Source: Pseudomonas vanderleydeniana
GTDB taxonomy: Bacteria > Pseudomonadota > Gammaproteobacteria > Pseudomonadales > Pseudomonadaceae
Length of the DNA stretch: 64,000 nucleotides
Assembly (NCBI RefSeq): GCF_014268755.2
Contig: NZ_CP077093.1
Span: forward strand, 6,694,501-6,758,500
Reading direction: 5' to 3'
A program made the position numbers and the translations under genes. Position 1 is the first letter of the stretch. Each line of letters starts with the position of its first letter. Below are positions 1-64,000 of this stretch, piece by piece. Under the pieces are notes generated by a model. It was not told the origin of the DNA. It saw only the letters and a list, made by a program, of their open reading frames with translations, and did not search any database.

Positions 1-1752
1 GCCCAGGACCTGCGGCCCGCTGGTGACGAAGCCGACCTTGACCGGGTCGTACACATCCGAACCGGTACTGAACGTCAGCGGGCGCTTGTCCGGGGCCTGC
101 AACAGGTCCCACAGGCTCGGCACCGAGCCGTTGTGCAGGTACGGCGCGCGCATCCAGATGCCATCGGTGGGTGTGTTGCTGTAGCTCTGGGTCTTGCGAT
201 AGGCGCCGAAATCGAACGGGGGTTTCTTGAAGCCGTGGAACGCCTGGACCAGGCCGGTAGTGAACGAGTCCAACCGATGCGGGTCGGTGCCCAGGGTATC
301 GATCGGCACCGTGACCTGGCCGGTGTCGGCCTTGCCGAATGCATGGCAGCCGGCACAGTGGTTGTCCCAGATCGGCTTGCCCTGGGCCACCCGCGCCTGG
401 TCCAGGGCGAATGGCCAGACCGGTGGCCTGGTGCCGAGCAACCAGTTGGTCACCCGGTTGAAACTCTCCGGCAGCACCGATTCCGGCGTCGCCCCCACGG
501 CCATGGCCGCCGCGTAGTTACGCTCGTGGATATTGTTGTTATTGCCGTCCCAGTGCAGATACAGCGACTCGCGCGGCTTCTGGTTCCAGATCTGCGGCAG
601 GTCGACGGTGCCGATGGTCGAGTCATCCGGGAAGCCGAACACCACCATCTTGGTCGGGTTGAAGGTATCGGTGCGCCCCGGCCCTTGGGCCGGCCGCAGC
701 TTCTGCCAGGCATAGGCCTGCTTCTGCTTGAGCAGCGCACTCCTGGCCATCGGAATGATCAGGTAGCGGTTGTACAGTTTCTCGAAGAACCCCAGCTGGA
801 ACCTGGCCTCGATCGCCGCCATCACTGCCTCGGCGGTGAATTTCGGATCACTGGCACAGTCGTAGGCGAACCACTGGAAGGCCTGTAGCTGCAGGGTATT
901 GGCCGGTGCCGTGGGCAATGGCCGGGCAACGTCGCTGGCCGAGGCGCGATAGGAGCCGGTGTGGCACAGGGCGCAGTTGGGCTCGACGGTCGGGTAGCCG
1001 ATCTGCCGCTTGGCCATGCCGATCGGCAGGTCGCGACCGTCCTCGTAGAGAAAACCGAAGGCCTCCCAGCCCGCCCCCGGCCTGGGCATCTTCTCCGGGC
1101 ACATCTGCGGCAGCACGGAAAACAGGTAGTAGGGAATCCGTGCCTCGATGCCCAGGCCGATGGCGGCATACTTGAAATGATCCTCGTCGGCGGCGAATTT
1201 CTCCTCGGGCACCACCCGCAGCATGTTGTACCAGCTCTGGTAGCCGATGAAGCCCAGCACCAACAGGGTGATCAGCAGCCCAACCCGAAAGCCGTGGCGT
1301 TGCCAGCGGACCTCCCAGCCATGGCACCAGGCGTGCCAGCCATCGACCAGCAGGGCCCAGGGTCGGGTGGCGGGTGGGCAGCCCAGGTAGAGCGTGATGC
1401 CCAGCAACAGGAACATGCCCAGGTCACCGTAGAGCATCGGTACGAACACCGAAGGCGTGGTGCTGGTCTGGATCAGGTAGATCCAGAAAACCACGGCGAC
1501 CAGCCGGCTCAACACGCAGAGCCAGGAATGGATCGGGAACCGCCGGGCATCGAAACCCGACGGCATGTAGAACAGGCTGATGCCCACCAGCAGCATGCCG
1601 GCGTTTTCCAGCCAGGGATCCGACAGCACCGGCGGCAGGCCGACCACCGAGGTCAGCAGTGCCGGGGCGAACAGCGCCGGCAGGGCAAACAGCATGTTCA
1701 TCAGGATGCCGAGCCAGATGATGCGTTGGTACCAGCGGATGTAATTGTCCAT
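1..1752 (-). CDS. membrane-anchored di-haem cytochrome c, C-terminus cut by the window edge
   Basis: The frame is open from ATG 1752 to the window edge (584 codons), so the C-terminus is missing. The first ~190 residues are hydrophobic with about four or five membrane segments. A soluble part follows with two c-type haem motifs, CALCH (residues 260-264) and CAGCH (466-470), the second in a cytochrome-peroxidase-like domain. It would sit in the inner membrane facing the periplasm and pass electrons onward. It lies directly downstream of the GMC oxidoreductase on the same strand, so it may accept electrons from that flavoprotein; this is inference. Both haem motifs are in one uninterrupted frame, so no frameshift is present. 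The substrate is unknown. Confidence 0.75.
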   Translation of the reverse strand, partial: MDNYIRWYQRIIWLGILMNMLFALPALFAPALLTSVVGLPPVLSDPWLENAGMLLVGISLFYMPSGFDARRFPIHSWLCVLSRLVAVVFWIYLIQTSTTPSVFVPMLYGDLGMFLLLGITLYLGCPPATRPWALLVDGWHAWCHGWEVRWQRHGFRVGLLITLLVLGFIGYQSWYNMLRVVPEEKFAADEDHFKYAAIGLGIEARIPYYLFSVLPQMCPEKMPRPGAGWEAFGFLYEDGRDLPIGMAKRQIGYPTVEPNCALCHTGSYRASASDVARPLPTAPANTLQLQAFQWFAYDCASDPKFTAEAVMAAIEARFQLGFFEKLYNRYLIIPMARSALLKQKQAYAWQKLRPAQGPGRTDTFNPTKMVVFGFPDDSTIGTVDLPQIWNQKPRESLYLHWDGNNNNIHERNYAAAMAVGATPESVLPESFNRVTNWLLGTRPPVWPFALDQARVAQGKPIWDNHCAGCHAFGKADTGQVTVPIDTLGTDPHRLDSFTTGLVQAFHGFKKPPFDFGAYRKTQSYSNTPTDGIWMRAPYLHNGSVPSLWDLLQAPDKRPLTFSTGSDVYDPVKVGFVTSGPQVLG

Positions 1753-1797
1753 GTCACCCTCTACCTGCAAATCCATTTCCAATCACCGGATCACTGT

Positions 1798-1948
1798 CTG
1801 TGGCTGTGGCTGTGGCTGTGGCGAGCAGGCTTGCCTGCGTTGGGGCGCGCAGCGGCCCTGAAATCGGCTGACGCGAAGCGCCAGGAAAAACGCGCCCAGC
1901 GAATTTGCGGCTGCTGCGCAGCCGAGCGCAGGCAAGCCTGCTCGCCAC
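1798..1948. repeat. REP pair preceded by a (CTGTGG)4 tract
   Basis: Four perfect CTGTGG hexamers (1798-1821) run into a REP-type arm at 1818-1839, whose perfect 22-bp reverse complement lies at 1927-1948. The arms carry the GTGGCGAGC..GCTTGCC core seen at many other places in the window. The pair fills the gap between the cytochrome and the oxidoreductase genes and could fold in a read-through transcript. Confidence 0.85.
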
Positions 1949-1971
1949 GAGTAAACAGCTCGCCAGACTCA

Positions 1972-4900
1972 TCAGCCCAGCGCGGTCTTCTCCAGATGCG
2001 CCAGGATCAGCGGATACACATCGACCACCGCGTCCTTGCCGAACATGCAGTCGATATGGCCGTAGCCGGGCACCACATGGCGGCTGTACAGCTCGGGGCC
2101 GTGCATCTGCACCAGCCGCTCGTAGGTCTTCTCGGTGCTTTGCGGCAGGTAGCACTGGTTGTCGGCACCGCTGATGAAGCAGATCGGCAGATCCAGGCGG
2201 TCGAAATGCGGCATGTAGACATCGTGGCCCTTGAAGTCCACCAGGTGGCCCTTGCGGCAGATCAATGCCAGGTGCTCGAAGGTCTGTATGTTCGACTCGC
2301 CGAACAGCTCGTGCAGGTTGTCGTGCAGGTTCTCGTTGAGGGTGTCGTGCCGGTACAGCGAGGCATACATGAAGGTGATCCGGTGGCAGACCGGGTTGGT
2401 GCAGTAGCCCTGGGCCTCGATCCGCGCATAGGCGTCCAGGGCCTTGTCGTAGAGTTTGTTGAACCAGCTTTCCTTGCTGTCGGCATAGGCGGTCAGCGAC
2501 TTGATCCCCACCGCGTCCAGCACGCCCGGCAGGTGCAGGCCGGCCTTGATCCCGGTTGCCGTGGCCACCACCGTGTCGGCGGCGATCTGCGAGCAGACCA
2601 CCGAGCGTACGCCCTCAAGCCCCGCCAGCAGTGCCATGAAGAAGGTCGTGGCGCCGTAGCAATGGACCACGCACTGCACGTCCGCGGCAGCGGTGGCCTC
2701 ACGGATCTGTGCGATGGCCGCCTTGAAGTCGTACTGGGCGATCTGGTCGCCGTTGCACTCCAGCTTGCTCGCCGGCAGCAGGATGCTGACGCGCAAATCC
2801 AGCAGCCAGACGTCGTAGTCGTGCTTGCACAGGTACTCCAGCAGGTTGGTCTGGATGGTGTCGGTGGAAAAGATATTCGAGCCCACGCCCAGCCCGTGCA
2901 CCAGCATGACCGGGCCCTTGCTGCCGGCCTGGTAGCGGGTCAGGCGCAGTTGCACCTGGTCCTCGGTCTCGAAGAAATGCACGGTGGGCACCGGCGCATC
3001 CAGCGGCCGCTTGTGCCGTGGTGGCGCATCCGGGTTGAAATAGATATCGCCCGCGAACACCCCGCCATAGCTTTCCCAGAGAATCCCGGCGAAGAACTTG
3101 CCGAAGCGCGCCAGGGCGTCGATCCGCTCGCCCTCGTTACGTGCGTTGAGCACCTTCATGGTGGTCATCTGCTTGGCGAAATCGGCCGGCTCGATGTGCA
3201 TGACCCCGGAGCCGATCACTGCACCGGTCTTGTCCGGGCCCTGGTAGAGCGTGACGTAGAGGGTGCTGGTATCGGGCCAGATATTGAGCAGGCCGTGGTC
3301 CTCGGGGACGCTCTTGAAGGCGCTGAAGTAATAGTCGCGACCGTCCTCGGCGGTCAGTTTCATGTCGTAGTTCATGTGCCGTACGCCGACCTGCGGCTCA
3401 TACTGCTCGAACAGGTTGAACACGCCGTTGCTGGCGGTCAGCGGAGACGGCGACAGCGCGGGAGCATCGAGGGTGCCGACCAGGGTCGCGGCATGCCCGG
3501 GCTCCTTGATCAGCCGGTCGAGATCGTTCGCAGTGATGGTCAGGGTGAACTCGATGGGCGAATTCTGCGCCTCGCCGCTTTTCGCCGCGGCCTGGTACAC
3601 CCCCAGGTCGGTCCCCTGGGGCTGGGTGAAGTCCCGGGAGAAATAGCCTTTCATGGTCTCGGTGAACTGCACGCCGAGGGTTGGCGCAACGACCGGCTGC
3701 CGCGGTGCCGAGGGCAGGCTGTAGTCGATGGTCCAGCCGCGATCGGCGGCCAGCAGGTTCATGTTGCGCTCGCTGACCGCCGAAATGGTCAACAGCGGAT
3801 TGACCGCCAGGGACGTCGGAATCACCGCGCCGTCGGCCACGTACAGCCCCGGGTACACCTCGCTGCCGGTGGCCGCGCTGAACACCTGGCCCTTGTGGTT
3901 GACCACGCCCTGCCCGGCATCCTCGCCCATCACGCAACCGCCCAGGGGGTGCACCGAGACGATGCTGTGGCGCAACAGTGGGGTCCAGATCGGGTTCGGT
4001 ACCCAGACCCCGCCCAGGGCCCGGGTCGACTGGTGCAGGCGCTCGTTGCCCAGCTTGAAGTTCTCCTGTTCGCCGACGCCCGGCCAGTCGATGCGCAACT
4101 GGTCCTTGTCATCGAGCACCATGCGCCCCTTGCCGTCGTCATGGCTCATGATCAGGTAGGTCTGCATGTTGTGCAGCGCGCCATGATAGGGCCCGCGCAC
4201 GAAGCTCTCGGCTTCGCGGGCCTTGTAGTGCAACTCGGCGCTGACGCCCTTCTCGGTCGGCTCGCCGACCAGTTCGGCGAAGCCGGCCATCGCCGGCACC
4301 ATGGGCCGTCCCAGCGCACCCGGGATCGAGCCCTCCTCGATGACCATGCGGCTGCGCCAGTCACCGTCGCCACGCAGATCGATGATCGAGGTGATGCAGG
4401 GTCCGACCGGCTGCAGGTCCTTGGCCGAATGGGCGCCGAAGCCGATACCGTTGATGACCTGCCCGCAATTGTGACCGAAACCGAGGATGTCGCCGTTGCC
4501 GCTCATGTGCTCGCCGAGCTGGTCGGAGAGTTGCAGGCCCTTGTTGCGCGAACGCAGCAGGATCTCCGTGGAACCCAGGGTTCCGGCAGACACCACGACG
4601 ATGCCGGCCTTGACGAACAGGGTCGGCGCGGAAAATTTCTCCCGGCCGCTGTCCAGGAACTGGAAGTGCACGATCCAACCCTCGCCGTCACGCTCCAGGT
4701 AACGCACCTCGGCCTGGCAGAAGATCTCGGCGCCATGATTCCAGGCGTCCGGCAGGTAGTTCATCAGGGTGGTGTTCTTGGCCTTGTTGTTGCACCCCGA
4801 GACGCAATCGCCACAGTGGTTGCACGGCAGTTGCTCGACCCCGACGTGATTGAGGTTGCCGGGCAGCGGGTCAAAGGTCACGTTGATCGGCGGGGTATAG

Positions 4901-5424
4901 AAATGCGCCTGCTCCTCGAGAAAGTCCGCCGACTTGCGGTTGGCATCCAGCTTGGCCAACGCCGGTGCCGAAGCCGGATACGGGTTGGGCTTGAGCATCT
5001 CGCGGGCCCGTGCATAACCATCGGCCAGCAGCGTGTCACGGTGCTCGCGCACCGCCCGGGGCCAGCGCGGGTCATCGAAAACCCCCGGTGTCGGTTCCAG
5101 GGACACGTTGGCGTTGATCAGTGAGGTGCCACCCAGCCCGCACCCCACCACCACGTTCTGCTGGGCATTGACGTGCAGGTCGTACAGCCCGGTACGCGAA
5201 CCGATATGGCCGTCCGGGTCATGCACCTGCAACTCCTCCGTCGCCGCGATCATGGTGTTGGGGTACTCGCCCGGACGGATCTCCCGCCCGCGTTCGAGCA
5301 GGCAGACGCTCCTGCCGGCGCGAGCCAGGCGCGAGGCGGCAATGCCGCCGCCATAGCCGGAACCGATCACGATGACGTCGTAGTGCTCCTTGATGCCACT
5401 GATGGGCGTGGAAATCCGGGTCAT
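1972..5424 (-). CDS. GMC oxidoreductase (cholesterol-oxidase-like) fused to an alpha/beta hydrolase
   Basis: A protein of 1150 aa. Residues ~15-45 hold the FAD-binding Rossmann motif (VIGSGYGGG). A Cys-rich CNHCGDCVSGC segment lies near residue 200, and the GMC C-terminal motif HPLGGCVMG near 490. The last ~310 residues are an alpha/beta hydrolase with an oxyanion stretch (LVHGLGVGS), nucleophile elbow VHCYGA (Cys922) and a catalytic-type His near 1123 (GYGHID). The nucleophile is Cys instead of Ser. ATG 5424 is preferred to the in-frame ATG 5430 because AGAGG sits 8 nt upstream of it but only 2 nt from the other. The enzyme probably oxidises a sterol-like or other hydrophobic alcohol and then hydrolyses or transfers an acyl product; the substrate cannot be read from sequence. 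The cytochrome c gene follows. Confidence 0.85.
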   Translation of the reverse strand: MTRISTPISGIKEHYDVIVIGSGYGGGIAASRLARAGRSVCLLERGREIRPGEYPNTMIAATEELQVHDPDGHIGSRTGLYDLHVNAQQNVVVGCGLGGTSLINANVSLEPTPGVFDDPRWPRAVREHRDTLLADGYARAREMLKPNPYPASAPALAKLDANRKSADFLEEQAHFYTPPINVTFDPLPGNLNHVGVEQLPCNHCGDCVSGCNNKAKNTTLMNYLPDAWNHGAEIFCQAEVRYLERDGEGWIVHFQFLDSGREKFSAPTLFVKAGIVVVSAGTLGSTEILLRSRNKGLQLSDQLGEHMSGNGDILGFGHNCGQVINGIGFGAHSAKDLQPVGPCITSIIDLRGDGDWRSRMVIEEGSIPGALGRPMVPAMAGFAELVGEPTEKGVSAELHYKAREAESFVRGPYHGALHNMQTYLIMSHDDGKGRMVLDDKDQLRIDWPGVGEQENFKLGNERLHQSTRALGGVWVPNPIWTPLLRHSIVSVHPLGGCVMGEDAGQGVVNHKGQVFSAATGSEVYPGLYVADGAVIPTSLAVNPLLTISAVSERNMNLLAADRGWTIDYSLPSAPRQPVVAPTLGVQFTETMKGYFSRDFTQPQGTDLGVYQAAAKSGEAQNSPIEFTLTITANDLDRLIKEPGHAATLVGTLDAPALSPSPLTASNGVFNLFEQYEPQVGVRHMNYDMKLTAEDGRDYYFSAFKSVPEDHGLLNIWPDTSTLYVTLYQGPDKTGAVIGSGVMHIEPADFAKQMTTMKVLNARNEGERIDALARFGKFFAGILWESYGGVFAGDIYFNPDAPPRHKRPLDAPVPTVHFFETEDQVQLRLTRYQAGSKGPVMLVHGLGVGSNIFSTDTIQTNLLEYLCKHDYDVWLLDLRVSILLPASKLECNGDQIAQYDFKAAIAQIREATAAADVQCVVHCYGATTFFMALLAGLEGVRSVVCSQIAADTVVATATGIKAGLHLPGVLDAVGIKSLTAYADSKESWFNKLYDKALDAYARIEAQGYCTNPVCHRITFMYASLYRHDTLNENLHDNLHELFGESNIQTFEHLALICRKGHLVDFKGHDVYMPHFDRLDLPICFISGADNQCYLPQSTEKTYERLVQMHGPELYSRHVVPGYGHIDCMFGKDAVVDVYPLILAHLEKTALG

Positions 5425-5782
5425 GGTCATTTCCTCTCAGGGTCCAGGCCAGACCGCTCTGCGGTGGTCGCAACCGGGACAAACGGTGATGCAGCGGGCG
5501 AACGCGCACGCAGACTCGGCGTGCGGGCAACGATGGACTGGATGGGCCGCCGGAACAGGCGCTATAGCCGCGCGCGCTGGTTGACCGCGTGGCGATGAAT
5601 ACGTCGGGGAATCAGGGCGCAAGCTTCGACACTCCGGGAGGAGCGCGGCGGCGGACAATAGGCGAATCGGCGACCCATCAAGCGTTCTCCCTGAACCTGG
5701 TATGGATACGGATAAGGTTGTGTCCTTGTGCCATGAGTGAAGACTTTGGCCAGAGGGGTGTCAATGAACAGCCTTAGAACTG
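5425..5782. other. gene-free stretch upstream of the oxidoreductase
   Basis: No convincing coding region is seen. The part next to 5424 contains the Shine-Dalgarno of the oxidoreductase gene and presumably its promoter. I could not pick out a promoter with confidence. Confidence 0.5.
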
Positions 5783-6430
5783 TATGAAATTTGATCTATA
5801 GCGCTGAATGCTATGTAAACCGGGGCCTGCAACGCTTGGCGAACAACTTATCCACAAAGCGACCCACAGTAAATGTGGGAAAGTGCCGGTTTTACCCCCC
5901 CTTTTACCGGGTGAATCTGAATAAAATCCGTGACTTATCCAAAAGGACCGGTTTCGCCAGCCATTGATCGTTTTTTGACCAAAACTCTGCAAGCCATGTA
6001 TTCATGGGCCTGTAGAGGATGGCAAACATCTTATCCACAGAAAGGCCAACAGACTTTGTGCGCAAGTGGCAAACATTGCCGTGCGACTGTGGAAAACCGC
6101 TGGAAACCGTGAAGAACCACGTACTCAGCTGCTTCAGCTGGAGAAAAAGCCACTTTCGATCATTTTTTGATCAACACTCTGAAAGCCTTGTGAAACAAGG
6201 CCTGCACCCGATAGCGAACAACTTATCCACAAAAGCGCCAACAGACTTTGTTGAAAACCCAACGGCCGAGCCCACCTCCCCACGCGCTTTATCCACACAA
6301 AAAAGCCAATAAAAACCGCCGCTTACGCTGATCATTTTTCGTACGGTGGTCTACAGGCGTTTATCTGCGCGGGCTGTAGCGATGCGCGAACACGTTATCC
6401 ACAGATCGGCCAACAGTCTCTGTGGACACT
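5783..6430 (+). promoter_or_regulatory. tandem DnaA-box array (four degenerate ~180-bp units)
   Basis: Five perfect TTATCCACA boxes lie in the same orientation at 5848-5856, 6031-6039, 6223-6231, 6289-6297 and 6395-6403. A consensus box (TTTTCCACA) is on the other strand at 6088-6096. Four of the five boxes belong to repeat units with starts near 5783, 5966, 6158 and 6330. In the last three units a GATC followed by a T-run lies exactly 65 bp before the box. Each box is preceded by a CRAACA-like stretch and followed 9 bp later by ACAG and then a TGTG/TGTGG half-box in inverted orientation. Local A+T is higher than in the neighbours. No dnaA, dnaN, rpmH or rep gene is nearby, so this is not the usual origin. 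A DnaA titration or reactivation site (datA/DARS-like) is an inference. Confidence 0.8.
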
Positions 6431-6564
6431 TGCATCAATCGACGGGCTGACTGCCATGCCCGGAGTTTCAGCTACACTCCTTGGCACAGCGCGCCATGTT
6501 CTTGCAGTAAAGGTGTCTTGGCCTGACGCATTTACTCGAGGATATCCAGCATGGTGCGATTCCC

Positions 6565-7074
6565 ATGTGGCCGCTTCCGCTCTCTCGCGTAGCGACCAGC
6601 CGCCTGCCCAGCGCCGGCTTCACCCTGATCGAGCTGCTGCTCACCCTGGCCCTGCTGGCGACCCTGGCGACGGTGGCCTATCCGCTGACCACGCTGATCG
6701 GCACGCGCGAGCGCGAACTCGAGTTGCAACGCTCTCTGCGGGAAATCCGCCGCGCCATCGACGCGTACAAGGAGGCGACCGAGGACGGCCGCGTCGACAA
6801 GGCCCTGGTCGCCAGCGGTTATCCACCGACCCTCGCGGTGCTGGCTGAAGGTGTGGTCGACAAGCGCGATCCCACCGGTGGAAAAATCCATTTCCTGCGG
6901 CGCATCCCCCGCGACCCGCTCTGCGAATGCCCGGACCAGCCGCCGGAGAAAACCTGGCGCCTGCGCAGCTACCGCAGCAGTGCCGAGGCTCCAGCCGAGG
7001 GCGAGGACGTCTTCGATGTCTCATCGGGCAGCGCCAAGGAGGGCCTCAATGGCATTCCCTACAGCGCCTGGTAG
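6565..7074 (+). CDS. type II secretion pseudopilin (first of three)
   Basis: A 169-aa protein with a prepilin-peptidase signature GFTLIELL at residues ~18-25, followed by one hydrophobic helix and a polar globular part. The prepilin peptidase (not in this window) would cut after the Gly, and the mature protein would join the pseudopilus that pushes substrate through the secretin. The start at 6565 has no strong Shine-Dalgarno, but no better in-frame start keeps the leader. It opens the secretion cluster directly after the DnaA-box array and overlaps the next gene by 26 bp. Whether it plays a GspH, I or other minor role cannot be decided. Confidence 0.8.
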   Translation: MWPLPLSRVATSRLPSAGFTLIELLLTLALLATLATVAYPLTTLIGTRERELELQRSLREIRRAIDAYKEATEDGRVDKALVASGYPPTLAVLAEGVVDKRDPTGGKIHFLRRIPRDPLCECPDQPPEKTWRLRSYRSSAEAPAEGEDVFDVSSGSAKEGLNGIPYSAW

Positions 7075-7432
7075 ACGCCGCGGCTTCACCCTGATCGAGC
7101 TGCTGGTGGTGATGGCGATCATCGCCACGCTGATGACCCTGGTGATGCCGCAGTACTTTCGCCAGCACACCAAGGCCCAGGAAACCGTGTTGCGCCACAA
7201 CCTGGTGTCGATCCGCCAGGCACTGGACCACTACCGGGAGGACAAGGGCAAGTATCCGGACGCTCTCGACGAACTGGTCAGCGGCCGCTACCTGCGCGAG
7301 GTTCCACGGGACCCGCTGACCGGACGCAGCGATACCTGGCAGTTGCAGCACGACGAGGACAGCGGCATCGGTGACGTGCACAGCGGTGCGCCCGGACGCG
7401 GTGTGGATGGAACCGACTATGGCAACTGGTGA
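7049..7432 (+). CDS. type II secretion pseudopilin (GspG-like, second of three)
   Basis: A 127-aa protein. ATG 7049 is chosen because AAGGAGG lies 6 nt upstream and the short basic leader (MAFPTAPGRRR) ends at the cleavage motif GFTLIELLVV. A single N-terminal helix precedes a compact domain with the YREDKGKYPDALDEL and PRDPLTG segments typical of GspG-type pseudopilins. It overlaps the preceding gene by 26 bp and the next by 14 bp, which points to translational coupling. It is shorter than, and distinct from, the GspG encoded at 9856. Confidence 0.8.
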   Translation: MAFPTAPGRRRGFTLIELLVVMAIIATLMTLVMPQYFRQHTKAQETVLRHNLVSIRQALDHYREDKGKYPDALDELVSGRYLREVPRDPLTGRSDTWQLQHDEDSGIGDVHSGAPGRGVDGTDYGNW

Positions 7433-7910
7433 CCGCGGAGTGACCCACAGCCAGCATGGCGCCGTGTTCATGGGCCTGCTGGTCGCGGTGGCGGTCATCG
7501 CCGTGCTGATGCTGGAAACCGGCACGCTCTGGTCGACCCTGTTGCGTCGCGAGCGCGAGGCCCAGTTGCTGGCCCAGGGCGAGGAGATCCGCCGGGCCAT
7601 CGGCCGCTACTACGAAGCCGGCGGCTTGTACCCGAAGTCCCTCGACGACCTGCTGCTGGACCGGCGCCAGCCAACGGTCCGGCGCTACCTGCGACGGGCC
7701 TACCAAGACCCGCTTCAGGTCGGTGCCGAGTGGGGCATCATCGCCGGCCCCGGCGAAACCGTCATGGGCCTCTACAGCCAGGCGCCGGGGCAGCCGCTCA
7801 AGCAGGGCAATTTCCGCCAGGGCCAGGAAAGTTTCAGCGGGCAAGGCAGTTATCAGGGGTGGCAGTTTCTGTACCGGCCTGGACAGAGTAACCCTCCAAA
7901 AGGAACGTAG
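7419..7910 (+). CDS. atypical pseudopilin-like membrane protein (third of three)
   Basis: A 163-aa protein from ATG 7419. The N-terminus has the shape of a pseudopilin, with a short leader, one hydrophobic helix (VFMGLLVAVAVIAVLMLE) and a globular part containing GLYPKSLDDLL and YQDPL, as in GspG relatives. The usual GFTLIE motif is replaced by HGAVFMGLL, without the Glu at position +5. It may therefore be a minor tip pseudopilin (GspK-like proteins also lack Glu5) or be processed differently. A weak hairpin at 7905-7919 overlaps the gene end, and the LPMO gene begins 107 bp downstream. Confidence 0.65.
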   Translation: MATGDRGVTHSQHGAVFMGLLVAVAVIAVLMLETGTLWSTLLRREREAQLLAQGEEIRRAIGRYYEAGGLYPKSLDDLLLDRRQPTVRRYLRRAYQDPLQVGAEWGIIAGPGETVMGLYSQAPGQPLKQGNFRQGQESFSGQGSYQGWQFLYRPGQSNPPKGT

Positions 7911-8016
7911 AACCTACGTGGGAGGTGCACATGCCAGGTCACCCATTCAGTCGTTGAGTGAAAACCAGGCCTCGACCGGTTCGGGGCGTTTTTCCAATTC
8001 GAATAGAGACTGAACC

Positions 8017-9597
8017 ATGAACAGACGACCTTTCCCCCTACACCCACTGCTCAGCGGGACACTGGCGGCACTCCTGGCCGTTCCCGCGCTGGGCTGGGCC
8101 CATGGCGCGGTGGACAGCCCGGTTTCCCGGCAGACGCTGTGCCGCAGCTACGCCGACTACTGGGGCTCCGCCGACAAGATGAAGGACGAGGGCTGTCGCC
8201 GCGCGGTGACAGCCCCCGGTCATGCCGGGCAGATGATCCACGCCGCGACCCAGTGGAATGAAGTCAACCGCGACATCGGTGGCCGCTACAACGACGCCGA
8301 CGGCGGCGAAGCGTTCCTCAAGACGCAGGTGCCCGACGGCAAGATCTGCTCGGTGAATCGTCCAGGGATGGACGTGCTGAACCTGGTGATGCCGGAGTGG
8401 ACACGGACCGAAGTCAAGCCCGACGCCAGCGGCAAGATCGCCGTGCGCCTGATCACCACTGCGGCCCATGTGCCCAGCTTCGTCAGGATCTACCTGAGCA
8501 AGGCCGACTATGACAGCGCCAGCCGGCCCCTGCGCTGGGACGACCTGCAGTTGGTGCACACCGAGGAATTGACCCAGGCCCGCAAGGACTGGGGCGACAA
8601 GCCGCCGCTGATCAGCAGCGCCAACGGCTTCTTCCAGTTCCAGGTGGAGGTACCGCCCGGGCGTACCGGCAATGCCGTGCTCTTCACCTGGTGGCAACGT
8701 CGCGACCCGCAGGGAGAGGGTTTCTACGGCTGCAGCGACATCACCTTCGGCGGCATGCCGCAACCATCGCCCTGGCTCAAGGAGAAGGTCTTCATCGACG
8801 GTAACGGGATCGACCCGAAACCCGGGGACACCGTGCACTATCGGGTCTTCGGCCATGATCGCGAAGTCAGCGAGCTGATCGACCTGAAATTGCCGATCAC
8901 GGCCAGCAACCAGGCACCGGCGGTCTGGGGCAAACAGTTGGCGCAACAGCTGGCCGGCAACCGCGACGTGGTCCGGGTCGGGGTCAACCGCAACGACAAC
9001 GGCGACATCGTCTTCGACAGCAGCGATGTCTACAAGAACTTCAACTACCTCAGCGATGCCCGCAACTCCACGCAGATGTCCGTCGACACCGGTGGTGGTG
9101 GCGAGATACCCGGGCCGATCGATGAGCGGCCACCCGTGGCGGTGATCGATGGGCCAACCGAGGTCAAGGCCGGTGAAAGCTTCACCATGAGTGGCACGCG
9201 ATCCACCTCCTACAACGGCACGCCATTGCGATATGCCTGGTCGATGACACCGGCGCTGGGCTGGAGCTATGGCAGCAATATCCAGGAGAGCTTCAGCATC
9301 ACCGCGCCGGCTACCACCACCCCCACGACCACCCGGCTGCGCCTGACGGTACTGGACGACGCCAATCGCAAGCGCGGTGAAATCGAACAGGACCTGACGG
9401 CGAAACCCGAGTCGGGTGGTGGTGATTACCCGGCCTACAAGGAAGGCTCGCCCTACAAGGCCGGCGATATCGTCAGTAACGCCGGTGGGCTCTACCGCTG
9501 CAAGCCTTGGCCTTACACCGACTGGTGCAAGGGGGCGGCCTGGGCCTACGCCCCCGGCAAGGGTGTCCACTGGGATCAGGCCTGGGACAAACTCTGA
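8017..9597 (+). CDS. secreted lytic polysaccharide monooxygenase (AA10, GbpA-like) with chitin-binding module
   Basis: A 526-aa protein. The signal peptide (residues 1-28) ends ..LGWA, so the mature protein starts with His29 (HGAVDSPVSR), the copper histidine brace of AA10 LPMOs. The second brace His is His151 (TTAAHVPSF). The AA10 domain closes with the EGFYGCSDI segment. It is followed by a GbpA-type second domain (~290-350), a PKD-like region (~370-460) and a C-terminal CBM5/12 chitin-binding module rich in Trp (~468-526). It would oxidatively cleave chitin or a related polysaccharide outside the cell. Its place between the pseudopilin genes and gspG suggests it is the substrate of this secretion system. 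That is inference from location; the fold assignment is strong. Confidence 0.93.
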   Translation: MNRRPFPLHPLLSGTLAALLAVPALGWAHGAVDSPVSRQTLCRSYADYWGSADKMKDEGCRRAVTAPGHAGQMIHAATQWNEVNRDIGGRYNDADGGEAFLKTQVPDGKICSVNRPGMDVLNLVMPEWTRTEVKPDASGKIAVRLITTAAHVPSFVRIYLSKADYDSASRPLRWDDLQLVHTEELTQARKDWGDKPPLISSANGFFQFQVEVPPGRTGNAVLFTWWQRRDPQGEGFYGCSDITFGGMPQPSPWLKEKVFIDGNGIDPKPGDTVHYRVFGHDREVSELIDLKLPITASNQAPAVWGKQLAQQLAGNRDVVRVGVNRNDNGDIVFDSSDVYKNFNYLSDARNSTQMSVDTGGGGEIPGPIDERPPVAVIDGPTEVKAGESFTMSGTRSTSYNGTPLRYAWSMTPALGWSYGSNIQESFSITAPATTTPTTTRLRLTVLDDANRKRGEIEQDLTAKPESGGGDYPAYKEGSPYKAGDIVSNAGGLYRCKPWPYTDWCKGAAWAYAPGKGVHWDQAWDKL

Positions 9598-9855
9598 ACC
9601 CGGCCGACCCGAAGCCTATGGCGCCGCACTCGCCCTGCGGCGTCATATTTCCGGGCGAAGCGCTACGCCACGCCGTTGATAGTGAAGAGATATAAGTGGC
9701 CTGTCCTTGCATTCCGAGGCTTTGAACTAGAGTTACAGACAGTCATTCACCCAACGACATGTTCAACGTGTACCTGCCGGTGGTGCCCACCTGCTGTAGG
9801 GCCGGAAAAAGGTTAGTCGTAACCGCGTTCCTGTCCGCATCAGCCGAGGCCCCCC

Positions 9856-10293
9856 ATGAACGGTTTCGCACCGATTCGCCTTGTCCCGCCACCACGCGGC
9901 TTCACCCTGCTCGAACTGTTGGTGGTCCTGCTGATCATCGCCCTGCTGGCCGGCTACGTCGGGCCGAAGATGTTCGATCGCCTGGAGCTGGCGAAGGTCC
10001 AGACCGCCAAGGGCCAGATGAAATCGCTGGCCGATGCCCTGCACCAGTACCGCCTGGACAACGGCCACTACCCCAGTGAGGCCCAGGGCCTCGACGTGCT
10101 GGTCGAGCGCCCGGCCGGCGAACCCGGCTGGCATGGCCCGTACCTGTCCAAGGGCGTACCGGCCGACCCGTGGAACAACCCCTACCTGTTCAAGAACCCC
10201 GGAGCCGGCCATGAGGTCGAGATCATCTCGCTGGGCCGCGATGGCAAGGCCGGTGGCGACGGTACCGCCGCCGACATCGTGTATGGCTTCTGA
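9856..10293 (+). CDS. gspG: major pseudopilin GspG
   Basis: A 145-aa protein with leader MNGFAPIRLVPPPRG and cleavage motif GFTLLELLVVLLII. The C-terminal half has the GspG hallmarks: a YRLDNGHYPSEAQGLDVL stretch, a WNNPY segment and a closing SLGRDGKAGGDGTAADI loop that binds calcium in the family. It would form the pseudopilus shaft. A 258-bp spacer, the largest inside the cluster, separates it from the LPMO gene, so a separate promoter may lie there. The lytic transglycosylase gene follows after 7 bp. Confidence 0.93.
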   Translation: MNGFAPIRLVPPPRGFTLLELLVVLLIIALLAGYVGPKMFDRLELAKVQTAKGQMKSLADALHQYRLDNGHYPSEAQGLDVLVERPAGEPGWHGPYLSKGVPADPWNNPYLFKNPGAGHEVEIISLGRDGKAGGDGTAADIVYGF

Positions 10294-10300
10294 GCCCGTC

Positions 10301-10783
10301 ATGCGCCCTCCACTCGCCTCCCTGCTTGCCCTGGCAGCCCTGTTCATCGTCGCCAGAGGCCAGGCCAACTGTTTCCAGGACGCCGGCGAACGCTACCGCA
10401 TCGATCCGCTGCTGCTTTATGCCATCGCCCAGGTCGAGTCGGGGCTCGATCCCCGGGCCCGCCATGCCAACAGCGACGGCAGCCAGGATATCGGCCTGAT
10501 GCAGATCAACAGCCGGCACCTGCCGGCCCTCGCGGCCTTCGGCATCGCCGAGCGCAACCTGCAGGAAGAACCCTGCACCAGCGTGATGGCTGGCGCCTGG
10601 ATTCTCGCCCGTTTCGTCCAGCGCCTGGGCTATGGCTGGCAAGCCGTGGGTGCCTACAACGCCGGTACTGCCAACGAGCGCGACGTCAACCGCCAGCGCT
10701 ATGCACGGCAGGTGTGGGCGTACTACGCGAGTCTGCTGGAACGGCGCCGGGCGCTCGCCCTGCGCAGTGGGGCCCGGCCGTGA
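10301..10783 (+). CDS. small periplasmic lytic transglycosylase (SLT domain)
   Basis: A 160-aa protein with a signal peptide (MRPPLASLLALAALFIVARGQA) and a single SLT/goose-lysozyme-like domain. The catalytic Glu is in AQVESGLDP, with the conserved GLMQIN and AYNAG motifs. It should open gaps in peptidoglycan so the secretion machine can cross the wall, the role of similar enzymes (IpgF/PilT-adjacent family) in secretion loci. An in-frame ATG at 10283 is an alternative start; 10301 gives the better signal peptide. Its stop overlaps the GTG start of gspF. Confidence 0.85.
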   Translation: MRPPLASLLALAALFIVARGQANCFQDAGERYRIDPLLLYAIAQVESGLDPRARHANSDGSQDIGLMQINSRHLPALAAFGIAERNLQEEPCTSVMAGAWILARFVQRLGYGWQAVGAYNAGTANERDVNRQRYARQVWAYYASLLERRRALALRSGARP

Positions 10784-11958
10784 AACAGTTCGACGCGAGG
10801 ATCATCAGCCACGGCCAGTTGCGCAGCCTGCGGCTGCAAGCCAGCGACCTCGACGAGGCCCGTCGGCAGTTGCAGGACGCTCAGGTGGTGTCGCTACGCC
10901 CACTGCGCGAGTTCAAGTGGCCCGGGCGCGGCGCACGCTTTGCCCTGAACCTGTTCATCCAGGAGCTGGTGGTACTGCTCGACGCCGGACTGGTGCTGGT
11001 GGAGTCGGTGGAAACCCTGCGCGACAAGGCATCGCCGGGGATCAACCGACAAGTGCTGGGCGAGCTGCTGGAATCGATGTACCAGGGCCACAGTTTCTCC
11101 CGGGCGATGCAGGCGCGGCCGGCGATCTTTCCACGACTGCTGGTGGCGACCGCCGCCTCGTCCGAGCACAGTGGGCAGCTGGCCGTGGCCCTGCGCCGCT
11201 ACCACCACTTCGAGGCCCACCTGGAGACCGTGAAGAAGCGCGTCAGCAGCGCGCTGATGTATCCACTGGTGGTGCTCGGGGTCGGCGCGCTGATCCTGCT
11301 GTTCCTGCTGTTCTTCGTGATCCCGCGTTTCGCCTCGGTGTTCGACGCCATGAGCGATCTGCCAGCGACCGCGCGCTTCATGGTCTGGTGGGGCGAACGG
11401 GTCGACCAGCAAGGCGGCCTGCTGCTGGCCGGCCTGCTGGTGCTGATTGCCGGCCTGGTCCTGCTGCTGCGCACCGCCACGCTCAGGCAGAAGCTGGCGA
11501 CCCTGCTCTGGAAGATCCCCAGCCTTGGTGCCCAGCGCACCCTGTTCATCCTCGCGCGCCTCTACCGTACCACCGGCATGCTGCTGATGGGCGGCATGCC
11601 GGTGGTGTCCGCGCTGGAAATGGCCGGTGCACTGCTGCCGGCCGAACGCCAGGGCGACCTGGCGCGCAGCCTGGGCGATATTCGCGCCGGCCAGCCATTG
11701 TCCAGCACCCTCGCGCGGCACCAACTGACCACGCCGGTGGCCGAACGCCTGCTGCGGGTCGGCGAGCAGAGCGGCGAGCTGGCGGCCATGTGCGAGCGGA
11801 TCGCGCAGTTCCACGACGAGGCGTTGGAACGTGCCATCGAGCTGTTCAGCAAGGTCTTCGAGCCGTTGCTGATGCTGGTGGTCGGCGGCCTGATCGGGCT
11901 GATCGTGTTCCTGCTGTACATGCCGATCTTCGAACTCGCCGGTTCCATCCAGGGCTAG
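10780..11958 (+). CDS. gspF: inner-membrane platform protein GspF/PilC family
   Basis: A 392-aa protein with GTG start 10780 overlapping the upstream stop (GTGA). It has two repeated GspF domains: residues ~55-180 with the LLDAGLVLVESVETL stretch, and ~260-385 with LLMGGMPVVSALEMA. Membrane segments lie near 165-190, 215-235 and at the C-terminus (LMLVVGGLIGLIVFLLYMPIF). It is the polytopic platform on which the ATPase drives pseudopilus assembly. The gene is followed by gspE after 4 bp. Confidence 0.9.
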   Translation: MKQFDARIISHGQLRSLRLQASDLDEARRQLQDAQVVSLRPLREFKWPGRGARFALNLFIQELVVLLDAGLVLVESVETLRDKASPGINRQVLGELLESMYQGHSFSRAMQARPAIFPRLLVATAASSEHSGQLAVALRRYHHFEAHLETVKKRVSSALMYPLVVLGVGALILLFLLFFVIPRFASVFDAMSDLPATARFMVWWGERVDQQGGLLLAGLLVLIAGLVLLLRTATLRQKLATLLWKIPSLGAQRTLFILARLYRTTGMLLMGGMPVVSALEMAGALLPAERQGDLARSLGDIRAGQPLSSTLARHQLTTPVAERLLRVGEQSGELAAMCERIAQFHDEALERAIELFSKVFEPLLMLVVGGLIGLIVFLLYMPIFELAGSIQG

Positions 11959-11962
11959 CACG

Positions 11963-13597
11963 ATGGACAGACTCTGGCAGCACTGGCAGCAGCAGGCACG
12001 ACAGGAGGGAACGCCACTGTCGCAATACCTGCAACGGTTGCTGGAACGGACACCGGGGCATCTGGAGGACGTCGCCGGTCTGCTCGGCCTTCGCCCGCTG
12101 ACGCCCGCGCAACTCGATACCGGCGAGCGTTTCGACCTGCTCGCCCTGCCCCAGGCGCTGAATCGCCAGGTGCTGCCGGTAGAGGTCGACGGCCACCCCT
12201 GCCTGGTACTCGGCGCACCGTTTGCCCTGGACTCGCGCCAGTGGCTGCAGGCCCACGCCGAACTGGCGGCGCTGCCGCTGGCGATGAGCCTGCCCGGGGT
12301 GGTCGAGGCGCAGTTGAAGAAGGCCGAGGCCAACCAGCGGGTGATGGACCCGTTCGCCGGCGACGACGAGCAGGCGCGGGTCGCCGAGGCGGTTCCGGAG
12401 ATATCCCTGAGCAGCCTGGCGCGTGACGAGAACCCGGTGGTGCGGCTGGTCAACTCGATGCTGTTCGACGCCTTGCAGAGCCGCGCCAGTGACATCCATG
12501 TCGAAAGCACCCCCGAAGGCCTGGTGATCAAGTACCGTATCGACGGTGTCCTGCAACAGATCGGCCAGAGCGCCGGGCTCGACAACGCCGAGCAGGCGCT
12601 GTCGCGGCTCAAGGTGCTGTCCGGACTGGATATCGGCGAGCGCCGGGTTCCCCAGGACGGCCGCTTCAAGGCGCGTATCCAACAGCGTGACGTGGACTTC
12701 CGGGTGTCGATCATGCCCAGCATCCACGGCGAGGACGCGGTACTGCGGGTACTCGACAAATCCCAGCGCGGCGAGTCCCTGAGCCTGGTCGGCCTCGGCC
12801 TGGACGAGGACGCGATTGCCCGCATCCGCCAGCTGGCCAGCGAACCCTACGGCATGCTGCTGGTCACCGGGCCGACCGGCAGCGGCAAGTCCACCACGCT
12901 GTATGCCGCGCTCTCGGAAACCAATACCGGCGAGAAGAAGATCATCACCATCGAGGACCCGGTGGAGTACGAGTTGCCCGGCGTACTGCAGATCCCGGTG
13001 AACGATCGCAAGGGCCTGACCTTCGCCCGCGGCCTGCGCTCGATCCTGCGCCACGACCCGGACACCATCCTGGTCGGCGAGATCCGTGACGGCGAGACCG
13101 CCGGCATCGCTGTGCAGGCGGCGCTGACCGGCCACCTGGTGTTGTCCTCGGTACACGCCAACAGTGCGTTCAGCGTACTGGAGCGCTTCAACTACCTGGG
13201 CGTGGAGCCCGCCAGTTTCGTCGAGGCGCTCAATGGCGTGGTCGCCCAACGCCTGCTGCGACGGGTTTGCAGCGAATGTGCGGTGGCCTGCGCGCCAGAC
13301 CCGCAATGGCTGCAACTGGCCGGTGTGGCCGCCGGTGCGGCGGGCGCCCGGTACCGCGTCGGCCAGGGCTGCGAGGCCTGCCGACAGACCGGTTATCGTG
13401 GCCGGCTGGCCCTGGCCGAAGTACTGACCCTGACCGACGCGCTCAAGGAGGGCCTGTTGCAACGCCGCTCGGCCGCGGCCCTGCGCGAACTGGCCGGGCA
13501 GTCGGGACACCGCTTCATGCGCGATATCGCATTGGCGAGTGCCGCCGCCGGGCACACCACGCTGCAGGAGGTCCACCGTGTCCTCTCCCTTTATTGA
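11963..13597 (+). CDS. gspE: secretion/pilus assembly ATPase GspE
   Basis: A 544-aa cytoplasmic hexameric ATPase that powers pseudopilus assembly. The N-terminal GspE/PilB domain is followed by the RASDIHVES segment (Asp box region), Walker A GPTGSGKSTT near residue 303, the Walker B region with ILVGEIRDGETA, and the GHLVLSSVHAN His box. A tetracysteine zinc site (CSEC..CEAC, ~437-475) near the C-terminus is typical of GspE/PilB. It lies between gspF and the L/M-like genes, and its last codons overlap the next gene by 20 bp. Confidence 0.93.
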   Translation: MDRLWQHWQQQARQEGTPLSQYLQRLLERTPGHLEDVAGLLGLRPLTPAQLDTGERFDLLALPQALNRQVLPVEVDGHPCLVLGAPFALDSRQWLQAHAELAALPLAMSLPGVVEAQLKKAEANQRVMDPFAGDDEQARVAEAVPEISLSSLARDENPVVRLVNSMLFDALQSRASDIHVESTPEGLVIKYRIDGVLQQIGQSAGLDNAEQALSRLKVLSGLDIGERRVPQDGRFKARIQQRDVDFRVSIMPSIHGEDAVLRVLDKSQRGESLSLVGLGLDEDAIARIRQLASEPYGMLLVTGPTGSGKSTTLYAALSETNTGEKKIITIEDPVEYELPGVLQIPVNDRKGLTFARGLRSILRHDPDTILVGEIRDGETAGIAVQAALTGHLVLSSVHANSAFSVLERFNYLGVEPASFVEALNGVVAQRLLRRVCSECAVACAPDPQWLQLAGVAAGAAGARYRVGQGCEACRQTGYRGRLALAEVLTLTDALKEGLLQRRSAAALRELAGQSGHRFMRDIALASAAAGHTTLQEVHRVLSLY

Positions 13598-14315
13598 GCA
13601 TGTGGTGCTGTTGGCCCACGATGAAGTGCAGTGGGCCGCCCGCCCGCGCTGGCCAGTCGGGCCGCTGTGGCAGGGTCGGGAACGTGGCGAGGCGTTGGAA
13701 GCGATCGCCACCCTGTTGGAACGCGCACCGCGCAGCCGGCTGGGTTACCTGGAGCGGGTCGACCTGTTGCTGGGTTATCCCCATGTACATTACCTGCTAC
13801 TGCCTTGGCAGGAAGGCCTGTACAGCGATCTCGACTGGCAGGGGTTCGCCATGGCGCTGTTCGGCCAGCACCATGACCTTGACCCGACCCGCTGGCAGGT
13901 CGCCGTCGATCCGGCACCGTTCGGCCAGGCACGGCTGGCGGCGGCGGTCGGCAAGGAGCTGCTCGAGGCGCTCCAGGCACTGCTGCGTGCCCGGCGCCTG
14001 CCGATCGGAAGTTGCAGGCCGTTGCTGGTCGACGCCCTGCGCCGTCACTGGCGACAACTGCCAGCGGACTATCGCTTCGTCGTCCGCGAAGCAGATGCCG
14101 TCAGTTGCCTGCTCGGCCAGCAGGGCCTGCTGGAGCAGGTCTGCGTGTTGCCTGTAGCACCACGCGCGGCCCTGTCCGAGGCGCTGCTGATGGTCGAGGT
14201 ACTCTGCGATGTCGCGGAACGCCAGACCCTGGTCGTCGCCCCCCGGCAGGAGCGGGACTCGCCATCGCACTGGCTTGGCTCCCTGCATCCATGGCTGGCG
14301 GAGCCGACCCCATGA
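13578..14315 (+). CDS. secretion-cluster protein at the GspL/PilM position
   Basis: A 245-aa protein from GTG 13578, preceded by AGGAGG 6 nt upstream. The protein is soluble, without a signal peptide or membrane segment, and rich in Leu and Arg. It resembles in size and position the cytoplasmic actin-like domain of GspL or PilM, but I see no clear nucleotide-binding motif, so the assignment rests on context. It is translationally coupled to gspE upstream and to the PilN-like gene downstream (ATGA overlap). Confidence 0.55.
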   Translation: MSSPFIEHVVLLAHDEVQWAARPRWPVGPLWQGRERGEALEAIATLLERAPRSRLGYLERVDLLLGYPHVHYLLLPWQEGLYSDLDWQGFAMALFGQHHDLDPTRWQVAVDPAPFGQARLAAAVGKELLEALQALLRARRLPIGSCRPLLVDALRRHWRQLPADYRFVVREADAVSCLLGQQGLLEQVCVLPVAPRAALSEALLMVEVLCDVAERQTLVVAPRQERDSPSHWLGSLHPWLAEPTP

Positions 14316-14860
14316 ACCGGTTCACTTACCTGCGACGACGCGGGCAACGACCCTCGGCCCCGGCGATCGACCTGCGCGGCAGCAGGCCCCGCACCTGGCT
14401 GGTGGCATTGCTGGCTGCCGTGGCAATCGCCCTGTGGCTGCTGCTGTGGATGGATTGGCGGACATTGCAGGCCCGCCAGGCCGAGGCGGATCGGGTCGAA
14501 CGCCAGTTCAACGCCCTGGCGATCCAGCAGGAGAAGCAGATGCAGGCCGCCCTGCGCACCTCGCCCCAGCAGCAGAAACAACTGGACGCCTTCGCCCGCC
14601 AGCGTGCCACGCCATTCGAGCTGCTCGATGCTCTCGGTCGCGCCTGGACCCCAGACGTGGCGCTACTGCGGCTGGAGGTCGACACCGCCGCGCAGGAATT
14701 GAGCCTGGACCTGGAAAGCCAGCGCCTGGAAGGCAGCCTGCAATTCATCGAACGCCTCAAGAACGACAGCGGCCTCAACGTCAGCCTGCAACAGAGCGCG
14801 CGCAATACCCGCGACCCGATGCTGCCGATGAGCGTCAAGTTCAAACTCGCCAGGCAATAG
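14312..14860 (+). CDS. PilN/GspL-C-terminal-like inner membrane protein
   Basis: A 182-aa protein starting within the stop of the preceding gene (ATGA). A basic cytoplasmic N-terminus (~28 aa) is followed by one membrane helix (TWLVALLAAVAIALWLLLW), a coiled-coil-like stretch rich in Gln, Ala and Glu, and a periplasmic ferredoxin-like domain. This is the architecture of PilN/MshI-type fimbrial assembly proteins. With the flanking genes it would form the inner-membrane assembly complex. Confidence 0.7.
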   Translation: MNRFTYLRRRGQRPSAPAIDLRGSRPRTWLVALLAAVAIALWLLLWMDWRTLQARQAEADRVERQFNALAIQQEKQMQAALRTSPQQQKQLDAFARQRATPFELLDALGRAWTPDVALLRLEVDTAAQELSLDLESQRLEGSLQFIERLKNDSGLNVSLQQSARNTRDPMLPMSVKFKLARQ

Positions 14861-14872
14861 GGAGCCCAACCG

Positions 14873-15430
14873 ATGCAGCCGACATCCCGCCAATCGCCCA
14901 GAGCCGAACACCTCCAGGCCCTGCTGCGCTGGCACCTGGCCCGGGGGCAGCGTCTGCTCGGAACCTGGGGCATCCTGGCCATGTTGCTGATCATCGCGGC
15001 ACTGGTGATCCGCCAGGGCCTGGTCGTTCCCGCACTCGCCGACAGCACCCTGCGTCTGAGCCAGGCCCAGGCCGGGATCGCCGAACGGCCGCTGGACCTG
15101 CACGCCAACGAGCCCCAGGCCGTGCGCAGCCTGCCCGACAGCGACAGTTTCGAGGCGCGCCTGGAACCGGTTCTCATGGCCCTCCAGCACAACGGCTTCG
15201 CCGTGCTGCAGACCGACTTCCAATACACCTCCCAAACCGACGAGCAGACCCGCCGCCTGGCCCTGGACATCCCCCTGACCGGCAGCTACCCGGCATTGCG
15301 CAAGACTCTCGACGAACTGGTCCGGCAACCGGCGCTGCGCATCGACAGCCTGAGCCTGCAACGCAAGGACATCGACACCGCGCAGCTTGAGATTCGCCTG
15401 CGCCTCAGCCTGCTGGCGGTGCTCAAGTGA
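14873..15430 (+). CDS. PilO/GspM-like inner membrane protein
   Basis: A 185-aa protein with a short cytoplasmic N-terminus, one membrane helix (ILAMLLIIAALVI, residues ~34-50) and a periplasmic domain ending in a predicted beta-alpha-beta fold (LALDIPLTGSYPALRKTLDEL). This matches PilO/MshJ/GspM in size and topology. Its stop overlaps the GTG start of the next gene, so the two are coupled. The family call is structural and contextual, not from a strong sequence motif. Confidence 0.65.
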   Translation: MQPTSRQSPRAEHLQALLRWHLARGQRLLGTWGILAMLLIIAALVIRQGLVVPALADSTLRLSQAQAGIAERPLDLHANEPQAVRSLPDSDSFEARLEPVLMALQHNGFAVLQTDFQYTSQTDEQTRRLALDIPLTGSYPALRKTLDELVRQPALRIDSLSLQRKDIDTAQLEIRLRLSLLAVLK

Positions 15431-15936
15431 AGCTGCCGATGTATCTGCGCGTGCTGCTCGGATTGGTACTGGCCGGCTGCGCCTGGGTGTTCTGGCAGGA
15501 TCTGCGGACCGCCACGCCCGCCATCATGTCCAGGCCGGCCACGCCAACCCGCCCTGCCGTCGCCACCGCGCAACCCGCCGCCGACAACGCACCGGCGCTG
15601 GCCAGCGACGCCGTGGTCGACCTGTTTCCAGCACAGAGCTGGCTACCGCCGCGCCCCCCATCCGAGCCGACCCGGCCCGCCGCACCGCAGGCCCCACCGA
15701 TACCGTTCAGCGTCAGTGCCCAATGGCGCTACCTGGGGCAGTCGAAAATCGTTGTGCTGCAACGCCCGGACGGCGTGCGCTACACCCTCTGCCAGAGCTG
15801 TTCAGTGGCCGGGCATATCCGCCCCGGCGCGACGTTCGACAAGGACTATCGCCTGGACCGGCTGACCGATACCCAGGTGGTACTGACCTACCTGCCACTG
15901 CGCCAGGTCACCACCCTGCGCCTGGATACCCCCTGA
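15427..15936 (+). CDS. PilP/GspC-like periplasmic bridging protein
   Basis: A 169-aa protein with GTG start 15427. An N-terminal membrane anchor (YLRVLLGLVLAGCAWVFW) is followed by a Pro/Ala-rich linker (~30-95) and a small beta domain (~95-165: WRYLGQSKIVVLQRPDGVRYTL..) resembling the HR domain of GspC/PilP/MshK. Such proteins link the inner-membrane complex to the secretin. The secretin gene follows after 26 bp. Confidence 0.65.
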   Translation: MKLPMYLRVLLGLVLAGCAWVFWQDLRTATPAIMSRPATPTRPAVATAQPAADNAPALASDAVVDLFPAQSWLPPRPPSEPTRPAAPQAPPIPFSVSAQWRYLGQSKIVVLQRPDGVRYTLCQSCSVAGHIRPGATFDKDYRLDRLTDTQVVLTYLPLRQVTTLRLDTP

Positions 15937-15962
15937 GCATGGACGCCGCCAGGAGAACGATC

Positions 15963-17873
15963 ATGTCGATACCTATCCGGGCCTGGCTGGCCCTGCTGCT
16001 GGTTGGCCTGGGCGCCTGCCAGTCCCGTGGGCCGCTCCACGACAGCGAACTGTTGCGCCAGGACGGCGACCTCCCCCGTGCAGTGGACGTGTTGCGCAGC
16101 GCGGTGAAGGAGCACCCGGACGACGTGCAACTGCGCACCGCCCTGTTCATGCGCACCGAGCAACTGGTCGACCACTACAGCCGGCAGTCCGCCGACGCCC
16201 TGGCGCGCAACGACGATGCTGGCGCCATCGAGGCCATGCGCCAGATCCTGCGCTACGATCCCGGCAACCTCGGCGCCAGCCAGGAGATCCGCAACATCCA
16301 GAACCTGTCGCGGCTGCGCCCGCAACTGGCCCGGGCCACGGCCCTGCGCGAGAGCAATCCGAAGGAAGCGCTGGCGATCGTCCGCCAGATCATCGTCCAG
16401 CAGCCCAACTACCGCGAAGCCCTGGACCTGCGCGACAGCCTCACGCGCAGCCTGGTCAGCGTCGATACGCTCAAGCCACAACTGAGCGCGGCGATGAAGA
16501 AACCGGTCAGTCTGCACTTCAGCTCACAGAGCCTGACCACGATCTTCGAGACCATCGCCCGGCTGTCAGGGATCAACTTCGTCATCGACAAGGACGTCAA
16601 TCCGAACGCCGCCGCCAGCATTTCGGCCTCGCGTACCACCGCCGAGGATGCGCTGAACCTGTTGCTGTCGACCCACCAGTTGCAGATGAAGGTGCTCAAC
16701 GCCGACACCGTGCTGGTCTACCCGGCGCGGCCGGACAAGGAGCGTGAATACCGCGAGCTGGCGGTGCGTACCTTCTACCTCAGCCACGCCGATCCCAAGC
16801 TGGCGGCCGCCGAGATCAAACAGTTGCTCAAGCCCAGGGAAGTGCTGGTGGACGAACGTCTCAGCGCGGTGATAGTGCGTGATGCGCCGCAGGCGCTGAG
16901 CGCCGTGGAGAGGCTGGTGCAGGCCATCGACCTGGCGGATTCGGAGGTGACCATCGATATCCAGGTGATGGAGGTCAGCTTGGTGGACGAGCAGAACCTG
17001 GGGATCAACTACCCCGGGTCGATCGGCGTGTCGCTGCCCGGCAGTGACGCCGCCAACCGCCAGCTCACCGTCGGCAGCCTGGAGGCCAAGCTCAACCTGC
17101 TGCAGCGCAGCGGCAATACGGTGACGCTCGCCAACCCGCGCATCCGGGTGAAGAATCGCGAGAAGGCCGAGATCAAGATCGGCGACAAGATTCCGGTGAT
17201 CACCACCACCACCGCCAACCTGGTGACAACGTCATCGGTGTCCTACCAGGACGTCGGGCTGAGTATCCAGGTGCAGCCGAATATCAGCCTGAATGACGAA
17301 ATCAACCTGCAGATGCTGATCGACATGACCCATATCACCAAGCGCAACGAAGGCTCGGCCGAGGTACCGGCGACCTTCGAGCTGGGCTCGCGCTCGACCA
17401 GCACCACGCTGACGGCACGCAACAACGAGACCCAGGTGGTCGCGGGGCTGATCCGCACCGCCGACATCGAGGAGGGCGTGGGCCTGCCCGGCCTCAGCCG
17501 CCTGCCGGCACTTGGGCAGGCGATCTTTGGCAGCCGCCGAACGGAACTGGGCAAGAGCGAGATCATCCTGCTGATCACCCCGCGGATCGAGCGCAATCTC
17601 GACCTGCCGGCGTCCCAGGTCAGCACCTTCAACAGCGGTACCGAGGCCCAGAGCTCGACCGAGGGCATGGTGCTGCGCAACAGCCAGAACCTGAACATGA
17701 AAACCAGCGGCAGTGCCGCCAGCAGCCTGCCACCGCCCCTGGCGGTACCACGGGCGAACGAGAACTGGCAGCCGCTACCGGCACCGGTGGAACAGCCGGT
17801 GATGGAATCGCCGCTGCCCAAGCCGGCAGAACCGCCCGCCGTAACCGCGCCGGCACCACCAACAACACCCTAG
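15963..17873 (+). CDS. gspD: outer-membrane secretin lipoprotein (GspD/MshL-like)
   Basis: A 636-aa protein. ATG 15963 is chosen because AGGAGA lies 8 nt upstream and the signal sequence ends at lipobox LGAC (Cys19). A region of TPR-like helices (~25-170) is followed by STN/N0-N1 domains (VSLHFSSQSLTTIFETIARLSG..) and the C-terminal secretin domain, with VTLANPRIRVKNREKAEIKIG and the closing LLITPRI. A Pro-rich tail of ~60 residues ends the protein. It forms the outer-membrane channel. The N-terminal TPR region and the lipobox are closer to MSHA-pilus MshL or BfpB-type secretins than to classical XcpQ. A REP pair follows the stop. Confidence 0.88.
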   Translation: MSIPIRAWLALLLVGLGACQSRGPLHDSELLRQDGDLPRAVDVLRSAVKEHPDDVQLRTALFMRTEQLVDHYSRQSADALARNDDAGAIEAMRQILRYDPGNLGASQEIRNIQNLSRLRPQLARATALRESNPKEALAIVRQIIVQQPNYREALDLRDSLTRSLVSVDTLKPQLSAAMKKPVSLHFSSQSLTTIFETIARLSGINFVIDKDVNPNAAASISASRTTAEDALNLLLSTHQLQMKVLNADTVLVYPARPDKEREYRELAVRTFYLSHADPKLAAAEIKQLLKPREVLVDERLSAVIVRDAPQALSAVERLVQAIDLADSEVTIDIQVMEVSLVDEQNLGINYPGSIGVSLPGSDAANRQLTVGSLEAKLNLLQRSGNTVTLANPRIRVKNREKAEIKIGDKIPVITTTTANLVTTSSVSYQDVGLSIQVQPNISLNDEINLQMLIDMTHITKRNEGSAEVPATFELGSRSTSTTLTARNNETQVVAGLIRTADIEEGVGLPGLSRLPALGQAIFGSRRTELGKSEIILLITPRIERNLDLPASQVSTFNSGTEAQSSTEGMVLRNSQNLNMKTSGSAASSLPPPLAVPRANENWQPLPAPVEQPVMESPLPKPAEPPAVTAPAPPTTP

Positions 17874-17892
17874 CCCGGCAGTGGCGGGTACT

Positions 17893-18023
17893 GTGGTGAG
17901 CGGGCTTGCCCGCGTTCGGCTGCGCAGCAGTCGCAAAAGAGGCCCACTCGGGACATCCGATAGAACGGGGGCAATCGCTCCAGGGCCGCTTCGCGCCCCA
18001 GCGCGGGCAAGCCCGCTCGCCAC
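17893..18023. repeat. REP pair between the convergent secretin and etfB genes
   Basis: Inverted arms at 17893-17914 and 18002-18023 with the GTGGYGAGCGGGCTTGCCC core. The pair separates converging transcripts and may act as a boundary hairpin. Nothing else is recognised between 17874 and 18062. Confidence 0.85.
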
Positions 18024-18062
18024 GAGTTCGCGCTCGGTTTCAGGAATGCCGCAGACGAGGCA

Positions 18063-18833
18063 TTAGCGCACCACGCTTTCCTCGATCAGCAACTTGAGGA
18101 TCGCCTCGGCCCCCGCCTCGGCACTGACGCCCTTGAGCACTTGCCCGCCACCACCACTGGCCTTGGCCGTGGCCGCCTTCATGCGGTCGGCACCGCTCTT
18201 GGCCTTGATCACCTTGAGGCGCTTGGGCCGTGGCTTGGCCGGTTGCAGTTGCGCGCTGGCGAACAGCTCATCCTCCAGCACCTCCACTTCCTCGGCCTGC
18301 AACACCCCGCGTTGCGCCGGGCCATAGGCACTCTGGCGCGGCTTGGGCGCGGCGTTATCCACCGTCGCCAGGAATGGCAGGCGCACCTTCAACCGCCGCC
18401 GCTGACCACGGGGCAAGGCCTGCAGTACCTGGGCGACGCCACCGCCCATCGACTCGACTTCGGCCAGCCCCACCACCAGCGGCCAACCCAGGTTCTCCGC
18501 CAGCAGGAACGGCAACATCCCCGAGCCCTCGCCGGTTTCCGCCTGGCTGCCGGTGAGTACCACCTGGGCACCGACGTCGCGCAGGTAATCGGTCAATACC
18601 GGCAAGGCATCCGCGCCAGCCGGCTGCTCGAGCACCCGCATCTCCGACAGGCCCATGCCCAGGTAGGCACGCAGCGCAGGCTCGGCAACATCGCCGGCAT
18701 GCACCACCTGCAAGTTATCCCCAGCCAGTTGCAAGCCCAGCTCCACCGCACGGGCATCCTGCTCGGCGCGGCGGGCGCGGCCCGACGTCGGGTGGGCACC
18801 GATCGAGACCAGGCTGATTACATTCGTGTTCAT
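18063..18833 (-). CDS. etfB: electron transfer flavoprotein beta-type subunit of the dimethylglycine pathway
   Basis: A 256-aa protein of the Etf beta/FixA family with the adenine-nucleotide alpha-hydrolase-like fold, including VVLTGSQAETGEGSGMLPFLLAENLGWP. It has a longer basic C-terminal tail (KPRPKRLKVIKAKSGADRMKAATAK..) than housekeeping EtfB. It is the last gene of the dgc operon and corresponds to PA5401. With EtfA it should carry electrons from DgcA/DgcB to the quinone pool. Start ATG 18833 is 15 bp after the etfA stop. Confidence 0.85.
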   Translation of the reverse strand: MNTNVISLVSIGAHPTSGRARRAEQDARAVELGLQLAGDNLQVVHAGDVAEPALRAYLGMGLSEMRVLEQPAGADALPVLTDYLRDVGAQVVLTGSQAETGEGSGMLPFLLAENLGWPLVVGLAEVESMGGGVAQVLQALPRGQRRRLKVRLPFLATVDNAAPKPRQSAYGPAQRGVLQAEEVEVLEDELFASAQLQPAKPRPKRLKVIKAKSGADRMKAATAKASGGGGQVLKGVSAEAGAEAILKLLIEESVVR

Positions 18834-18848
18834 CCGTTCATCCCCACC

Positions 18849-20069
18849 TTAGGCCGCATCACGCTTGGCGCCGTTGCGATATGCCGTCACCGCGGCGATC
18901 AGGGCGCGGCAGATCTCGTTGCTGTCGCCGATCACCGACAGGTCGGCGCGCTTGATCATGTCGCAGCCCGGATCGAGGTTGATCGCCACCACCTTGTCGC
19001 AGGCACCGATACCCTGCAGGTGCTGGATCGCCCCGGAGATCCCGACGGCGACATACACCCGCGCCGTGACCCAGGTACCACTGGCCCCGACCTGCCGGTC
19101 GCGGGTCATGAAACCATCGTCCACCGCCACCCGCGAGGCGCCTTCGGTCGCCCCCAGGGCGGCCGCCGTTTCGTGGAACAGTGGCCAGTCCTGGACGCCG
19201 TTGCCCCCGGAGAAGATGAACTCGGCCTCGGCCATCGGAATCGCCGCCGGGTCGACGGCCACCGCGCCCAGGTCCTCGATTCGCGGCAGGCTGCGGGCGA
19301 TGCCTGTGGACAACTCCACGGGCAAGGCTTCGTGACGGGTTTCGCTGACCGGTTCGGCACACTCGGCCGCGGCCAGGATCACCCGCGCCAGTGGCCGTGC
19401 CAGGTCCTGCAGGCCAGCACCGGCACGGCCGATGCACTCGCCGTCCTTGACCTGCCAGACCCGCGTCGCCGGGCGCTCGCCCAGGTTCGCGGCGAAACGC
19501 CGGCCCAGTTCGCCACCGCCGCTGCGGCTGTCCGGCAGCAGCCAGTGACGTGGATCGAACTGGTTATCCACAGCCCGCAGGCCCTGGACCCGTTGCTCCG
19601 GTGAATAACCACTGAACTCGTCGCCCTCGAGTACCAGCAGGCGATCGACGCCAGCGGTCTCGAACGTGCTTTCCTTGTGCTCGCCAAAGACCACAGCCAG
19701 CACCGCGCCGTCCTTGCCGGCCAACTGGTGGGCCAGGCCGAGCAGGTCGCGGTCGTGACTGCTCAGGCGGCCGCCGACCATGTCCGGCACCACGCAGATG
19801 TGGAAGGCCGGCTGCGCGACCTGGTGCAGCGGCAGTTGCACTTCGACGCTGGCCGAACGCTTGGTGGTACCGCCCTGCTGGGCGCCACTGCGGTCGATGC
19901 GCTTGATGCCGTTGGGGCCGATGAAACCGACACCATGGGGGTTCTTGCGGATGACCCCGTTAGGCCCCATCCAGCTGTGTTGTACCGGCTGCATCGCCGC
20001 ATGCAGCGGATGCAGGCGGTTACGGGCGATCCGCTCGGCACGCGGGTCGCGACGGATAATATCGCTCAT
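18849..20069 (-). CDS. etfA: electron transfer flavoprotein alpha-type subunit of the dimethylglycine pathway
   Basis: A 406-aa protein. The C-terminal part holds the FAD-binding Etf alpha domain (ISGAIQHLQGIGACDKVVAINLDPGCDMIKRADLSVIGD). The first ~110 residues are an extension with repeated GPNG motifs (WMGPNGVIRKNP, FIGPNGIKRID) not found in standard EtfA. ATG 20069 overlaps the stop of dgcB by one base and is preceded by GGAGG. It corresponds to PA5400. It acts with the neighbouring EtfB-type subunit as electron acceptor for dimethylglycine demethylation. Confidence 0.88.
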   Translation of the reverse strand: MSDIIRRDPRAERIARNRLHPLHAAMQPVQHSWMGPNGVIRKNPHGVGFIGPNGIKRIDRSGAQQGGTTKRSASVEVQLPLHQVAQPAFHICVVPDMVGGRLSSHDRDLLGLAHQLAGKDGAVLAVVFGEHKESTFETAGVDRLLVLEGDEFSGYSPEQRVQGLRAVDNQFDPRHWLLPDSRSGGGELGRRFAANLGERPATRVWQVKDGECIGRAGAGLQDLARPLARVILAAAECAEPVSETRHEALPVELSTGIARSLPRIEDLGAVAVDPAAIPMAEAEFIFSGGNGVQDWPLFHETAAALGATEGASRVAVDDGFMTRDRQVGASGTWVTARVYVAVGISGAIQHLQGIGACDKVVAINLDPGCDMIKRADLSVIGDSNEICRALIAAVTAYRNGAKRDAA

Positions 20070-22012
20070 CAATGCACCTCCGCGGGTTCACGCTTGGGCG
20101 CCGCCTTGCTCGGCTGTGCCTCTTCGAGCAGCGCGTCGGCGACCAGTTCGGCCAGGTCCTTGATCATCGGCCGGGGCTCGACCACACCCTCGAGCATCGC
20201 CGTGCATTGTGGGCAACCCACGGCCACCAGCTCGGCGCCGGTCTCGCGGATATCCTCCATGCGCATGTCGGGGATCCGCTGCTTGCCGGGAATGTCGGTG
20301 ATCGGCGCGCCGCCGCCGCCGCCGCAGCAACGCGAACGGAAGCCGGAACGCTGCATTTCCTTGACCTCGATCCCGAGGGCCCGCAGGACCTCGCGCGGCG
20401 CCTCGTACTCGCCGTTGTAGCGACCCAGGTAGCACGGATCGTGATACGTCACGCTGTTGCCCTTGTGCTGGCCGATGTTCAGCGCACCGGCACCGATCAG
20501 TTCAGCCATGTAGCTGCTGTGGTGCTGCACCCGGTAGTTGCCGCCAAAAGCGCCGTACTCGTTTTTCAGCACATGGAAGCTGTGCGGGTCGCAGGTGACG
20601 ATGCGCTTGAAGCTGTATTGGGCCAGGGTCTGGATATTGCGCTTGGCCAGGAGCTGGAAGGTCGCCTCGTCGCCCAGGCGACGTGCCACGTCGCCGCTGT
20701 CGCGCTCTTCCAGGCCCAGGACGGCGAAGTCGACGCCAGCCGCCTTCAGCACCTTGACGAAGGCCCGCAGGGTCCGCTGGTTGCGCATGTCGAAGGCGCC
20801 GTCGCCGACCCAGAACAGCACGTCGGTGCTCTTCTTCTCGGCGAGCACGGCGAGGTTCAGGTCAGCCGCCCAGTTCAACCGGCCACCGGGGGCGAAACCG
20901 CCCGGGTTGTCGGTGGCGATCAGGTTTTCCAGGACCTCGGCGCCCTTGTTCGGCGTCGCGCCCTTTTCCAGGGTCAGGTGCCGGCGCATGTCGACGATGG
21001 CATCGACGTGCTCGATCATCATCGGGCATTCCTCGACGCAGGCACGGCAAGTGGTGCACGACCACAGGGTTTCGGCGTCGACCAGGCCATTGACGATCGG
21101 CTGGTGCGGGTTGCCCGCATGCTCGCCGATCGGCTTGCCCGGATACGGGCTGCCGGCGAACTGGGCATCGGTGCCACCGGCCAGGCCGACCACCATGTCC
21201 TGGATCAGTTTTTTCGGGTTAAGCGGCTGGCCGGCGGCGAATGCCGGGCAGGCCGCCTCGCATTTACCGCACTGCACGCAGGCGTCGAAGCCCAGCAACT
21301 GGTTCCAGGTGAAGTCCTTGGGTTTTTCCACCCCCAGGGGCGCCTGCGGATCGTTCAGGTCCAGCGGCTTGAGGCCGGTGGAGCGGCCGCCGCCGAAGCG
21401 CTCGGCGCGGCGGTGCCAGGCCAGGTGCAGGGCACCGGCGAAGGCGTGCTTCATCGGCCCGCCCCAGGTCATGCCGAAGAACAGCTCCGACACGCCCCAC
21501 AGCACGCCGAGGCCGAGGATCAGCGCCAGCACCCAGCCGCCGAAGTCTTCCGGCAGGATGCCGGCCACCGGCAGGGTCACCAGGAAGAACGACGCCGAGA
21601 ACGCCAGCAGGCTTTTCGGCAGGCGCATCCACGGGCCTTTCGACAGCCGCGACGGCGGGTTGCGCCGGCGCCGGTAGACGAAGATCGCGCCGACGAACAT
21701 CACCGCCGACATCAGCAGCAGGGCATAGCCGAGAATGCGGTTGTGCAGGCCGAAACCGTGCACCAGCAATGCGAGGATGATCGACGCCACCGCGCCACCG
21801 GCCGTGGCGACGTGGGTGTTGGCGATGTATTTGTCCCGCGCCACCACATGGTGCAGATCGACCATGTAGCGCTTGGGCATGGCGAACAGGCCACCGATCA
21901 GGTCGACCTTTGCGGGTCGACCGCGGCGCCACATGGCGACCCGCCGCAACGCGCCGAGGACAGCGAGGCCCAGGGCGGCGAACAGCAGGATGGGAAGAAG
22001 GGTGTTCAACAT
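20069..22012 (-). CDS. dgcB: dimethylglycine catabolism iron-sulfur membrane protein DgcB
   Basis: A 647-aa protein with an N-terminal membrane part of about five helices (residues ~1-190). Two 4Fe-4S ferredoxin motifs follow (CVQCGKCEAACP and CTTCRACVEECP), then CCG heterodisulfide-reductase-like domains ending in RCCGGGGGAP. It passes electrons from dimethylglycine demethylation by DgcA to the Etf pair and the membrane. It corresponds to PA5399, which with dgcA is required for growth on glycine betaine in P. aeruginosa. A REP pair lies between it and dgcA. Confidence 0.92.
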   Translation of the reverse strand: MLNTLLPILLFAALGLAVLGALRRVAMWRRGRPAKVDLIGGLFAMPKRYMVDLHHVVARDKYIANTHVATAGGAVASIILALLVHGFGLHNRILGYALLLMSAVMFVGAIFVYRRRRNPPSRLSKGPWMRLPKSLLAFSASFFLVTLPVAGILPEDFGGWVLALILGLGVLWGVSELFFGMTWGGPMKHAFAGALHLAWHRRAERFGGGRSTGLKPLDLNDPQAPLGVEKPKDFTWNQLLGFDACVQCGKCEAACPAFAAGQPLNPKKLIQDMVVGLAGGTDAQFAGSPYPGKPIGEHAGNPHQPIVNGLVDAETLWSCTTCRACVEECPMMIEHVDAIVDMRRHLTLEKGATPNKGAEVLENLIATDNPGGFAPGGRLNWAADLNLAVLAEKKSTDVLFWVGDGAFDMRNQRTLRAFVKVLKAAGVDFAVLGLEERDSGDVARRLGDEATFQLLAKRNIQTLAQYSFKRIVTCDPHSFHVLKNEYGAFGGNYRVQHHSSYMAELIGAGALNIGQHKGNSVTYHDPCYLGRYNGEYEAPREVLRALGIEVKEMQRSGFRSRCCGGGGGAPITDIPGKQRIPDMRMEDIRETGAELVAVGCPQCTAMLEGVVEPRPMIKDLAELVADALLEEAQPSKAAPKREPAEVH

Positions 22013-22119
22013 GGTGAAGCTCCCAAAGACCTCTGGTCTTGCAAGGGTTCATAGACAGGCTGGTGAAAGCCCTGCACCTGGTTGTGACAAGGATGCTGGC
22101 AGGCGATGGGCGTGCTCTT

Positions 22120-22248
22120 GTGGCGAGGGGGCTTGCCCCCGTTCGGCTGCGAAGCAGTCGTAACCCGGCCAACGCGTATTTTCCGACAAGACGCGCCGGC
22201 TGATCCGGGGCCGCTTCGCAGCCCAGCGGGGGCAAGCCCCCTCGCCAC
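22120..22248. repeat. REP pair inside the dgc operon
   Basis: Inverted arms at 22120-22141 and 22227-22248 (GTGGCGAGGGGGCTTGCCCC type) in the 306-bp gap between dgcA and dgcB. Nothing else is recognised between 22013 and 22318. The pair would form a stem in the dgcA-dgcB transcript and could change the ratio of the two products. Confidence 0.85.
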
Positions 22249-22318
22249 AAACAGCCCCATCACCACACGATCAATCTCTCACCACACAACAGGCCCCATC
22301 ACCACCGGCGATGCACCG

Positions 22319-24379
22319 TCAGAAATCCTTGCACAGGCGCAGGGCGTCATAGATCGCTGCATGCGTGTTGCGCTGGGCCACGCAGTCGCCGATCCGGAAC
22401 AGCAGGTAGCCATCGCCGGCCTGGCTCAGGCAAGGCTGCGGCTGGATCGCGAACAGCGCCTCGACATCGATCTGGCCCTTGTTGCGCGAACCTTCCTTGA
22501 GCCCGTAGTAGAGGGCTTCGTCCGGCCGTACGCCGTTCTCCACCACCACCTGGTCGACCACCCGCTCCTCTTTCGCGCCGGTGTATTCGTTCTCCAGCAC
22601 GGCCACCAGCTTGTCGCCCTCGCGATAGACCTTTTCCAGCATCATGTCGCCGGTCATGATCACTTCCTTGGGGTACATGCTGCGGTAGTAGGTCGGGAAC
22701 GACGTACCGCCGATCGCCACGCCCGGCTTGATGTCGTCGGTGACGATCTCGACCTGGCTGCCCTTGTCGGCGAGGAAGTCGGCCACCGACATGCCGGTGA
22801 ATTCACAGATGGTGTCGTAGACCAGCACGTTCTTGCCCGGTGCGACCTTGCCGTCGAGCACGTCCCAGCTGCTGACCACCAGCCCTTCGGCGGCGCCCCA
22901 GTGTTCGTTCTGCTCCAGGTTCGGATGCCCGCCGACGGCCAGCACGACGATGTCCGGACGCAGGTCGAGAATGGTCGCCGCATCGGCAGCGGTGCCCAGG
23001 CGCAGGTCGACCTTCAGCCGGGCCAGTTCCAGCTGGAACCAGCGGGTGATACCGGCGATCTGGTCACGCTGCGGCGCCTTGGCTGCCGTGGTGATCTGCC
23101 CGCCGATGCTGTCCTTCTTCTCGAACACGGTCACGTCGTGGCCACGCTCGGCCGCCACGCGGGCGGCTTCCATGCCGGCCGGGCCGGCACCGACGATCAC
23201 CACCTTGCGCTTGGGCCCGGTGGACTTCTCGATGATGTGCGGCACGCCCATGTATTCACGGGAGGTCGCGGCGTTCTGGATGCACAGCACATCCAGGCCC
23301 TGGTACTGGCGGTCGATGCAGTAGTTGGCACCGACGCACTGCTTGATCTGGTCGACCTGGCCCATCTTGATCTTGGCGATCAGGTGCGGGTCGGCGATGT
23401 GCGCCCGGGTCATGCCGACCATGTCCACGTAGCCGCCTTCGAGGATACGGGTAGCCTGGTTCGGGTCCTTGATGTTCTGCGCGTGCAGCACCGGAACCTT
23501 GACCACTTCCTTGATGCCGGCGGCCAGGTGCAGGAACGGCTCCGGCGGGAAGCTCATGTTCGGGATCACGTTGGCCAGGGTGTTGTGGGTGTCGCAACCC
23601 GAACCGACCACGCCGATGAAGTCGAGCATGCCGGTGTCGTCGTAGTACTTGGCGATCTGCTTCATGTCCTCGTGGGACAGGCCGTCCGGGTGGAACTCGT
23701 CACCGCAGATACGCATGCCGACGCAGAAGTCGTCGCCGACTTCCTTGCGCACGGCCTTGAGCACTTCCAGGCCGAACTTCATCCGGCCCTCGAAGCTGCC
23801 GCCCCACTCGTCGGTACGCTTGTTGACCCGTGGGCTCCAGAACTGGTCGATCATGTGCTGGTGCACGGCGGACAGTTCGACACCATCCAGGCCACCTTCC
23901 TTCGCGCGGCGGGCCGCCTGCGCGTAGTTGCCGATCACCCGCCAGATCTCTTCCGGCTCGATGGTCTTGCAGGTCGCGCGGTGCACGGGTTCACGCACGC
24001 CCGAAGGCGACATCAGGGTCGGCCAGTGGTAGCCGTCCCAACGCGAGCGACGGCCCATGTGGGTAATCTGGATCATGATCTTGGCGCCATGCTTGTGCAT
24101 GGCATCGGCCAGGTTCTGGAAGTGCGGAATGATACGGTCGGTGGACAGGTTCACCGAACTCCACCACTGCTGCGGGCTGTCGATGGCGACCACCGACGAA
24201 CCACCGCAGATCGCCAGGCCGATCCCGCCCTTGGCCTTTTCCTCGTAGTACTTCACGTAACGGTCGGTGGTCATCCCGCCATCGGTGGCGTACACCTCGG
24301 CGTGGGCGGTGCTGAGCACGCGGTTGCGGATGGTCAGCTTGCCGATCTGGATCGGCTGGAACATTGCTTCGAAAGCCAT
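22319..24379 (-). CDS. dgcA: dimethylglycine demethylase subunit DgcA
   Basis: A 686-aa protein of the trimethylamine dehydrogenase/2,4-dienoyl-CoA reductase type. An N-terminal FMN TIM barrel (starting QPIQIGKLTIRNRVLSTAH; ~1-340) is followed by a 4Fe-4S Cys cluster (CVGANYC ... LC) and a FAD/NAD-binding domain with VIVGAGPAGMEAARVAAERGHDVTVFEKK near 390. It oxidatively demethylates dimethylglycine to sarcosine. It corresponds to PA5398. It sits between the DUF5943 gene (15 bp upstream) and dgcB on the same strand. Confidence 0.93.
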   Translation of the reverse strand: MAFEAMFQPIQIGKLTIRNRVLSTAHAEVYATDGGMTTDRYVKYYEEKAKGGIGLAICGGSSVVAIDSPQQWWSSVNLSTDRIIPHFQNLADAMHKHGAKIMIQITHMGRRSRWDGYHWPTLMSPSGVREPVHRATCKTIEPEEIWRVIGNYAQAARRAKEGGLDGVELSAVHQHMIDQFWSPRVNKRTDEWGGSFEGRMKFGLEVLKAVRKEVGDDFCVGMRICGDEFHPDGLSHEDMKQIAKYYDDTGMLDFIGVVGSGCDTHNTLANVIPNMSFPPEPFLHLAAGIKEVVKVPVLHAQNIKDPNQATRILEGGYVDMVGMTRAHIADPHLIAKIKMGQVDQIKQCVGANYCIDRQYQGLDVLCIQNAATSREYMGVPHIIEKSTGPKRKVVIVGAGPAGMEAARVAAERGHDVTVFEKKDSIGGQITTAAKAPQRDQIAGITRWFQLELARLKVDLRLGTAADAATILDLRPDIVVLAVGGHPNLEQNEHWGAAEGLVVSSWDVLDGKVAPGKNVLVYDTICEFTGMSVADFLADKGSQVEIVTDDIKPGVAIGGTSFPTYYRSMYPKEVIMTGDMMLEKVYREGDKLVAVLENEYTGAKEERVVDQVVVENGVRPDEALYYGLKEGSRNKGQIDVEALFAIQPQPCLSQAGDGYLLFRIGDCVAQRNTHAAIYDALRLCKDF

Positions 24380-24394
24380 GATGCGATCCTCGAC

Positions 24395-24925
24395 TTACAG
24401 CGGCTTGACGGTGAACAGGCCATCGTCGTGGCCTTCTTCGGAGCCGCCATAGACCTGCTCGGCCACGGTGCGGATCTTGCTGCCACGGGCGGCCAGGATC
24501 TGGTCCATGGCACCGGCGAACCAGCCGGTGAACATGTAGTCGACCTTGCGCCCGACCTTGCCGTAGACGTAGACGAACGCCGAGTGCTCGAGCTTGACGC
24601 TGGCGGTGCCCTTGTCGAGGTCGATGTCCTGGATCTTGAACAGGCCCCAGCCGCGCTGCGACAGGCGCTTCATGTAGTGCTCGAACACCGCGACGCCTTC
24701 CAGGCCGTGGCATTCGGCTTCTTTCTCGCACCAGTGCCAGGCGGACTTGTAGCCGGCCTTGTAGAGAATTTCGGCATAGGCCTCGGCGCCCAGCACTTCT
24801 TCGATGCCCATGTGGTTGTTGACGAAGAAATGGCGTGGAACGTAGAGCATCGGCAATGCATCGGAGGTCCAGACACCGGTTTCGCTGTCGACTTCGATGG
24901 GCAGTTGCGGGGCGATTTTAGCCAT
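24395..24925 (-). CDS. DUF5943-type conserved protein of the dimethylglycine operon
   Basis: A 176-aa soluble protein without a signal peptide, from ATG 24925 with GGAGTG upstream. It resembles the 4-vinyl-reductase-like (V4R) small-molecule-binding fold only in general layout, with Trp/His-rich segments such as SAWHWCEKEAECHG. It corresponds to PA5397 and is always found next to dgcA in Pseudomonas as far as I know. The function is unknown. Its position suggests an accessory role in dimethylglycine turnover or in handling the methyl group. Confidence 0.75.
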   Translation of the reverse strand: MAKIAPQLPIEVDSETGVWTSDALPMLYVPRHFFVNNHMGIEEVLGAEAYAEILYKAGYKSAWHWCEKEAECHGLEGVAVFEHYMKRLSQRGWGLFKIQDIDLDKGTASVKLEHSAFVYVYGKVGRKVDYMFTGWFAGAMDQILAARGSKIRTVAEQVYGGSEEGHDDGLFTVKPL

Positions 24926-25023
24926 GTGAAACACTCCAGAATTCATTGTTTGCGGCTGGCCGCGTACGCCCTGCGCGACCGGCGCGCAGGGGGAAATCAG
25001 CAAAATGGGATGCGGTCGGGGGA

Positions 25024-26001
<978 letters not shown>

Positions 26002-26245
26002 CAGGCTGTCCCCTTTATTGGCAATTCATGCGCCGAATCGTCTGCCGGCGCTTTGGACCCAGCATATGCCCAGGGCTGGTCGGAGCCGGGTGCAAAAACG
26101 ACAGGGGAATTGCCGAAAGCGTCAATCCGCGACAAAGGGCGCAAGACAGTAGGCTCCAGCACTTATCGTTGTACGACTATTCTTTGCATTCGGCTTGAGA
26201 CAGAATTGCCGCCTACCGTTTTCCTATCAGCTTCAGGACGCCGTG

Positions 26246-26647
26246 ATGAAATCGATTTTCCTGGCCTTGGCCCTTGTCAGCGTGGGTGTGCATGCGGCGG
26301 AAGACGCCGACAACTCGCCGTGCGATGCCGTTGCGGACGACCAGCAGACCCTGGAATGCGCCACCTACAACAAGAACACCGCCGATCAGCTGCTCAAGGA
26401 CAATTTCCAGTCCCTGCTGGACCGGGTGACGTCGCAATACGCGAGCAAGAAAGCCGAGCAGACCGACATCACCGCCCGTCTGCAAAAGGCACAACAGCTC
26501 TGGACCCAGTCGCGCGACGCCGACTGCGCCATCGCGCCGCTGCCGGCCAAGATCGGCAGCAAGCAATACAACATCGACCTGAACGACTGCCTGGCGAGCA
26601 AGAGCGACGAACGGTCGGAATTCCTCGAATCGCTGCTGCAGGAATGA
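26246..26647 (+). CDS. LprI-family (DUF1311) secreted protein
   Basis: A 133-aa protein. The signal peptide MKSIFLALALVSVGVHA is cut before AEDADNS. The mature part has four Cys (SPCD, LECA, DADCA, NDCLA) in the spacing of the LprI/DUF1311 family, with repeated charged helices (ITARLQKAQQLWTQSRDADC). Family members include a lysozyme inhibitor, and the periplasm is the likely site. ATG 26246 has AGGA upstream. The gene is divergent from the dgc operon and appears monocistronic. Confidence 0.75.
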   Translation: MKSIFLALALVSVGVHAAEDADNSPCDAVADDQQTLECATYNKNTADQLLKDNFQSLLDRVTSQYASKKAEQTDITARLQKAQQLWTQSRDADCAIAPLPAKIGSKQYNIDLNDCLASKSDERSEFLESLLQE

Positions 26648-26804
26648 CGCTCACGGGCATCGACAGGTCGGTGCCCGGCCCGGGCTGGCCGTTTGCGGCC
26701 CGCGGCTTGACAAGCCTCGCGACGAAACTTAACTGATAGGCAACCACTCCCGCCCTGAACCGGCTGTACAGGCGAGTCGACCACGATAATCAGAGGATTT
26801 TCGT

Positions 26805-27581
26805 ATGCGCTCACTCTCAGCCATTCCGCTGTATGCCCTGCTCATTTTCATCGCCATCGTGCTGTTCATCGAAGTCGGCCGGCGGGTCGGTGCCCGTCAT
26901 CTGGCCGCCGATCCGGACGGTGCACGCACCGGTGTCGGCGCCATCGAAGGCGCGGTGTTCGGCCTGCTGGCACTGCTGATCGCCTTCACCTTCTCCGGCG
27001 CAGCCACGCGCATGGACACCCGGCGTACGCTGATCGTCGAGGAAACCAACGCCATGGGCACCGCCTGGCTACGCCTGGACCTGCTGCCGCCGGCCAGCCA
27101 ACCGGCGTTGCGCCAGGCCTTTCGCGACTACCTGGACGCGCGCATCGCCTACTACCGCGATCTGACCGACATCGACCTGGCCAGCCGCGAAAGCGCCCGG
27201 GCCAATGCCCTGCAACAGGATATCTGGAGACAGGCGATCGCCGGCCTGCAGCAGATGCCGACCCCCACCCTGGGCGTCAGTCTGCTACAGGCACTGAACG
27301 AGATGATCGACATCACCACCACCCGCAACGTGGCCCTGGAAACCCACCCGCCACTGATCATCTACCTGATGCTGATCGCCCTGACCCAGGTCAGCGCGCT
27401 GTTCATCGGCTACGGCATGGCCGGTACCGCCCGGCACAGTTGGCTGCACATCTTCGGCTATGCGCTGGTGATGGTCTGCGTGCTCTACGTGATTCTCGAC
27501 TTCGAGTTCCCCCGATTGGGTATCATCCGGGTCGACGATTTCGACAAGATCATGCTGGACTTGCGTAAAAGCATGCATTGA
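26805..27581 (+). CDS. DUF4239 (bestrophin-like) inner membrane protein
   Basis: A 258-aa protein with membrane segments at ~7-25, ~45-65, ~185-205 and ~215-235. In between is a soluble helical region (AWLRLDLLPPASQPALRQAFRDYLDARIAYYRD). The GAIEGAVFGLLALLIAFTFSGAATRMDTRR stretch is typical of DUF4239. The transported or bound ligand is unknown. The gene is preceded by AGAGG and a 157-bp spacer from the lprI-like gene. Confidence 0.75.
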   Translation: MRSLSAIPLYALLIFIAIVLFIEVGRRVGARHLAADPDGARTGVGAIEGAVFGLLALLIAFTFSGAATRMDTRRTLIVEETNAMGTAWLRLDLLPPASQPALRQAFRDYLDARIAYYRDLTDIDLASRESARANALQQDIWRQAIAGLQQMPTPTLGVSLLQALNEMIDITTTRNVALETHPPLIIYLMLIALTQVSALFIGYGMAGTARHSWLHIFGYALVMVCVLYVILDFEFPRLGIIRVDDFDKIMLDLRKSMH

Positions 27582-27632
27582 CCGGCCCACCCGGGAGGCA
27601 ACATCGGGAAAAGCTTATCGGGTTATTGCCGG

Positions 27633-27684
27633 GAGAAAATATAAGTAAATATTCGCTTTTCTTATAAAAAGACTTATATTTCTC
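27633..27684. promoter_or_regulatory. AT-rich inverted repeat upstream of the toxin-antitoxin genes
   Basis: GAGAAAATATAAGT (27633-27646) is matched by ACTTATATTTCTC (27672-27684) in inverted orientation, apart from one extra A. Further ATAAG/CTTAT pieces lie in the loop. The block ends one base before the toxin ATG. It is far more AT-rich than its surroundings and is a plausible autoregulatory operator bound by the Xre-type antitoxin. Confidence 0.6.
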
Positions 27685-27685
27685 C

Positions 27686-27940
27686 ATGAACACGATTTTC
27701 TGGACACGCAAGGCGGTCAAGCAACTGCTGAAAATCCACATCCAGCATCAGATCCACATTCGCGATGCGGTGACGATGCTCAGCAACATGCCTGACGTGG
27801 GCGACGTGAAGAAACTGACTCATCACGGCTATGGGTACCGAATGCGGGTCGGCCAGTACCGGGTTCTGTTCGACTGGGAAGGCACCTTGAAAATCGTCAG
27901 CGTACAAGAGGTAAAAAAGCGTGATGAACGTACCTACTGA
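27686..27940 (+). CDS. RelE/HigB-like mRNA interferase toxin
   Basis: An 84-aa basic protein of the RelE/ParE fold. It carries the family's C-terminal GYRMRVGQYRVLFDWEGTLKIVSVQEVKKR block, with conserved Arg residues after the central strands. It would cleave mRNA on the ribosome until neutralised by the antitoxin encoded immediately downstream, in the toxin-first order of higBA. No Shine-Dalgarno precedes ATG 27686; the bases before it belong to the inverted repeat. The 17-bp overlap with the antitoxin gene indicates coupling. Confidence 0.8.
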   Translation: MNTIFWTRKAVKQLLKIHIQHQIHIRDAVTMLSNMPDVGDVKKLTHHGYGYRMRVGQYRVLFDWEGTLKIVSVQEVKKRDERTY

Positions 27941-28247
27941 CGTCCAGATCATCAATGACGCCAACGGACAACCTGCCTTCGTGGTGATCCCCTATGCCAG
28001 TTACGTCGCACAGCAGGCCGAACCGGACCTGATTCCCCATGAAGTGGTCAGTCGTATCGTCGACGGTGCCACCCCGATTCGAGCCTGGCGCGAATACCTG
28101 GACCTGACCCAGGATGAAGTGGCCAGGCGCATGGGTATCTCACAACCGGCTTATGCCCAGCAGGAAGCCGTGGCCAAGCCGCGCAAGGCGACCCGTGAAA
28201 AGATTGCCGTGGCATTTGGCATCAGGGCTGATCAGTTGGAACTGTAA
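27924..28247 (+). CDS. Xre-family antitoxin with C-terminal HTH
   Basis: A 107-aa protein from ATG 27924; a GTG directly before it is the alternative. The N-terminal half (DVQIINDANGQPAFVVIPYASYVAQ) looks like a Phd/prevent-host-death-type dimerisation segment. The C-terminal half is an HTH (EYLDLTQDEVARRMGISQPAYAQQE). This combination neutralises RelE-type toxins and represses the operon. The gene overlaps the toxin gene. Confidence 0.8.
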   Translation: MNVPTDVQIINDANGQPAFVVIPYASYVAQQAEPDLIPHEVVSRIVDGATPIRAWREYLDLTQDEVARRMGISQPAYAQQEAVAKPRKATREKIAVAFGIRADQLEL

Positions 28248-28280
28248 ACACCGCCAGGCCAAATCCCCCAAAGGACTCAC

Positions 28281-28697
28281 ATGACTATCTGCGGTATCGA
28301 AATCAAGGGCAGCGAAGCCATCTTCGCCCTCGCCACCCTGCGGGATGCAACGCCGGCACACCTGGCTGTCGCCATCAAGAAGATCGCCCTGGACGATGAT
28401 GACGAAGCAGGCAACGTCAAGGCCTTCGCCAGCCAGTTGCGAGCGTTCGTCGAGGCCAATGGCATCACTCGCATCGCCATCAAGAAACGCAGCAAGAAAG
28501 GCGAATTCGCCGGCGGGCCGACCACCTTCAAGATCGAGGGCATCGTGCAACTGCTCGACAACTGCGAAGTGACGCTGCTGTCCCCGCAGACCCTCAACGC
28601 CCAGCACAAGAAGCACGGTTTCGAGCTGCCGGACACGCTGAACAAGTATCAGCACGAGGCCTACAAGACGGCCTGCGCGGCGCTGCTGAAGAAGTAA
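28281..28697 (+). CDS. DUF3010 family protein
   Basis: A 138-aa soluble protein beginning MTICGIEIKGSEAIFAL, matching the DUF3010 family as I remember it. It is Lys-rich in the middle (IKKRSKKGEFAGGPTTFKIEG) and resembles a small RNase-H-like fold in which the first strand carries a Glu. The function is unknown. It has a good AAAGGA upstream and lies 33 bp after the antitoxin gene, but is probably not functionally linked to it. Confidence 0.7.
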   Translation: MTICGIEIKGSEAIFALATLRDATPAHLAVAIKKIALDDDDEAGNVKAFASQLRAFVEANGITRIAIKKRSKKGEFAGGPTTFKIEGIVQLLDNCEVTLLSPQTLNAQHKKHGFELPDTLNKYQHEAYKTACAALLKK

Positions 28698-28716
28698 CGC
28701 CTGCGCCGCGGTGTTT

Positions 28717-28858
28717 TGTGGGAGCAGGATTCATCCGCGAAGCCTTTGGCGATAGCAAGGGCGCGTTCGCGGATAAATCCGGCTCCCACAGTGCCGGCGT
28801 CGTTCGCAGGATTCATGCACGGTGCGAACACTTGTGGGAGCCGGATTCATCCGCGAAT
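28717..28858. repeat. cluster of GGATTCATCCGCGAA-type repeats
   Basis: Three copies of a second repeat family (TGTGGGAGCCGGATTCATCC..): 28717-28745 forward, ~28769-28801 inverted and 28832-28858 forward. They lie in the gap between the DUF3010 gene and the converging cdhR gene. The same family recurs at ~37770, ~37994 and 49789-49862. Nothing else is seen from 28698 to 28903. Confidence 0.8.
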
Positions 28859-28903
28859 GGGCCTTAAGCCCTGCACAGCCCCTGGAACTCCCACAGGATA
28901 CCG

Positions 28904-29848
28904 CTACGCCTTGAGCACCCGCCGGTCCTCGCGCGGACAGCGGGCAAACCGGGCCCGGTAGCTGCGGGTGAAGTACGACGGCGACTCGAAGCCGCTGGCG
29001 ATGCTCACCTCCAGCACGCTCATGTCGGTCTGGTGCAGCAACTGCCGGGCCTTCTCCAGGCGCAGACCCAGGTAGAAATTGCTCGGCGTGTCCTTGAGGT
29101 AGAGGCGGAACAGCCGCTCCAGCTGGCGCCGGGTGACCTTGATCGACTGCGCCAGCTCCAGCGTGCTCAACGGCGGCTCCATGTGCTGCTCCATCTCCCC
29201 GACCACCTGCACCAGCTTCTTGTTGCTGATGCCGTAGCGCGTGGCGATCTGCATCCGCTGGTGGTCCTTGCGCGGGCGAATGCGCCCGAGCACGAACTGC
29301 TCCGATACCTGGATCGCCAGCTCCGGACCATGGGCCTGGCCGATCAGGTCGAGCATCATGTCGATCGACGCCGTGCCACCGGCGCAGGTGATGCGCCGAC
29401 GGTCGATCTCGAACAGTTCCTGGGTCACTTCCAACTGCGGATAGGACTCCTTGAACGCTTCCAGCGCCTCCCAGTGCAACGTCACCCGGTGACCTTCGAG
29501 CAGGCCAGCTTCGGCCAGCACCACGCTGCCGGTGTCGATCCCCCCAAGCGTGACGCCTTCGCCGTCCAGGCGGCGCAACCAGTGCTCCAGTGCCGGAGTG
29601 ACGAATTTCAATGGTTCGAAGCCGGCGACCACCAGCAAGGTCGCGCCCTTCTTCAAGGGCTCCAGCGCCGCGTCAGCGTTGACCGACATGCCATTGCTCG
29701 CCAGCACCGCCCCGCCATCGGCACTCAGCACATGCCAGCGATACAGCTCGCCACGGAAGCGATTGGCCACCCGCAGCGGCTCGATCGCCGAGATGAAGCC
29801 CATCGCCGAGAAACCCGGCATCAACAAGAAGTAGAGATCCTGGGACAT
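28904..29848 (-). CDS. cdhR: carnitine catabolism transcriptional activator CdhR (AraC/GATase1 type)
   Basis: A 314-aa protein. The N-terminal DJ-1/PfpI-like (GATase1) sensor domain (~1-190) is followed by an AraC-type double HTH (~220-310: TLELAQSIKVTRRQLERLFRLYL and SVLEVSIASGFESPSYFTRSYRARF). It corresponds to PA5389, which activates caiX-cdhCAB in response to carnitine. It is divergent from caiX across a 194-bp region that holds a 21-bp-spaced direct repeat. Start ATG 29848 is preferred over TTG 29863, though neither has a strong Shine-Dalgarno. Confidence 0.9.
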   Translation of the reverse strand: MSQDLYFLLMPGFSAMGFISAIEPLRVANRFRGELYRWHVLSADGGAVLASNGMSVNADAALEPLKKGATLLVVAGFEPLKFVTPALEHWLRRLDGEGVTLGGIDTGSVVLAEAGLLEGHRVTLHWEALEAFKESYPQLEVTQELFEIDRRRITCAGGTASIDMMLDLIGQAHGPELAIQVSEQFVLGRIRPRKDHQRMQIATRYGISNKKLVQVVGEMEQHMEPPLSTLELAQSIKVTRRQLERLFRLYLKDTPSNFYLGLRLEKARQLLHQTDMSVLEVSIASGFESPSYFTRSYRARFARCPREDRRVLKA

Positions 29849-29917
29849 GGAGCGCACTCGCAAGACGGGTAGCGTTGTCGCTGTGATACGCCAGTTCGGG
29901 ATTGGCTACAAGGGGGT

Positions 29918-29953
29918 GGGTCGCCGCAGTGCAAGAGTCGGTCGCCGTAGTGC
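29918..29953 (+). promoter_or_regulatory. candidate CdhR operator (21-bp-spaced direct repeat)
   Basis: GGTCGCCGCAGTGC (29919-29932) and GGTCGCCGTAGTGC (29940-29953) differ at one base and start exactly 21 bp apart, two helical turns. This is the usual layout of an AraC-family activator site. The repeat lies ~90 bp upstream of caiX in the cdhR-caiX divergent region. Assignment to CdhR is by location. Confidence 0.7.
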
Positions 29954-30042
29954 GTTTTCAGATAAGCCAGGCTGCGTAACTTGAGCATCACCGGCGCACC
30001 AGACACCGGAACCGACAATAACGACCTGCCGAGGAAACCCGC

Positions 30043-30987
30043 ATGAAACGACTGATCAGCCGCTGTGCACTCGCACTCTCCGGCGCCGCGTTCCTGAGCA
30101 CCAGCGTGATGGCCGCCGACCAGGCCTCCTGTCAGAACGTCCGCCTCGGCGTGGTCAACTGGACCGACGTGATCGCCACCAGCGCCATGAGCCAGGTGTT
30201 GCTCGAAGGCCTCGGCTACCAGGTCAAGCAGACCAGCGCCTCCCAGCAGATCATCTTCGCCGGCATCCGCGACCAGCGCCTGGACCTGTTCCTCGGCTAC
30301 TGGAACCCGCTGATGACCCAGACCATCACCCCGTTCGTCGACGCCAGGCAAGTCAAGGTCCTGGCAGAGCCAAGCCTCAGGGACGCCCGCGCGACCCTGG
30401 CCGTGCCCACCTACCTGGCCGACAAGGGCCTGAAGAGCTTCGCCGACATCGCCAGGTTCGAGAAGGAGTTGGGCGGCAAGATCTATGGCATCGAACCCGG
30501 CTCGGGCGCCAATACCCAGATCAAGGCGATGATCGCCAAGAACCAGTTCGGCCTTGGCAAGTTCCAGCTGGTGGAGTCCAGCGAAGCCGGCATGCTCGCT
30601 GCCGTCGACCGCGCCGTGCGCCGCAAGGAGGCGGTGGTGTTCTTTGGCTGGGCACCGCACCCGATGAACGTCAACGTGCAGATGACCTATCTCACCGGCA
30701 GCGAGGACGCCCTTGGCCCGAATGAAGGCATGGCGACGGTGTGGACCGTGACCTCGCCCACCTATGCCGAGCAATGCCCGAACATCAACCGGCTGCTGAC
30801 CAACCTGACGTTCAGTGCCGCGGACGAGAGCCGGATGATGCAGCCGCTGCTCGACCACAAGGACGCCCTCGAATCGGCCCGCCAGTGGCTCAAGGATCAC
30901 CCGCAGGACAAGGCCCGCTGGCTGCAGGGGGTGACCACTTTCGATGGCCGTCCGGCCGCCGAGAACCTGCAACTGACCAGCCAGTAA
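30043..30987 (+). CDS. caiX: carnitine ABC transporter substrate-binding protein CaiX
   Basis: A 314-aa periplasmic protein. The signal peptide (~1-24, ending VMAAD) is followed by an OpuAC-type binding domain with VVNWTDVIATS, the LFLGYWNPLMT loop and the FFGWAPHPMN segment, whose Trp residues form an aromatic cage for quaternary ammonium groups. No permease or ATPase gene is adjacent. In P. aeruginosa CaiX (PA5388) delivers carnitine to the CbcWV core, encoded here at 40872-42892. It heads the carnitine operon under CdhR. Confidence 0.9.
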   Translation: MKRLISRCALALSGAAFLSTSVMAADQASCQNVRLGVVNWTDVIATSAMSQVLLEGLGYQVKQTSASQQIIFAGIRDQRLDLFLGYWNPLMTQTITPFVDARQVKVLAEPSLRDARATLAVPTYLADKGLKSFADIARFEKELGGKIYGIEPGSGANTQIKAMIAKNQFGLGKFQLVESSEAGMLAAVDRAVRRKEAVVFFGWAPHPMNVNVQMTYLTGSEDALGPNEGMATVWTVTSPTYAEQCPNINRLLTNLTFSAADESRMMQPLLDHKDALESARQWLKDHPQDKARWLQGVTTFDGRPAAENLQLTSQ

Positions 30988-31059
30988 CCCAACGCCCCCT
31001 ATCTACCGCAGCCCCACTGGCTGCGGTGTGAACCACCACGCCTGTAAGGAACCCGCACC

Positions 31060-31947
31060 ATGAACCACGACGTCATCATCACCTGCGCACTCACCGGTGC
31101 TGGCGACACCACCGCCAAGAGCCCGCACGTCCCGGTCACGCCCAAGCAGATCGCCGCTGCCGCCGTCGAGGCGGCCAAGGCCGGTGCCACGGTGGTGCAC
31201 TGCCACGTGCGCAATCCCGAGACCGGCAAGTTCAGCCGCGACGTGGCGCTGTACCGCGAAGTGATGGAGCGCATCCGCGAGGCGGACGTCGATATCATCG
31301 TCAACCTCACCGCCGGCATGGGCGGCGACCTGGAAATCGGTGCCGGCGAGAACCCCATGGAGTTCGGCCCCAACACCGACCTGGTCGGCCCGCTGACCCG
31401 CCTGGCGCACGTCGAGGCACTGTTGCCGGAAATCTGCACCCTGGACTGCGGCACCCTCAACTTCGGCGACGGCGACACCATCTACGTCTCCACCCCGGCG
31501 CAACTGCGCGCTGGCGCCAAGCGCATCCAGGAACTGGGTGTGAAGGCCGAGCTGGAGATTTTCGACACCGGCCACCTCTGGTTCGCCAAGCAGATGATGA
31601 AGGAAGGCCTGCTGGACAACCCGCTGTTCCAGCTGTGCCTGGGCATCCCCTGGGGCGCCCCGGCCGACACCACGACCATGAAGGCCATGGTCGACAACCT
31701 GCCGCCGGACGTGGTCTGGGCCGGCTTCGGTATCGGCCGCATGCAGATGCCGATGGCGGCGCAAGCGGTGCTGCTCGGTGGCAACGTGCGGGTCGGCCTG
31801 GAAGACAACCTGTGGCTGGACAAGGGCGTACTGGCGACCAACGGCCAGTTGGTCGAACGCGCCACGGAAATCCTCAGCCGCCTCGGCGCCCGCGTCCTGA
31901 CCCCGGCCGAGGGCCGGGCGAAGATGGGCCTGACCCGGCGCGGCTGA
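31060..31947 (+). CDS. cdhC: 3-dehydrocarnitine:acetyl-CoA trimethylamine transferase CdhC (BKACE family)
   Basis: A 295-aa TIM-barrel enzyme of the beta-keto acid cleavage family. Visible are [13 protein letters not shown] at the N-terminus, the metal-binding [10 protein letters not shown] segment and the C-terminal [11 protein letters not shown]. In carnitine breakdown it converts 3-dehydrocarnitine and acetyl-CoA to betainyl-CoA and acetoacetate. It corresponds to PA5387. It follows caiX by 72 bp and is preceded by TAAGGA. Confidence 0.9.
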
Positions 31948-31975
31948 TACACCGGACTTGAAACCTCAACCGCAG

Positions 31976-32073
31976 TTGTGGGAGCCGGCTTGCTGGCGAT
32001 AGCCCTTTCACTGGCGCAGCAAACGCCTGGGAATGGCCGCCTTCGGCGGATCACCAGCAAGCCGGCTCCTACA
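31976..32073. repeat. GGAGCCGGCTTGCTGGCGAT-type inverted pair inside the cdh operon
   Basis: Inverted arms (~31976-32001 and 32051-32073) fill almost the whole cdhC-cdhA gap. The family is also found at ~34950-35175. In RNA this would be a strong stem between two genes of one operon. Confidence 0.8.
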
Positions 32074-32101
32074 GGTTCACGTACATACTCAGGACATTGC
32101 C

Positions 32102-33067
32102 ATGAGCTTTATCACCGAAATCAAAACCTTCGCTGCCCTCGGCAGCGGTGTCATCGGCAGCGGCTGGGTCGCCCGTGCCCTCGCCCACGGCCTCGACGTG
32201 ATCGCCTGGGACCCGGCCCCCGGTGCCGAGGCGGCCCTGCGCAAGCGCATCGCCAACGCCTGGGGCGCCCTGGAGAAACAGGGCCTGGCTCCCGGCGCTT
32301 CACAGGACCGGCTGCGCTTCGTCGCGACCATCGAGGAGTGCGTGAAAGACGCCGACTTCATCCAGGAAAGCGCCCCGGAGCGCCTGGAGCTGAAACTGGA
32401 ACTGCACGCCAGGATCAGCGCCGCCGCCAAGCCCAATGCCCTGATCGGTTCCAGCACCTCGGGCCTGCTGCCCAGTGAGTTCTACGAAGGCGCCACCCAC
32501 CCGGAGCGCTGCGTGGTCGGCCACCCGTTCAACCCGGTATACCTGCTGCCGCTGGTGGAAGTGGTCGGCGGCAAGCAGACCGCCCCGGAGGCCGTGCAGG
32601 CAGCGATCGGGGTCTATGAATCGCTCGGCATGCGCCCACTGCACGTGCGCAAGGAAGTGCCCGGCTTCATCGCCGACCGCCTGCTCGAAGCGCTGTGGCG
32701 CGAGGCGCTGCACCTGGTCAACGATGGCGTCGCCAGCACCGGCGAAATCGACGATGCGATCCGCTTTGGTGCCGGATTGCGCTGGTCGTTCATGGGTACC
32801 TTCCTGACCTACACCCTGGCCGGTGGCGATGCCGGCATGCGCCACTTCATGGCCCAGTTCGGCCCGGCGCTGCAACTGCCATGGACCTACCTGCCGGCGC
32901 CGGAGCTGACCGACCAGCTGATCGACGATGTGGTCGAGGGCACCCGCGAACAACTGGGCAAGCACAGCATTTCGGCGCTGGAGCGCTATCGTGATGACTG
33001 CCTGCTGGCGGTGCTGGAGGCGGTGAAGAACACCAAGGCCAAGCACGGCATGAGTTTCAGCGAGTAG
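32102..33067 (+). CDS. cdhA: L-carnitine dehydrogenase CdhA
   Basis: A 321-aa protein of the 3-hydroxyacyl-CoA dehydrogenase fold. The N-terminal NAD-binding motif is [10 protein letters not shown], followed by AWDPAPGAE. The substrate region has [11 protein letters not shown], the [18 protein letters not shown] block and the [22 protein letters not shown] segment. It oxidises L-carnitine to 3-dehydrocarnitine with NAD+. The length equals what I recall for P. aeruginosa CdhA (PA5386). ATG 32102 is used since the upstream in-frame codons lie in the repeat. Confidence 0.93.
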
Positions 33068-33105
33068 AGAACCGACTGCCCTGTCAGCAATGAACCCACC
33101 ACCCT

Positions 33106-33235
33106 GTGGCGAGCGGGCTTGCCCGCGCTGGACTGCGCAGCAGTCCCAACACCGGAGAATGCGTCCTTTCAGGGGGTACGTGTTTCCCGGGTCACGGCCG
33201 CTGTGCGGCCGAGCGCGGGCAAGCCCGCTCGCCAC
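33106..33235. repeat. REP pair between cdhA and cdhB
   Basis: Inverted 22-bp arms at 33106-33127 and 33214-33235 with the GTGGCGAGCGGGCTTGCCC core. They occupy the 205-bp gap inside the carnitine operon. Nothing else is seen there. Confidence 0.85.
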
Positions 33236-33272
33236 AGGTCTCATCAGCCCCAAGCCTTCGTAGAGCCTGCAC

Positions 33273-33749
33273 ATGCCCCACCTCACCACCTACACCACCA
33301 CCGTCATCCCCGACTGGGTCGACTACAACGGCCACCTGCGCGATGCCTTCTACCTGCTGATCTTCAGCTACGCGACCGATGCGCTGATGGACCGCCTGGG
33401 CCTGGACAGCGACAACCGCGAAGCCACCGGCAGTTCGCTGTTCACCCTGGAACTGCACCTGAACTACCTGCACGAGGTGAAGCTCGGCGCCCAGGTCGAG
33501 GTGCACACGCAAATCCTCGCCCATGACGCCAAGCGCCTGCACCTCTACCACAGCCTGCACCTGGTGGGCGGCGACAAGGAACTGGCCGGCAACGAGCAGA
33601 TGCTGCTCCACGTCGACCTCGCCGGCCCGCGCTCGGCACCGTTCAGCACCGCAGTGCTGGAGCGCCTGCAGGCCCTGCTCGAGGAACAGGCCGAGCTGCC
33701 GCTGCCCGAGTACATCGGCCGGGTGATCGGGCTGCCAGGCAAGAAGTAA
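33273..33749 (+). CDS. cdhB: betainyl-CoA thioesterase CdhB (hotdog fold)
   Basis: A 158-aa 4-hydroxybenzoyl-CoA-thioesterase-like protein. It has the WVDYNGHLRDAFYLLIFSYATDALM active-site strand-helix (Asp in VDYNGH) and HLNYLHEVKLGAQVEVHTQI. It releases glycine betaine from betainyl-CoA, the last dedicated step of carnitine degradation. It corresponds to PA5385. The dioxygenase gene follows 24 bp downstream. Confidence 0.88.
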   Translation: MPHLTTYTTTVIPDWVDYNGHLRDAFYLLIFSYATDALMDRLGLDSDNREATGSSLFTLELHLNYLHEVKLGAQVEVHTQILAHDAKRLHLYHSLHLVGGDKELAGNEQMLLHVDLAGPRSAPFSTAVLERLQALLEEQAELPLPEYIGRVIGLPGKK

Positions 33750-33773
33750 CCCCACAACGACAAGGAGCTCACC

Positions 33774-34937
33774 GTGAACACCGCCGCCGCTTTTGCCGAC
33801 TACCGCAGTTATCCACTGATCAGTGCCCTGACCGCCGTGCAACCGCTGGCGGACCAGGTCCGGGTGAGCTGGGCCGATGGCCGGGTCAGCCCCTTCCACC
33901 ACCCCTGGCTGCGCGACAACTGCCCGTGCGCGCAGTGTGTCTATACGGTGACCCGCGAGCAGGTACTGGAGATCGTCGATGTGCCCGAGGATCTGGTACC
34001 GGCCGCGGTGCACATCGACGCCAGCGGCTGCCTGTGCATCGACTGGCAGGACGGCCACGCCAGCCGCTTCGACCCGGGCTGGCTGCGTGCCCATGCCTAT
34101 GACGACGCCTCGCGGGCCGAACGCCAGGCCGGCAAGCCGAAAAGCCGGCTGTGGGACAATCGACTGGAACTGCCGGTGTTCGACTACGCCGAGCTCAAGA
34201 GCGACCCGCAGGTGCTGCTGCAATGGTTGCTGGCCCTGCGCGACACCGGCCTGACCCAGGTCCGTGGCGTGCCCACCGAGCCCGGTACGCTGGCGGAGGT
34301 GGCGAAACTGATCTCGTTCATCCGCCAGACCAACTTCGGCGTGCTGTTCAACGTGCAGTCCAAGGCCGACGCCGACAGCAACGCCTACACCGCCTTCAAC
34401 CTGCCCCTGCACAGCGACCTGCCGACCCGCGAGCTGCAACCGGGGCTGCAGTTCCTGCACTGCCTGGTCAATGATGCCGAAGGCGGCGAGAGCATCTTCG
34501 TCGACGGTTTTGCCATTGCCGATGCCCTGCGCCAGGAAGACCCGGCGGCGTTCCGGGCGCTGTGCGAGATCCCCGTCGAGTTTCGCAACAAGGACCGCCA
34601 CAGCGACTACCGCTGTCTGGCTCCGGTGATCGCCCTGGACAGCCTCGGCCAGGTCAGCGAAGTGCGCATGGCGAACTTCCTGCGCGGGCCGTTCGACGCC
34701 TCGGTGGCGCAGATGCCGGTGCTGTACGGCGCCTACCGGCGCTTCATCGCCATGACCCGCGAAGCGCGTTTTCGCCTGGTGCGGCGGCTCGAGCCGGGCC
34801 AGCTGTGGTGCTTCGACAACCGTCGCACGCTGCACGCGCGCAACGCCTTCGACCCGGCCAGCGGAGCGCGACATTTCCAGGGTTGCTACATCGATCGCGA
34901 TGAATTGCTGTCGCGAATCCTGGTGTTGCAGCGTTAG
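33774..34937 (+). CDS. gamma-butyrobetaine dioxygenase (BBOX-like, TauD/TfdA family)
   Basis: A 387-aa protein with GTG start 33774 and AAGGAG 8 nt upstream. An N-terminal zinc-binding DUF971-like domain (HHPWLRDNCPCAQC, residues ~43-56) is followed by the 2-oxoglutarate/Fe(II) dioxygenase jelly roll. The facial triad is His213 and Asp215 (HSD) with His354 (TLHARNAF), and the 2OG-binding Arg is likely in GARHFQG. It would hydroxylate gamma-butyrobetaine to L-carnitine, feeding CdhA. Adjacency to cdhB on the same strand supports this role. Confidence 0.88.
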   Translation: MNTAAAFADYRSYPLISALTAVQPLADQVRVSWADGRVSPFHHPWLRDNCPCAQCVYTVTREQVLEIVDVPEDLVPAAVHIDASGCLCIDWQDGHASRFDPGWLRAHAYDDASRAERQAGKPKSRLWDNRLELPVFDYAELKSDPQVLLQWLLALRDTGLTQVRGVPTEPGTLAEVAKLISFIRQTNFGVLFNVQSKADADSNAYTAFNLPLHSDLPTRELQPGLQFLHCLVNDAEGGESIFVDGFAIADALRQEDPAAFRALCEIPVEFRNKDRHSDYRCLAPVIALDSLGQVSEVRMANFLRGPFDASVAQMPVLYGAYRRFIAMTREARFRLVRRLEPGQLWCFDNRRTLHARNAFDPASGARHFQGCYIDRDELLSRILVLQR

Positions 34938-34949
34938 ATCGGCGGTGCG

Positions 34950-35176
34950 GCCATCGCCAGCAAGCCGACTCCCACAGGAACATGCATGACAGATGTGCAA
35001 TGCAAACCCTGGACTGCCCCGGGAAACCGGAGCCCCATCCAACCCTGTGGGAGCCGGCTTGCTGGCGATCGGCTCCCACAGGAACATGCATGGCAGATGT
35101 GCAATGTAAACCCTGGACTGCCCCGGGAAACCGGAGCCCCATCCCCCCCTGTGGGAGCCGGCTTGCTGGCGATCAG
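34950..35176. repeat. 104-bp tandem duplication with embedded REP-type stems
   Basis: Two near-identical units start at 34977 and 35081 (period 104). Each holds GGAACATGCATG.CAGATGTG, a CCCCGGGAAACCGGAG stretch and a GTGGGAGCCGGCTTGCTGG repeat. A partial inverted repeat copy lies at 34950-34976. Few bases differ, so the duplication is recent or kept similar by recombination. No gene is supported between 34938 and 35453; 35344-35396 shares blocks with the DNA upstream of gbdR. Confidence 0.85.
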
Positions 35177-35453
35177 CGAACACGCGTACCCACTGACAAA
35201 ACACAGGCAAAAAAAACCCCGATCAAGCCGTGACAGGATCGAGGTGAGAGAGTGTCTTCAGCAGTGGCGTCGAGAAGGTGACCAAACCGTCGACTGGCCT
35301 AGCTGGAGCCAGTTTGCCGATTCGTCCAGGCCCCGACTTTGCCGAAAACGACATGTTCATAGGCATCTATGACATCGCGACAATCTGTCCTTGCCGACAC
35401 TCCCACGGCCTACCAGAATCGAGACACGAACAGCCCTGAATAGGAAAAGCGCC

Positions 35454-35717
35454 ATGATGTACGCAGATCTGATTGACCAGGAAGACCTGTTGGGCCAACT
35501 CAAGTCCCTCGGCCTGCAGGTGCCCAGCGGCGCCACCGCCGAACAGGCGTGCGAGCATGCCGTACGCGGCCTGGATGACGCCCGTGCCTACGCGCTGCGC
35601 AAGATGGTCAAGGAAATGTACACCAGCAGCGCAACGATCCTGCCGGCCGTCCGCCAGGCGATCGACAAGCAACTGCTGCCAGCGCTGGCCGAGTACCAAC
35701 AGCAAAAACGCGCCTGA
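35454..35717 (+). CDS. small conserved hypothetical protein
   Basis: An 87-aa soluble, mostly helical protein (MMYADLIDQEDLLGQLKSLGL..) with no signal peptide or recognised motif. ATG 35454 is supported by AGGAAAA 6 nt upstream. It lies between the dioxygenase and the acetyltransferase, near the position of PA5381 in P. aeruginosa. I do not recognise a function. Confidence 0.6.
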   Translation: MMYADLIDQEDLLGQLKSLGLQVPSGATAEQACEHAVRGLDDARAYALRKMVKEMYTSSATILPAVRQAIDKQLLPALAEYQQQKRA

Positions 35718-35775
35718 GCCATCCTGTTCCTGCGATGATGGCCAGTCTCCACTTGACTGGCACAGGCAGGTTCTC

Positions 35776-36222
35776 ATGATCCGCATCATGCCCGGCTCAC
35801 TCGCCGGGCTCTCCGACTGGCTGCGATTACGCCAGCAGCTGTGGCCCGATTGCGCCACGGACGACCACCAGGGCGAAATCCGGCAGATACTCGCCGAACC
35901 CCGGCGTTACGGTTGCTGGCTGGCACGGGCGGCCGACGATGCCGTCATCGGGCTGGCCGAGGCTTCATTGCGGCACGACTACGTCAACGGTACCGAAAGC
36001 TCGCCCGTGGTATTTCTCGAAGGGATTTATGTCGCCCCGGATCATCGTCGTCGGGGCGTGGCCCAGCAACTGATCGAACACGTCGCCCAGTGGGGTAAAA
36101 CGCTCGACTGCCTGGAGCTGGCCTCGGACACCAGCCTGGACAACCTGGTCAGCCAGGCACTGCACCACGCGCTCGGCTTCGAGGAAACCGAGCGCGTGGT
36201 GTACTTCAGGAAGCGGCTCTAG
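35776..36222 (+). CDS. chromosomal aminoglycoside 6'-N-acetyltransferase-like GNAT protein
   Basis: A 148-aa GNAT enzyme. It carries the AAC(6')-I pattern: QLWPDC near the N-terminus, GLAEASLRHDYVNGTESSPVVFLEGIYVAP, the acetyl-CoA loop HRRRGVAQQL, LELASDTSLDNLVSQALHHALGFEETERVVYFRK at the end. The length is that of chromosomal AAC(6') enzymes. It probably acetylates an amine, possibly aminoglycosides. Resistance cannot be claimed without a test. Its stop and that of gbdR overlap in a shared CTAG (36219-36222), a tail-to-tail arrangement. Confidence 0.8.
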   Translation: MIRIMPGSLAGLSDWLRLRQQLWPDCATDDHQGEIRQILAEPRRYGCWLARAADDAVIGLAEASLRHDYVNGTESSPVVFLEGIYVAPDHRRRGVAQQLIEHVAQWGKTLDCLELASDTSLDNLVSQALHHALGFEETERVVYFRKRL

Positions 36223-37322
36223 AGGCGCACGCTGGCGAACGTGGACTCGTTGCGCGCCTGGCTCAGGGCCGACATCGGTCCGGACAAAGGTGCCAGGACC
36301 ATGGCCTGCGGGATCGGCATCATTGCCACCTGCTGGGCGGTATTGGAGCCAACGCGCTCGTCGCGCGGTGGAATGCCGAAGTACTCGCGGTAGCACTTGG
36401 AGAAGTGCGGCGTGGAAACGAAGCCGCAGACCGAGGCGACCTCGATGATCGACATCGGCGTCTGCTTGAGCAACTGCCGCGCACGGATCAGGCGCAGCTT
36501 GAGGTAGTAGCGCGATGGCGAACAGTGCAGGTATTTCTGGAACAGCCGCTCCAGCTGCCGGCGCGATACGGAGACGTAGACCGCCAGTTCGTCGAGGTCG
36601 ATCGGCTCTTCCAGGTTGGCCTCCATCAGCGCGACGATTTCCTGCAGCTTCGGCTGGTTGGTGCCGAGCATGTGCTTGAGCGGCACACGCTGGTGGTCCT
36701 GTTCGTTGCGGATGCGCTCGTAGACGAACATCTCGGAGATCGCCGCCGACAGCTCGCGACCGTGATCACGACTGATCAGGTGCAGCATCATGTCCAACGG
36801 TGCGGTGCCGCCGGAGCTGGTGAAGCGGTTGCGGTCGAGGGTGAACAACCGGGTGCTCATGGCCACCCGGGGGAAGGCTTCCTGCATCGCCGCCAGGCAT
36901 TCCCAGTGCACGCTGCAATCGAAGCCGTCGAGCAGGCCGGCACAGGCCAGTGCCCAGCTGCCGGTGCACACCGCGCCAAGGCGGCGGGACTGGCGGGCCT
37001 GGCCCTGCAACCAGGAGACGTGTTCGCGAGTGACGGTGCGCTGGATACCGATGCCACCGCAGACGATCACGGTGTCCATCGCCGGGGCTTTGTGCATGGC
37101 CGCATCAGGCGTGATCTGCAGACCGTCGCTGGCCCAGACCTGCCCGCCGTCGACGCTCAGGGTGGTCCAGCGATACAGCTCCCGACCGGACAACTGGTTG
37201 GCCATGCGCAGCGGTTCGACCGCGGAAGCCAGGGAAATGAGCGTGAAATTGTCCAGCAGCAGGAAGCCGATGGACTGAGGCGCACGGTTCTGAGGCTGGG
37301 CCCCGGAGTTGAACGACGTCAT
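36219..37322 (-). CDS. gbdR: glycine betaine/dimethylglycine-responsive activator GbdR
   Basis: A 367-aa AraC-family regulator, the length I recall for PA5380. The N-terminal GATase1-like ligand domain (~15-200) is followed by a double HTH (DELAVYVSVSRRQLERLFQKYL and SIIEVASVCGFVSTPHFSKCYREYFG), then a ~50-residue C-terminal tail. In P. aeruginosa it activates dgcAB, gbcAB, sdaB and cbcXWV when glycine betaine or dimethylglycine is present. ATG 37322 has GAGGAG 8 nt upstream. The cognate genes flank it on both sides. Confidence 0.93.
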   Translation of the reverse strand: MTSFNSGAQPQNRAPQSIGFLLLDNFTLISLASAVEPLRMANQLSGRELYRWTTLSVDGGQVWASDGLQITPDAAMHKAPAMDTVIVCGGIGIQRTVTREHVSWLQGQARQSRRLGAVCTGSWALACAGLLDGFDCSVHWECLAAMQEAFPRVAMSTRLFTLDRNRFTSSGGTAPLDMMLHLISRDHGRELSAAISEMFVYERIRNEQDHQRVPLKHMLGTNQPKLQEIVALMEANLEEPIDLDELAVYVSVSRRQLERLFQKYLHCSPSRYYLKLRLIRARQLLKQTPMSIIEVASVCGFVSTPHFSKCYREYFGIPPRDERVGSNTAQQVAMMPIPQAMVLAPLSGPMSALSQARNESTFASVRL

Positions 37323-38037
37323 CGCGATATCTCCTCACACAAAGCGGGTTATGGCCTCAGGCGGAGGCTCTTGTTTTATGGCTCTTGTTCCCTGTGGGAA
37401 AAGGCGCTTTGTCATGACAGAGCAATTGCCATGCCGAAACTTGAATGTGTATTCAATAACTCCTGAAAACGACATCGCGACCTGTCTGAATAGCCCTTGC
37501 CGGGAGTATGGGTTCTAGGCCGTGGAAACTGCCGCAGGCGGCCTGCCCAAGGGAGTTGAGCAGATCGGTAGCACTTGTGTTTCGGGCGAGAGGAGCGCTG
37601 CATGCGAGTGTCACCGCAGGCACGCGAAAAGGCACCAGGGACACGTTGCCGACAAGGCGGGCGGCAACGGCCCAGTTATCTGTTTGCGACGCGCCAAAAG
37701 GTGGCGCGAGAGCGGGTGGATGGGCGATTAGTGCACCGTTTTCAGTCTGTGGGGAGGCGACTGACGTATTCGCGGATAAATCCGGCTCCCACGGTTCTGC
37801 GGTGTCTGCCGTACTTTCTGAGAACCTGTTCTGCCACTTGTCAGCGATGGATCAAAGACAGCTGGCTCCCACAATGGGTGCGGCGAGCATAAATATTGTG
37901 GACGCCAAAAACCTGTGGGAGCACGCGGACTGGCGCCCCGGCTTATTCGCATTCGCGAGCAAGCCCGCCGCCACGGAATATCGAGCGGGTCCTTGTGGGA
38001 GCCGGATTCATCCGCGAACCGGCGCACCGCTAAAAGA
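37323..38037. other. gene-free region between gbdR and sdaB with scattered repeats
   Basis: No coding region is supported. Upstream of gbdR, 37465-37502 holds GAAAACGACATCGCGAC, CTGTC and CCTTGCCG, blocks also present at 35344-35396. Copies of the CCGGATTCATCCGCGAA repeat family lie at ~37768-37792 (inverted) and ~37994-38022, and a CGAGCAAGCCCGC fragment near 37958. The gbdR promoter should be in the first ~200 bp. Confidence 0.6.
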
Positions 38038-39414
38038 TCAGCACTCCACCGCGCTGACCGCCAACCCACCCCGCGAAGTCTCCTTATATTTGTCATGCAT
38101 GTCGGCCCCGGTATCACGCATGGTGCGAATCACCCGGTCGAGGGAAATGAAATGCTGGCCGTCACCGCGCAGGGCCATCTGCGCGGCGTTGATCGCCTTC
38201 ACCGCGGCAATCGCGTTGCGCTCGATGCATGGCACCTGGACGAGCCCGCCAACCGGGTCGCAGGTCAGTCCGAGGTTGTGCTCCAGGCCGATTTCCGCCG
38301 CGTTGCAGAGCTGCTCCGGAGTCGCCCCCAGAATCTCGGCCAGACCGGCTGCCGCCATCGCACAGGCCGAACCGACCTCACCCTGGCAGCCGACCTCGGC
38401 ACCGGAGATCGATGCATTCTTCTTGCACAGGATGCCGACCGACGCCGCGCCCAGGAAGAAGTCGACGACGTTGGCGTCGGTCACCGCCTCGCTGAACTTC
38501 ATGAAATAGTGCAGCACCGCCGGGATAATCCCCGCCGCGCCATTGGTCGGTGCCGTTACCATGCGCCCGCCGGCGGCGTTCTCTTCGTTGACGGCCAGGG
38601 CGAACAGGTTGACCCACTCCATCGCGCTCAGGGTCGAGCCGATCACGTTCGGCTTGTTCAGTTCCTGCAGGCTGCGGTGCAACTTCGCCGCGCGACGGCG
38701 TACGTTCAGCCCGCCTGGCAGGATGCCCTCATGCTGCAGGCCATGCTCCACGCAATCCTGCATCGCCCGCCAGAGCTTCATCAGCCCGGCACGGATCTCG
38801 TCCTCCGAACGCCAGACCCGCTCGTTGGCCATCATCAATTCAGCCACGCGCAGGTTGTGCTTGCGGCACAGCTCGAGCAGCTCGACCGCGCTGGAGAACT
38901 CATAAGGCAGCACCGTGCTGTCCATGTCCGCCACGCCGCTGGAAGCCTGCGCCTCATCGACGACAAATCCGCCGCCGACCGAATAATAGGTGTCACGGTG
39001 CAACTCGCCGTCATCGCCGAACACCACCAGGGTCATGGCGTTGGGGTGGAATGGCAGGTTCTCGTCGAGCAGCAGCATGTCCCGCGACCAGACAAAAGGC
39101 ACCGGCAGGCGGTTGTCGAGCAGCAGGGTGTCGGTTTCACGCAAGGTGGCGATGCGCAGGCCGATCTGCGACGGATCGATCGCGTCCGGCCACTCGCCCA
39201 TCAGCCCCATGATCACCGCGGTGTCGCTGCCATGACCGATACCGGTGGCCGACAGCGAACCATACAACTGCACCTCGACGCGCCGGACCTGTTCCAGCAG
39301 ACCGCGCTCGCGCAGCGCCTGCACGAAGAGCGCCGCCGCCCGCATGGGCCCCACGGTGTGCGAGCTGGAGGGGCCGATGCCGATCTTGAACAGGTCAAAC
39401 ACACTGATTGCCAT
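38038..39414 (-). CDS. sdaB: L-serine dehydratase (iron-sulfur type)
   Basis: A 458-aa single-chain L-serine ammonia-lyase. The N-terminal beta domain starts [23 protein letters not shown]. The alpha domain holds the 4Fe-4S Cys ligands ([21 protein letters not shown] and a later CIERN) and the [12 protein letters not shown] segment. It converts serine to pyruvate and ammonia, draining glycine-derived serine from choline and betaine catabolism. It corresponds to PA5379. ATG 39414 (AGAGGA upstream) is preferred over upstream in-frame codons because it gives the canonical N-terminus. Confidence 0.93.
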
Positions 39415-39657
39415 GACTGCGAAGTCCTCTGGATACGGGATCCGGGCGGCCAGGCGCCCGGTGGCGGGACTGCTACGCTGAAGTCGCAATCCGCCGGGAT
39501 GAAAACATCATCAGCCTTTTGAAATCGCCTTCGACGTCTCGCACCGACGCAATCTTGTCCAACAACGCCAGACGCCGCCGGGAGGCTTTTTTCGCGGTTT
39601 TTTTGCGTTCACGGGACGGAAAAAACGGACGAAAAGTCTGTAAGCGACCTCATCGAC

Positions 39658-39690
39658 ACTGGATGCGACCCCCCCTGTACTGGATACGAC
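39658..39690 (+). promoter_or_regulatory. candidate GbdR operator (21-bp-spaced direct repeat)
   Basis: ACTGGATGCGAC (39658-39669) and ACTGGATACGAC (39679-39690) differ at one base and start exactly 21 bp apart. The site lies in the 440-bp sdaB-cbcX divergent region, ~165 bp before cbcX and ~245 bp from sdaB. Both genes belong to the GbdR regulon in P. aeruginosa. The layout parallels the repeat upstream of caiX, but the sequence differs, as expected for a different AraC-family member. Confidence 0.65.
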
Positions 39691-39854
39691 GCACCCCGTA
39701 GGCGACATTTTCAGGCTGGTACATGATCAATCCCGACTCGATTGCAAGGCACCGGGGTAGAGCTGTCCTCGACGCCTCCAACCGCAACAGAACAATTAAG
39801 CGCAATCGTCCCTTTGGACACTGCCAAGAAAAAAACTGATAGGAGTCTACCCCG

Positions 39855-40802
39855 ATGAAAGGTTCCCCCTCGTTGTTGTTGGCCGCCATGCTGAGTCTCC
39901 CCCTGCTGGCCCAGGCCGCAGAGCCGGCACAATGCAGCACCGTGAACTTCTCGGATGTCGGCTGGACCGACATCACCGCCACCACCGCCACCACCAGCGT
40001 CGTCCTCGAAGCCCTCGGCTACAAGACCAAGACCACGATGATCTCCGTACCGGTGACCTACAAGTCCCTGGCCGACGGCAAGAACATGGACGTGTTCCTC
40101 GGCAACTGGATGCCGACCATGGAAAACGACATCAAGGCCTACCGCGACGCCGGTACCGTGGACACCGTGCGCACCAACCTCAAGGGCGCCAAGTACACCC
40201 TGGCCGTGCCCCAGGCGCTGTATGACAAGGGCCTGCACGACTTTGCCGACATCGCCAAGTTCAAGAAGGAGCTGGACGGCAAGATCTACGGCATCGAGCC
40301 GGGCAACGACGGCAACCGCCTGATCCAGAGCATGATCGACAAGAACGCCTTCGGCCTGAAGGACGCCGGCTTCAAGGTCGTCGAATCCAGCGAGGCCGGC
40401 ATGCTCTCGCAGGTCGATCGCGCACAGAAACGCGACACCGCCGTGGTCTTCCTCGGCTGGGCGCCGCACCCGATGAACAAGCGCTTCAAGATCCAGTACC
40501 TGACCGGCGGCGACGACTTCTTCGGCCCGGACTTCGGGGCTGCCACCGTGCTGACCAACACCCGCAAGGGCTATGTGCAGGAATGCAGCAACGTCGGCCA
40601 GTTGCTGAAGAACCTGGAATTCACCGTCGACATGGAAAGCTCGCTGATGGGCAACATCCTCGACGACAAGATGAAACCTGAAGCCGCAGCCAAGGCCTGG
40701 CTGCAAAAGAACCCACAGGTACTCGATACCTGGCTGGCTGGCGTGACCACCATTGACGGAAAACCCGGCCTGGAAGCCGTGAAAGCCAAGCTCGCGCAAT
40801 AA
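39855..40802 (+). CDS. cbcX: choline/betaine ABC transporter substrate-binding protein CbcX
   Basis: A 315-aa periplasmic protein. The signal peptide (~1-21, ending AQAAE) is followed by an OpuAC-type domain with DVGWTDITATTA, VFLGNWMPTMEND and VFLGWAPHPMNKRF, where the Trp residues form the quaternary-ammonium box. It is clearly paralogous to CaiX in this window, sharing the IYGIEPG and VESSEAGML segments. AGGAG lies upstream. It corresponds to PA5378 and heads cbcXWV. Confidence 0.92.
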   Translation: MKGSPSLLLAAMLSLPLLAQAAEPAQCSTVNFSDVGWTDITATTATTSVVLEALGYKTKTTMISVPVTYKSLADGKNMDVFLGNWMPTMENDIKAYRDAGTVDTVRTNLKGAKYTLAVPQALYDKGLHDFADIAKFKKELDGKIYGIEPGNDGNRLIQSMIDKNAFGLKDAGFKVVESSEAGMLSQVDRAQKRDTAVVFLGWAPHPMNKRFKIQYLTGGDDFFGPDFGAATVLTNTRKGYVQECSNVGQLLKNLEFTVDMESSLMGNILDDKMKPEAAAKAWLQKNPQVLDTWLAGVTTIDGKPGLEAVKAKLAQ

Positions 40803-40810
40803 CCGCCACC

Positions 40811-40834
40811 TCCGGGCGGGTCCGCCCGCCCGGA
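40811..40834 (+). other. 10-bp stem with UCCG tetraloop between cbcX and cbcW
   Basis: TCCGGGCGGG (40811-40820), loop TCCG and CCCGCCCGGA (40825-40834) form a perfect hairpin with a UNCG-type loop, 8 bp after the cbcX stop. There is no T-run, so it looks like an RNA-processing or 3'-end-protecting stem. Such stems often raise binding-protein levels over membrane components. Confidence 0.7.
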
Positions 40835-40871
40835 CCGGCATTTATTTCCCTGCATGTGGACGTTCGATACC

Positions 40872-41717
40872 ATGCTGACTGAACAGAAAATTCCCCTGGG
40901 CCAGTACATCGCTGCCTTCGTTGAATGGTTGACCAAACACGGTGCCAACTATTTCGATGCGATCGCTTCGACACTGGAAACGATGATCCACGGCGTGACG
41001 TTCGCGCTGGCCTGGTTCAATCCACTGGCACTGATCGCGCTGATCGCGCTGATCGCCCACCTGATCCAGCGCAAATGGGGCCTGACCGCCTTCGTCGTCG
41101 CGTCCTTCCTGCTGATCCTCAACCTGGGGTACTGGCAGGAAACCATGGAAACCCTCGCCCAGGTGATGTTCGCCACCCTGGTCTGCGTGGTTATCGGCGT
41201 GCCGCTGGGCATCGTCGCCGCACACAAACCGATGTTCTATACTTTGATGCGTCCGGTGCTCGACCTGATGCAGACGGTACCGACCTTCGTGTACCTGATC
41301 CCCACCCTGACCCTGTTCGGCCTGGGCGTGGTCCCCGGGCTGATTTCCACCGTGGTGTTCGCGATCGCCGCGCCGATCCGCCTCACCTACCTGGGCATCC
41401 AGGACGTACCGCAGGAACTGATGGACGCCGGCAAGGCCTTCGGCTGCTCGCGCCGCCAACTGCTCGCCCGTATCGAACTGCCCCATGCCATGCCGAGCAT
41501 CGCCGCCGGCATCACCCAGTGCATCATGCTGTCGTTGTCGATGGTGGTGATCGCCGCGCTCGTGGGCGCTGACGGCCTGGGCAAACCCGTGGTCAACGCA
41601 CTGAACACCGCTGATATCGCCCTGGGCTTCGAAGCCGGCCTGGCGATCGTATTGCTGGCAATCATGCTCGACCGTATCTGCAAACAACCCGACGCACAGG
41701 TCAAGGGGGACGCATGA
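40872..41717 (+). CDS. cbcW: choline/betaine ABC transporter permease CbcW
   Basis: A 281-aa inner membrane protein with about six helices and the ABC permease EAA loop (DAGKAFGCSRRQLLARIELPHAMPSIAAGI) near residues 190-220. It pairs with CbcV and accepts CbcX, CaiX and BetX binding proteins in P. aeruginosa (PA5377). ATG 40872 is chosen over in-frame ATG 40854 because it gives the usual N-terminus (MLTEQKIPLGQYI). Neither has a strong Shine-Dalgarno. Confidence 0.9.
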   Translation: MLTEQKIPLGQYIAAFVEWLTKHGANYFDAIASTLETMIHGVTFALAWFNPLALIALIALIAHLIQRKWGLTAFVVASFLLILNLGYWQETMETLAQVMFATLVCVVIGVPLGIVAAHKPMFYTLMRPVLDLMQTVPTFVYLIPTLTLFGLGVVPGLISTVVFAIAAPIRLTYLGIQDVPQELMDAGKAFGCSRRQLLARIELPHAMPSIAAGITQCIMLSLSMVVIAALVGADGLGKPVVNALNTADIALGFEAGLAIVLLAIMLDRICKQPDAQVKGDA

Positions 41718-42892
41718 GCATCATTCGCTTCGACAAGGTAGACGTTATCTTCTCCAAGAACCCGCGCGAAGCCCTGGCCTTGCTGGACAAGGGCCTCAAG
41801 CGCGAAGAGATCCTGAAGAAGACCGGCCAGATCGTCGGCGTCGAGAATGCCAGCCTGGAAATCGAGAAAGGCGAAATCTGCGTGCTGATGGGGCTCTCCG
41901 GCTCCGGCAAGTCCAGCCTGCTGCGCTGCATCAACGGCCTGAACACCGTCAGCCGCGGCCAGCTGTTCGTCGAGCATGAAGGCCGGCAGATCGATATCGC
42001 CTCCTGCACGCCCGCCGAACTGAAGATGATGCGCACCAAGCGCATCGCCATGGTGTTCCAGAAATTCGCCCTGATGCCCTGGCTGACGGTGCGCGAAAAC
42101 ATCAGCTTCGGCCTGGAGATGCAGGGTCGTCCGGAAAAGGAACGACGCAAGCTGGTGGACGAGAAGCTCGAACTGGTGGGCCTGGCGCAGTGGCGCAACA
42201 AGAAGCCCGACGAACTCTCCGGCGGCATGCAGCAGCGCGTCGGCCTGGCCCGCGCGCTGGCGATGGACGCCGACATCCTGCTGATGGACGAACCGTTCTC
42301 GGCACTCGACCCGCTGATCCGCCAGGGCCTGCAGGACGAGCTGCTGACCCTGCAGAACAAGCTGGCGAAAACCATCGTGTTCGTCAGCCACGACCTCGAC
42401 GAGGCCCTGAAGCTCGGCAGCCGCATCGCGATCATGAAGGACGGCCGGATCATCCAGTACAGCAAGCCCGAGGACATCGTGCTCAACCCGGCGGATGACT
42501 ATGTGCGGACCTTCGTCGCCCATACCAATCCGCTCAACGTCCTGTGCGGCCGCAGCCTGATGCGCAGCCTGGACAACTGCAAGCGCGTCAACGGTTCGGT
42601 GTGCATCGATCCGGGCGTCGACTCGTGGATCGACCTGGCAGAAGGCAACACGATCAAGGGCGCCCGCCAGAACGGCTCCAGCCTGAACCTGCAGAGCTGG
42701 GTCCAGGGCCAGGCGGTGGAAACCCTGGGGCGTACGCCGACCCTGGTGGACTCGAACATCGGCATGCGCGACGCCCTGCAGATCCGCTACCAGACCGGCA
42801 ACAAGCTGGTGCTGCACGACAACAACCGGGTGGTGGGGATTCTCGGCGACAGCGAGCTGTATCACGCGTTGCTCGGCAAGAACCTGGGCTAA
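41714..42892 (+). CDS. cbcV: choline/betaine ABC transporter ATPase CbcV
   Basis: A 392-aa ProV/OpuAA-type ATPase. Walker A is GLSGSGKSSLLRC (residues ~60-72), the signature LSGGMQQRVGLARAL, Walker B ILLMDEPFSALDP and the H-loop FVSHDLDEALKLG. The C-terminal ~110 residues carry a CBS-like or degenerate regulatory region. ATGA overlap with cbcW. It corresponds to PA5376. A perfect terminator-like inverted repeat starts right after the stop. Confidence 0.93.
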   Translation: MSIIRFDKVDVIFSKNPREALALLDKGLKREEILKKTGQIVGVENASLEIEKGEICVLMGLSGSGKSSLLRCINGLNTVSRGQLFVEHEGRQIDIASCTPAELKMMRTKRIAMVFQKFALMPWLTVRENISFGLEMQGRPEKERRKLVDEKLELVGLAQWRNKKPDELSGGMQQRVGLARALAMDADILLMDEPFSALDPLIRQGLQDELLTLQNKLAKTIVFVSHDLDEALKLGSRIAIMKDGRIIQYSKPEDIVLNPADDYVRTFVAHTNPLNVLCGRSLMRSLDNCKRVNGSVCIDPGVDSWIDLAEGNTIKGARQNGSSLNLQSWVQGQAVETLGRTPTLVDSNIGMRDALQIRYQTGNKLVLHDNNRVVGILGDSELYHALLGKNLG

Positions 42893-42941
42893 GCCAGAAA
42901 CAGGAACGCCGCGAGACTCTCGCGGCGTTCCTGTTTCTGGC
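42893..42941. terminator. long perfect inverted repeat after cbcXWV
   Basis: The arms 42893-42916 and 42918-42941 are exact 24-bp reverse complements, beginning one base after the cbcV stop codon and containing a CGCCGCGAGA core. A T-rich stretch (GTTCGTTTG) follows on the + strand, and TTTCTGGC-type bases flank the other side, so it could work in both directions. It ends the choline transport operon. Confidence 0.85.
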
Positions 42942-42991
42942 GTTCGTTTGTGGCGAGGGGTCCATCCAGTGGCGAGGTGTCCATCCACCCG

Positions 42992-43189
42992 GTGGCGAGG
43001 GGGCTTGCCCCCGCTGGGCCGCAGAGCGGCCCCAAAACCGGTAATCGCGCTATATCAGTCAGAACGCGGCAACCGATTTTACGGCTGCTTAGCACCCGAA
43101 CGGGGGCAAGCCCCCTCGCCACATGTCAGAACGCGGCAACCGATTTTGCGACTGCTTCGCAGCCGAACGGGGGCAAGCCCCCTCGCCAC
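42992..43189. repeat. REP array with a 67-bp tandem duplication
   Basis: One forward arm (42992-43013) and two inverted arms (43101-43122 and 43168-43189) of the GTGGCGAGGGGGCTTGCCC family. The two inverted arms belong to 67-bp tandem units that both begin GTCAGAACGCGGCAACCGAT (43058 and 43125). Degenerate GTGGCGAGG starts also lie at ~42951 and ~42970. Nothing else is seen between the terminator and betT. Confidence 0.85.
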
Positions 43190-43249
43190 ATGGAACCTTT
43201 CAGTCCTTGAGGAGGGCGAGGGCGGTGCAACGCGTACACCGCCCAAACC

Positions 43250-45259
43250 TCAGCTGTAGACCCGGCCCAGGAGCTGCCGATGGCTTTCGAACTGATCGAG
43301 CACGTCACGGGTGATCTGTTCCCGGGTGAAGCCCATCAGGTCGTATTCCTGGCTGCCGTTGTGCAGGTAGACCTCGGCGCGGTAGTAGCGGGTCCGCACT
43401 TCGCTCTCGCCACCCTCGACCTGCGCCGATTCGCTGGGCGCCGCCAGGTAGCCGTCCAGGCTCACTTCATAGACGAAGGGATTGCCCTCCTCCATTTCCA
43501 CCCGCAGGCCGATCAGGCTCTTGGACTTGCCCAGTTGCGTCTGTACCGACAGGCCCAGGTTGCGCAATTGCGCCGCGGCCTCTTCCAGCGCCGGGGTAAC
43601 CTGCTTGTCCATGTAGCGCTGCACGATCGCCTGGGTCGGCTGCAGGTCCAGCTGGCTCAGGCGCTCGCTGAAACCGCGACGACCGCGGGCCGCCAGTTCG
43701 GCCTGTTCATCCTCGATCTGCACGTCCTGGCGCATCGCCTTGTGCAGGCCGAACATGAAGAACACCAGCACCACCGAGAACGGCAGGCCCGCCAGTACCA
43801 CCATGGTCTGCATGGCTTCGAAGTTACCGGCGAACAACAGACCGATGGTCACCAGGGTGATCACCACCGACCAGAAGATCCGCAGCCAGTGCGGGGCGTC
43901 CTCGTCGACCTGGCCGCCCTTGCACGAAAGGTTGGCCATCATCACCGCGCCGGAGTCGGCCGGGGTCAGGAACAGTACGAACCCCACGAAGATCGACACA
44001 CCGATCACCACCTTGGCCGCCGGGTAGAAGTCCAGCAACTGGTAGATCGCCATCGAAGGCTGTTCCAGGGCGGTCTTGCCCAGCTCCGCGGCACCGTGGT
44101 TCATCACCAGGTCCAGCGCCGAGTTGCCGAAGATCGACAGCCAGGCCAGGGTGAAGCCCAACGGGATCAGCAACACGCCGGCGACCAGTTCACGCACGGT
44201 ACGACCACGGGAAATACGCGCGATGAACATGCCCACGAATGGCGCCCAGGAGATCCACCACGCCCAGTAGAACAGGGTCCACAGGCCCAGCCAGCGGTCG
44301 GATTTCTCGGCGTTGTTTTCGTAGACGTAGAGGTCGAAGGTCTTGAGCACCACGCCGTTGAGGTAGTCACCGATGTTCTGCACGAAGCCGTTGAGCAGGT
44401 GCAGGGTCGGGCCGAACAGCAGCACGAAGATCAGCAGGCCGCTGAACAGCACGATGTTCAGGTTGGACAGGCGGCGAATGCCGTTCTCCACACCCGACAC
44501 CGCGGCGATGGTCGCCACGGTGCTCATGACGATGATCACGATCAGCAGGTTGGTGTTGCTGTGCTGCATGCCGAACAGGTTTTCCAGGCCGGAAGACACC
44601 TGCATCGAGCCGATGCCCAGGTTGGTCACCAGGCCCAGCAGGGTGACGAACATGCCGAAGCCGTCCACCGCATGCCCCGCCGCACCCTTGACCCAGCGTT
44701 CACCCGCCAGCGGGTACAACGCCGAGCGCAGCGCCAGCGGCTGGTTATGCCGGTAGGCGAAGTACGCCACCGCCAGGCCGACCAGGGCGTAGATCGCCCA
44801 GCCATGCAGGCCCCAGTGCAGGAACGTCAGTTGCAGCGCCTGGCGCGCGGCCTCGTTGCTGCCGGGCGTGCCCTGCGGCGGGTTGAAGAAATGGTCCAGC
44901 GGCTCGGAAGCACCGAAGTACAGCAGCGAGATCCCGATCCCCGAGGAGAACAGCATGCCCGCCCAGGCGCCGTAGCTGAAGTCCGGGGTGTCCTGCTTGG
45001 AGCCCAGTTTCAACTTGCCATAGGAGGAGAACGCCAGGCCGATGACGAACACCAGGTAGGCGGCGATCACCAGCATGTAGTACCAGCCGAAGCTGCGCGA
45101 CAGCCAGGCCTGCGCCACGCCGAGCATTTTGCCGGCCTCTTGCGGGGCGATGATCAGGATGGCGGTCAGCAGCAGTATCAGTGCGGTCGAGGTGTAGAAC
45201 ACCCAACCGTTGACCCGCACCTTTTCGGCGGGGGTCTTTATAAGAGAGGCAGAACTCAT
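43250..45259 (-). CDS. betT: BCCT-family choline transporter BetT
   Basis: A 669-aa protein with twelve membrane helices. The BCCT signature is in the segment with YWAWWISWAPFVGMFIARISRGRT. A long cytoplasmic C-terminal tail (~150 residues, charged) is the osmosensory domain of BetT-type carriers. It imports choline by proton coupling. ATG 45259 (GGAGCA upstream) gives the expected N-terminus MSSASLIKTP. It is divergent from betI, with the BetI operator between them, and corresponds to PA5375. Confidence 0.92.
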   Translation of the reverse strand: MSSASLIKTPAEKVRVNGWVFYTSTALILLLTAILIIAPQEAGKMLGVAQAWLSRSFGWYYMLVIAAYLVFVIGLAFSSYGKLKLGSKQDTPDFSYGAWAGMLFSSGIGISLLYFGASEPLDHFFNPPQGTPGSNEAARQALQLTFLHWGLHGWAIYALVGLAVAYFAYRHNQPLALRSALYPLAGERWVKGAAGHAVDGFGMFVTLLGLVTNLGIGSMQVSSGLENLFGMQHSNTNLLIVIIVMSTVATIAAVSGVENGIRRLSNLNIVLFSGLLIFVLLFGPTLHLLNGFVQNIGDYLNGVVLKTFDLYVYENNAEKSDRWLGLWTLFYWAWWISWAPFVGMFIARISRGRTVRELVAGVLLIPLGFTLAWLSIFGNSALDLVMNHGAAELGKTALEQPSMAIYQLLDFYPAAKVVIGVSIFVGFVLFLTPADSGAVMMANLSCKGGQVDEDAPHWLRIFWSVVITLVTIGLLFAGNFEAMQTMVVLAGLPFSVVLVFFMFGLHKAMRQDVQIEDEQAELAARGRRGFSERLSQLDLQPTQAIVQRYMDKQVTPALEEAAAQLRNLGLSVQTQLGKSKSLIGLRVEMEEGNPFVYEVSLDGYLAAPSESAQVEGGESEVRTRYYRAEVYLHNGSQEYDLMGFTREQITRDVLDQFESHRQLLGRVYS

Positions 45260-45589
45260 TGCACAGATGCTCCAGGCAGTGCGAGAGAAAGACACAAGGC
45301 AACACGGAACCCGGCCAATCGGTTTGGTGGCAGCCGACCGACGGGTGATATAAAGACACCCCGAAAAAATCGAACTTGCGTGGATTGCGCCTGAACCGGT
45401 GCGCAGGACCTTGTGCAAGACGTTGCCGTGCTGCCGGGTGCCTTTCGTGCCTGTTCGCAATGTCCGTCCTGGCCTGCGCAGAGTGTCTACCCCGCAGGTT
45501 CGGTGTTTTTTCGGAGGTCGTTTTTCCGTCAGCTACATGTGGGAAAAACCCTTTTGGCAGCGACGATTTGTCGCAGATCTTATTCTTTG

Positions 45590-45609
45590 TTGATTGAACG
45601 TTCAATCAA
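45590..45609. promoter_or_regulatory. BetI operator
   Basis: A perfect 20-bp palindrome TTGATTGAACGTTCAATCAA in the betT-betI divergent region, matching the known BetI site in composition and position. TTGATT can serve as a -35 element on both strands, with AAAATA and GAATAA about 17-18 bp downstream, so bound BetI would block both promoters. Confidence 0.9.
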
Positions 45610-45678
45610 AACAAAATAGACTGGCCCCATGCCGGTAGCCGTGACACGTCTGCCGGAGGGCCTAAGGAGAGCTGCACG

Positions 45679-46272
45679 ATGCCCAAGGTCGGTATGCAAC
45701 CCATACGCCGCCAGCAATTGATCGAAGCCACCCTGCAGGCCGTCGATCAGGTCGGAATGGGGGACGCCAGCATTGCGCTGATTGCCCGTCTGGCCGGTGT
45801 CTCGAATGGCATCATCAGTCACTACTTTCAGGACAAGAACGGCCTGATCGCTGCCACGATGCAGTACCTGATGAATGCCCTCAGCGAGAACGTCGCCACG
45901 CGCCGCCAGGCGTTGGCAGATGGCAGCCCACGGGCGCATCTGCAGGTGATCATCGAAGGCAACTTCGACGCCAGCCAGGTCAATGGCCCTGCAATGAAAA
46001 CCTGGCTGGCCTTCTGGGCCGCCAGCATGCACCACCCGTCTTTGCACAGGTTGCAGCGGATCAACGATCACCGCCTGTATTCCAACCTGTGCTACCAGTT
46101 CCGTCGCGTCCTGCCGGTTTCCACGGCACGTAGCGCGGCAAGGGGACTGGCAGCGTTGATCGACGGTTTGTGGTTGCGCGGCGCGCTGTCGGGAGACGCT
46201 TTCGACACCGCGCAGGCGCAACGGATTGCTTACGAATACATGGATTTGCAACTGGCGAAACAGGAGCGCTAG
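45679..46272 (+). CDS. betI: choline-responsive TetR-type repressor BetI
   Basis: A 197-aa protein. The N-terminal TetR HTH ([47 protein letters not shown]) is followed by the BetI ligand domain with ANFDASQ-like [20 protein letters not shown]. It represses betIBA and betT, and choline relieves repression. It corresponds to PA5374 and lies 70 bp downstream of its own palindrome. Confidence 0.95.
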
Positions 46273-46378
46273 AGCACAGAGAACCGCTCGGCCCCTGAAC
46301 GACTGTCGACCGGCGTTGCCATAGATTCATGGCGCGCCCGGCGGTCACGTCAATCACTCATGCACTTGCGAGGACACT

Positions 46379-47848
46379 ATGGCCCGTTTCGAACTGCAAA
46401 AACTCTACATTGACGGCGGCTACACCGACGCGGGCAGCGATGCCACGTTCGATGCCATCAACCCGGCTAACGGTGAAGTTCTCGCCAAAGTGCAGCGTGC
46501 GACGAAGGAAGACGTCGAGCGCGCCGTGGTCAGTGCCGAGAAAGGCCAGAAGATCTGGGCCGCCATGACCGCCATGGAGCGTTCGCGCATCCTGCGTCGC
46601 GCCGTGGAGATCCTGCGTGAGCGCAACGACGAACTGGCCGTGCTGGAAACCCTGGACACCGGCAAGGCCTACTCCGAAACCCGTTATGTCGACATCGTCA
46701 CCGGTGCCGACGTACTGGAATACTACGCGGGCCTGGTTCCGGCGATCGAAGGCGAGCAGATTCCGCTGCGCACCACGTCGTTCGTCTACACCCGCCGCGA
46801 ACCACTGGGCGTGGTCGCCGGTATCGGCGCCTGGAACTACCCGATCCAGATCGCCCTGTGGAAATCCGCCCCGGCCCTGGCCGCCGGTAACGCGATGATC
46901 TTCAAGCCGAGCGAAGTCACCTCGCTGACCACCCTGAAGCTGGCCGAGATCTACACCGAAGCCGGCCTGCCTGCCGGCGTGTTCAACGTCCTGACCGGCA
47001 GTGGCCGCGAAGTCGGCACCTGGCTGACCGAGCACCCGCGCATCGAGAAAGTCTCCTTCACCGGCGGCACCGACACCGGCAAGAAGGTCATGGCCAGCGC
47101 CTCCAGCTCGTCGCTCAAGGACGTGACCATGGAACTGGGCGGCAAGTCGCCACTGATCATCTTCGACGACGCCGACCTGGATCGCGCCGCCGATACCGCG
47201 ATGATGGCCAACTTCTACAGCTCCGGCCAGGTCTGCACCAACGGTACCCGCGTGTTCGTACCGAGCCACCTGAAAGCCGCCTTCGAAGCCAAGATCGTCG
47301 AGCGCGTCGCCCGCATCCGCGTCGGCAACCCGGAAGACGAGAACACCAACTTCGGTCCGCTGGTCAGCTTCGCCCACATGGAAAGCGTGCTGGGCTACAT
47401 CGCCAAGGGCAAGGAAGAAGGTGCCCGCCTGCTGTGCGGCGGCGAGCGCCTGGGTGGCGAGTTCGCCAACGGTGCCTATGTCGCGCCCACCGTGTTCACC
47501 GACTGCACCGACGACATGACCATCGTCCGCGAGGAAATCTTCGGCCCGGTGATGAGCATCCTCACCTACGAGACCGAGGAAGAAGTGATCCGTCGTGCCA
47601 ACGACACCGACTTCGGCCTGGCCGCCGGCCTGGTGACCAAGGACCTGAACCGCGCCCACCGCGTGATTCACCAGCTCGAAGCCGGTATCTGCTGGATCAA
47701 CGCCTGGGGCGAATCCGACGCGAAGATGCCGGTCGGTGGCTACAAGCAGTCGGGCGTTGGCCGTGAGAACGGCATCAGTTCGCTGAACAACTTCACTCGC
47801 ATCAAATCGGTTCAGGTCGAGCTGGGCGACTACGCCTCGGTGTTCTAA
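46379..47848 (+). CDS. betB: betaine aldehyde dehydrogenase BetB
   Basis: A 489-aa protein of the aldehyde dehydrogenase family. It shows the general-base Glu in [18 protein letters not shown] and the catalytic Cys in [14 protein letters not shown] (~residue 286), plus the NAD-binding [11 protein letters not shown]. It oxidises betaine aldehyde to glycine betaine. It corresponds to PA5373, the second gene of betIBA, 106 bp after betI. Confidence 0.96.
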
Positions 47849-47875
47849 AACGCCGCGCCCCCTGAGTTGGCCCTC

Positions 47876-48006
47876 GTGGCGAGGGGGCTTGCCCCCGCTG
47901 GGCTGCCAGGCAGCCCCAACTCCAGGCACCGCGTCCATCCAGACAAACCCCGGTCGCAGACCTTGCGGCTGCTGCGCAGCCGAGCGGGAGCAAGCTCCCT
48001 CGCCAC
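47876..48006. repeat. REP pair between betB and betA
   Basis: Inverted arms at 47876-47897 and 47985-48006. The second arm carries two compensating substitutions (CGGGAGCAAGCTCCC), so its own stem is kept although the pair is no longer exact. It fills most of the 218-bp gap inside the bet operon. Confidence 0.85.
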
Positions 48007-48066
48007 AATCGAGTGGCAGCCCGGCTGACGCGACCTGACCCACTTCAAAGAGAGGGAGTGCATTTC

Positions 48067-49767
48067 ATGTCCCAAGAATACGACTACATCATCGTTGGTG
48101 CCGGTTCGGCCGGTAACACCATCGCCACCCGCCTGACCGAAGACGCCGGCGTCACCGTCCTGCTGCTCGAGGCCGGTGGCCCCGACTACCGCTTCGACTT
48201 CCGCACCCAGATGCCCGCCGCCCTGGCCTTCCCACTGCAGGGCCGGCGCTACAACTGGGCCTACGAGACCGATCCGGAGCCGCACATGGACGGCCGCCGC
48301 ATGGAATGTGGCCGCGGCAAGGGCCTGGGCGGCTCCTCGCTGATCAACGGCATGTGCTACATCCGCGGCAACGCCATGGACTATGACGGCTGGGCCAAGC
48401 TGCCCGGCCTGGAAGACTGGAGCTACCTGGACTGCCTGCCGTATTTCCGCAAGGCGGAAACCCGTGACATCGGCCCCAACGACTACCACGGTGGCGAAGG
48501 CCCGGTCCGCGTGACCACGCCCAAGGCCGGCAACAACCCGCTGTTCCACGCCATGGTCGAGGCCGGTGTGCAGGCCGGCTACCCGCGCACCGAGGACCTC
48601 AACGGCTACCAGCAGGAAGGCTTCGGTCCGATGGACCGTACCGTCACGCCGAACGGCCGTCGCTCCAGCACCGCCCGCGGTTACCTGGATATCGCCAAGA
48701 AGCGCTCGACCCTGACCATCGTCACCCACGCCCTGACCGACAAGGTCCTGTTCGAAGGCAAGCGTGCCGTCGGCGTGCGTTACCTGGTGGGTTCGGCCGA
48801 AGAGCGCGTCGAAGCCCGTGCCCGCAAGGAAGTCATCGTCTGCAGTGGCGCGATCGCTTCGCCGCAACTGCTGCAACGTTCCGGCGTCGGCCCGCGCAAG
48901 CTGCTGGAAAGCCTGGATATCCCGGTGGTGCATGACCTGCCGGGCGTCGGCGAGAACCTGCAGGATCACCTCGAGCTGTACCTGCAGTACGCCTGCACCC
49001 AGCCGGTGTCGCTGTACCCATCGCTGCTGTGGTGGAACCAGCCGGCGATCGGTGCCGAATGGCTGTTCAACGGTACCGGTATCGGCGCCAGCAACCAGTT
49101 CGAGGCCGGCGGTTTCATCCGTACCCGCGAAGAGTTCGAATGGCCGAACATCCAGTATCACTTCCTGCCGGTCGCCATCAATTACAACGGCAGCAACGGC
49201 GTGAAGGAACACGGTTTCCAGGCGCACATGGGCTCGATGCGCTCGCCAAGTCGTGGCCGCGTGCAGCTCAAGTCCAAGGACCCACGCCAGCATCCGAGCA
49301 TCCTGTTCAACTACATGGCTACCGAGCAGGACTGGCAGGAATTCCGCGACGGCATCCGCCTGACCCGCGAAATCATGGCCCAGCCGGCGCTGGACGCCTA
49401 CCGGGGTCGTGAGATCAGCCCGGGGATCGAGGTGCAGACCGACGAGGAACTCGACAAGTTCATCCGTGAACACGCCGAGACCGCGTTCCACCCGTCCTGC
49501 TCGTGCAAGATGGGCACCGACGAGATGGCAGTGGTCGACGGCCAAGGGCGCGTGCATGGCATGCAGGGCCTGCGCGTGGTCGATGCGTCGATCATGCCGA
49601 TCATCACCACCGGCAACCTGAACGCGCCGACGATCATGATCGCCGAGAAGATCGCCGACAAGATCCGTGGCCGCCAGCCGCTGCCACGCAGCACCGCGCC
49701 TTACCACGTGGCGGGCGACGCCCCGGTGCGGGGCAAGCCGTTGCGTGAAGTGAGCCACCCCGCGTAA
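48067..49767 (+). CDS. betA: choline dehydrogenase BetA
   Basis: A 566-aa FAD-dependent GMC oxidoreductase. The ADP-binding motif is [16 protein letters not shown] (residues ~8-23), the GMC signature is [21 protein letters not shown], and the catalytic His is in [10 protein letters not shown] (~478). It oxidises choline to betaine aldehyde at the membrane. ATG 48067 has GGGAG upstream. It corresponds to PA5372 and ends the bet operon. Confidence 0.95.
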
Positions 49768-49788
49768 TCAGCCATACTGCGCTCTCAC

Positions 49789-49862
49789 TTGTGGGAGCAG
49801 GATTTATCCGCGAAGCGATCTCGACATCGCCAAAAGCTTCGCGGATGAATCCGGCTCCCACA
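49789..49862. repeat. inverted pair of the GGATTTATCCGCGAA repeat family
   Basis: A TGTGGGAGCAGGATTTATCC arm at ~49790 and its inverted partner ending CCGGCTCCCACA (~49861) lie just after betA. It directly abuts the multi-hairpin element that follows. Confidence 0.8.
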
Positions 49863-49948
49863 GCGTGGGAATGCCTCCCTGGACGCCCCGCGTCCGCTCT
49901 TGTGACGCAGAGCGTCACGGGCTGGGTTCCCACGCAGAGCGTGGGAAC
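49861..49948. repeat. multi-hairpin element, copy 1
   Basis: A run of short perfect stems: GGACGC-CCC-GCGTCC (49881-49895), GTGACGC-AGA-GCGTCAC (49902-49918) and GTTCCCACG-CAGAG-CGTGGGAAC (49926-49948), preceded by a lone GCGTGGGAAT arm. The same stems in reverse order make up the copy at 55482-55577. It does not match the REP families. The spacer to 50078 holds nothing else recognised. Confidence 0.85.
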
Positions 49949-50078
49949 GATCATGCCCTCTGTCATCAGACATCCCCCGGCATTTTGTTTCACCGACTGG
50001 ATTGCGCGCGCCTGACGCCGCACTATGACGGTCTTGGCGCAATGCGCCCCTGACCGACATGTCCAGGGAGGTTTCCTC

Positions 50079-51521
50079 ATGTTCGACTTCCATCCCCAGC
50101 TCAAGCAGCACTTCGCTGCCTTGCGCACGGGTGCCGAATTCTTTTCGCTACGCTACGTCCGCCAGACCGGCCAATACCTGTCGGTGCGCAAGAATGTCCC
50201 GGAGCCCCCCAGCCTGAGCCGCGACGAAGGTGCGATGCTGACCGTCCGGGTCAACGGTGTCGAAGCCTATGCCGCCACCAACGACCTCTCCCGCCAGGGC
50301 CTGCAGGCCGCACTGCAACGGGCCGAGGAACAGGCCCGGCTGATCGCGCCCCACGCCCTGCTCGACCTGCGCCGGCAAGGCGTGTCCAGCGAACGGGGCG
50401 ATTACTGCTCCCCACGGCTTGAACAGCCGTTTCCATCACTGAGCGATTGCTATGACCTGCTCGCGGCCGAGTCCTCTGCCGTCCCCAGGGACGAACGCCT
50501 GGTGAACTGGGAGGTCAGCCTCGGCGTGAGTCACGTCGAGCAGATCTACCTCAACAGCGCTGGCGCCGAGCTGCGCCAGGCCCAGCGTTTCGTCTTCCCC
50601 GGCCTGAGCGTCACCGCCTTCGACGGCATGGACAGCCAGACCCGCACCCTCGGCCGCGAGAACTTCGGCCAGCAGGGCAGCGCCGAGGTGCTCGGCCGCT
50701 CGGGGCTGATCGGCGCCGGGGCACGGGTCGCCGACCAGGCCCTGCAACTGCTGCTGGCGCCCAACACGCCGTCCGGGCCACGCGACCTGCTGCTGATGCC
50801 GGACCAGATGATCCTGCAGATCCACGAATCCATCGGCCACCCGCTGGAGCTGGACCGGATTCTCGGCGACGAGCGCAACTACGCCGGCACCAGCTTCGTC
50901 CAGGCCAGCGACTTCGGCCACCTGCAGTACGGTTCCAGCCTGCTCAACGTGACCTTCGACCCGGAGATACCCGAGCAACTGGCCAGTTACGCCCATGACG
51001 ATGACGGCAGTGCCGCCCACAAGCAGTTCCTGATCCGCGAGGGTCTGCTGCTGCGCCCGCTGGGCGGTGCACTGTCGCAGTTCCGAGCCAGCCTCGACGG
51101 AGTCGCCAACAGCCGGGCCTGCAGTTGGAATCGGCCACCGATCGACCGCATGGCGAACCTCAACATCGAACCGGGTGACCAATCGTTCGAGCAACTGGTC
51201 GGCGGTATCGAAAACGGCATCCTGATGTCGACCAACCGCTCGTGGTCCATCGACGACGCGCGCAACAAGTTCCAGTTCGGCTGTGAATGGGGTCAGCTGA
51301 TCGAGAACGGCGAACTCAAGGGGGTGGTCAAGAACCCCAATTACCGGGGTATTTCCGCGCAGTTCTGGCGCAACCTCAGCGCAGTCGGCGACGCCGGCAC
51401 CTTCAAGGTCCTCGGTACGCCGAACTGCGGCAAGGGCGAACCCAACCAGGTGATCCGTGTCGGCCACGCCTCGCCGGCCTGCGTGTTCAGCCAAGTCGAT
51501 GTCTTCGGAGGAGATGCCTGA
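50079..51521 (+). CDS. TldD-like metalloprotease
   Basis: A 480-aa protein of the TldD/PmbA family. It has the HExxxH zinc motif HESIGH (residues 249-254) followed by the GHPLELDRILGDERNYAGTSF block and a C-terminal GTPNCGKGEPNQVIRVGHASPACVF with Cys ligand. TldD acts as a heterodimer with a TldE partner to degrade or mature small peptides. The partner is encoded directly downstream (1-bp overlap). AGGGAGG precedes ATG 50079. This is a paralogue of the housekeeping tldD-pmbA pair, which in Pseudomonas lies elsewhere; the peptide substrate is unknown. Confidence 0.85.
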   Translation: MFDFHPQLKQHFAALRTGAEFFSLRYVRQTGQYLSVRKNVPEPPSLSRDEGAMLTVRVNGVEAYAATNDLSRQGLQAALQRAEEQARLIAPHALLDLRRQGVSSERGDYCSPRLEQPFPSLSDCYDLLAAESSAVPRDERLVNWEVSLGVSHVEQIYLNSAGAELRQAQRFVFPGLSVTAFDGMDSQTRTLGRENFGQQGSAEVLGRSGLIGAGARVADQALQLLLAPNTPSGPRDLLLMPDQMILQIHESIGHPLELDRILGDERNYAGTSFVQASDFGHLQYGSSLLNVTFDPEIPEQLASYAHDDDGSAAHKQFLIREGLLLRPLGGALSQFRASLDGVANSRACSWNRPPIDRMANLNIEPGDQSFEQLVGGIENGILMSTNRSWSIDDARNKFQFGCEWGQLIENGELKGVVKNPNYRGISAQFWRNLSAVGDAGTFKVLGTPNCGKGEPNQVIRVGHASPACVFSQVDVFGGDA

Positions 51522-52843
51522 TGGACCACACTCATTTCCAGGCCCTGGTGGACTGGCTGCAGGCGAACCTGCAGGCCACCGAACGCTTCACCCTGGGCTA
51601 CGCCGCCGAATCGTCCGAGTTCATCCGCTTCAACCATGGCCGTGTGCGCCAGGCCGGGCAGGTACAGCAGGCCAGCCTGAGCCTCAAGCTGATCGATGCC
51701 GGGCGCCATGCGGACCTGCAGATCACCCTCTGCGGCGAGCCCCAGCAGGACCGCCAACGCCTCGCCGACGGCCTGCAGCAATTGCGCGACACCCTGCCGC
51801 TGCTGCCCGCCGATCCCTACCTGTTGCTCAATCACACCGCCTGGCAAAGCCGTAGCGTGCAGGAGCAGCCATTGCCCGACAGCGCCCGGATACTGGAGGA
51901 GATCAGCCACGCCGCCACCGGTCTGGACCTGGTCGGCTTCTACGCCGCCGGCCCGATCAGCCGCGGCTTCGCCAGTTCGGACGGCGCCTTCGGCTGGCAC
52001 CAGGCCAACAGTTTCAACTTCGACTGGAGCCTGTTCCACGAAAACGGCCAGGCGGTGAAGGCCAGCTATGCCGGTGACCACTGGGACAGCGACAGCTTCG
52101 CCCGACGCTTCCAGCAGGCTCGCGAGCAGTTGGCCTTCCTCAGCCGACCGCTGCGCACCCTGGCGCCCGGGCAATACCGGGCCTACCTCGCACCGGCAGC
52201 GCTCGAGGAAATCATGGGCATGCTCTGCTGGGGCGGTTTCTCGGCCCAGGCCATCGCCAGCAAGTACAGCCCACTGCAGAAGCTGTATGCCGGCGAGGCG
52301 TCGTTCCATCCACTGGTTTGGCTGGATGAGCAGGTCAGTGGCTCGCTGAGCCCGGCGTTCTCCAGCGAAGGCTACCCGCGCAGCGACCTGTCGCTGGTGG
52401 CCAAGGGCTCGGCCAGCGCGCGCATGGTCAGCTCGCGCAGCGCCGTCGAATATGGCCTGAGCGCCAACGGTGCGGACGGTGGCGAATACCCCAGCGCCCT
52501 GCAGATGCACGCCGGTCAACTCGCGCAGGCCGATATCCTCAAGGAACTGGGCACCGGCCTGTACATCAGCAACCTGTGGTACCTGAACTACTCGGACCAG
52601 TCGGCGGCCCGCATGACCGGCATGACCCGCTTCGCCACCTTCTGGGTGGAAAACGGCGAGATCCAGGCTCCGGTCAGCACCATGCGCTTCGATGACAGCG
52701 TCTACAGCCTGCTGGGCAGCGAGCTGCTGGCACTGACCGCCGAGCGTGAGCTGCTGCTCTCGGCCAGCACCTATGACCAGCGACAGACCGCCTCCAACCT
52801 GCTGCCCGGCGCCCTGATCGGCAAACTGACCCTCACGCTCTGA
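51521..52843 (+). CDS. TldE/PmbA-like partner subunit
   Basis: A 440-aa protein of the same superfamily as TldD but without the HExxxH motif, as in TldE. Visible are LGYAAESSEFIRFNHGRVRQAGQVQQ at the N-terminus, EEIMGMLCWGGFSAQAI where TldD carries its metal site, and the C-terminal GTGLYISNLWYLNYSD and NGEIQAPVSTMRF blocks. ATG 51521 shares its A with the TGA of the TldD-like gene, so the two are made together. No ribosomal precursor-peptide gene is visible next to them. Confidence 0.83.
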   Translation: MDHTHFQALVDWLQANLQATERFTLGYAAESSEFIRFNHGRVRQAGQVQQASLSLKLIDAGRHADLQITLCGEPQQDRQRLADGLQQLRDTLPLLPADPYLLLNHTAWQSRSVQEQPLPDSARILEEISHAATGLDLVGFYAAGPISRGFASSDGAFGWHQANSFNFDWSLFHENGQAVKASYAGDHWDSDSFARRFQQAREQLAFLSRPLRTLAPGQYRAYLAPAALEEIMGMLCWGGFSAQAIASKYSPLQKLYAGEASFHPLVWLDEQVSGSLSPAFSSEGYPRSDLSLVAKGSASARMVSSRSAVEYGLSANGADGGEYPSALQMHAGQLAQADILKELGTGLYISNLWYLNYSDQSAARMTGMTRFATFWVENGEIQAPVSTMRFDDSVYSLLGSELLALTAERELLLSASTYDQRQTASNLLPGALIGKLTLTL

Positions 52844-53123
52844 AGCGGCACCTGCAGGGTGGCTCGCCCCCTGCAGGAACAATCTCCCGCAAGCAGCAAA
52901 ACCATCTCCCGCCGCCCTGGCGGAAACACCCGCACACCTATCCATTCAGACTGTTGTCCCGCCCGCACAGGCGCGCTATACATATCCCTTCAGCCGACAC
53001 GGCATTAAAAAGCCACCACCCTCGTTCGTCCCCCGATCATAGATCCATCAGGCTTCACCCGCGATTTCGTTACTCAATGCCGCGTCTCTTTCATCCCCCG
53101 AAAGTGTTTTGCTGGAGTTTGAT

Positions 53124-54002
53124 ATGAATCATGGAAGCTTCGTCATCAACAACCTGTTCAGGCATTTCAATATCCACGTCGAGCGTCTCGGCGACGATCC
53201 CCGGCGCAACACCGTCCTGATGGTCAACGGCGCCCTGTCCACCACCTCTTCGTTCACCCGCACCAGCAAGTGCCTGGCCGAACACTTCAACGTACTGCTG
53301 TTCGACCTGCCCTTCGCTGGCCGCTCACAGGCCCACAACCCGGACCCCGGCCTGGTGACCAAGGACGACGAGGTGCAGATACTCCTGGCGCTGATCGAGC
53401 GCTTCGAGGTCAACCATCTGGTGTCAGCCTCCTGGGGTGGGATCTCCAGCCTGCTGGCCCTGGCCAGGAACCCGCCCCCCATCGAGAGTTCGGTGATCAT
53501 GGCGCTAGCGCCCGACCTCAACCCACCGATGCTGGCCTACGTGCGGCGGGTACACGAACTGATCCAGGTCGACGACAAATCCGCCATCGGCCACCTCCTC
53601 AACGACACCGTCGGCCACTTCCTCCCTCCCCGCCTCAAGACCACCAACCACCATCACCTCGCCAACATGGCCAGCACCGAGTATCGCCAGGCACGCTTCC
53701 ATATCGACCAGGTCCTGCAACTCGGTGATGGCAACTACCTGAAGTCACTCTCCAACATCCGCACCCCGGTGCACTTCATCAACGGCGCCAAGGACATCTA
53801 CACCCCCGCCGAAGGCGCCCGGCAGTTCCAGCGACACATTCCCCATTGCAGCTTTTCGGTGGCCGAAGACACCGGTCACCTGCTCGACCTGGAGTCGCGG
53901 GTGGCGGCCGACAACGTACACAGGGCCCTGCTCGGCTTCCTGTTGAAGAAGGAGCAAACAGCACACCGACACAACGCTCAAGTACAAACCGATCAGGCAT
54001 AA
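53124..54002 (+). CDS. rhlA: RhlA-like 3-(3-hydroxyalkanoyloxy)alkanoate synthase
   Basis: A 292-aa alpha/beta hydrolase-fold protein. It is very close to RhlA as I recall it: [37 protein letters not shown], and [20 protein letters not shown], with the nucleophile elbow SASWGG (Ser103), Asp224 (GAKDIYT) and His252 (GHLLDLE). It should join two 3-hydroxyacyl-ACP or -CoA units into HAA, a surface-active lipid and rhamnolipid precursor. PhaG is the nearest alternative, but it lacks several of these stretches. No rhlB, rhlC or rhlI/R is present; an MFS exporter gene follows after 34 bp. ATG 53124 has TGGAG upstream. The 280 bp before it hold no gene. Confidence 0.87.
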
Positions 54003-54036
54003 TCAGGTCCATAGCCTGCTAACGAAGAGCCGTTCC

Positions 54037-55467
54037 ATGCCCGACCGTGCCCCGCTGGATGCAACGACCGCTCGCTGGCTACCCTGGGTGGTAGCCATTG
54101 CCTTCTTCATGCAATCGCTCGACGGAACGATCCTCAACACCGCCCTGCCGGCCATGGCCCGCGACCTGGCGGAAAACCCCCTGCGCATGCAGGGCGTGGT
54201 GATCGCCTACATGCTCACCGTGGCCCTGCTGATCCCGGCCTCGGGCTGGATTGCCGACCGCTTCGGTACCCGGCGGGTGTTCTTCAGCGCCATCCTGCTG
54301 TTCAGCATCGGCTCACTGCTGTGTGCCCTGTCGAGCTCGCTGAACATGCTGGTCGGTGCCCGGGTGATCCAGGGCCTGGGCGGCTCGCTGATGCTGCCGG
54401 TCGGGCGACTGGTGGTGCTGCGCGCCTACCCGCGCTCGGAGCTGGTACGGATCATGGGTTTCATCACCATCCCCGGCCTGCTGGGCCCGCTGATCGGGCC
54501 GACCATGGGCGGCTGGATGGTGCAGTTCCTGACCTGGCACTGGATCTTCCTGATCAACCTGCCGGTGGGGCTGGTCGGCTGCTATGCGGTGTGGAAGTTC
54601 ATCCCCGACCTGCGCGGCAGCGAACGCACCCGTTTCGACAGCCTGGGCTTCGTGCTGTTCGGTGCGGCGATGCTGCTGATCACCATCGCCATGGAGGGCC
54701 TGGGCGAGTTGCAACTGCCGCACCTGCGGGTGATGTTGCTGCTGTTCGCCGGCCTGGCCTGCCTGGCGGCCTACTGGCTGCGCGCCGGGCACATCGACAA
54801 CCCGCTGTTCTCCCCCTCGCTGTTCAAGACCCGGACCTTCGCCGTGGGCATCCTCGGCAACCTGTTCGCCCGCCTGGGCAGCGGCGCCCTGCCGTTCCTG
54901 GTGCCGTTGCTGCTGCAGGTGGCGCTGGGCTATTCGCCGTCCGAGGCCGGCATGAGCATGTTGCCGCTGGCGGGCGCGGCGATGTTCGCCAAGTCGATCG
55001 CCCGGCCGCTGATCGAACGCCTGGGCTACCGCATCGTGCTCACCGGCAACACCCTGGCGCTGGGCGTGATGCTCGCGGCCCTGGGCCTGGTCACCGAGCA
55101 CACGCCCTACCCGTTGCTGCTGGTGATGCTGGCGATCGCCGGGGCGATCAACTCGCTGCAGTTCACCGCGATGAACACCGTGACCCTGATCGATCTCGAC
55201 GACAAGGCGGCCAGCAGCGGCAACAGCCTGCTGTCGGTAGTGGCACAACTGTCGCTGAGCCTTGGCGTGGCCTGTGCCGGGGCACTGCTCGGCGGCTTCA
55301 CGGCGGCGATCGGCAACGATGGGGTGGAAACGGTGCTGGGGGCGTTCCAACTGACCTTCCTCACGGTGGGTATCATGGCGATGCTCGCTGCGGCGATCTT
55401 CCTGCAACTGTCACCGCAGGACGGGCGCCGGGCGCGGGCGGTGCAGGAGCAGCACATCGAGCACTGA
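54037..55467 (+). CDS. DHA2-family MFS exporter (MdtD-like)
   Basis: A 476-aa protein with about 14 membrane helices. N-terminal FFMQSLDGTILNTALPAMA, motif A GWIADRFGTRRVF, and motif C-like GLLGPLIGPTMGGWMVQFLTWHWIFLINLPVG are standard for the EmrB/QacA group. Overall it is closest to E. coli MdtD. It would export drugs or an amphipathic product by proton antiport. It lies 34 bp after rhlA, so export of the RhlA product is possible but is only inferred from position. Confidence 0.85.
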   Translation: MPDRAPLDATTARWLPWVVAIAFFMQSLDGTILNTALPAMARDLAENPLRMQGVVIAYMLTVALLIPASGWIADRFGTRRVFFSAILLFSIGSLLCALSSSLNMLVGARVIQGLGGSLMLPVGRLVVLRAYPRSELVRIMGFITIPGLLGPLIGPTMGGWMVQFLTWHWIFLINLPVGLVGCYAVWKFIPDLRGSERTRFDSLGFVLFGAAMLLITIAMEGLGELQLPHLRVMLLLFAGLACLAAYWLRAGHIDNPLFSPSLFKTRTFAVGILGNLFARLGSGALPFLVPLLLQVALGYSPSEAGMSMLPLAGAAMFAKSIARPLIERLGYRIVLTGNTLALGVMLAALGLVTEHTPYPLLLVMLAIAGAINSLQFTAMNTVTLIDLDDKAASSGNSLLSVVAQLSLSLGVACAGALLGGFTAAIGNDGVETVLGAFQLTFLTVGIMAMLAAAIFLQLSPQDGRRARAVQEQHIEH

Positions 55468-55481
55468 TCCATGATGATCGT

Positions 55482-55577
55482 TCCCACGCTCCGCGTGGGA
55501 GCGCAGCCCGTGACGCTCGGCGTCACAAGTGCGGACGCTGAGCGTCCAGAGAGACATTCCCACGCCGAGCGTGGGAA
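55482..55577. repeat. multi-hairpin element, copy 2 (inverted relative to copy 1)
   Basis: Four perfect stems in a row: TCCCACGC-TCC-GCGTGGGA (55482-55500), GTGACGC-TCG-GCGTCAC (55510-55526), GGACGC-TGA-GCGTCC (55533-55547) and TTCCCACGC..GCGTGGGAA (55557-55577). The order is the mirror of copy 1. It lies between the MFS gene and dbpA. Loop bases differ between the copies while the stems are kept. Confidence 0.88.
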
Positions 55578-55720
55578 CGATCGGTATCAGTGAATCCCGC
55601 AGATATCGCGGGAATCCTCTGATATGGATGAGGATATTTGGCTACTTTTCGTCCAGAAATTACGGATTGACGGGGCGGGACTGATACACTGCGCCACATT
55701 TTGTTTTGCAGGCCTGTCCC

Positions 55721-57106
55721 GTGACCACCATTGCCACCGCTTTCAACTCGTTGCCCCTGTCCGCCGCCATGCTGGCTAACCTGGAGTCCCTCGGTTATGC
55801 GCAGATGACGCCGATCCAGGCGCAGAGCCTGCCGGTGATGCTCAAGGGCATGGACCTGATCGCCCAGGCCAAGACCGGCAGCGGCAAGACCGCCGCCTTC
55901 GGCATCGGCCTGTTGAACCCGATTAACCCGCGCTTCTTCGGTTGCCAGGCACTGGTGATCTGCCCGACCCGCGAGCTGGCCGACCAGGTCGCCAAGGAAA
56001 TCCGCCGCCTGGCCCGCGCCGAAGACAACATCAAGGTGCTGACTCTGTGCGGCGGCGTGCCCTTCGGCCCGCAGATCGCCTCGCTGGAACACGGCGCGCA
56101 CATCATCGTCGGCACGCCGGGGCGTATCCAGCAGCATCTGGACAAGGGCACCCTGGTCCTGCGCGGCCTCAACACCCTGGTGCTCGACGAAGCCGACCGC
56201 ATGCTCGACATGGGCTTTTACGACGCCATCGAAGCGATCATCGCCCAGACCCCGGAGCGCCGGCAGACCCTGCTGTTCTCCGCCACCTACCCGGCCGGGA
56301 TCAAGCAGCTGGCGGCCAAGTTCATGCGCGATCCGCAGCAGGTCAAGGTGGAGACGCTCCACACCGACAACCAGATCGAACAACGCTTCTTCGAAGTCGA
56401 TCCGCAGCAACGCCTGGATGCCGTGGTGAAGGTGCTCAACCACTATCGCCCGCAGTCGTGCGTGGCCTTCTGCTTCACCAAGCAGCAGGTGCAGGAAACC
56501 GTCGACCTGCTGAGCGCCAAGGGCATCTGCGCGGTCGGCCTGCACGGCGACCTGGAGCAGCGCGACCGTGACCAGGTCCTGGCGATGTTCGCCAACCGCA
56601 GTACCTCGGTGCTGGTCGCCACCGACGTGGCCGCACGCGGCCTGGATATCGATGCCCTGGACATGGTGATCAACGTCGAACTGGCCCGTGACGCGGAGAT
56701 TCACATCCACCGCGTCGGCCGCACCGGCCGGGCCGGCGAGAAAGGGATCGCGGTCAGCCTGGTGTCACCGTCCGAAGCGCATCGGGCGCGGGCGATCGAG
56801 GAGCTGCAGAAATCGCCGCTGCTGTGGGAGCAACTCGACAACCTCAAGTCCAAGGGCGGCGGCCCGTTGCTGCCGACCATGAGCACCCTGTGCATCGCCG
56901 CCGGGCGCAAGGACAAGGTGCGTCCGGGCGACATCCTCGGCGCCCTGACCGGCGATGCCGGTATTCCCGGCGCCCAGGTCGGCAAGATCGCCATCTTCGA
57001 TTTCCAGGCCTACGTGGCGGTGGAGCGCGGTATCGCCAAGCAGGCCCTGCAACGCCTGAACAGCGGCAAGATCAAGGGCCGTTCGCTGCGCGTGCGGATT
57101 CTCTGA
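55721..57106 (+). CDS. dbpA: ATP-dependent RNA helicase DbpA
   Basis: A 461-aa DEAD-box helicase. Motifs are PIQAQSLP (Q), AQAKTGSGKT (I), PTRELADQ, GTPGR, DEAD (VLDEADRMLDMGFY), SAT (FSATYP), RGLDID and HRVGRTGR. The C-terminal ~75 residues are the DbpA RNA-binding (RRM-like) domain that recognises hairpin 92 of 23S rRNA. It helps large-subunit assembly. GTG 55721 gives the expected start (MTTIATAFNSLPLS). Confidence 0.94.
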   Translation: MTTIATAFNSLPLSAAMLANLESLGYAQMTPIQAQSLPVMLKGMDLIAQAKTGSGKTAAFGIGLLNPINPRFFGCQALVICPTRELADQVAKEIRRLARAEDNIKVLTLCGGVPFGPQIASLEHGAHIIVGTPGRIQQHLDKGTLVLRGLNTLVLDEADRMLDMGFYDAIEAIIAQTPERRQTLLFSATYPAGIKQLAAKFMRDPQQVKVETLHTDNQIEQRFFEVDPQQRLDAVVKVLNHYRPQSCVAFCFTKQQVQETVDLLSAKGICAVGLHGDLEQRDRDQVLAMFANRSTSVLVATDVAARGLDIDALDMVINVELARDAEIHIHRVGRTGRAGEKGIAVSLVSPSEAHRARAIEELQKSPLLWEQLDNLKSKGGGPLLPTMSTLCIAAGRKDKVRPGDILGALTGDAGIPGAQVGKIAIFDFQAYVAVERGIAKQALQRLNSGKIKGRSLRVRIL

Positions 57107-57158
57107 TCCGCGTCCCACCCAATCCCCCACCAGCCAGAAATCGAGTGAGGACAGCGTT

Positions 57159-58337
57159 TTGCGCTCTACTGAAGTTGTGATCATCGGCGCCGGTGCCGCC
57201 GGCCTGATGTGTGCCTTTACCGCCGCCGCCCGTGGCCGCCAGGTGCTGCTGCTCGACCACGCCAACAAGGCCGGCAAGAAGATCCTGATGTCCGGCGGCG
57301 GACGCTGCAACTTCACCAACCTGTACACCGAGCCGGGCAACTTCCTCTCGCAGAACCCGCATTTCTGCAAGTCGGCGCTGGCCCGCTACACCCAGTGGGA
57401 TTTCATCGCGATGGTGGCCAAGCATGGCGTGCCCTATCACGAGAAGAAGCTCGGCCAGCTGTTCTGCGACAACAAGTCCAGCGACATCCTCGGCATGCTC
57501 CTGGACGAATGCGAGCAGGCTGGCGTCAACCTGCACCTGGACACCTCGATCCAGCAGATCGAGAAACTGGAAAACGGCTACCTGCTGCAGACCAGCCTCG
57601 ACCAGATCACCTGCCAGTCGCTGGTGATCGCCACCGGCGGGTTGTCGATTCCGACCCTCGGCGCCACCGGCTTCGGCTACCAGGTCGCCAGGCAATTCGG
57701 CCACCAGGTGTTACCGACCCGTGCAGGGCTGGTGCCCTTTACCATTACCGATCAACTCAAGGCGCTGTGCACGGAACTGTCGGGGACTTCGGTCGACTGC
57801 CTGGTGAGCTGCAACGACCAGGGCTTCCGGGAGAACATCCTGTTCACCCACCGCGGCCTCAGCGGCCCGGCGATCCTGCAGGTGTCCTCGTTCTGGCAAC
57901 CCGGGGACACGGTGCACATCAACCTGCTGCCGGACCACGATGCGCTGCAGTGGCTGCAACAGCAGCAGGCCGAACGGCCCAACAGCGAGCTGAAAACCCT
58001 GCTGGGCGAAATCTTCACCAAGAAGATGGCCAATCTGCTGGCCGAACACTGGTTCGTGTCCAAGCCGATGAAGCAGTACACCCCGGCGGAACTGGCCGAG
58101 GTCGCGGGCAAGCTTGGCGACTGGCAGGTGATTCCGGCCGGAACCGAGGGTTATCGCACCGCCGAGGTCACGCTGGGTGGGGTCGATACCCGCGAGGTGT
58201 CGTCCAAGACCATGGAATCGCTGAAGAGCCCGGGGCTGTACTTCGTCGGTGAAGTGCTGGATGTCAGCGGCCATCTGGGCGGATTCAACTTCCAGTGGGC
58301 CTGGGCTTCGGGCTACGCAGCGGCACAGTTTGCCTGA
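57159..58337 (+). CDS. HI0933/YhiN-family flavoprotein
   Basis: A 392-aa protein with TTG start 57159 (GAGGA 8 nt upstream). It has an N-terminal FAD motif VIIGAGAAGLMCAF, the family signature KKILMSGGGRCNFTN, and the C-terminal GLYFVGEVLDVSGHLGGFNFQWAWASG. Members are called NAD(P)/FAD-dependent oxidoreductases or aminoacetone oxidase-like; the physiological role is not established. It follows dbpA by 52 bp. Confidence 0.88.
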   Translation: MRSTEVVIIGAGAAGLMCAFTAAARGRQVLLLDHANKAGKKILMSGGGRCNFTNLYTEPGNFLSQNPHFCKSALARYTQWDFIAMVAKHGVPYHEKKLGQLFCDNKSSDILGMLLDECEQAGVNLHLDTSIQQIEKLENGYLLQTSLDQITCQSLVIATGGLSIPTLGATGFGYQVARQFGHQVLPTRAGLVPFTITDQLKALCTELSGTSVDCLVSCNDQGFRENILFTHRGLSGPAILQVSSFWQPGDTVHINLLPDHDALQWLQQQQAERPNSELKTLLGEIFTKKMANLLAEHWFVSKPMKQYTPAELAEVAGKLGDWQVIPAGTEGYRTAEVTLGGVDTREVSSKTMESLKSPGLYFVGEVLDVSGHLGGFNFQWAWASGYAAAQFA

Positions 58338-58509
58338 AGCCTTTGCGCAAGCGCCGGGTTAGCGCGGGCTACCCGGGAACCGTACGACTGCCAAGCGTTC
58401 AATAGACACGCCCGGAACAAATTTTGCTTTGCTTCCATGTGGCGCCATTGTATCGCCACCCGTCTATACCCAACTACAGATCAACCGCTTGGCAGGCTCT
58501 CACACCTTC

Positions 58510-60702
58510 ATGGCATCGACCTCGTTCAACCAGTCCCTGCGCCGCCTCTGGGCCCTGGACAAATTCAGCTATAGCGTCCGGGTGTTCATCGCCCTGACCG
58601 GCATCATGACCCTGTGCTGGGCACAGAACGAAATGAAGTTGCTGATCCCGTTGTTCCTCGGGGTCATCGCCTGCGCCCTGGCCGAAACCGACGACAGCTG
58701 GCAGGGCCGTCTCAACGCGCTGGCCGTGACCCTGGTGTGTTTCAGCGTCGCCGCCTTTTCGGTCGAGCTGCTGTTCCCCTATCCCTGGATATTCGTGATA
58801 GCCATGGCCCTGGCCGCCTTCGGCCTGACCATGCTCGGCGCATTGGGCGAGCGCTACGGCGCGATCGCCTCGGCGACCCTGATCCTCTCGGTCTACACCA
58901 TGATCGGCGTGGACCAGCGCGGTGGCGAGGTCACCAACCTCTGGCACGAGCCCCTGCTGCTGGTCGCCGGCGCCGCCTGGTACGGCGTGCTCTCGGTCCT
59001 GTGGCAGGCGATGTTCTCCAACCAGCCGGTGCAACAAAGCCTGGCCAAGCTGTTTCGCGAGCTGGGCTACTACCTCAAGCTCAAGTCGTCGCTGTTCGAA
59101 CCGATCCGCCAGATGGACGTGGAAGCCCGGCGCCTGGAGCTGGCCCGGCAGAACGGCCGGGTGGTCGCGGCGCTGAACACCGCCAAGGAAATCATCCTGC
59201 ACCGGGTCGGCAACGGCCGACCGGGCTCGAAGGTCAGCCGCTACCTGAAGCTGTATTTCCTGGCCCAGGACATCCACGAACGCGCCAGCTCCTCGCACTA
59301 CCCATACAACGCCCTGGCCGAAGCCTTCTTCCACAGCGACGTGCTGTTCCGTTGCCAGCGCCTGCTGCGCCAGCAAGGCAAGGCCTGCCGGGAGCTGGCG
59401 GCCTCGATCCAGTTGCGTCAGCCGTTCGTCTACGACGCCAGCTTCGCCGAAGCCCTGGGCGACCTGCACGCCTCGATGGAGCACCTGCGCATCCAGAGCA
59501 ACCCGGCCTGGCGTGGCCTGCTGCGCTCGTTGCGGGCCCTGGCGGCGAACCTCAGCACCCTGGACCGCCTGCTCAGCGCCGCGAGCAACCCCGACAGTCT
59601 GGCCGACGCTACCGACAGCAGCCTGCTGGATCGGTCGCCACGCAATTTCAAGGACGTGCTGACGCGCCTGCGCACCCAGCTGACGCCGACCTCGCTGCTG
59701 TTCCGCCATGCCCTGCGCCTGCCGCTGGCGTTGAGCGTCGGCTACGGCATGGTGCACCTGGTGCACCCGTCCCAGGGCTATTGGATCATCCTCACCACCC
59801 TGTTCGTCTGCCAGCCGAACTACGGCGCCACGCGACGCAAGCTCGGCCAGCGGATCATCGGCACCGCCTTCGGCCTGACCGCCGCCTGGGCGTTGTTCGA
59901 CCTGTTCCCCAGCCCGCTGATCCAGGCGTTCTTCACCATCGCCGCCGGCCTGGTGTTCTTCATCAACCGCACCACCCGCTACACCCTGGCAACGGCGGCC
60001 ATGACCCTGATGGTGCTGTTCTGCTTCAACCAGGTGGGCGACGGCTACGGGCTGTTCCTGCCGCGCCTGCTCGATACCCTGCTGGGCAGCCTGATCGCCG
60101 GCCTGGCGGTATTCCTGTTCCTGCCGGACTGGCAGGGGCGGCGCCTGAACAAGGTGCTGGCCAATACCTTGAGCTGCAACAGCCTGTACCTGCGCCAGGT
60201 GATGCAGCAGTACGGCCAGGGCAAGAGCGACGACCTGGCCTACCGCCTGGCCCGCCGCAACGCCCACAACGCCGATGCGGCGCTGTCGACCACGTTGGCG
60301 AACATGCTGATGGAGCCGGGGCATTTCCGTAAGGAAGCCGACGTCGGCTTCCGCTTCCTGGTGCTGTCGCACACCCTGCTCAGCTACCTCTCCGGGCTCG
60401 GTGCGCATCGCGAGAACCAGTTGCCGGCGGAAGTCCGCGATCACCTGATCAATGGCGTCGGCGCGACGCTGGCCGCCAGCATCGACCAGATCGCCACGGG
60501 GCTGGCGAACAAGACCGCCATCGAGGTCCAGAGCGACGCCGAAGAAGCCTTGGCCAACGAGCTGGAGCAGATGCCGGAGGAAATCGATGAGATCCAGCGC
60601 CTGGTACAGACCCAGCTGGCGCTGATCTGCCGTCAACTGGGGCCACTGCGCACACTGGCCGCGCACCTGATCAAGGGCCCGGAAGAACAGCCCACGGTAT
60701 AA
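58510..60702 (+). CDS. yccS: YccS/FUSC-family inner membrane protein
   Basis: A 730-aa protein with two clusters of about five to six helices (residues ~20-190 and ~400-540). Each is followed by a helical cytoplasmic region, the duplicated FUSC layout. The motif GYWIILTTLFVCQPNYGATRRKLGQRIIGTAFG is typical. Relatives export aromatic acids or unknown anions. ATG 58510 is chosen; upstream in-frame codons give no hydrophobic or conserved sequence. It is followed by a large hairpin element. Confidence 0.85.
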   Translation: MASTSFNQSLRRLWALDKFSYSVRVFIALTGIMTLCWAQNEMKLLIPLFLGVIACALAETDDSWQGRLNALAVTLVCFSVAAFSVELLFPYPWIFVIAMALAAFGLTMLGALGERYGAIASATLILSVYTMIGVDQRGGEVTNLWHEPLLLVAGAAWYGVLSVLWQAMFSNQPVQQSLAKLFRELGYYLKLKSSLFEPIRQMDVEARRLELARQNGRVVAALNTAKEIILHRVGNGRPGSKVSRYLKLYFLAQDIHERASSSHYPYNALAEAFFHSDVLFRCQRLLRQQGKACRELAASIQLRQPFVYDASFAEALGDLHASMEHLRIQSNPAWRGLLRSLRALAANLSTLDRLLSAASNPDSLADATDSSLLDRSPRNFKDVLTRLRTQLTPTSLLFRHALRLPLALSVGYGMVHLVHPSQGYWIILTTLFVCQPNYGATRRKLGQRIIGTAFGLTAAWALFDLFPSPLIQAFFTIAAGLVFFINRTTRYTLATAAMTLMVLFCFNQVGDGYGLFLPRLLDTLLGSLIAGLAVFLFLPDWQGRRLNKVLANTLSCNSLYLRQVMQQYGQGKSDDLAYRLARRNAHNADAALSTTLANMLMEPGHFRKEADVGFRFLVLSHTLLSYLSGLGAHRENQLPAEVRDHLINGVGATLAASIDQIATGLANKTAIEVQSDAEEALANELEQMPEEIDEIQRLVQTQLALICRQLGPLRTLAAHLIKGPEEQPTV

Positions 60703-60760
60703 CGGCACCGCGAGCTTTGGCTTTTGATCTGCCAGCCCCGTTCCCAGCAGGCTGAGTGGA

Positions 60761-60943
60761 GGTTCTGTTTCGAGAGTCGCCCGGCAGGGATGCCGGGCGA
60801 GCCGTGGATGGCCCGTCACGGCGTGCTCTCGAAACAGAACCGGAGCGAAGGAACCCCTCGCGCAGCGAGGGGCCAATGGAGGGGCTAGACCTTTTGGTTC
60901 CTTTTGGGGCGTTTGCCAAAAGGAACTCGCCCGTAAAGGGCGA
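60761..60943. repeat. nested multi-stem repeat element
   Basis: The outer arms GGTTCTGTTTCGAGAG (60761-60776) and its exact complement (60826-60841) enclose two hairpins, CGCCCGGCA..TGCCGGGCG (60778-60799) and GCCGTG..CACGGC (60801-60822). Three more stems follow: CCCCTCGC..GCGAGGGG (60854-60872), GTTCCTTTTGG..CCAAAAGGAAC (60897-60926) and TCGCCC..GGGCGA (60927-60943). It sits between the converging yccS and solute-binding-protein genes. Confidence 0.85.
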
Positions 60944-60993
60944 AACAGAGACATCAGCTAAACGCGCAAACGGATATACACACCGCCCAGAAA

Positions 60994-61731
60994 TCACATT
61001 CCATGCAACTTGAGCAACCGCTGATAACTCCCATCCGCCTTCATCGCCGCAATCTCCCGATCGAACCCCGCCACGATCTGCGCATGTTGCGGATTCTGCA
61101 GACTGACCAGGATATGCAGCCCATTCTCGGATAGCGGCTTGGGCAGGAACTCCACCGCATCGCGCACTTCAGGCGGCTCCCGGCTGAGGTAGTAGCGCGC
61201 CACGAATTCATCCTCCAGCGTCAGCTTCACCCGCTCCGCCGCCAGCATGCGCACGGCCAGGGCAAAGTTGTGCACCGGCACCTTCTGCAGGCGCGGGTCC
61301 GACTCGAACTCGCTGGAATAGGCATAGTCGCGCACCACCGCAATCGGGTAGTCGTGCAGTTGCTGCAGGTTGTCGTAGGTGATCGGCGAACCCTTGTGCC
61401 GGAGGAACATCACCCGGTTCATCAGGTATTCGCTGGAAAACTGCCCCAGCAGGGTCCTGTCCTTGCTGTACCAGGCATTGACCAGGACATCGTAGCGCCC
61501 CTCACCCACGCCCTTGAGTGCCCGCGCCCAGGGCACCTGTTCGAACTCGCTGGCATAGCCGGCACGAGCCAGGGCCGTGCTGACGATGTCGGTCGCCAGG
61601 CCGCCATTGACCAGGCCCGCATCGGTGAACGGTGGCCAGGTATCGGCCACCAGCCGGAGTTTTTCCGCGGCCACGCCCTGTGCGAGCAACAACAATCCAA
61701 GCAAGGCAAAAGCTCGATGCAGTCGCGACAT
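60994..61731 (-). CDS. periplasmic solute-binding protein (SBP_bac_3/PAAT type)
   Basis: A 245-aa protein. The signal peptide MSRLHRAFALLGLLLLAQGVAA is followed by a two-lobe binding domain (LRLVADTWPPFTDAGLVNGGLATDIVSTAL.. GRYDVLVNAWYS..). ATG 61731 has AAGGAT 7 nt upstream. No transporter genes are adjacent, so it is an orphan binding protein that may feed a distant ABC system or a sensor. The ligand cannot be predicted. Confidence 0.82.
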   Translation of the reverse strand: MSRLHRAFALLGLLLLAQGVAAEKLRLVADTWPPFTDAGLVNGGLATDIVSTALARAGYASEFEQVPWARALKGVGEGRYDVLVNAWYSKDRTLLGQFSSEYLMNRVMFLRHKGSPITYDNLQQLHDYPIAVVRDYAYSSEFESDPRLQKVPVHNFALAVRMLAAERVKLTLEDEFVARYYLSREPPEVRDAVEFLPKPLSENGLHILVSLQNPQHAQIVAGFDREIAAMKADGSYQRLLKLHGM

Positions 61732-61984
61732 GCCAAAGATCCTTAGCGGGCGGGGCTGCCCTGCAGAATTGAAGCGAAGCAGAGAGGCTGGAAGAAAGCA
61801 ACTGGCCATCTCCCTGTTCCTAACAGTAGCTCATTCGCATCCAGGCAAACGCCCTGTCGGGCAGATTACACAAACATGACGAAGCCGGGCAACGCGCCAC
61901 GGGCGGCAACAGTGTTCACCCGGTTGGCGGCCTGGTACAAGCCGCTTAGTATCGATAACGGATATTCGAACAAGAGTGAGTGAA

Positions 61985-62017
61985 ATGAGCATCGACTGGA
62001 TCTGCAAGCACCACAGC
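61985..62017 (+). pseudogene. elaA: elaA-type GNAT gene, 5' fragment cut by the IS110 element
   Basis: Eleven codons (MSIDWICKHHS) match the usual start of Pseudomonas ElaA acetyltransferases. Joining them to 63408 restores one frame (..HHS-VLGKEQLYAILKLRTEVF) of 150 aa, the family's normal length. The element therefore removed no target bases. The fragment cannot make the enzyme. Confidence 0.85.
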
Positions 62018-62044
62018 GACAGTAAGAATGTACTGGCCAGTGTT

Positions 62045-62270
62045 CTCGTATGGTCTGACTCACACAGCGATAGACCGATGATGGATGATCTGGTCGTGAA
62101 GTGTCCCGCGTGGCCTGACCCACACTCCGATCGACCCTTGTGTCTTTCCCTGGACCTGTCGACCATCCGGGAACACTGCACGTCAAGGTGACCGCCTTGC
62201 CGATACATGTGACCCAAGAAGGGCCTGACGCCACGTCACTTTACTGTCTTGTCCAGGTGTCCGGTTGGAG
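62045..62270 (+). ncRNA. candidate bridge RNA of the IS110 element
   Basis: Ends are approximate. Donor-loop guides: AGAAGGGC (62217-62224) is identical to the last bases of the element with the core (63400-63407). TTACTGTC (62241-62248) is the exact reverse complement of the first bases of the left end, GACAGTAA (62018-62025). Target-loop guide: CACAGC (62063-62068) is identical to the elaA target ending in the core (62012-62017). GGAT (62083-62086) could pair with the right target GTCC (63408-63411) using one G-U. GGTCT (62052-62056) and AGACC (62072-62076) close the first loop. The order target loop then donor loop agrees with the IS621 bridge RNA. Confidence 0.7.
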
Positions 62271-62308
62271 CGGTTCAGTTCGTGCTCGGCGAATCGGAGC
62301 AACCAGCC

Positions 62309-63394
62309 ATGCGCAACGTTAAAGTCAGCAGTGTTTCGAGACAGGTCGTAGGCGGTGTAGATACCCATAAAGATCTGCACGTCGCTGCAGTCGTAGATGA
62401 ACAGGATCGTATCCTGGCCAGCGAGAGCTTTGCGACTACTCGTCAGGGCTACAAACAAATGCTGACGTGGATGTGCTCGTTTGGTGAGGTGGTGCGAGTG
62501 GGCATCGAGTGCACCGGCACGTACGGCGCAGGCCTATTACGTTACTTGGAACAAGCTGGAATCGCCGTCCTTGAAGTTACTGCACCTGATAAAAGTGACA
62601 GGCGCAAGCGGGGCAAAGATGACACCCTTGATGCTGGAAATGCCGCACATGCGGCCTTCGCTGGTATTCGTACCGTTACCCCAAAAAAACGAGACGGTAT
62701 GGTCGAATCGTTACGCGTGCTCAAGGTGTGTCGGAAGACGGCCATACAGGCCAGGCGCATTACCTTGCAACTGATCCAGAACACTATCGTTAGTGCGCCT
62801 GATGAGCTACGTGAATCATTACGCACGTTGACCCGCATGCAACTGATTAGAACGCTGGCAGCATGGCGTCCAGATCTATCAAGCTATCGTCAAGTCGCGT
62901 CCGCCTACCGGATTGCCCTGAAGTCGCTGGGGCGGCGTTATCTCGAGCTGCATGACGAAATAGCGGACTTGGATGTGATGATTGCAGCCTTGGTTGACGA
63001 TCTTGCACCAGAGTTGGTTTCCCGAAATGCCATTGGTTACGAGTCCGCTGCCCAGTTGCTACTGACGGCAGGCGACAACAGCGATCGTTTCCGCTCAGAG
63101 TCCAGCTTCGCGGCCTTATGTGGGGTTAGCCCAGTCCAGGCCTCTTCAGGGAAGGTCACCCGGCATCGCCTGAATCGAGGTGGTGATCGTGCCGCGAACA
63201 GTGCGCTGCATATCATCGCTATCGGACGGCTTCGGACAGACGCCCGAACGCAGGCTTATGTCAGTCGACGTCTCGCAGAGGGACATTCGAAGCTGGAAGC
63301 TATCCGCTGCCTAAAGCGCTACATCGCACGGGAGGTCTACAGCATTATCCAGAGGCGAAATAGCATCATCAACCAAAGCGCAGTATCCACTTGA
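62309..63394 (+). CDS. IS110-family DEDD recombinase
   Basis: A 361-aa protein. The N-terminal RuvC-like DEDD domain has Asp18 (GGVDTHKDLH), Glu67 (GIECTGTYG), Asp105 and Asp108 (GKDDTLDAG). A coiled-coil middle follows. The C-terminal Tnp domain carries LCGVSPVQASSGKVTRHRLNRGGDRAAN with the catalytic Ser at 279 or 280. It recombines element ends and target under guidance of the element's own RNA. ATG 62309 gives the usual N-terminus. Confidence 0.93.
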   Translation: MRNVKVSSVSRQVVGGVDTHKDLHVAAVVDEQDRILASESFATTRQGYKQMLTWMCSFGEVVRVGIECTGTYGAGLLRYLEQAGIAVLEVTAPDKSDRRKRGKDDTLDAGNAAHAAFAGIRTVTPKKRDGMVESLRVLKVCRKTAIQARRITLQLIQNTIVSAPDELRESLRTLTRMQLIRTLAAWRPDLSSYRQVASAYRIALKSLGRRYLELHDEIADLDVMIAALVDDLAPELVSRNAIGYESAAQLLLTAGDNSDRFRSESSFAALCGVSPVQASSGKVTRHRLNRGGDRAANSALHIIAIGRLRTDARTQAYVSRRLAEGHSKLEAIRCLKRYIAREVYSIIQRRNSIINQSAVST

Positions 63395-63407
63395 CACTTA
63401 GAAGGGC

Positions 63408-63827
63408 GTCCTGGGCAAGGAACAGTTGTACGCCATCCTGAAGTTGCGTACCGAAGTCTTCGTGGTCGAGCAGAACTGCCCCTACCAGGAAGTCGACGGC
63501 CGCGACCTCGAAGGTGACACCTGCCACCTGATGGGCTGGCGCGACGACCAGCTGGCGGCCTATCTGCGCCTGCTCGACCCGGTATCGCAGGGTGGCGACG
63601 TGGTGATCGGCCGGGTAGTCATCGCCCCCCAGGCCCGCGGGCTCGGCCTGGGGCACGAATTGATGGGCCAAGCCCTCGAACAGGCGGAAAAACACTGGCC
63701 CGGGGTGCCGATCTATCTGTCCGCCCAGGCGCACCTGCAGGGCTACTACGGCCGCTATGGCTTCGTCGCCATGGGCGAGGGGTACCTGGAAGACAACATC
63801 CCGCACATCGGCATGCGCAGGGGCTGA
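63408..63827 (+). pseudogene. elaA: elaA-type GNAT gene, 3' fragment
   Basis: It continues the ElaA frame from VLGKEQLYAILKLRTEVFVVEQNCPYQEVDG to the stop. It contains the acetyl-CoA loop VIAPQARGLGLGHEL and the C-terminal LSAQAHLQGYYGRYGFVAMGEGYLEDNIPHIGMRR. A TTG at 63426 could start a product missing ~17 residues, but no Shine-Dalgarno supports this. No other mutation is seen, so excision of the element would restore the gene. Confidence 0.85.
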
Positions 63828-63833
63828 AGCGCC

Positions 63834-64000
63834 TCAGGGGTAGCCCAGCACCTGCCTGATCGACGCCAGGTTGCCCTCGATCCAGCGCTTGTCGATCGCG
63901 CCCCAGTCGTGGATCCGGTAGTTGCCGGCATGATTGCGGGCACCTTCCTGCTGTTCGAACTCACAGAGGATGTCCAGGTCGGCCAGTGCCACGATGGTGT
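63834..64000 (-). CDS. C-terminus of an unrecognised protein, cut by the window edge
   Basis: The last 54 codons of a minus-strand gene ending ..WIEGNLASIRQVLGYP at stop 63834-63836. The fragment contains LADLDILCEFEQQEGARNHAGNYRIHDWGAIDKRW. Codon use fits the neighbours and it converges on elaA with a 6-bp gap. I do not recognise the family. Confidence 0.6.
   Translation of the reverse strand, partial: TIVALADLDILCEFEQQEGARNHAGNYRIHDWGAIDKRWIEGNLASIRQVLGYP

Follow-up and report, generated by a model that had tools for sequence, protein, structure and literature searches.

The question raised by this locus is how many insertion addresses an IS110-family element can carry in the RNA that guides it. 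In the window, by which we mean the whole 64,000-nucleotide stretch of the Pseudomonas vanderleydeniana genome that was analysed (NZ_CP077093.1, positions 6,694,501 to 6,758,500), such an element interrupts elaA. Bridge RNAs so far described have one target loop and one donor loop, and the initial annotation had likewise read a single left target guide here. From comparison of related elements and their insertion sites we conclude, with a probability of roughly 0.83, that the element carries two left target guides in a predicted single bridge RNA, either guide standing opposite one shared right guide, and that the recombinase would insert at either spelling of a catalytic motif of IS3-family transposases.

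Identity, ends and cores of the element

By its junctions in relatives and by the uninterrupted elaA of relatives, the stretch 62021-63410 (1,390 bp; plus strand, as are all features below) is a genuine IS110-family insertion of the ISEc21 group. The recombinase gene (62309-63394) encodes 361 aa with the DEDD_Tnp_IS110 and Transposase_20 domains of the family (PF01548, 6e-22; PF02371, 2.6e-15; NF033542, IS110 family RNA-guided transposase, 1.8e-56); the protein matches the PDB sequences of ISCro4 (9t56) and IS621 (8wt6) and is 73% identical to a transposase annotated as ISEc21. With 288 bases 5' of the ATG and 16 bases 3' of the stop, the element has the long noncoding left end upstream of the recombinase and the short right end of the IS110 group, and not the downstream RNA region of the IS1111 group.

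The ends had previously been set at 62018 and 63407 around a GC core, a placement that the junctions contradict. The left flank ends in GAY in 96 of 99 usable loci (GAT in 52, GAC in 44), and the right end, found in 86 of these loci and not found in 13, reads AGAAGGGC followed by GTC (79), ATC (4), TTC (2) or GTG (1), with C as the junction base in 85/86. Uninterrupted elaA in related genomes (12 loci examined, four not readable) has Asp (GAY) at the site in seven of the eight readable loci and Glu (GAA) in one, the proteins reading HH(S/T/G/N)DL in seven and HHTEL in one; GTC is never found there, so that the T of the right-junction GTC is part of the element. The GAY left flanks, the C-ended right junctions and the uninterrupted elaA genes best place the top-strand cut 3' of GAY and thus the element at 62021-63410, and the GC core and the ends drawn from it fall together. 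The cores of target (A-Y) and donor (T-C) are best placed as different. Beside the right target guide the core letters are GA in 97/99 loci, complementary to the donor core TC; in the right donor guide they are GT in 99/99, complementary to the target core AC. We infer that the right guides are built for the state after strand exchange.

A predicted -35 element (TTGACA, 63391-63396) lies in the right end, where TTGAC occupies the -35 place in 63 of the 67 right ends listed, and a predicted -10 element (AAGAAT, 62024-62029) lies in the left end. Joining of the ends in a circle would set them 17 bases apart and may thereby create a promoter, as proposed by analogy with the circle promoters of ISEc21 and IS621. 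A search of 60000-64000 against Rfam gave no match within the element at E up to 1. Sub-threshold hits at 60754-60848 (TwoAYGGAY on one strand, CRISPR-DR9 on both strands) possibly mark a REP-like repeat.

Guide layout of the left end

We found two units of the form YTGAYYC-N-(9-base guide)-NGAC in the left end, at a spacing of 60 bases. The first left target guide (LTG1, CACAGCGAT, 62063-62071) has the His-Ser(AGC)-Asp spelling; it is preceded by arm A (62038-62055), the 5' strand of the predicted LTG1 fold. The second (LTG2, CACTCCGAT, 62123-62131) has the His-Ser(TCN)-Asp spelling, stands in the same place as the ISEc21/ISMch6 guide, and is preceded by arm B (62101-62119), the 5' strand of the predicted LTG2 fold. 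Downstream follow a right target guide (CCCTG, 62148-62152, extending with the core letters GA to 62154) and arm C (62158-62178), a common 3' strand with which either arm A or arm B would pair. The match of CACAGC (62063-62068) to the left flank had already been noticed, and the single left target guide then placed at 62063 does fit the elaA site; what was missed is the second guide at 62123-62131.

The sequence matches first noted in the donor part are all present at their coordinates. The left donor guide AGAAGGGC (62217-62224) recurs at 63400-63407 and is identical to the right end in 83 of 86 loci, and TTACTGTC (62241-62248) is the exact complement of 62018-62025. With the corrected ends, the right donor guide is TTACT with core letters GT (62241-62247), and its five bases exactly complement the opening five of the left end in 95 of 98 loci (one of the 99 was not parsed), as against a mean of 48.7 and a maximum of 66 in 5,000 shuffles; the two covary as AGTAA/TTACT, AGTCA/TGACT and AGCAA/TTGCT. 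As in the IS110 group, donor guides are complementary to the element's own ends, and left and right target guides to the insertion site. The general reading was right: the element is of the IS110 family, and its left end has a predicted bridge RNA region, target part before donor part.

The right target guide had been read as GGAT, and its weakness had been taken as a sign of informative target tolerance. We found instead that CCCTG and its variants covary with the right flank (52 mismatches versus 72.7 in shuffles, reached by 0/5,000; 67 of the 99 loci), for example as CCGCG with CGCGG in L013, L065 and L126, and what is informative about the locus is not tolerance read from a single weak right guide. 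When the 20 LTG1-guided loci whose right flank is readable are taken alone, the fit of the right guide does not reach significance (744 of 5,000 shuffles did as well), so it is the arms that suggest that LTG1 shares this guide. Between the units, a CTGGT-like motif (62090-62095 in the window) occurs in many relatives, with or without LTG1; since it is also present in elements without LTG1, we rejected CTGGTC as a unit 1-specific right guide.

Sample of related loci

A scan of one genome per species gave 130 relatives, of which the best 80 were used; to these were added 24 plasmid records, further copies in the same genomes or records, three viral contigs and a few genomes of the genus or family. 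We tabulated 110 distinct loci, counting once those with the same flanks and left end. Ninety-nine were usable, and 11 were dropped because the left flank was missing or masked or, in the case of L116, because unit 2 was broken; the intact unit 2 of the usable loci was thus imposed by selection and is no finding. The usable loci comprise 59 dual elements, which carry both left target guides, and 40 single elements, which lack an intact unit 1. Two assignments were made by hand: L020 went from dual to single, its unit 1 guide being out of register, and L010 stayed dual despite a unit score of 9. Guides and targets were assigned to classes by the letters that define the amino acids, namely position 1 and positions 4-5.

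Insertion sites in IS3-family transposases and in elaA

All ten upstream target fragments that were scanned, out of 52 that are open over at least 140 codons, are IS3-type transposases (rve + HTH_21), and right flanks frequently continue with QGSQ, RGSQ or similar. The address usually hit is the codon for the second catalytic Asp in IS3-family transposases (His-Ser-Asp-Gln/Arg-Gly). Insertion at this codon is a mark of the ISEc21 group, and we found it in the relatives and in the second copy in the genome of the window (L002), which is identical and interrupts an IS3-type transposase between CTGTTTCACAGCGAC and CAAGGCAGTCAATATGG. A right-end fragment (L003; contig 1, 1864941-1865121; 95% identical), which is followed by CAGGGTAGCCAATATGG, an IS3-like right flank, is probably the relic of an older insertion.

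The copy in the window lies in elaA, which encodes an ElaA-type GNAT acetyltransferase and is split into a start (61985-62020) and a remainder (63411-63827; NF007644, 168 bits, 3 below cut-off). Its left target flank, CACAGCGAC (62012-62020), identified from the sequence and from elaA of relatives, pairs with LTG1 over nine bases, the last as G-U, and the right target flank CTGGG (63411-63415) fits the right target guide at four of five bases. The elaA insertion had been taken to record a guided event. This holds in so far as LTG1 would make the match, with one mismatch on the right side, but the site is off-type: elaA (His-His-Ser-Asp-Leu) was likely struck as a look-alike of the IS3 DDE motif. 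As L002 lies in an IS3-type transposase and L003 beside an IS3-like flank, elaA is not the usual address of the element. Three further unoccupied CACAGCGAYCNNGG sites in this genome (contig 1: 3019393, 3986025, 4445613) are not IS3-like by eye in the motif frame, and their count is at chance level, since the reversed pattern also gives three; a TCN-type IS3 pattern tried on the same genome found none.

Arm pairings in the predicted RNA

Arms A and B both pair with arm C in dual elements, and arm B alone does so in single ones. In dual elements the predicted energies were -31.1 kcal/mol for A:C and -37.6 kcal/mol for B:C, compared with -17.7 and -19.7 for shuffled arms; in single elements they were -13.0 for A:C (-11.6 shuffled) and -33.6 for B:C (-16.5 shuffled). 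When 46 of the 59 dual left ends were aligned, near-duplicates being left out, 95.6% of cells are paired in A:C and 94.7% in B:C, with 10 of 13 and 10 of 20 pairs, respectively, changed on both sides. Cells changed on both sides number 54 for A:C (17.8 shuffled) and 86 for B:C (34.2 shuffled), values reached by 0/500 shuffles in each case, though these shuffles ignore kinship; for B:C, two of five measures were matched by 3 and 8 of 500 shuffles. Because the helices were derived from consensus folds of this same alignment, computed while one arm was blocked, comparison with slid controls favours A:C and B:C.

As A:C and B:C occupy the same arm C columns, one molecule cannot form both. Predicted ensembles of dual left ends (n = 51) favour A:C in 20, B:C in 29 and neither in two, and those of single left ends favour B:C in 30/34. 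The favoured fold does not predict the site that is occupied, L004 favouring A:C yet lying in an LTG2 site, and the left end of the window folded alone is not stronger than shuffles (z -0.88; 40/200 at least as good). We regard the predicted folding switch as moderately supported.

Both guides might also work without alternative folding, if unit 1 formed a small RNA of its own or used a right guide of its own (such as CTGGTC at 62090-62095) and each target were served by a different complex. We consider this unlikely, though the processing of the ISEc21 RNA, with an abundant form of 74 nt (PMC11187229), would agree with it; by its length, such a form would hold arm B to arm C only. CTGGTC also complements GACCAG, a target core plus right flank, but the presence of the CTGGT-like motif in elements without LTG1 means that it is not specific to unit 1, and the covariation of A:C and B:C on the same arm C speaks against separate complexes.

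Which guide the targets match

Among the 59 dual elements, the target belongs to the class of LTG1 in 33, to that of LTG2 in 25 and to neither in one (L047), and among the 40 single elements the class of LTG2 fits the target in 33. Of the 34 dual targets outside the LTG2 class, 33 fit the element's own LTG1 class; 20,000 shuffles of LTG1 among the dual elements gave 14.2 on average and 26 at most. Counts of mismatches agree: targets with at least two mismatches to LTG2 make up 36/60 dual and 9/39 single elements (P = 0.0004, Fisher; L020 still counted as dual), and among these targets at most one mismatch to LTG1 is found in 28/36 dual and 0/9 single elements. Mismatch counts tie in three dual rows (L055, L127 and L138), which are decided by class.

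The LTG1 classes of the 59 dual elements are His-Ser(AGY) in 27, Asn-Thr in 27, His-Gly in three and His-Ser(TCN) in two. Asn-Thr guides belong to alphaproteobacterial hosts, judged by the host names in the records, and the alphaproteobacterial L057 and L140, which carry CACAGCGAT as LTG1, are sited in AGY targets. Where LTG1 is naturally altered to AACACCGTT (L065, L126, L130), targets are TCN in 3/3. On a plasmid of Microvirga lotononidis, L147, L152 and L157 have both guides altered in parallel (LTG1 CACGGCGAT, LTG2 CACGCTGAT), and their targets, CACGCGGAC twice and CAGGCTGAC, are of the LTG2 class.

We also weighed the possibility that LTG2 alone works and that unit 1 is a decaying duplicate, AGY and Asn-Thr insertions being mismatched hits at whichever IS3 sites the host offers. 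B:C is indeed the stronger helix on average, and unit 1 is absent or broken in 40/99 elements, scattered over the tree. With an LTG2 of the TCN class, however, AGY or Asn-Thr targets occur in 28/49 dual but 0/23 single elements. Given further that non-LTG2 targets fit the element's own LTG1, and that A:C pairing is kept with an intact LTG1 and absent on average without it, we find this explanation very improbable.

Still harder to maintain is the single-guide reading, in which 62063 holds the left guide, the core is GC, the right guide is weak and unit 2 is structural only. LTG1 does fit both the elaA site and the second genomic copy. However, the ISEc21/ISMch6 guide appears to sit at unit 2, single elements follow LTG2 in 33 of 40 cases and dual ones either guide, and LTG2 covaries with the target, as in L015 (AACACCGAT), L013 (CATACCGAC) and L147 (CACGCTGAT versus CACGCGGAC); the GC core is contradicted by the junctions and by elaA of relatives, and the GGAT right guide by right-flank covariation.

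Seven of the 40 single elements lie off the LTG2 class. L023, L035, L130 and L139 depart from the class by one or two letters, L021 lies out of register, and the left flank of L016 resembles the left donor guide. The junctions of L046 (Neopusillimonas maritima), AGAAGGGGTC on the left and AGTAAAAG on the right, resemble the joined ends of the element itself (AGAAGGGCGTC-AGTAA), as though its target had been selected by the donor guides.

Switching between guides among close relatives

Closely related elements are found in targets of both classes. Two copies in one genome (L036 and L096) have identical recombinases and opposite target classes, and near-copies in both classes also occur as L008/L009, L038/L039, L068/L141 and L052/L137, and on two plasmids of one strain as L127/L128, L127 being a mismatch-count tie. 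The window element and L002 are near-copies of L004 and L005 and differ from them in target class. On a recombinase tree of 90 elements (nine of the 99 were left out for short frames, and L085 stands on a branch of length 10, with a wrong or broken frame), a minimum of 17 changes of the guide used is required. Tree elements without an AGY guide are in an AGY site in 0/55 cases, and those without an Asn-Thr guide are in an Asn-Thr site in 1/62 (L035). Phylogenetically independent pairs run in the expected direction, except for rare pairings in one of three tests; as there are only 4-5 supported pairs, p < 0.05 is out of reach. The use of two guides is well supported by these natural insertions.

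The idea that insertion comes first and the guide is then copied from the target by flank conversion, the match being a consequence of the event, could draw on the direct repeat CACAGCGAYAG formed by the left flank and LTG1, but is scarcely credible: elements that are nearly identical occupy different targets (L036/L096, L038/L039, L068/L141), most guides end in GAT at GAC and GAT targets alike, and the left end would have to be altered at each new site, which is not supported.

Comparison with known systems

The window element resembles ISEc21 (seekRNA), which has its RNA region upstream of the gene, targets the second Asp codon of IS3-family DDE transposases, makes no target duplication and forms a circle with a promoter at the joined ends (PMC11187229); the recombinases are, as noted, 73% identical. 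In an annotated ISEc21 copy, which is truncated before arm B, unit 2 reads CACAGCGAT, and the published ISEc21/ISMch6 guide would correspond to unit 2 in placement. The guides of ISEc21 and ISMch6 are described as differing by 'three altered bases' (PMC11187229). This agrees with the ISMch6 copy of Methylorubrum extorquens CM4 (L136, annotated ISMch6), where unit 2 is CACTCTGAT, three bases off the ISEc21-type CACAGCGAT, and the target is CACTCGGAC. The same copy also carries CACAGCGAT as LTG1, which the passages of PMC11187229 consulted do not mention.

Like IS621, the window element has a DEDD/Tnp recombinase, a predicted left-end bridge RNA, left and right guides for target and donor, and a predicted handshake pairing across two DNAs (PMC11208160, PMC11208158). 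In IS621 there is a single target loop, and the core is CT in target and donor alike (PMC11208160, PMC11208158); the window element departs from this in having two left target guides and different cores: the target is GAY in 96/99 loci and the donor GTC or ATC in 83/86. The right guides of IS621 pair with the incoming core after strand exchange (PMC11208158), and the core letters of the right target and right donor guides of the window element likewise complement the incoming core. A further parallel is TIGR-Tas, whose Nop-domain RNA-guided proteins are related to IS110 and use more than one guide in tandem; TIGR arrays are, however, processed into separate guides, whereas the two guides here would compete for one 3' half (PMC12045711). 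The same source describes the IS110 bridge RNA as a single two-stem unit (PMC12045711), and in the open-licence literature that was searched we found no earlier description of dual target guides.

A proposed two-state bridge RNA

We put forward, as probable but with clearly less assurance than the dual guide itself, a two-state multiplexed bridge RNA in which two 5' arms compete for one 3' arm and one recombinase reads two addresses. Lineages would set these addresses to synonymous Ser codons (AGC, TCN) or to residue pairs (Asn-Thr, His-Ser), so that the element tracks its IS3 hosts through changes of codon or residue. The RNA would start just before arm A, and pairing of arm A or arm B with arm C would be the way in which a guide is chosen, LTG1 or LTG2 then standing opposite the right target guide that they presumably share. 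The donor loop would bind the joined ends, the core letters of the right target and right donor guides may pair with the incoming core, and the recombinase would exchange strands 3' of GAY. The window element would use CACAGCGATCAGGG through LTG1 and CACTCCGATCAGGG through LTG2, both through the shared right guide.

If this is true, bridge recombination is already multiplexed in nature, RNA folding may set the choice of target, and recombinase tools could carry more than one address per RNA. The two guides likely let one element home on two spellings of the same vital site in rival mobile elements: an element that lives on other transposons can in this way reach the synonymous spellings of a motif, a task to which a single nucleic-acid guide is poorly suited. 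Differing target and donor cores, together with 3' guides that complement the incoming core, also make the direction of strand exchange testable.

Distribution

Pattern surveys yielded few loci: 3/398 in the genus, with a stricter pattern, and 4/295 in the family of G414. Phage records yielded no loci, and viral contigs yielded the same three loci twice. Two left target guides are retained in the window element and in 58 further loci; intact enterobacterial ISEc21-like relatives differ in having the second guide only, with a degenerate unit 1 (for example L022, L024, L026, L030 and L033). An actinobacterial relative in Tetrasphaera australiensis (L074), whose left flank reads N, has two guide units, CACGCCGAT and CACTCCGAT.
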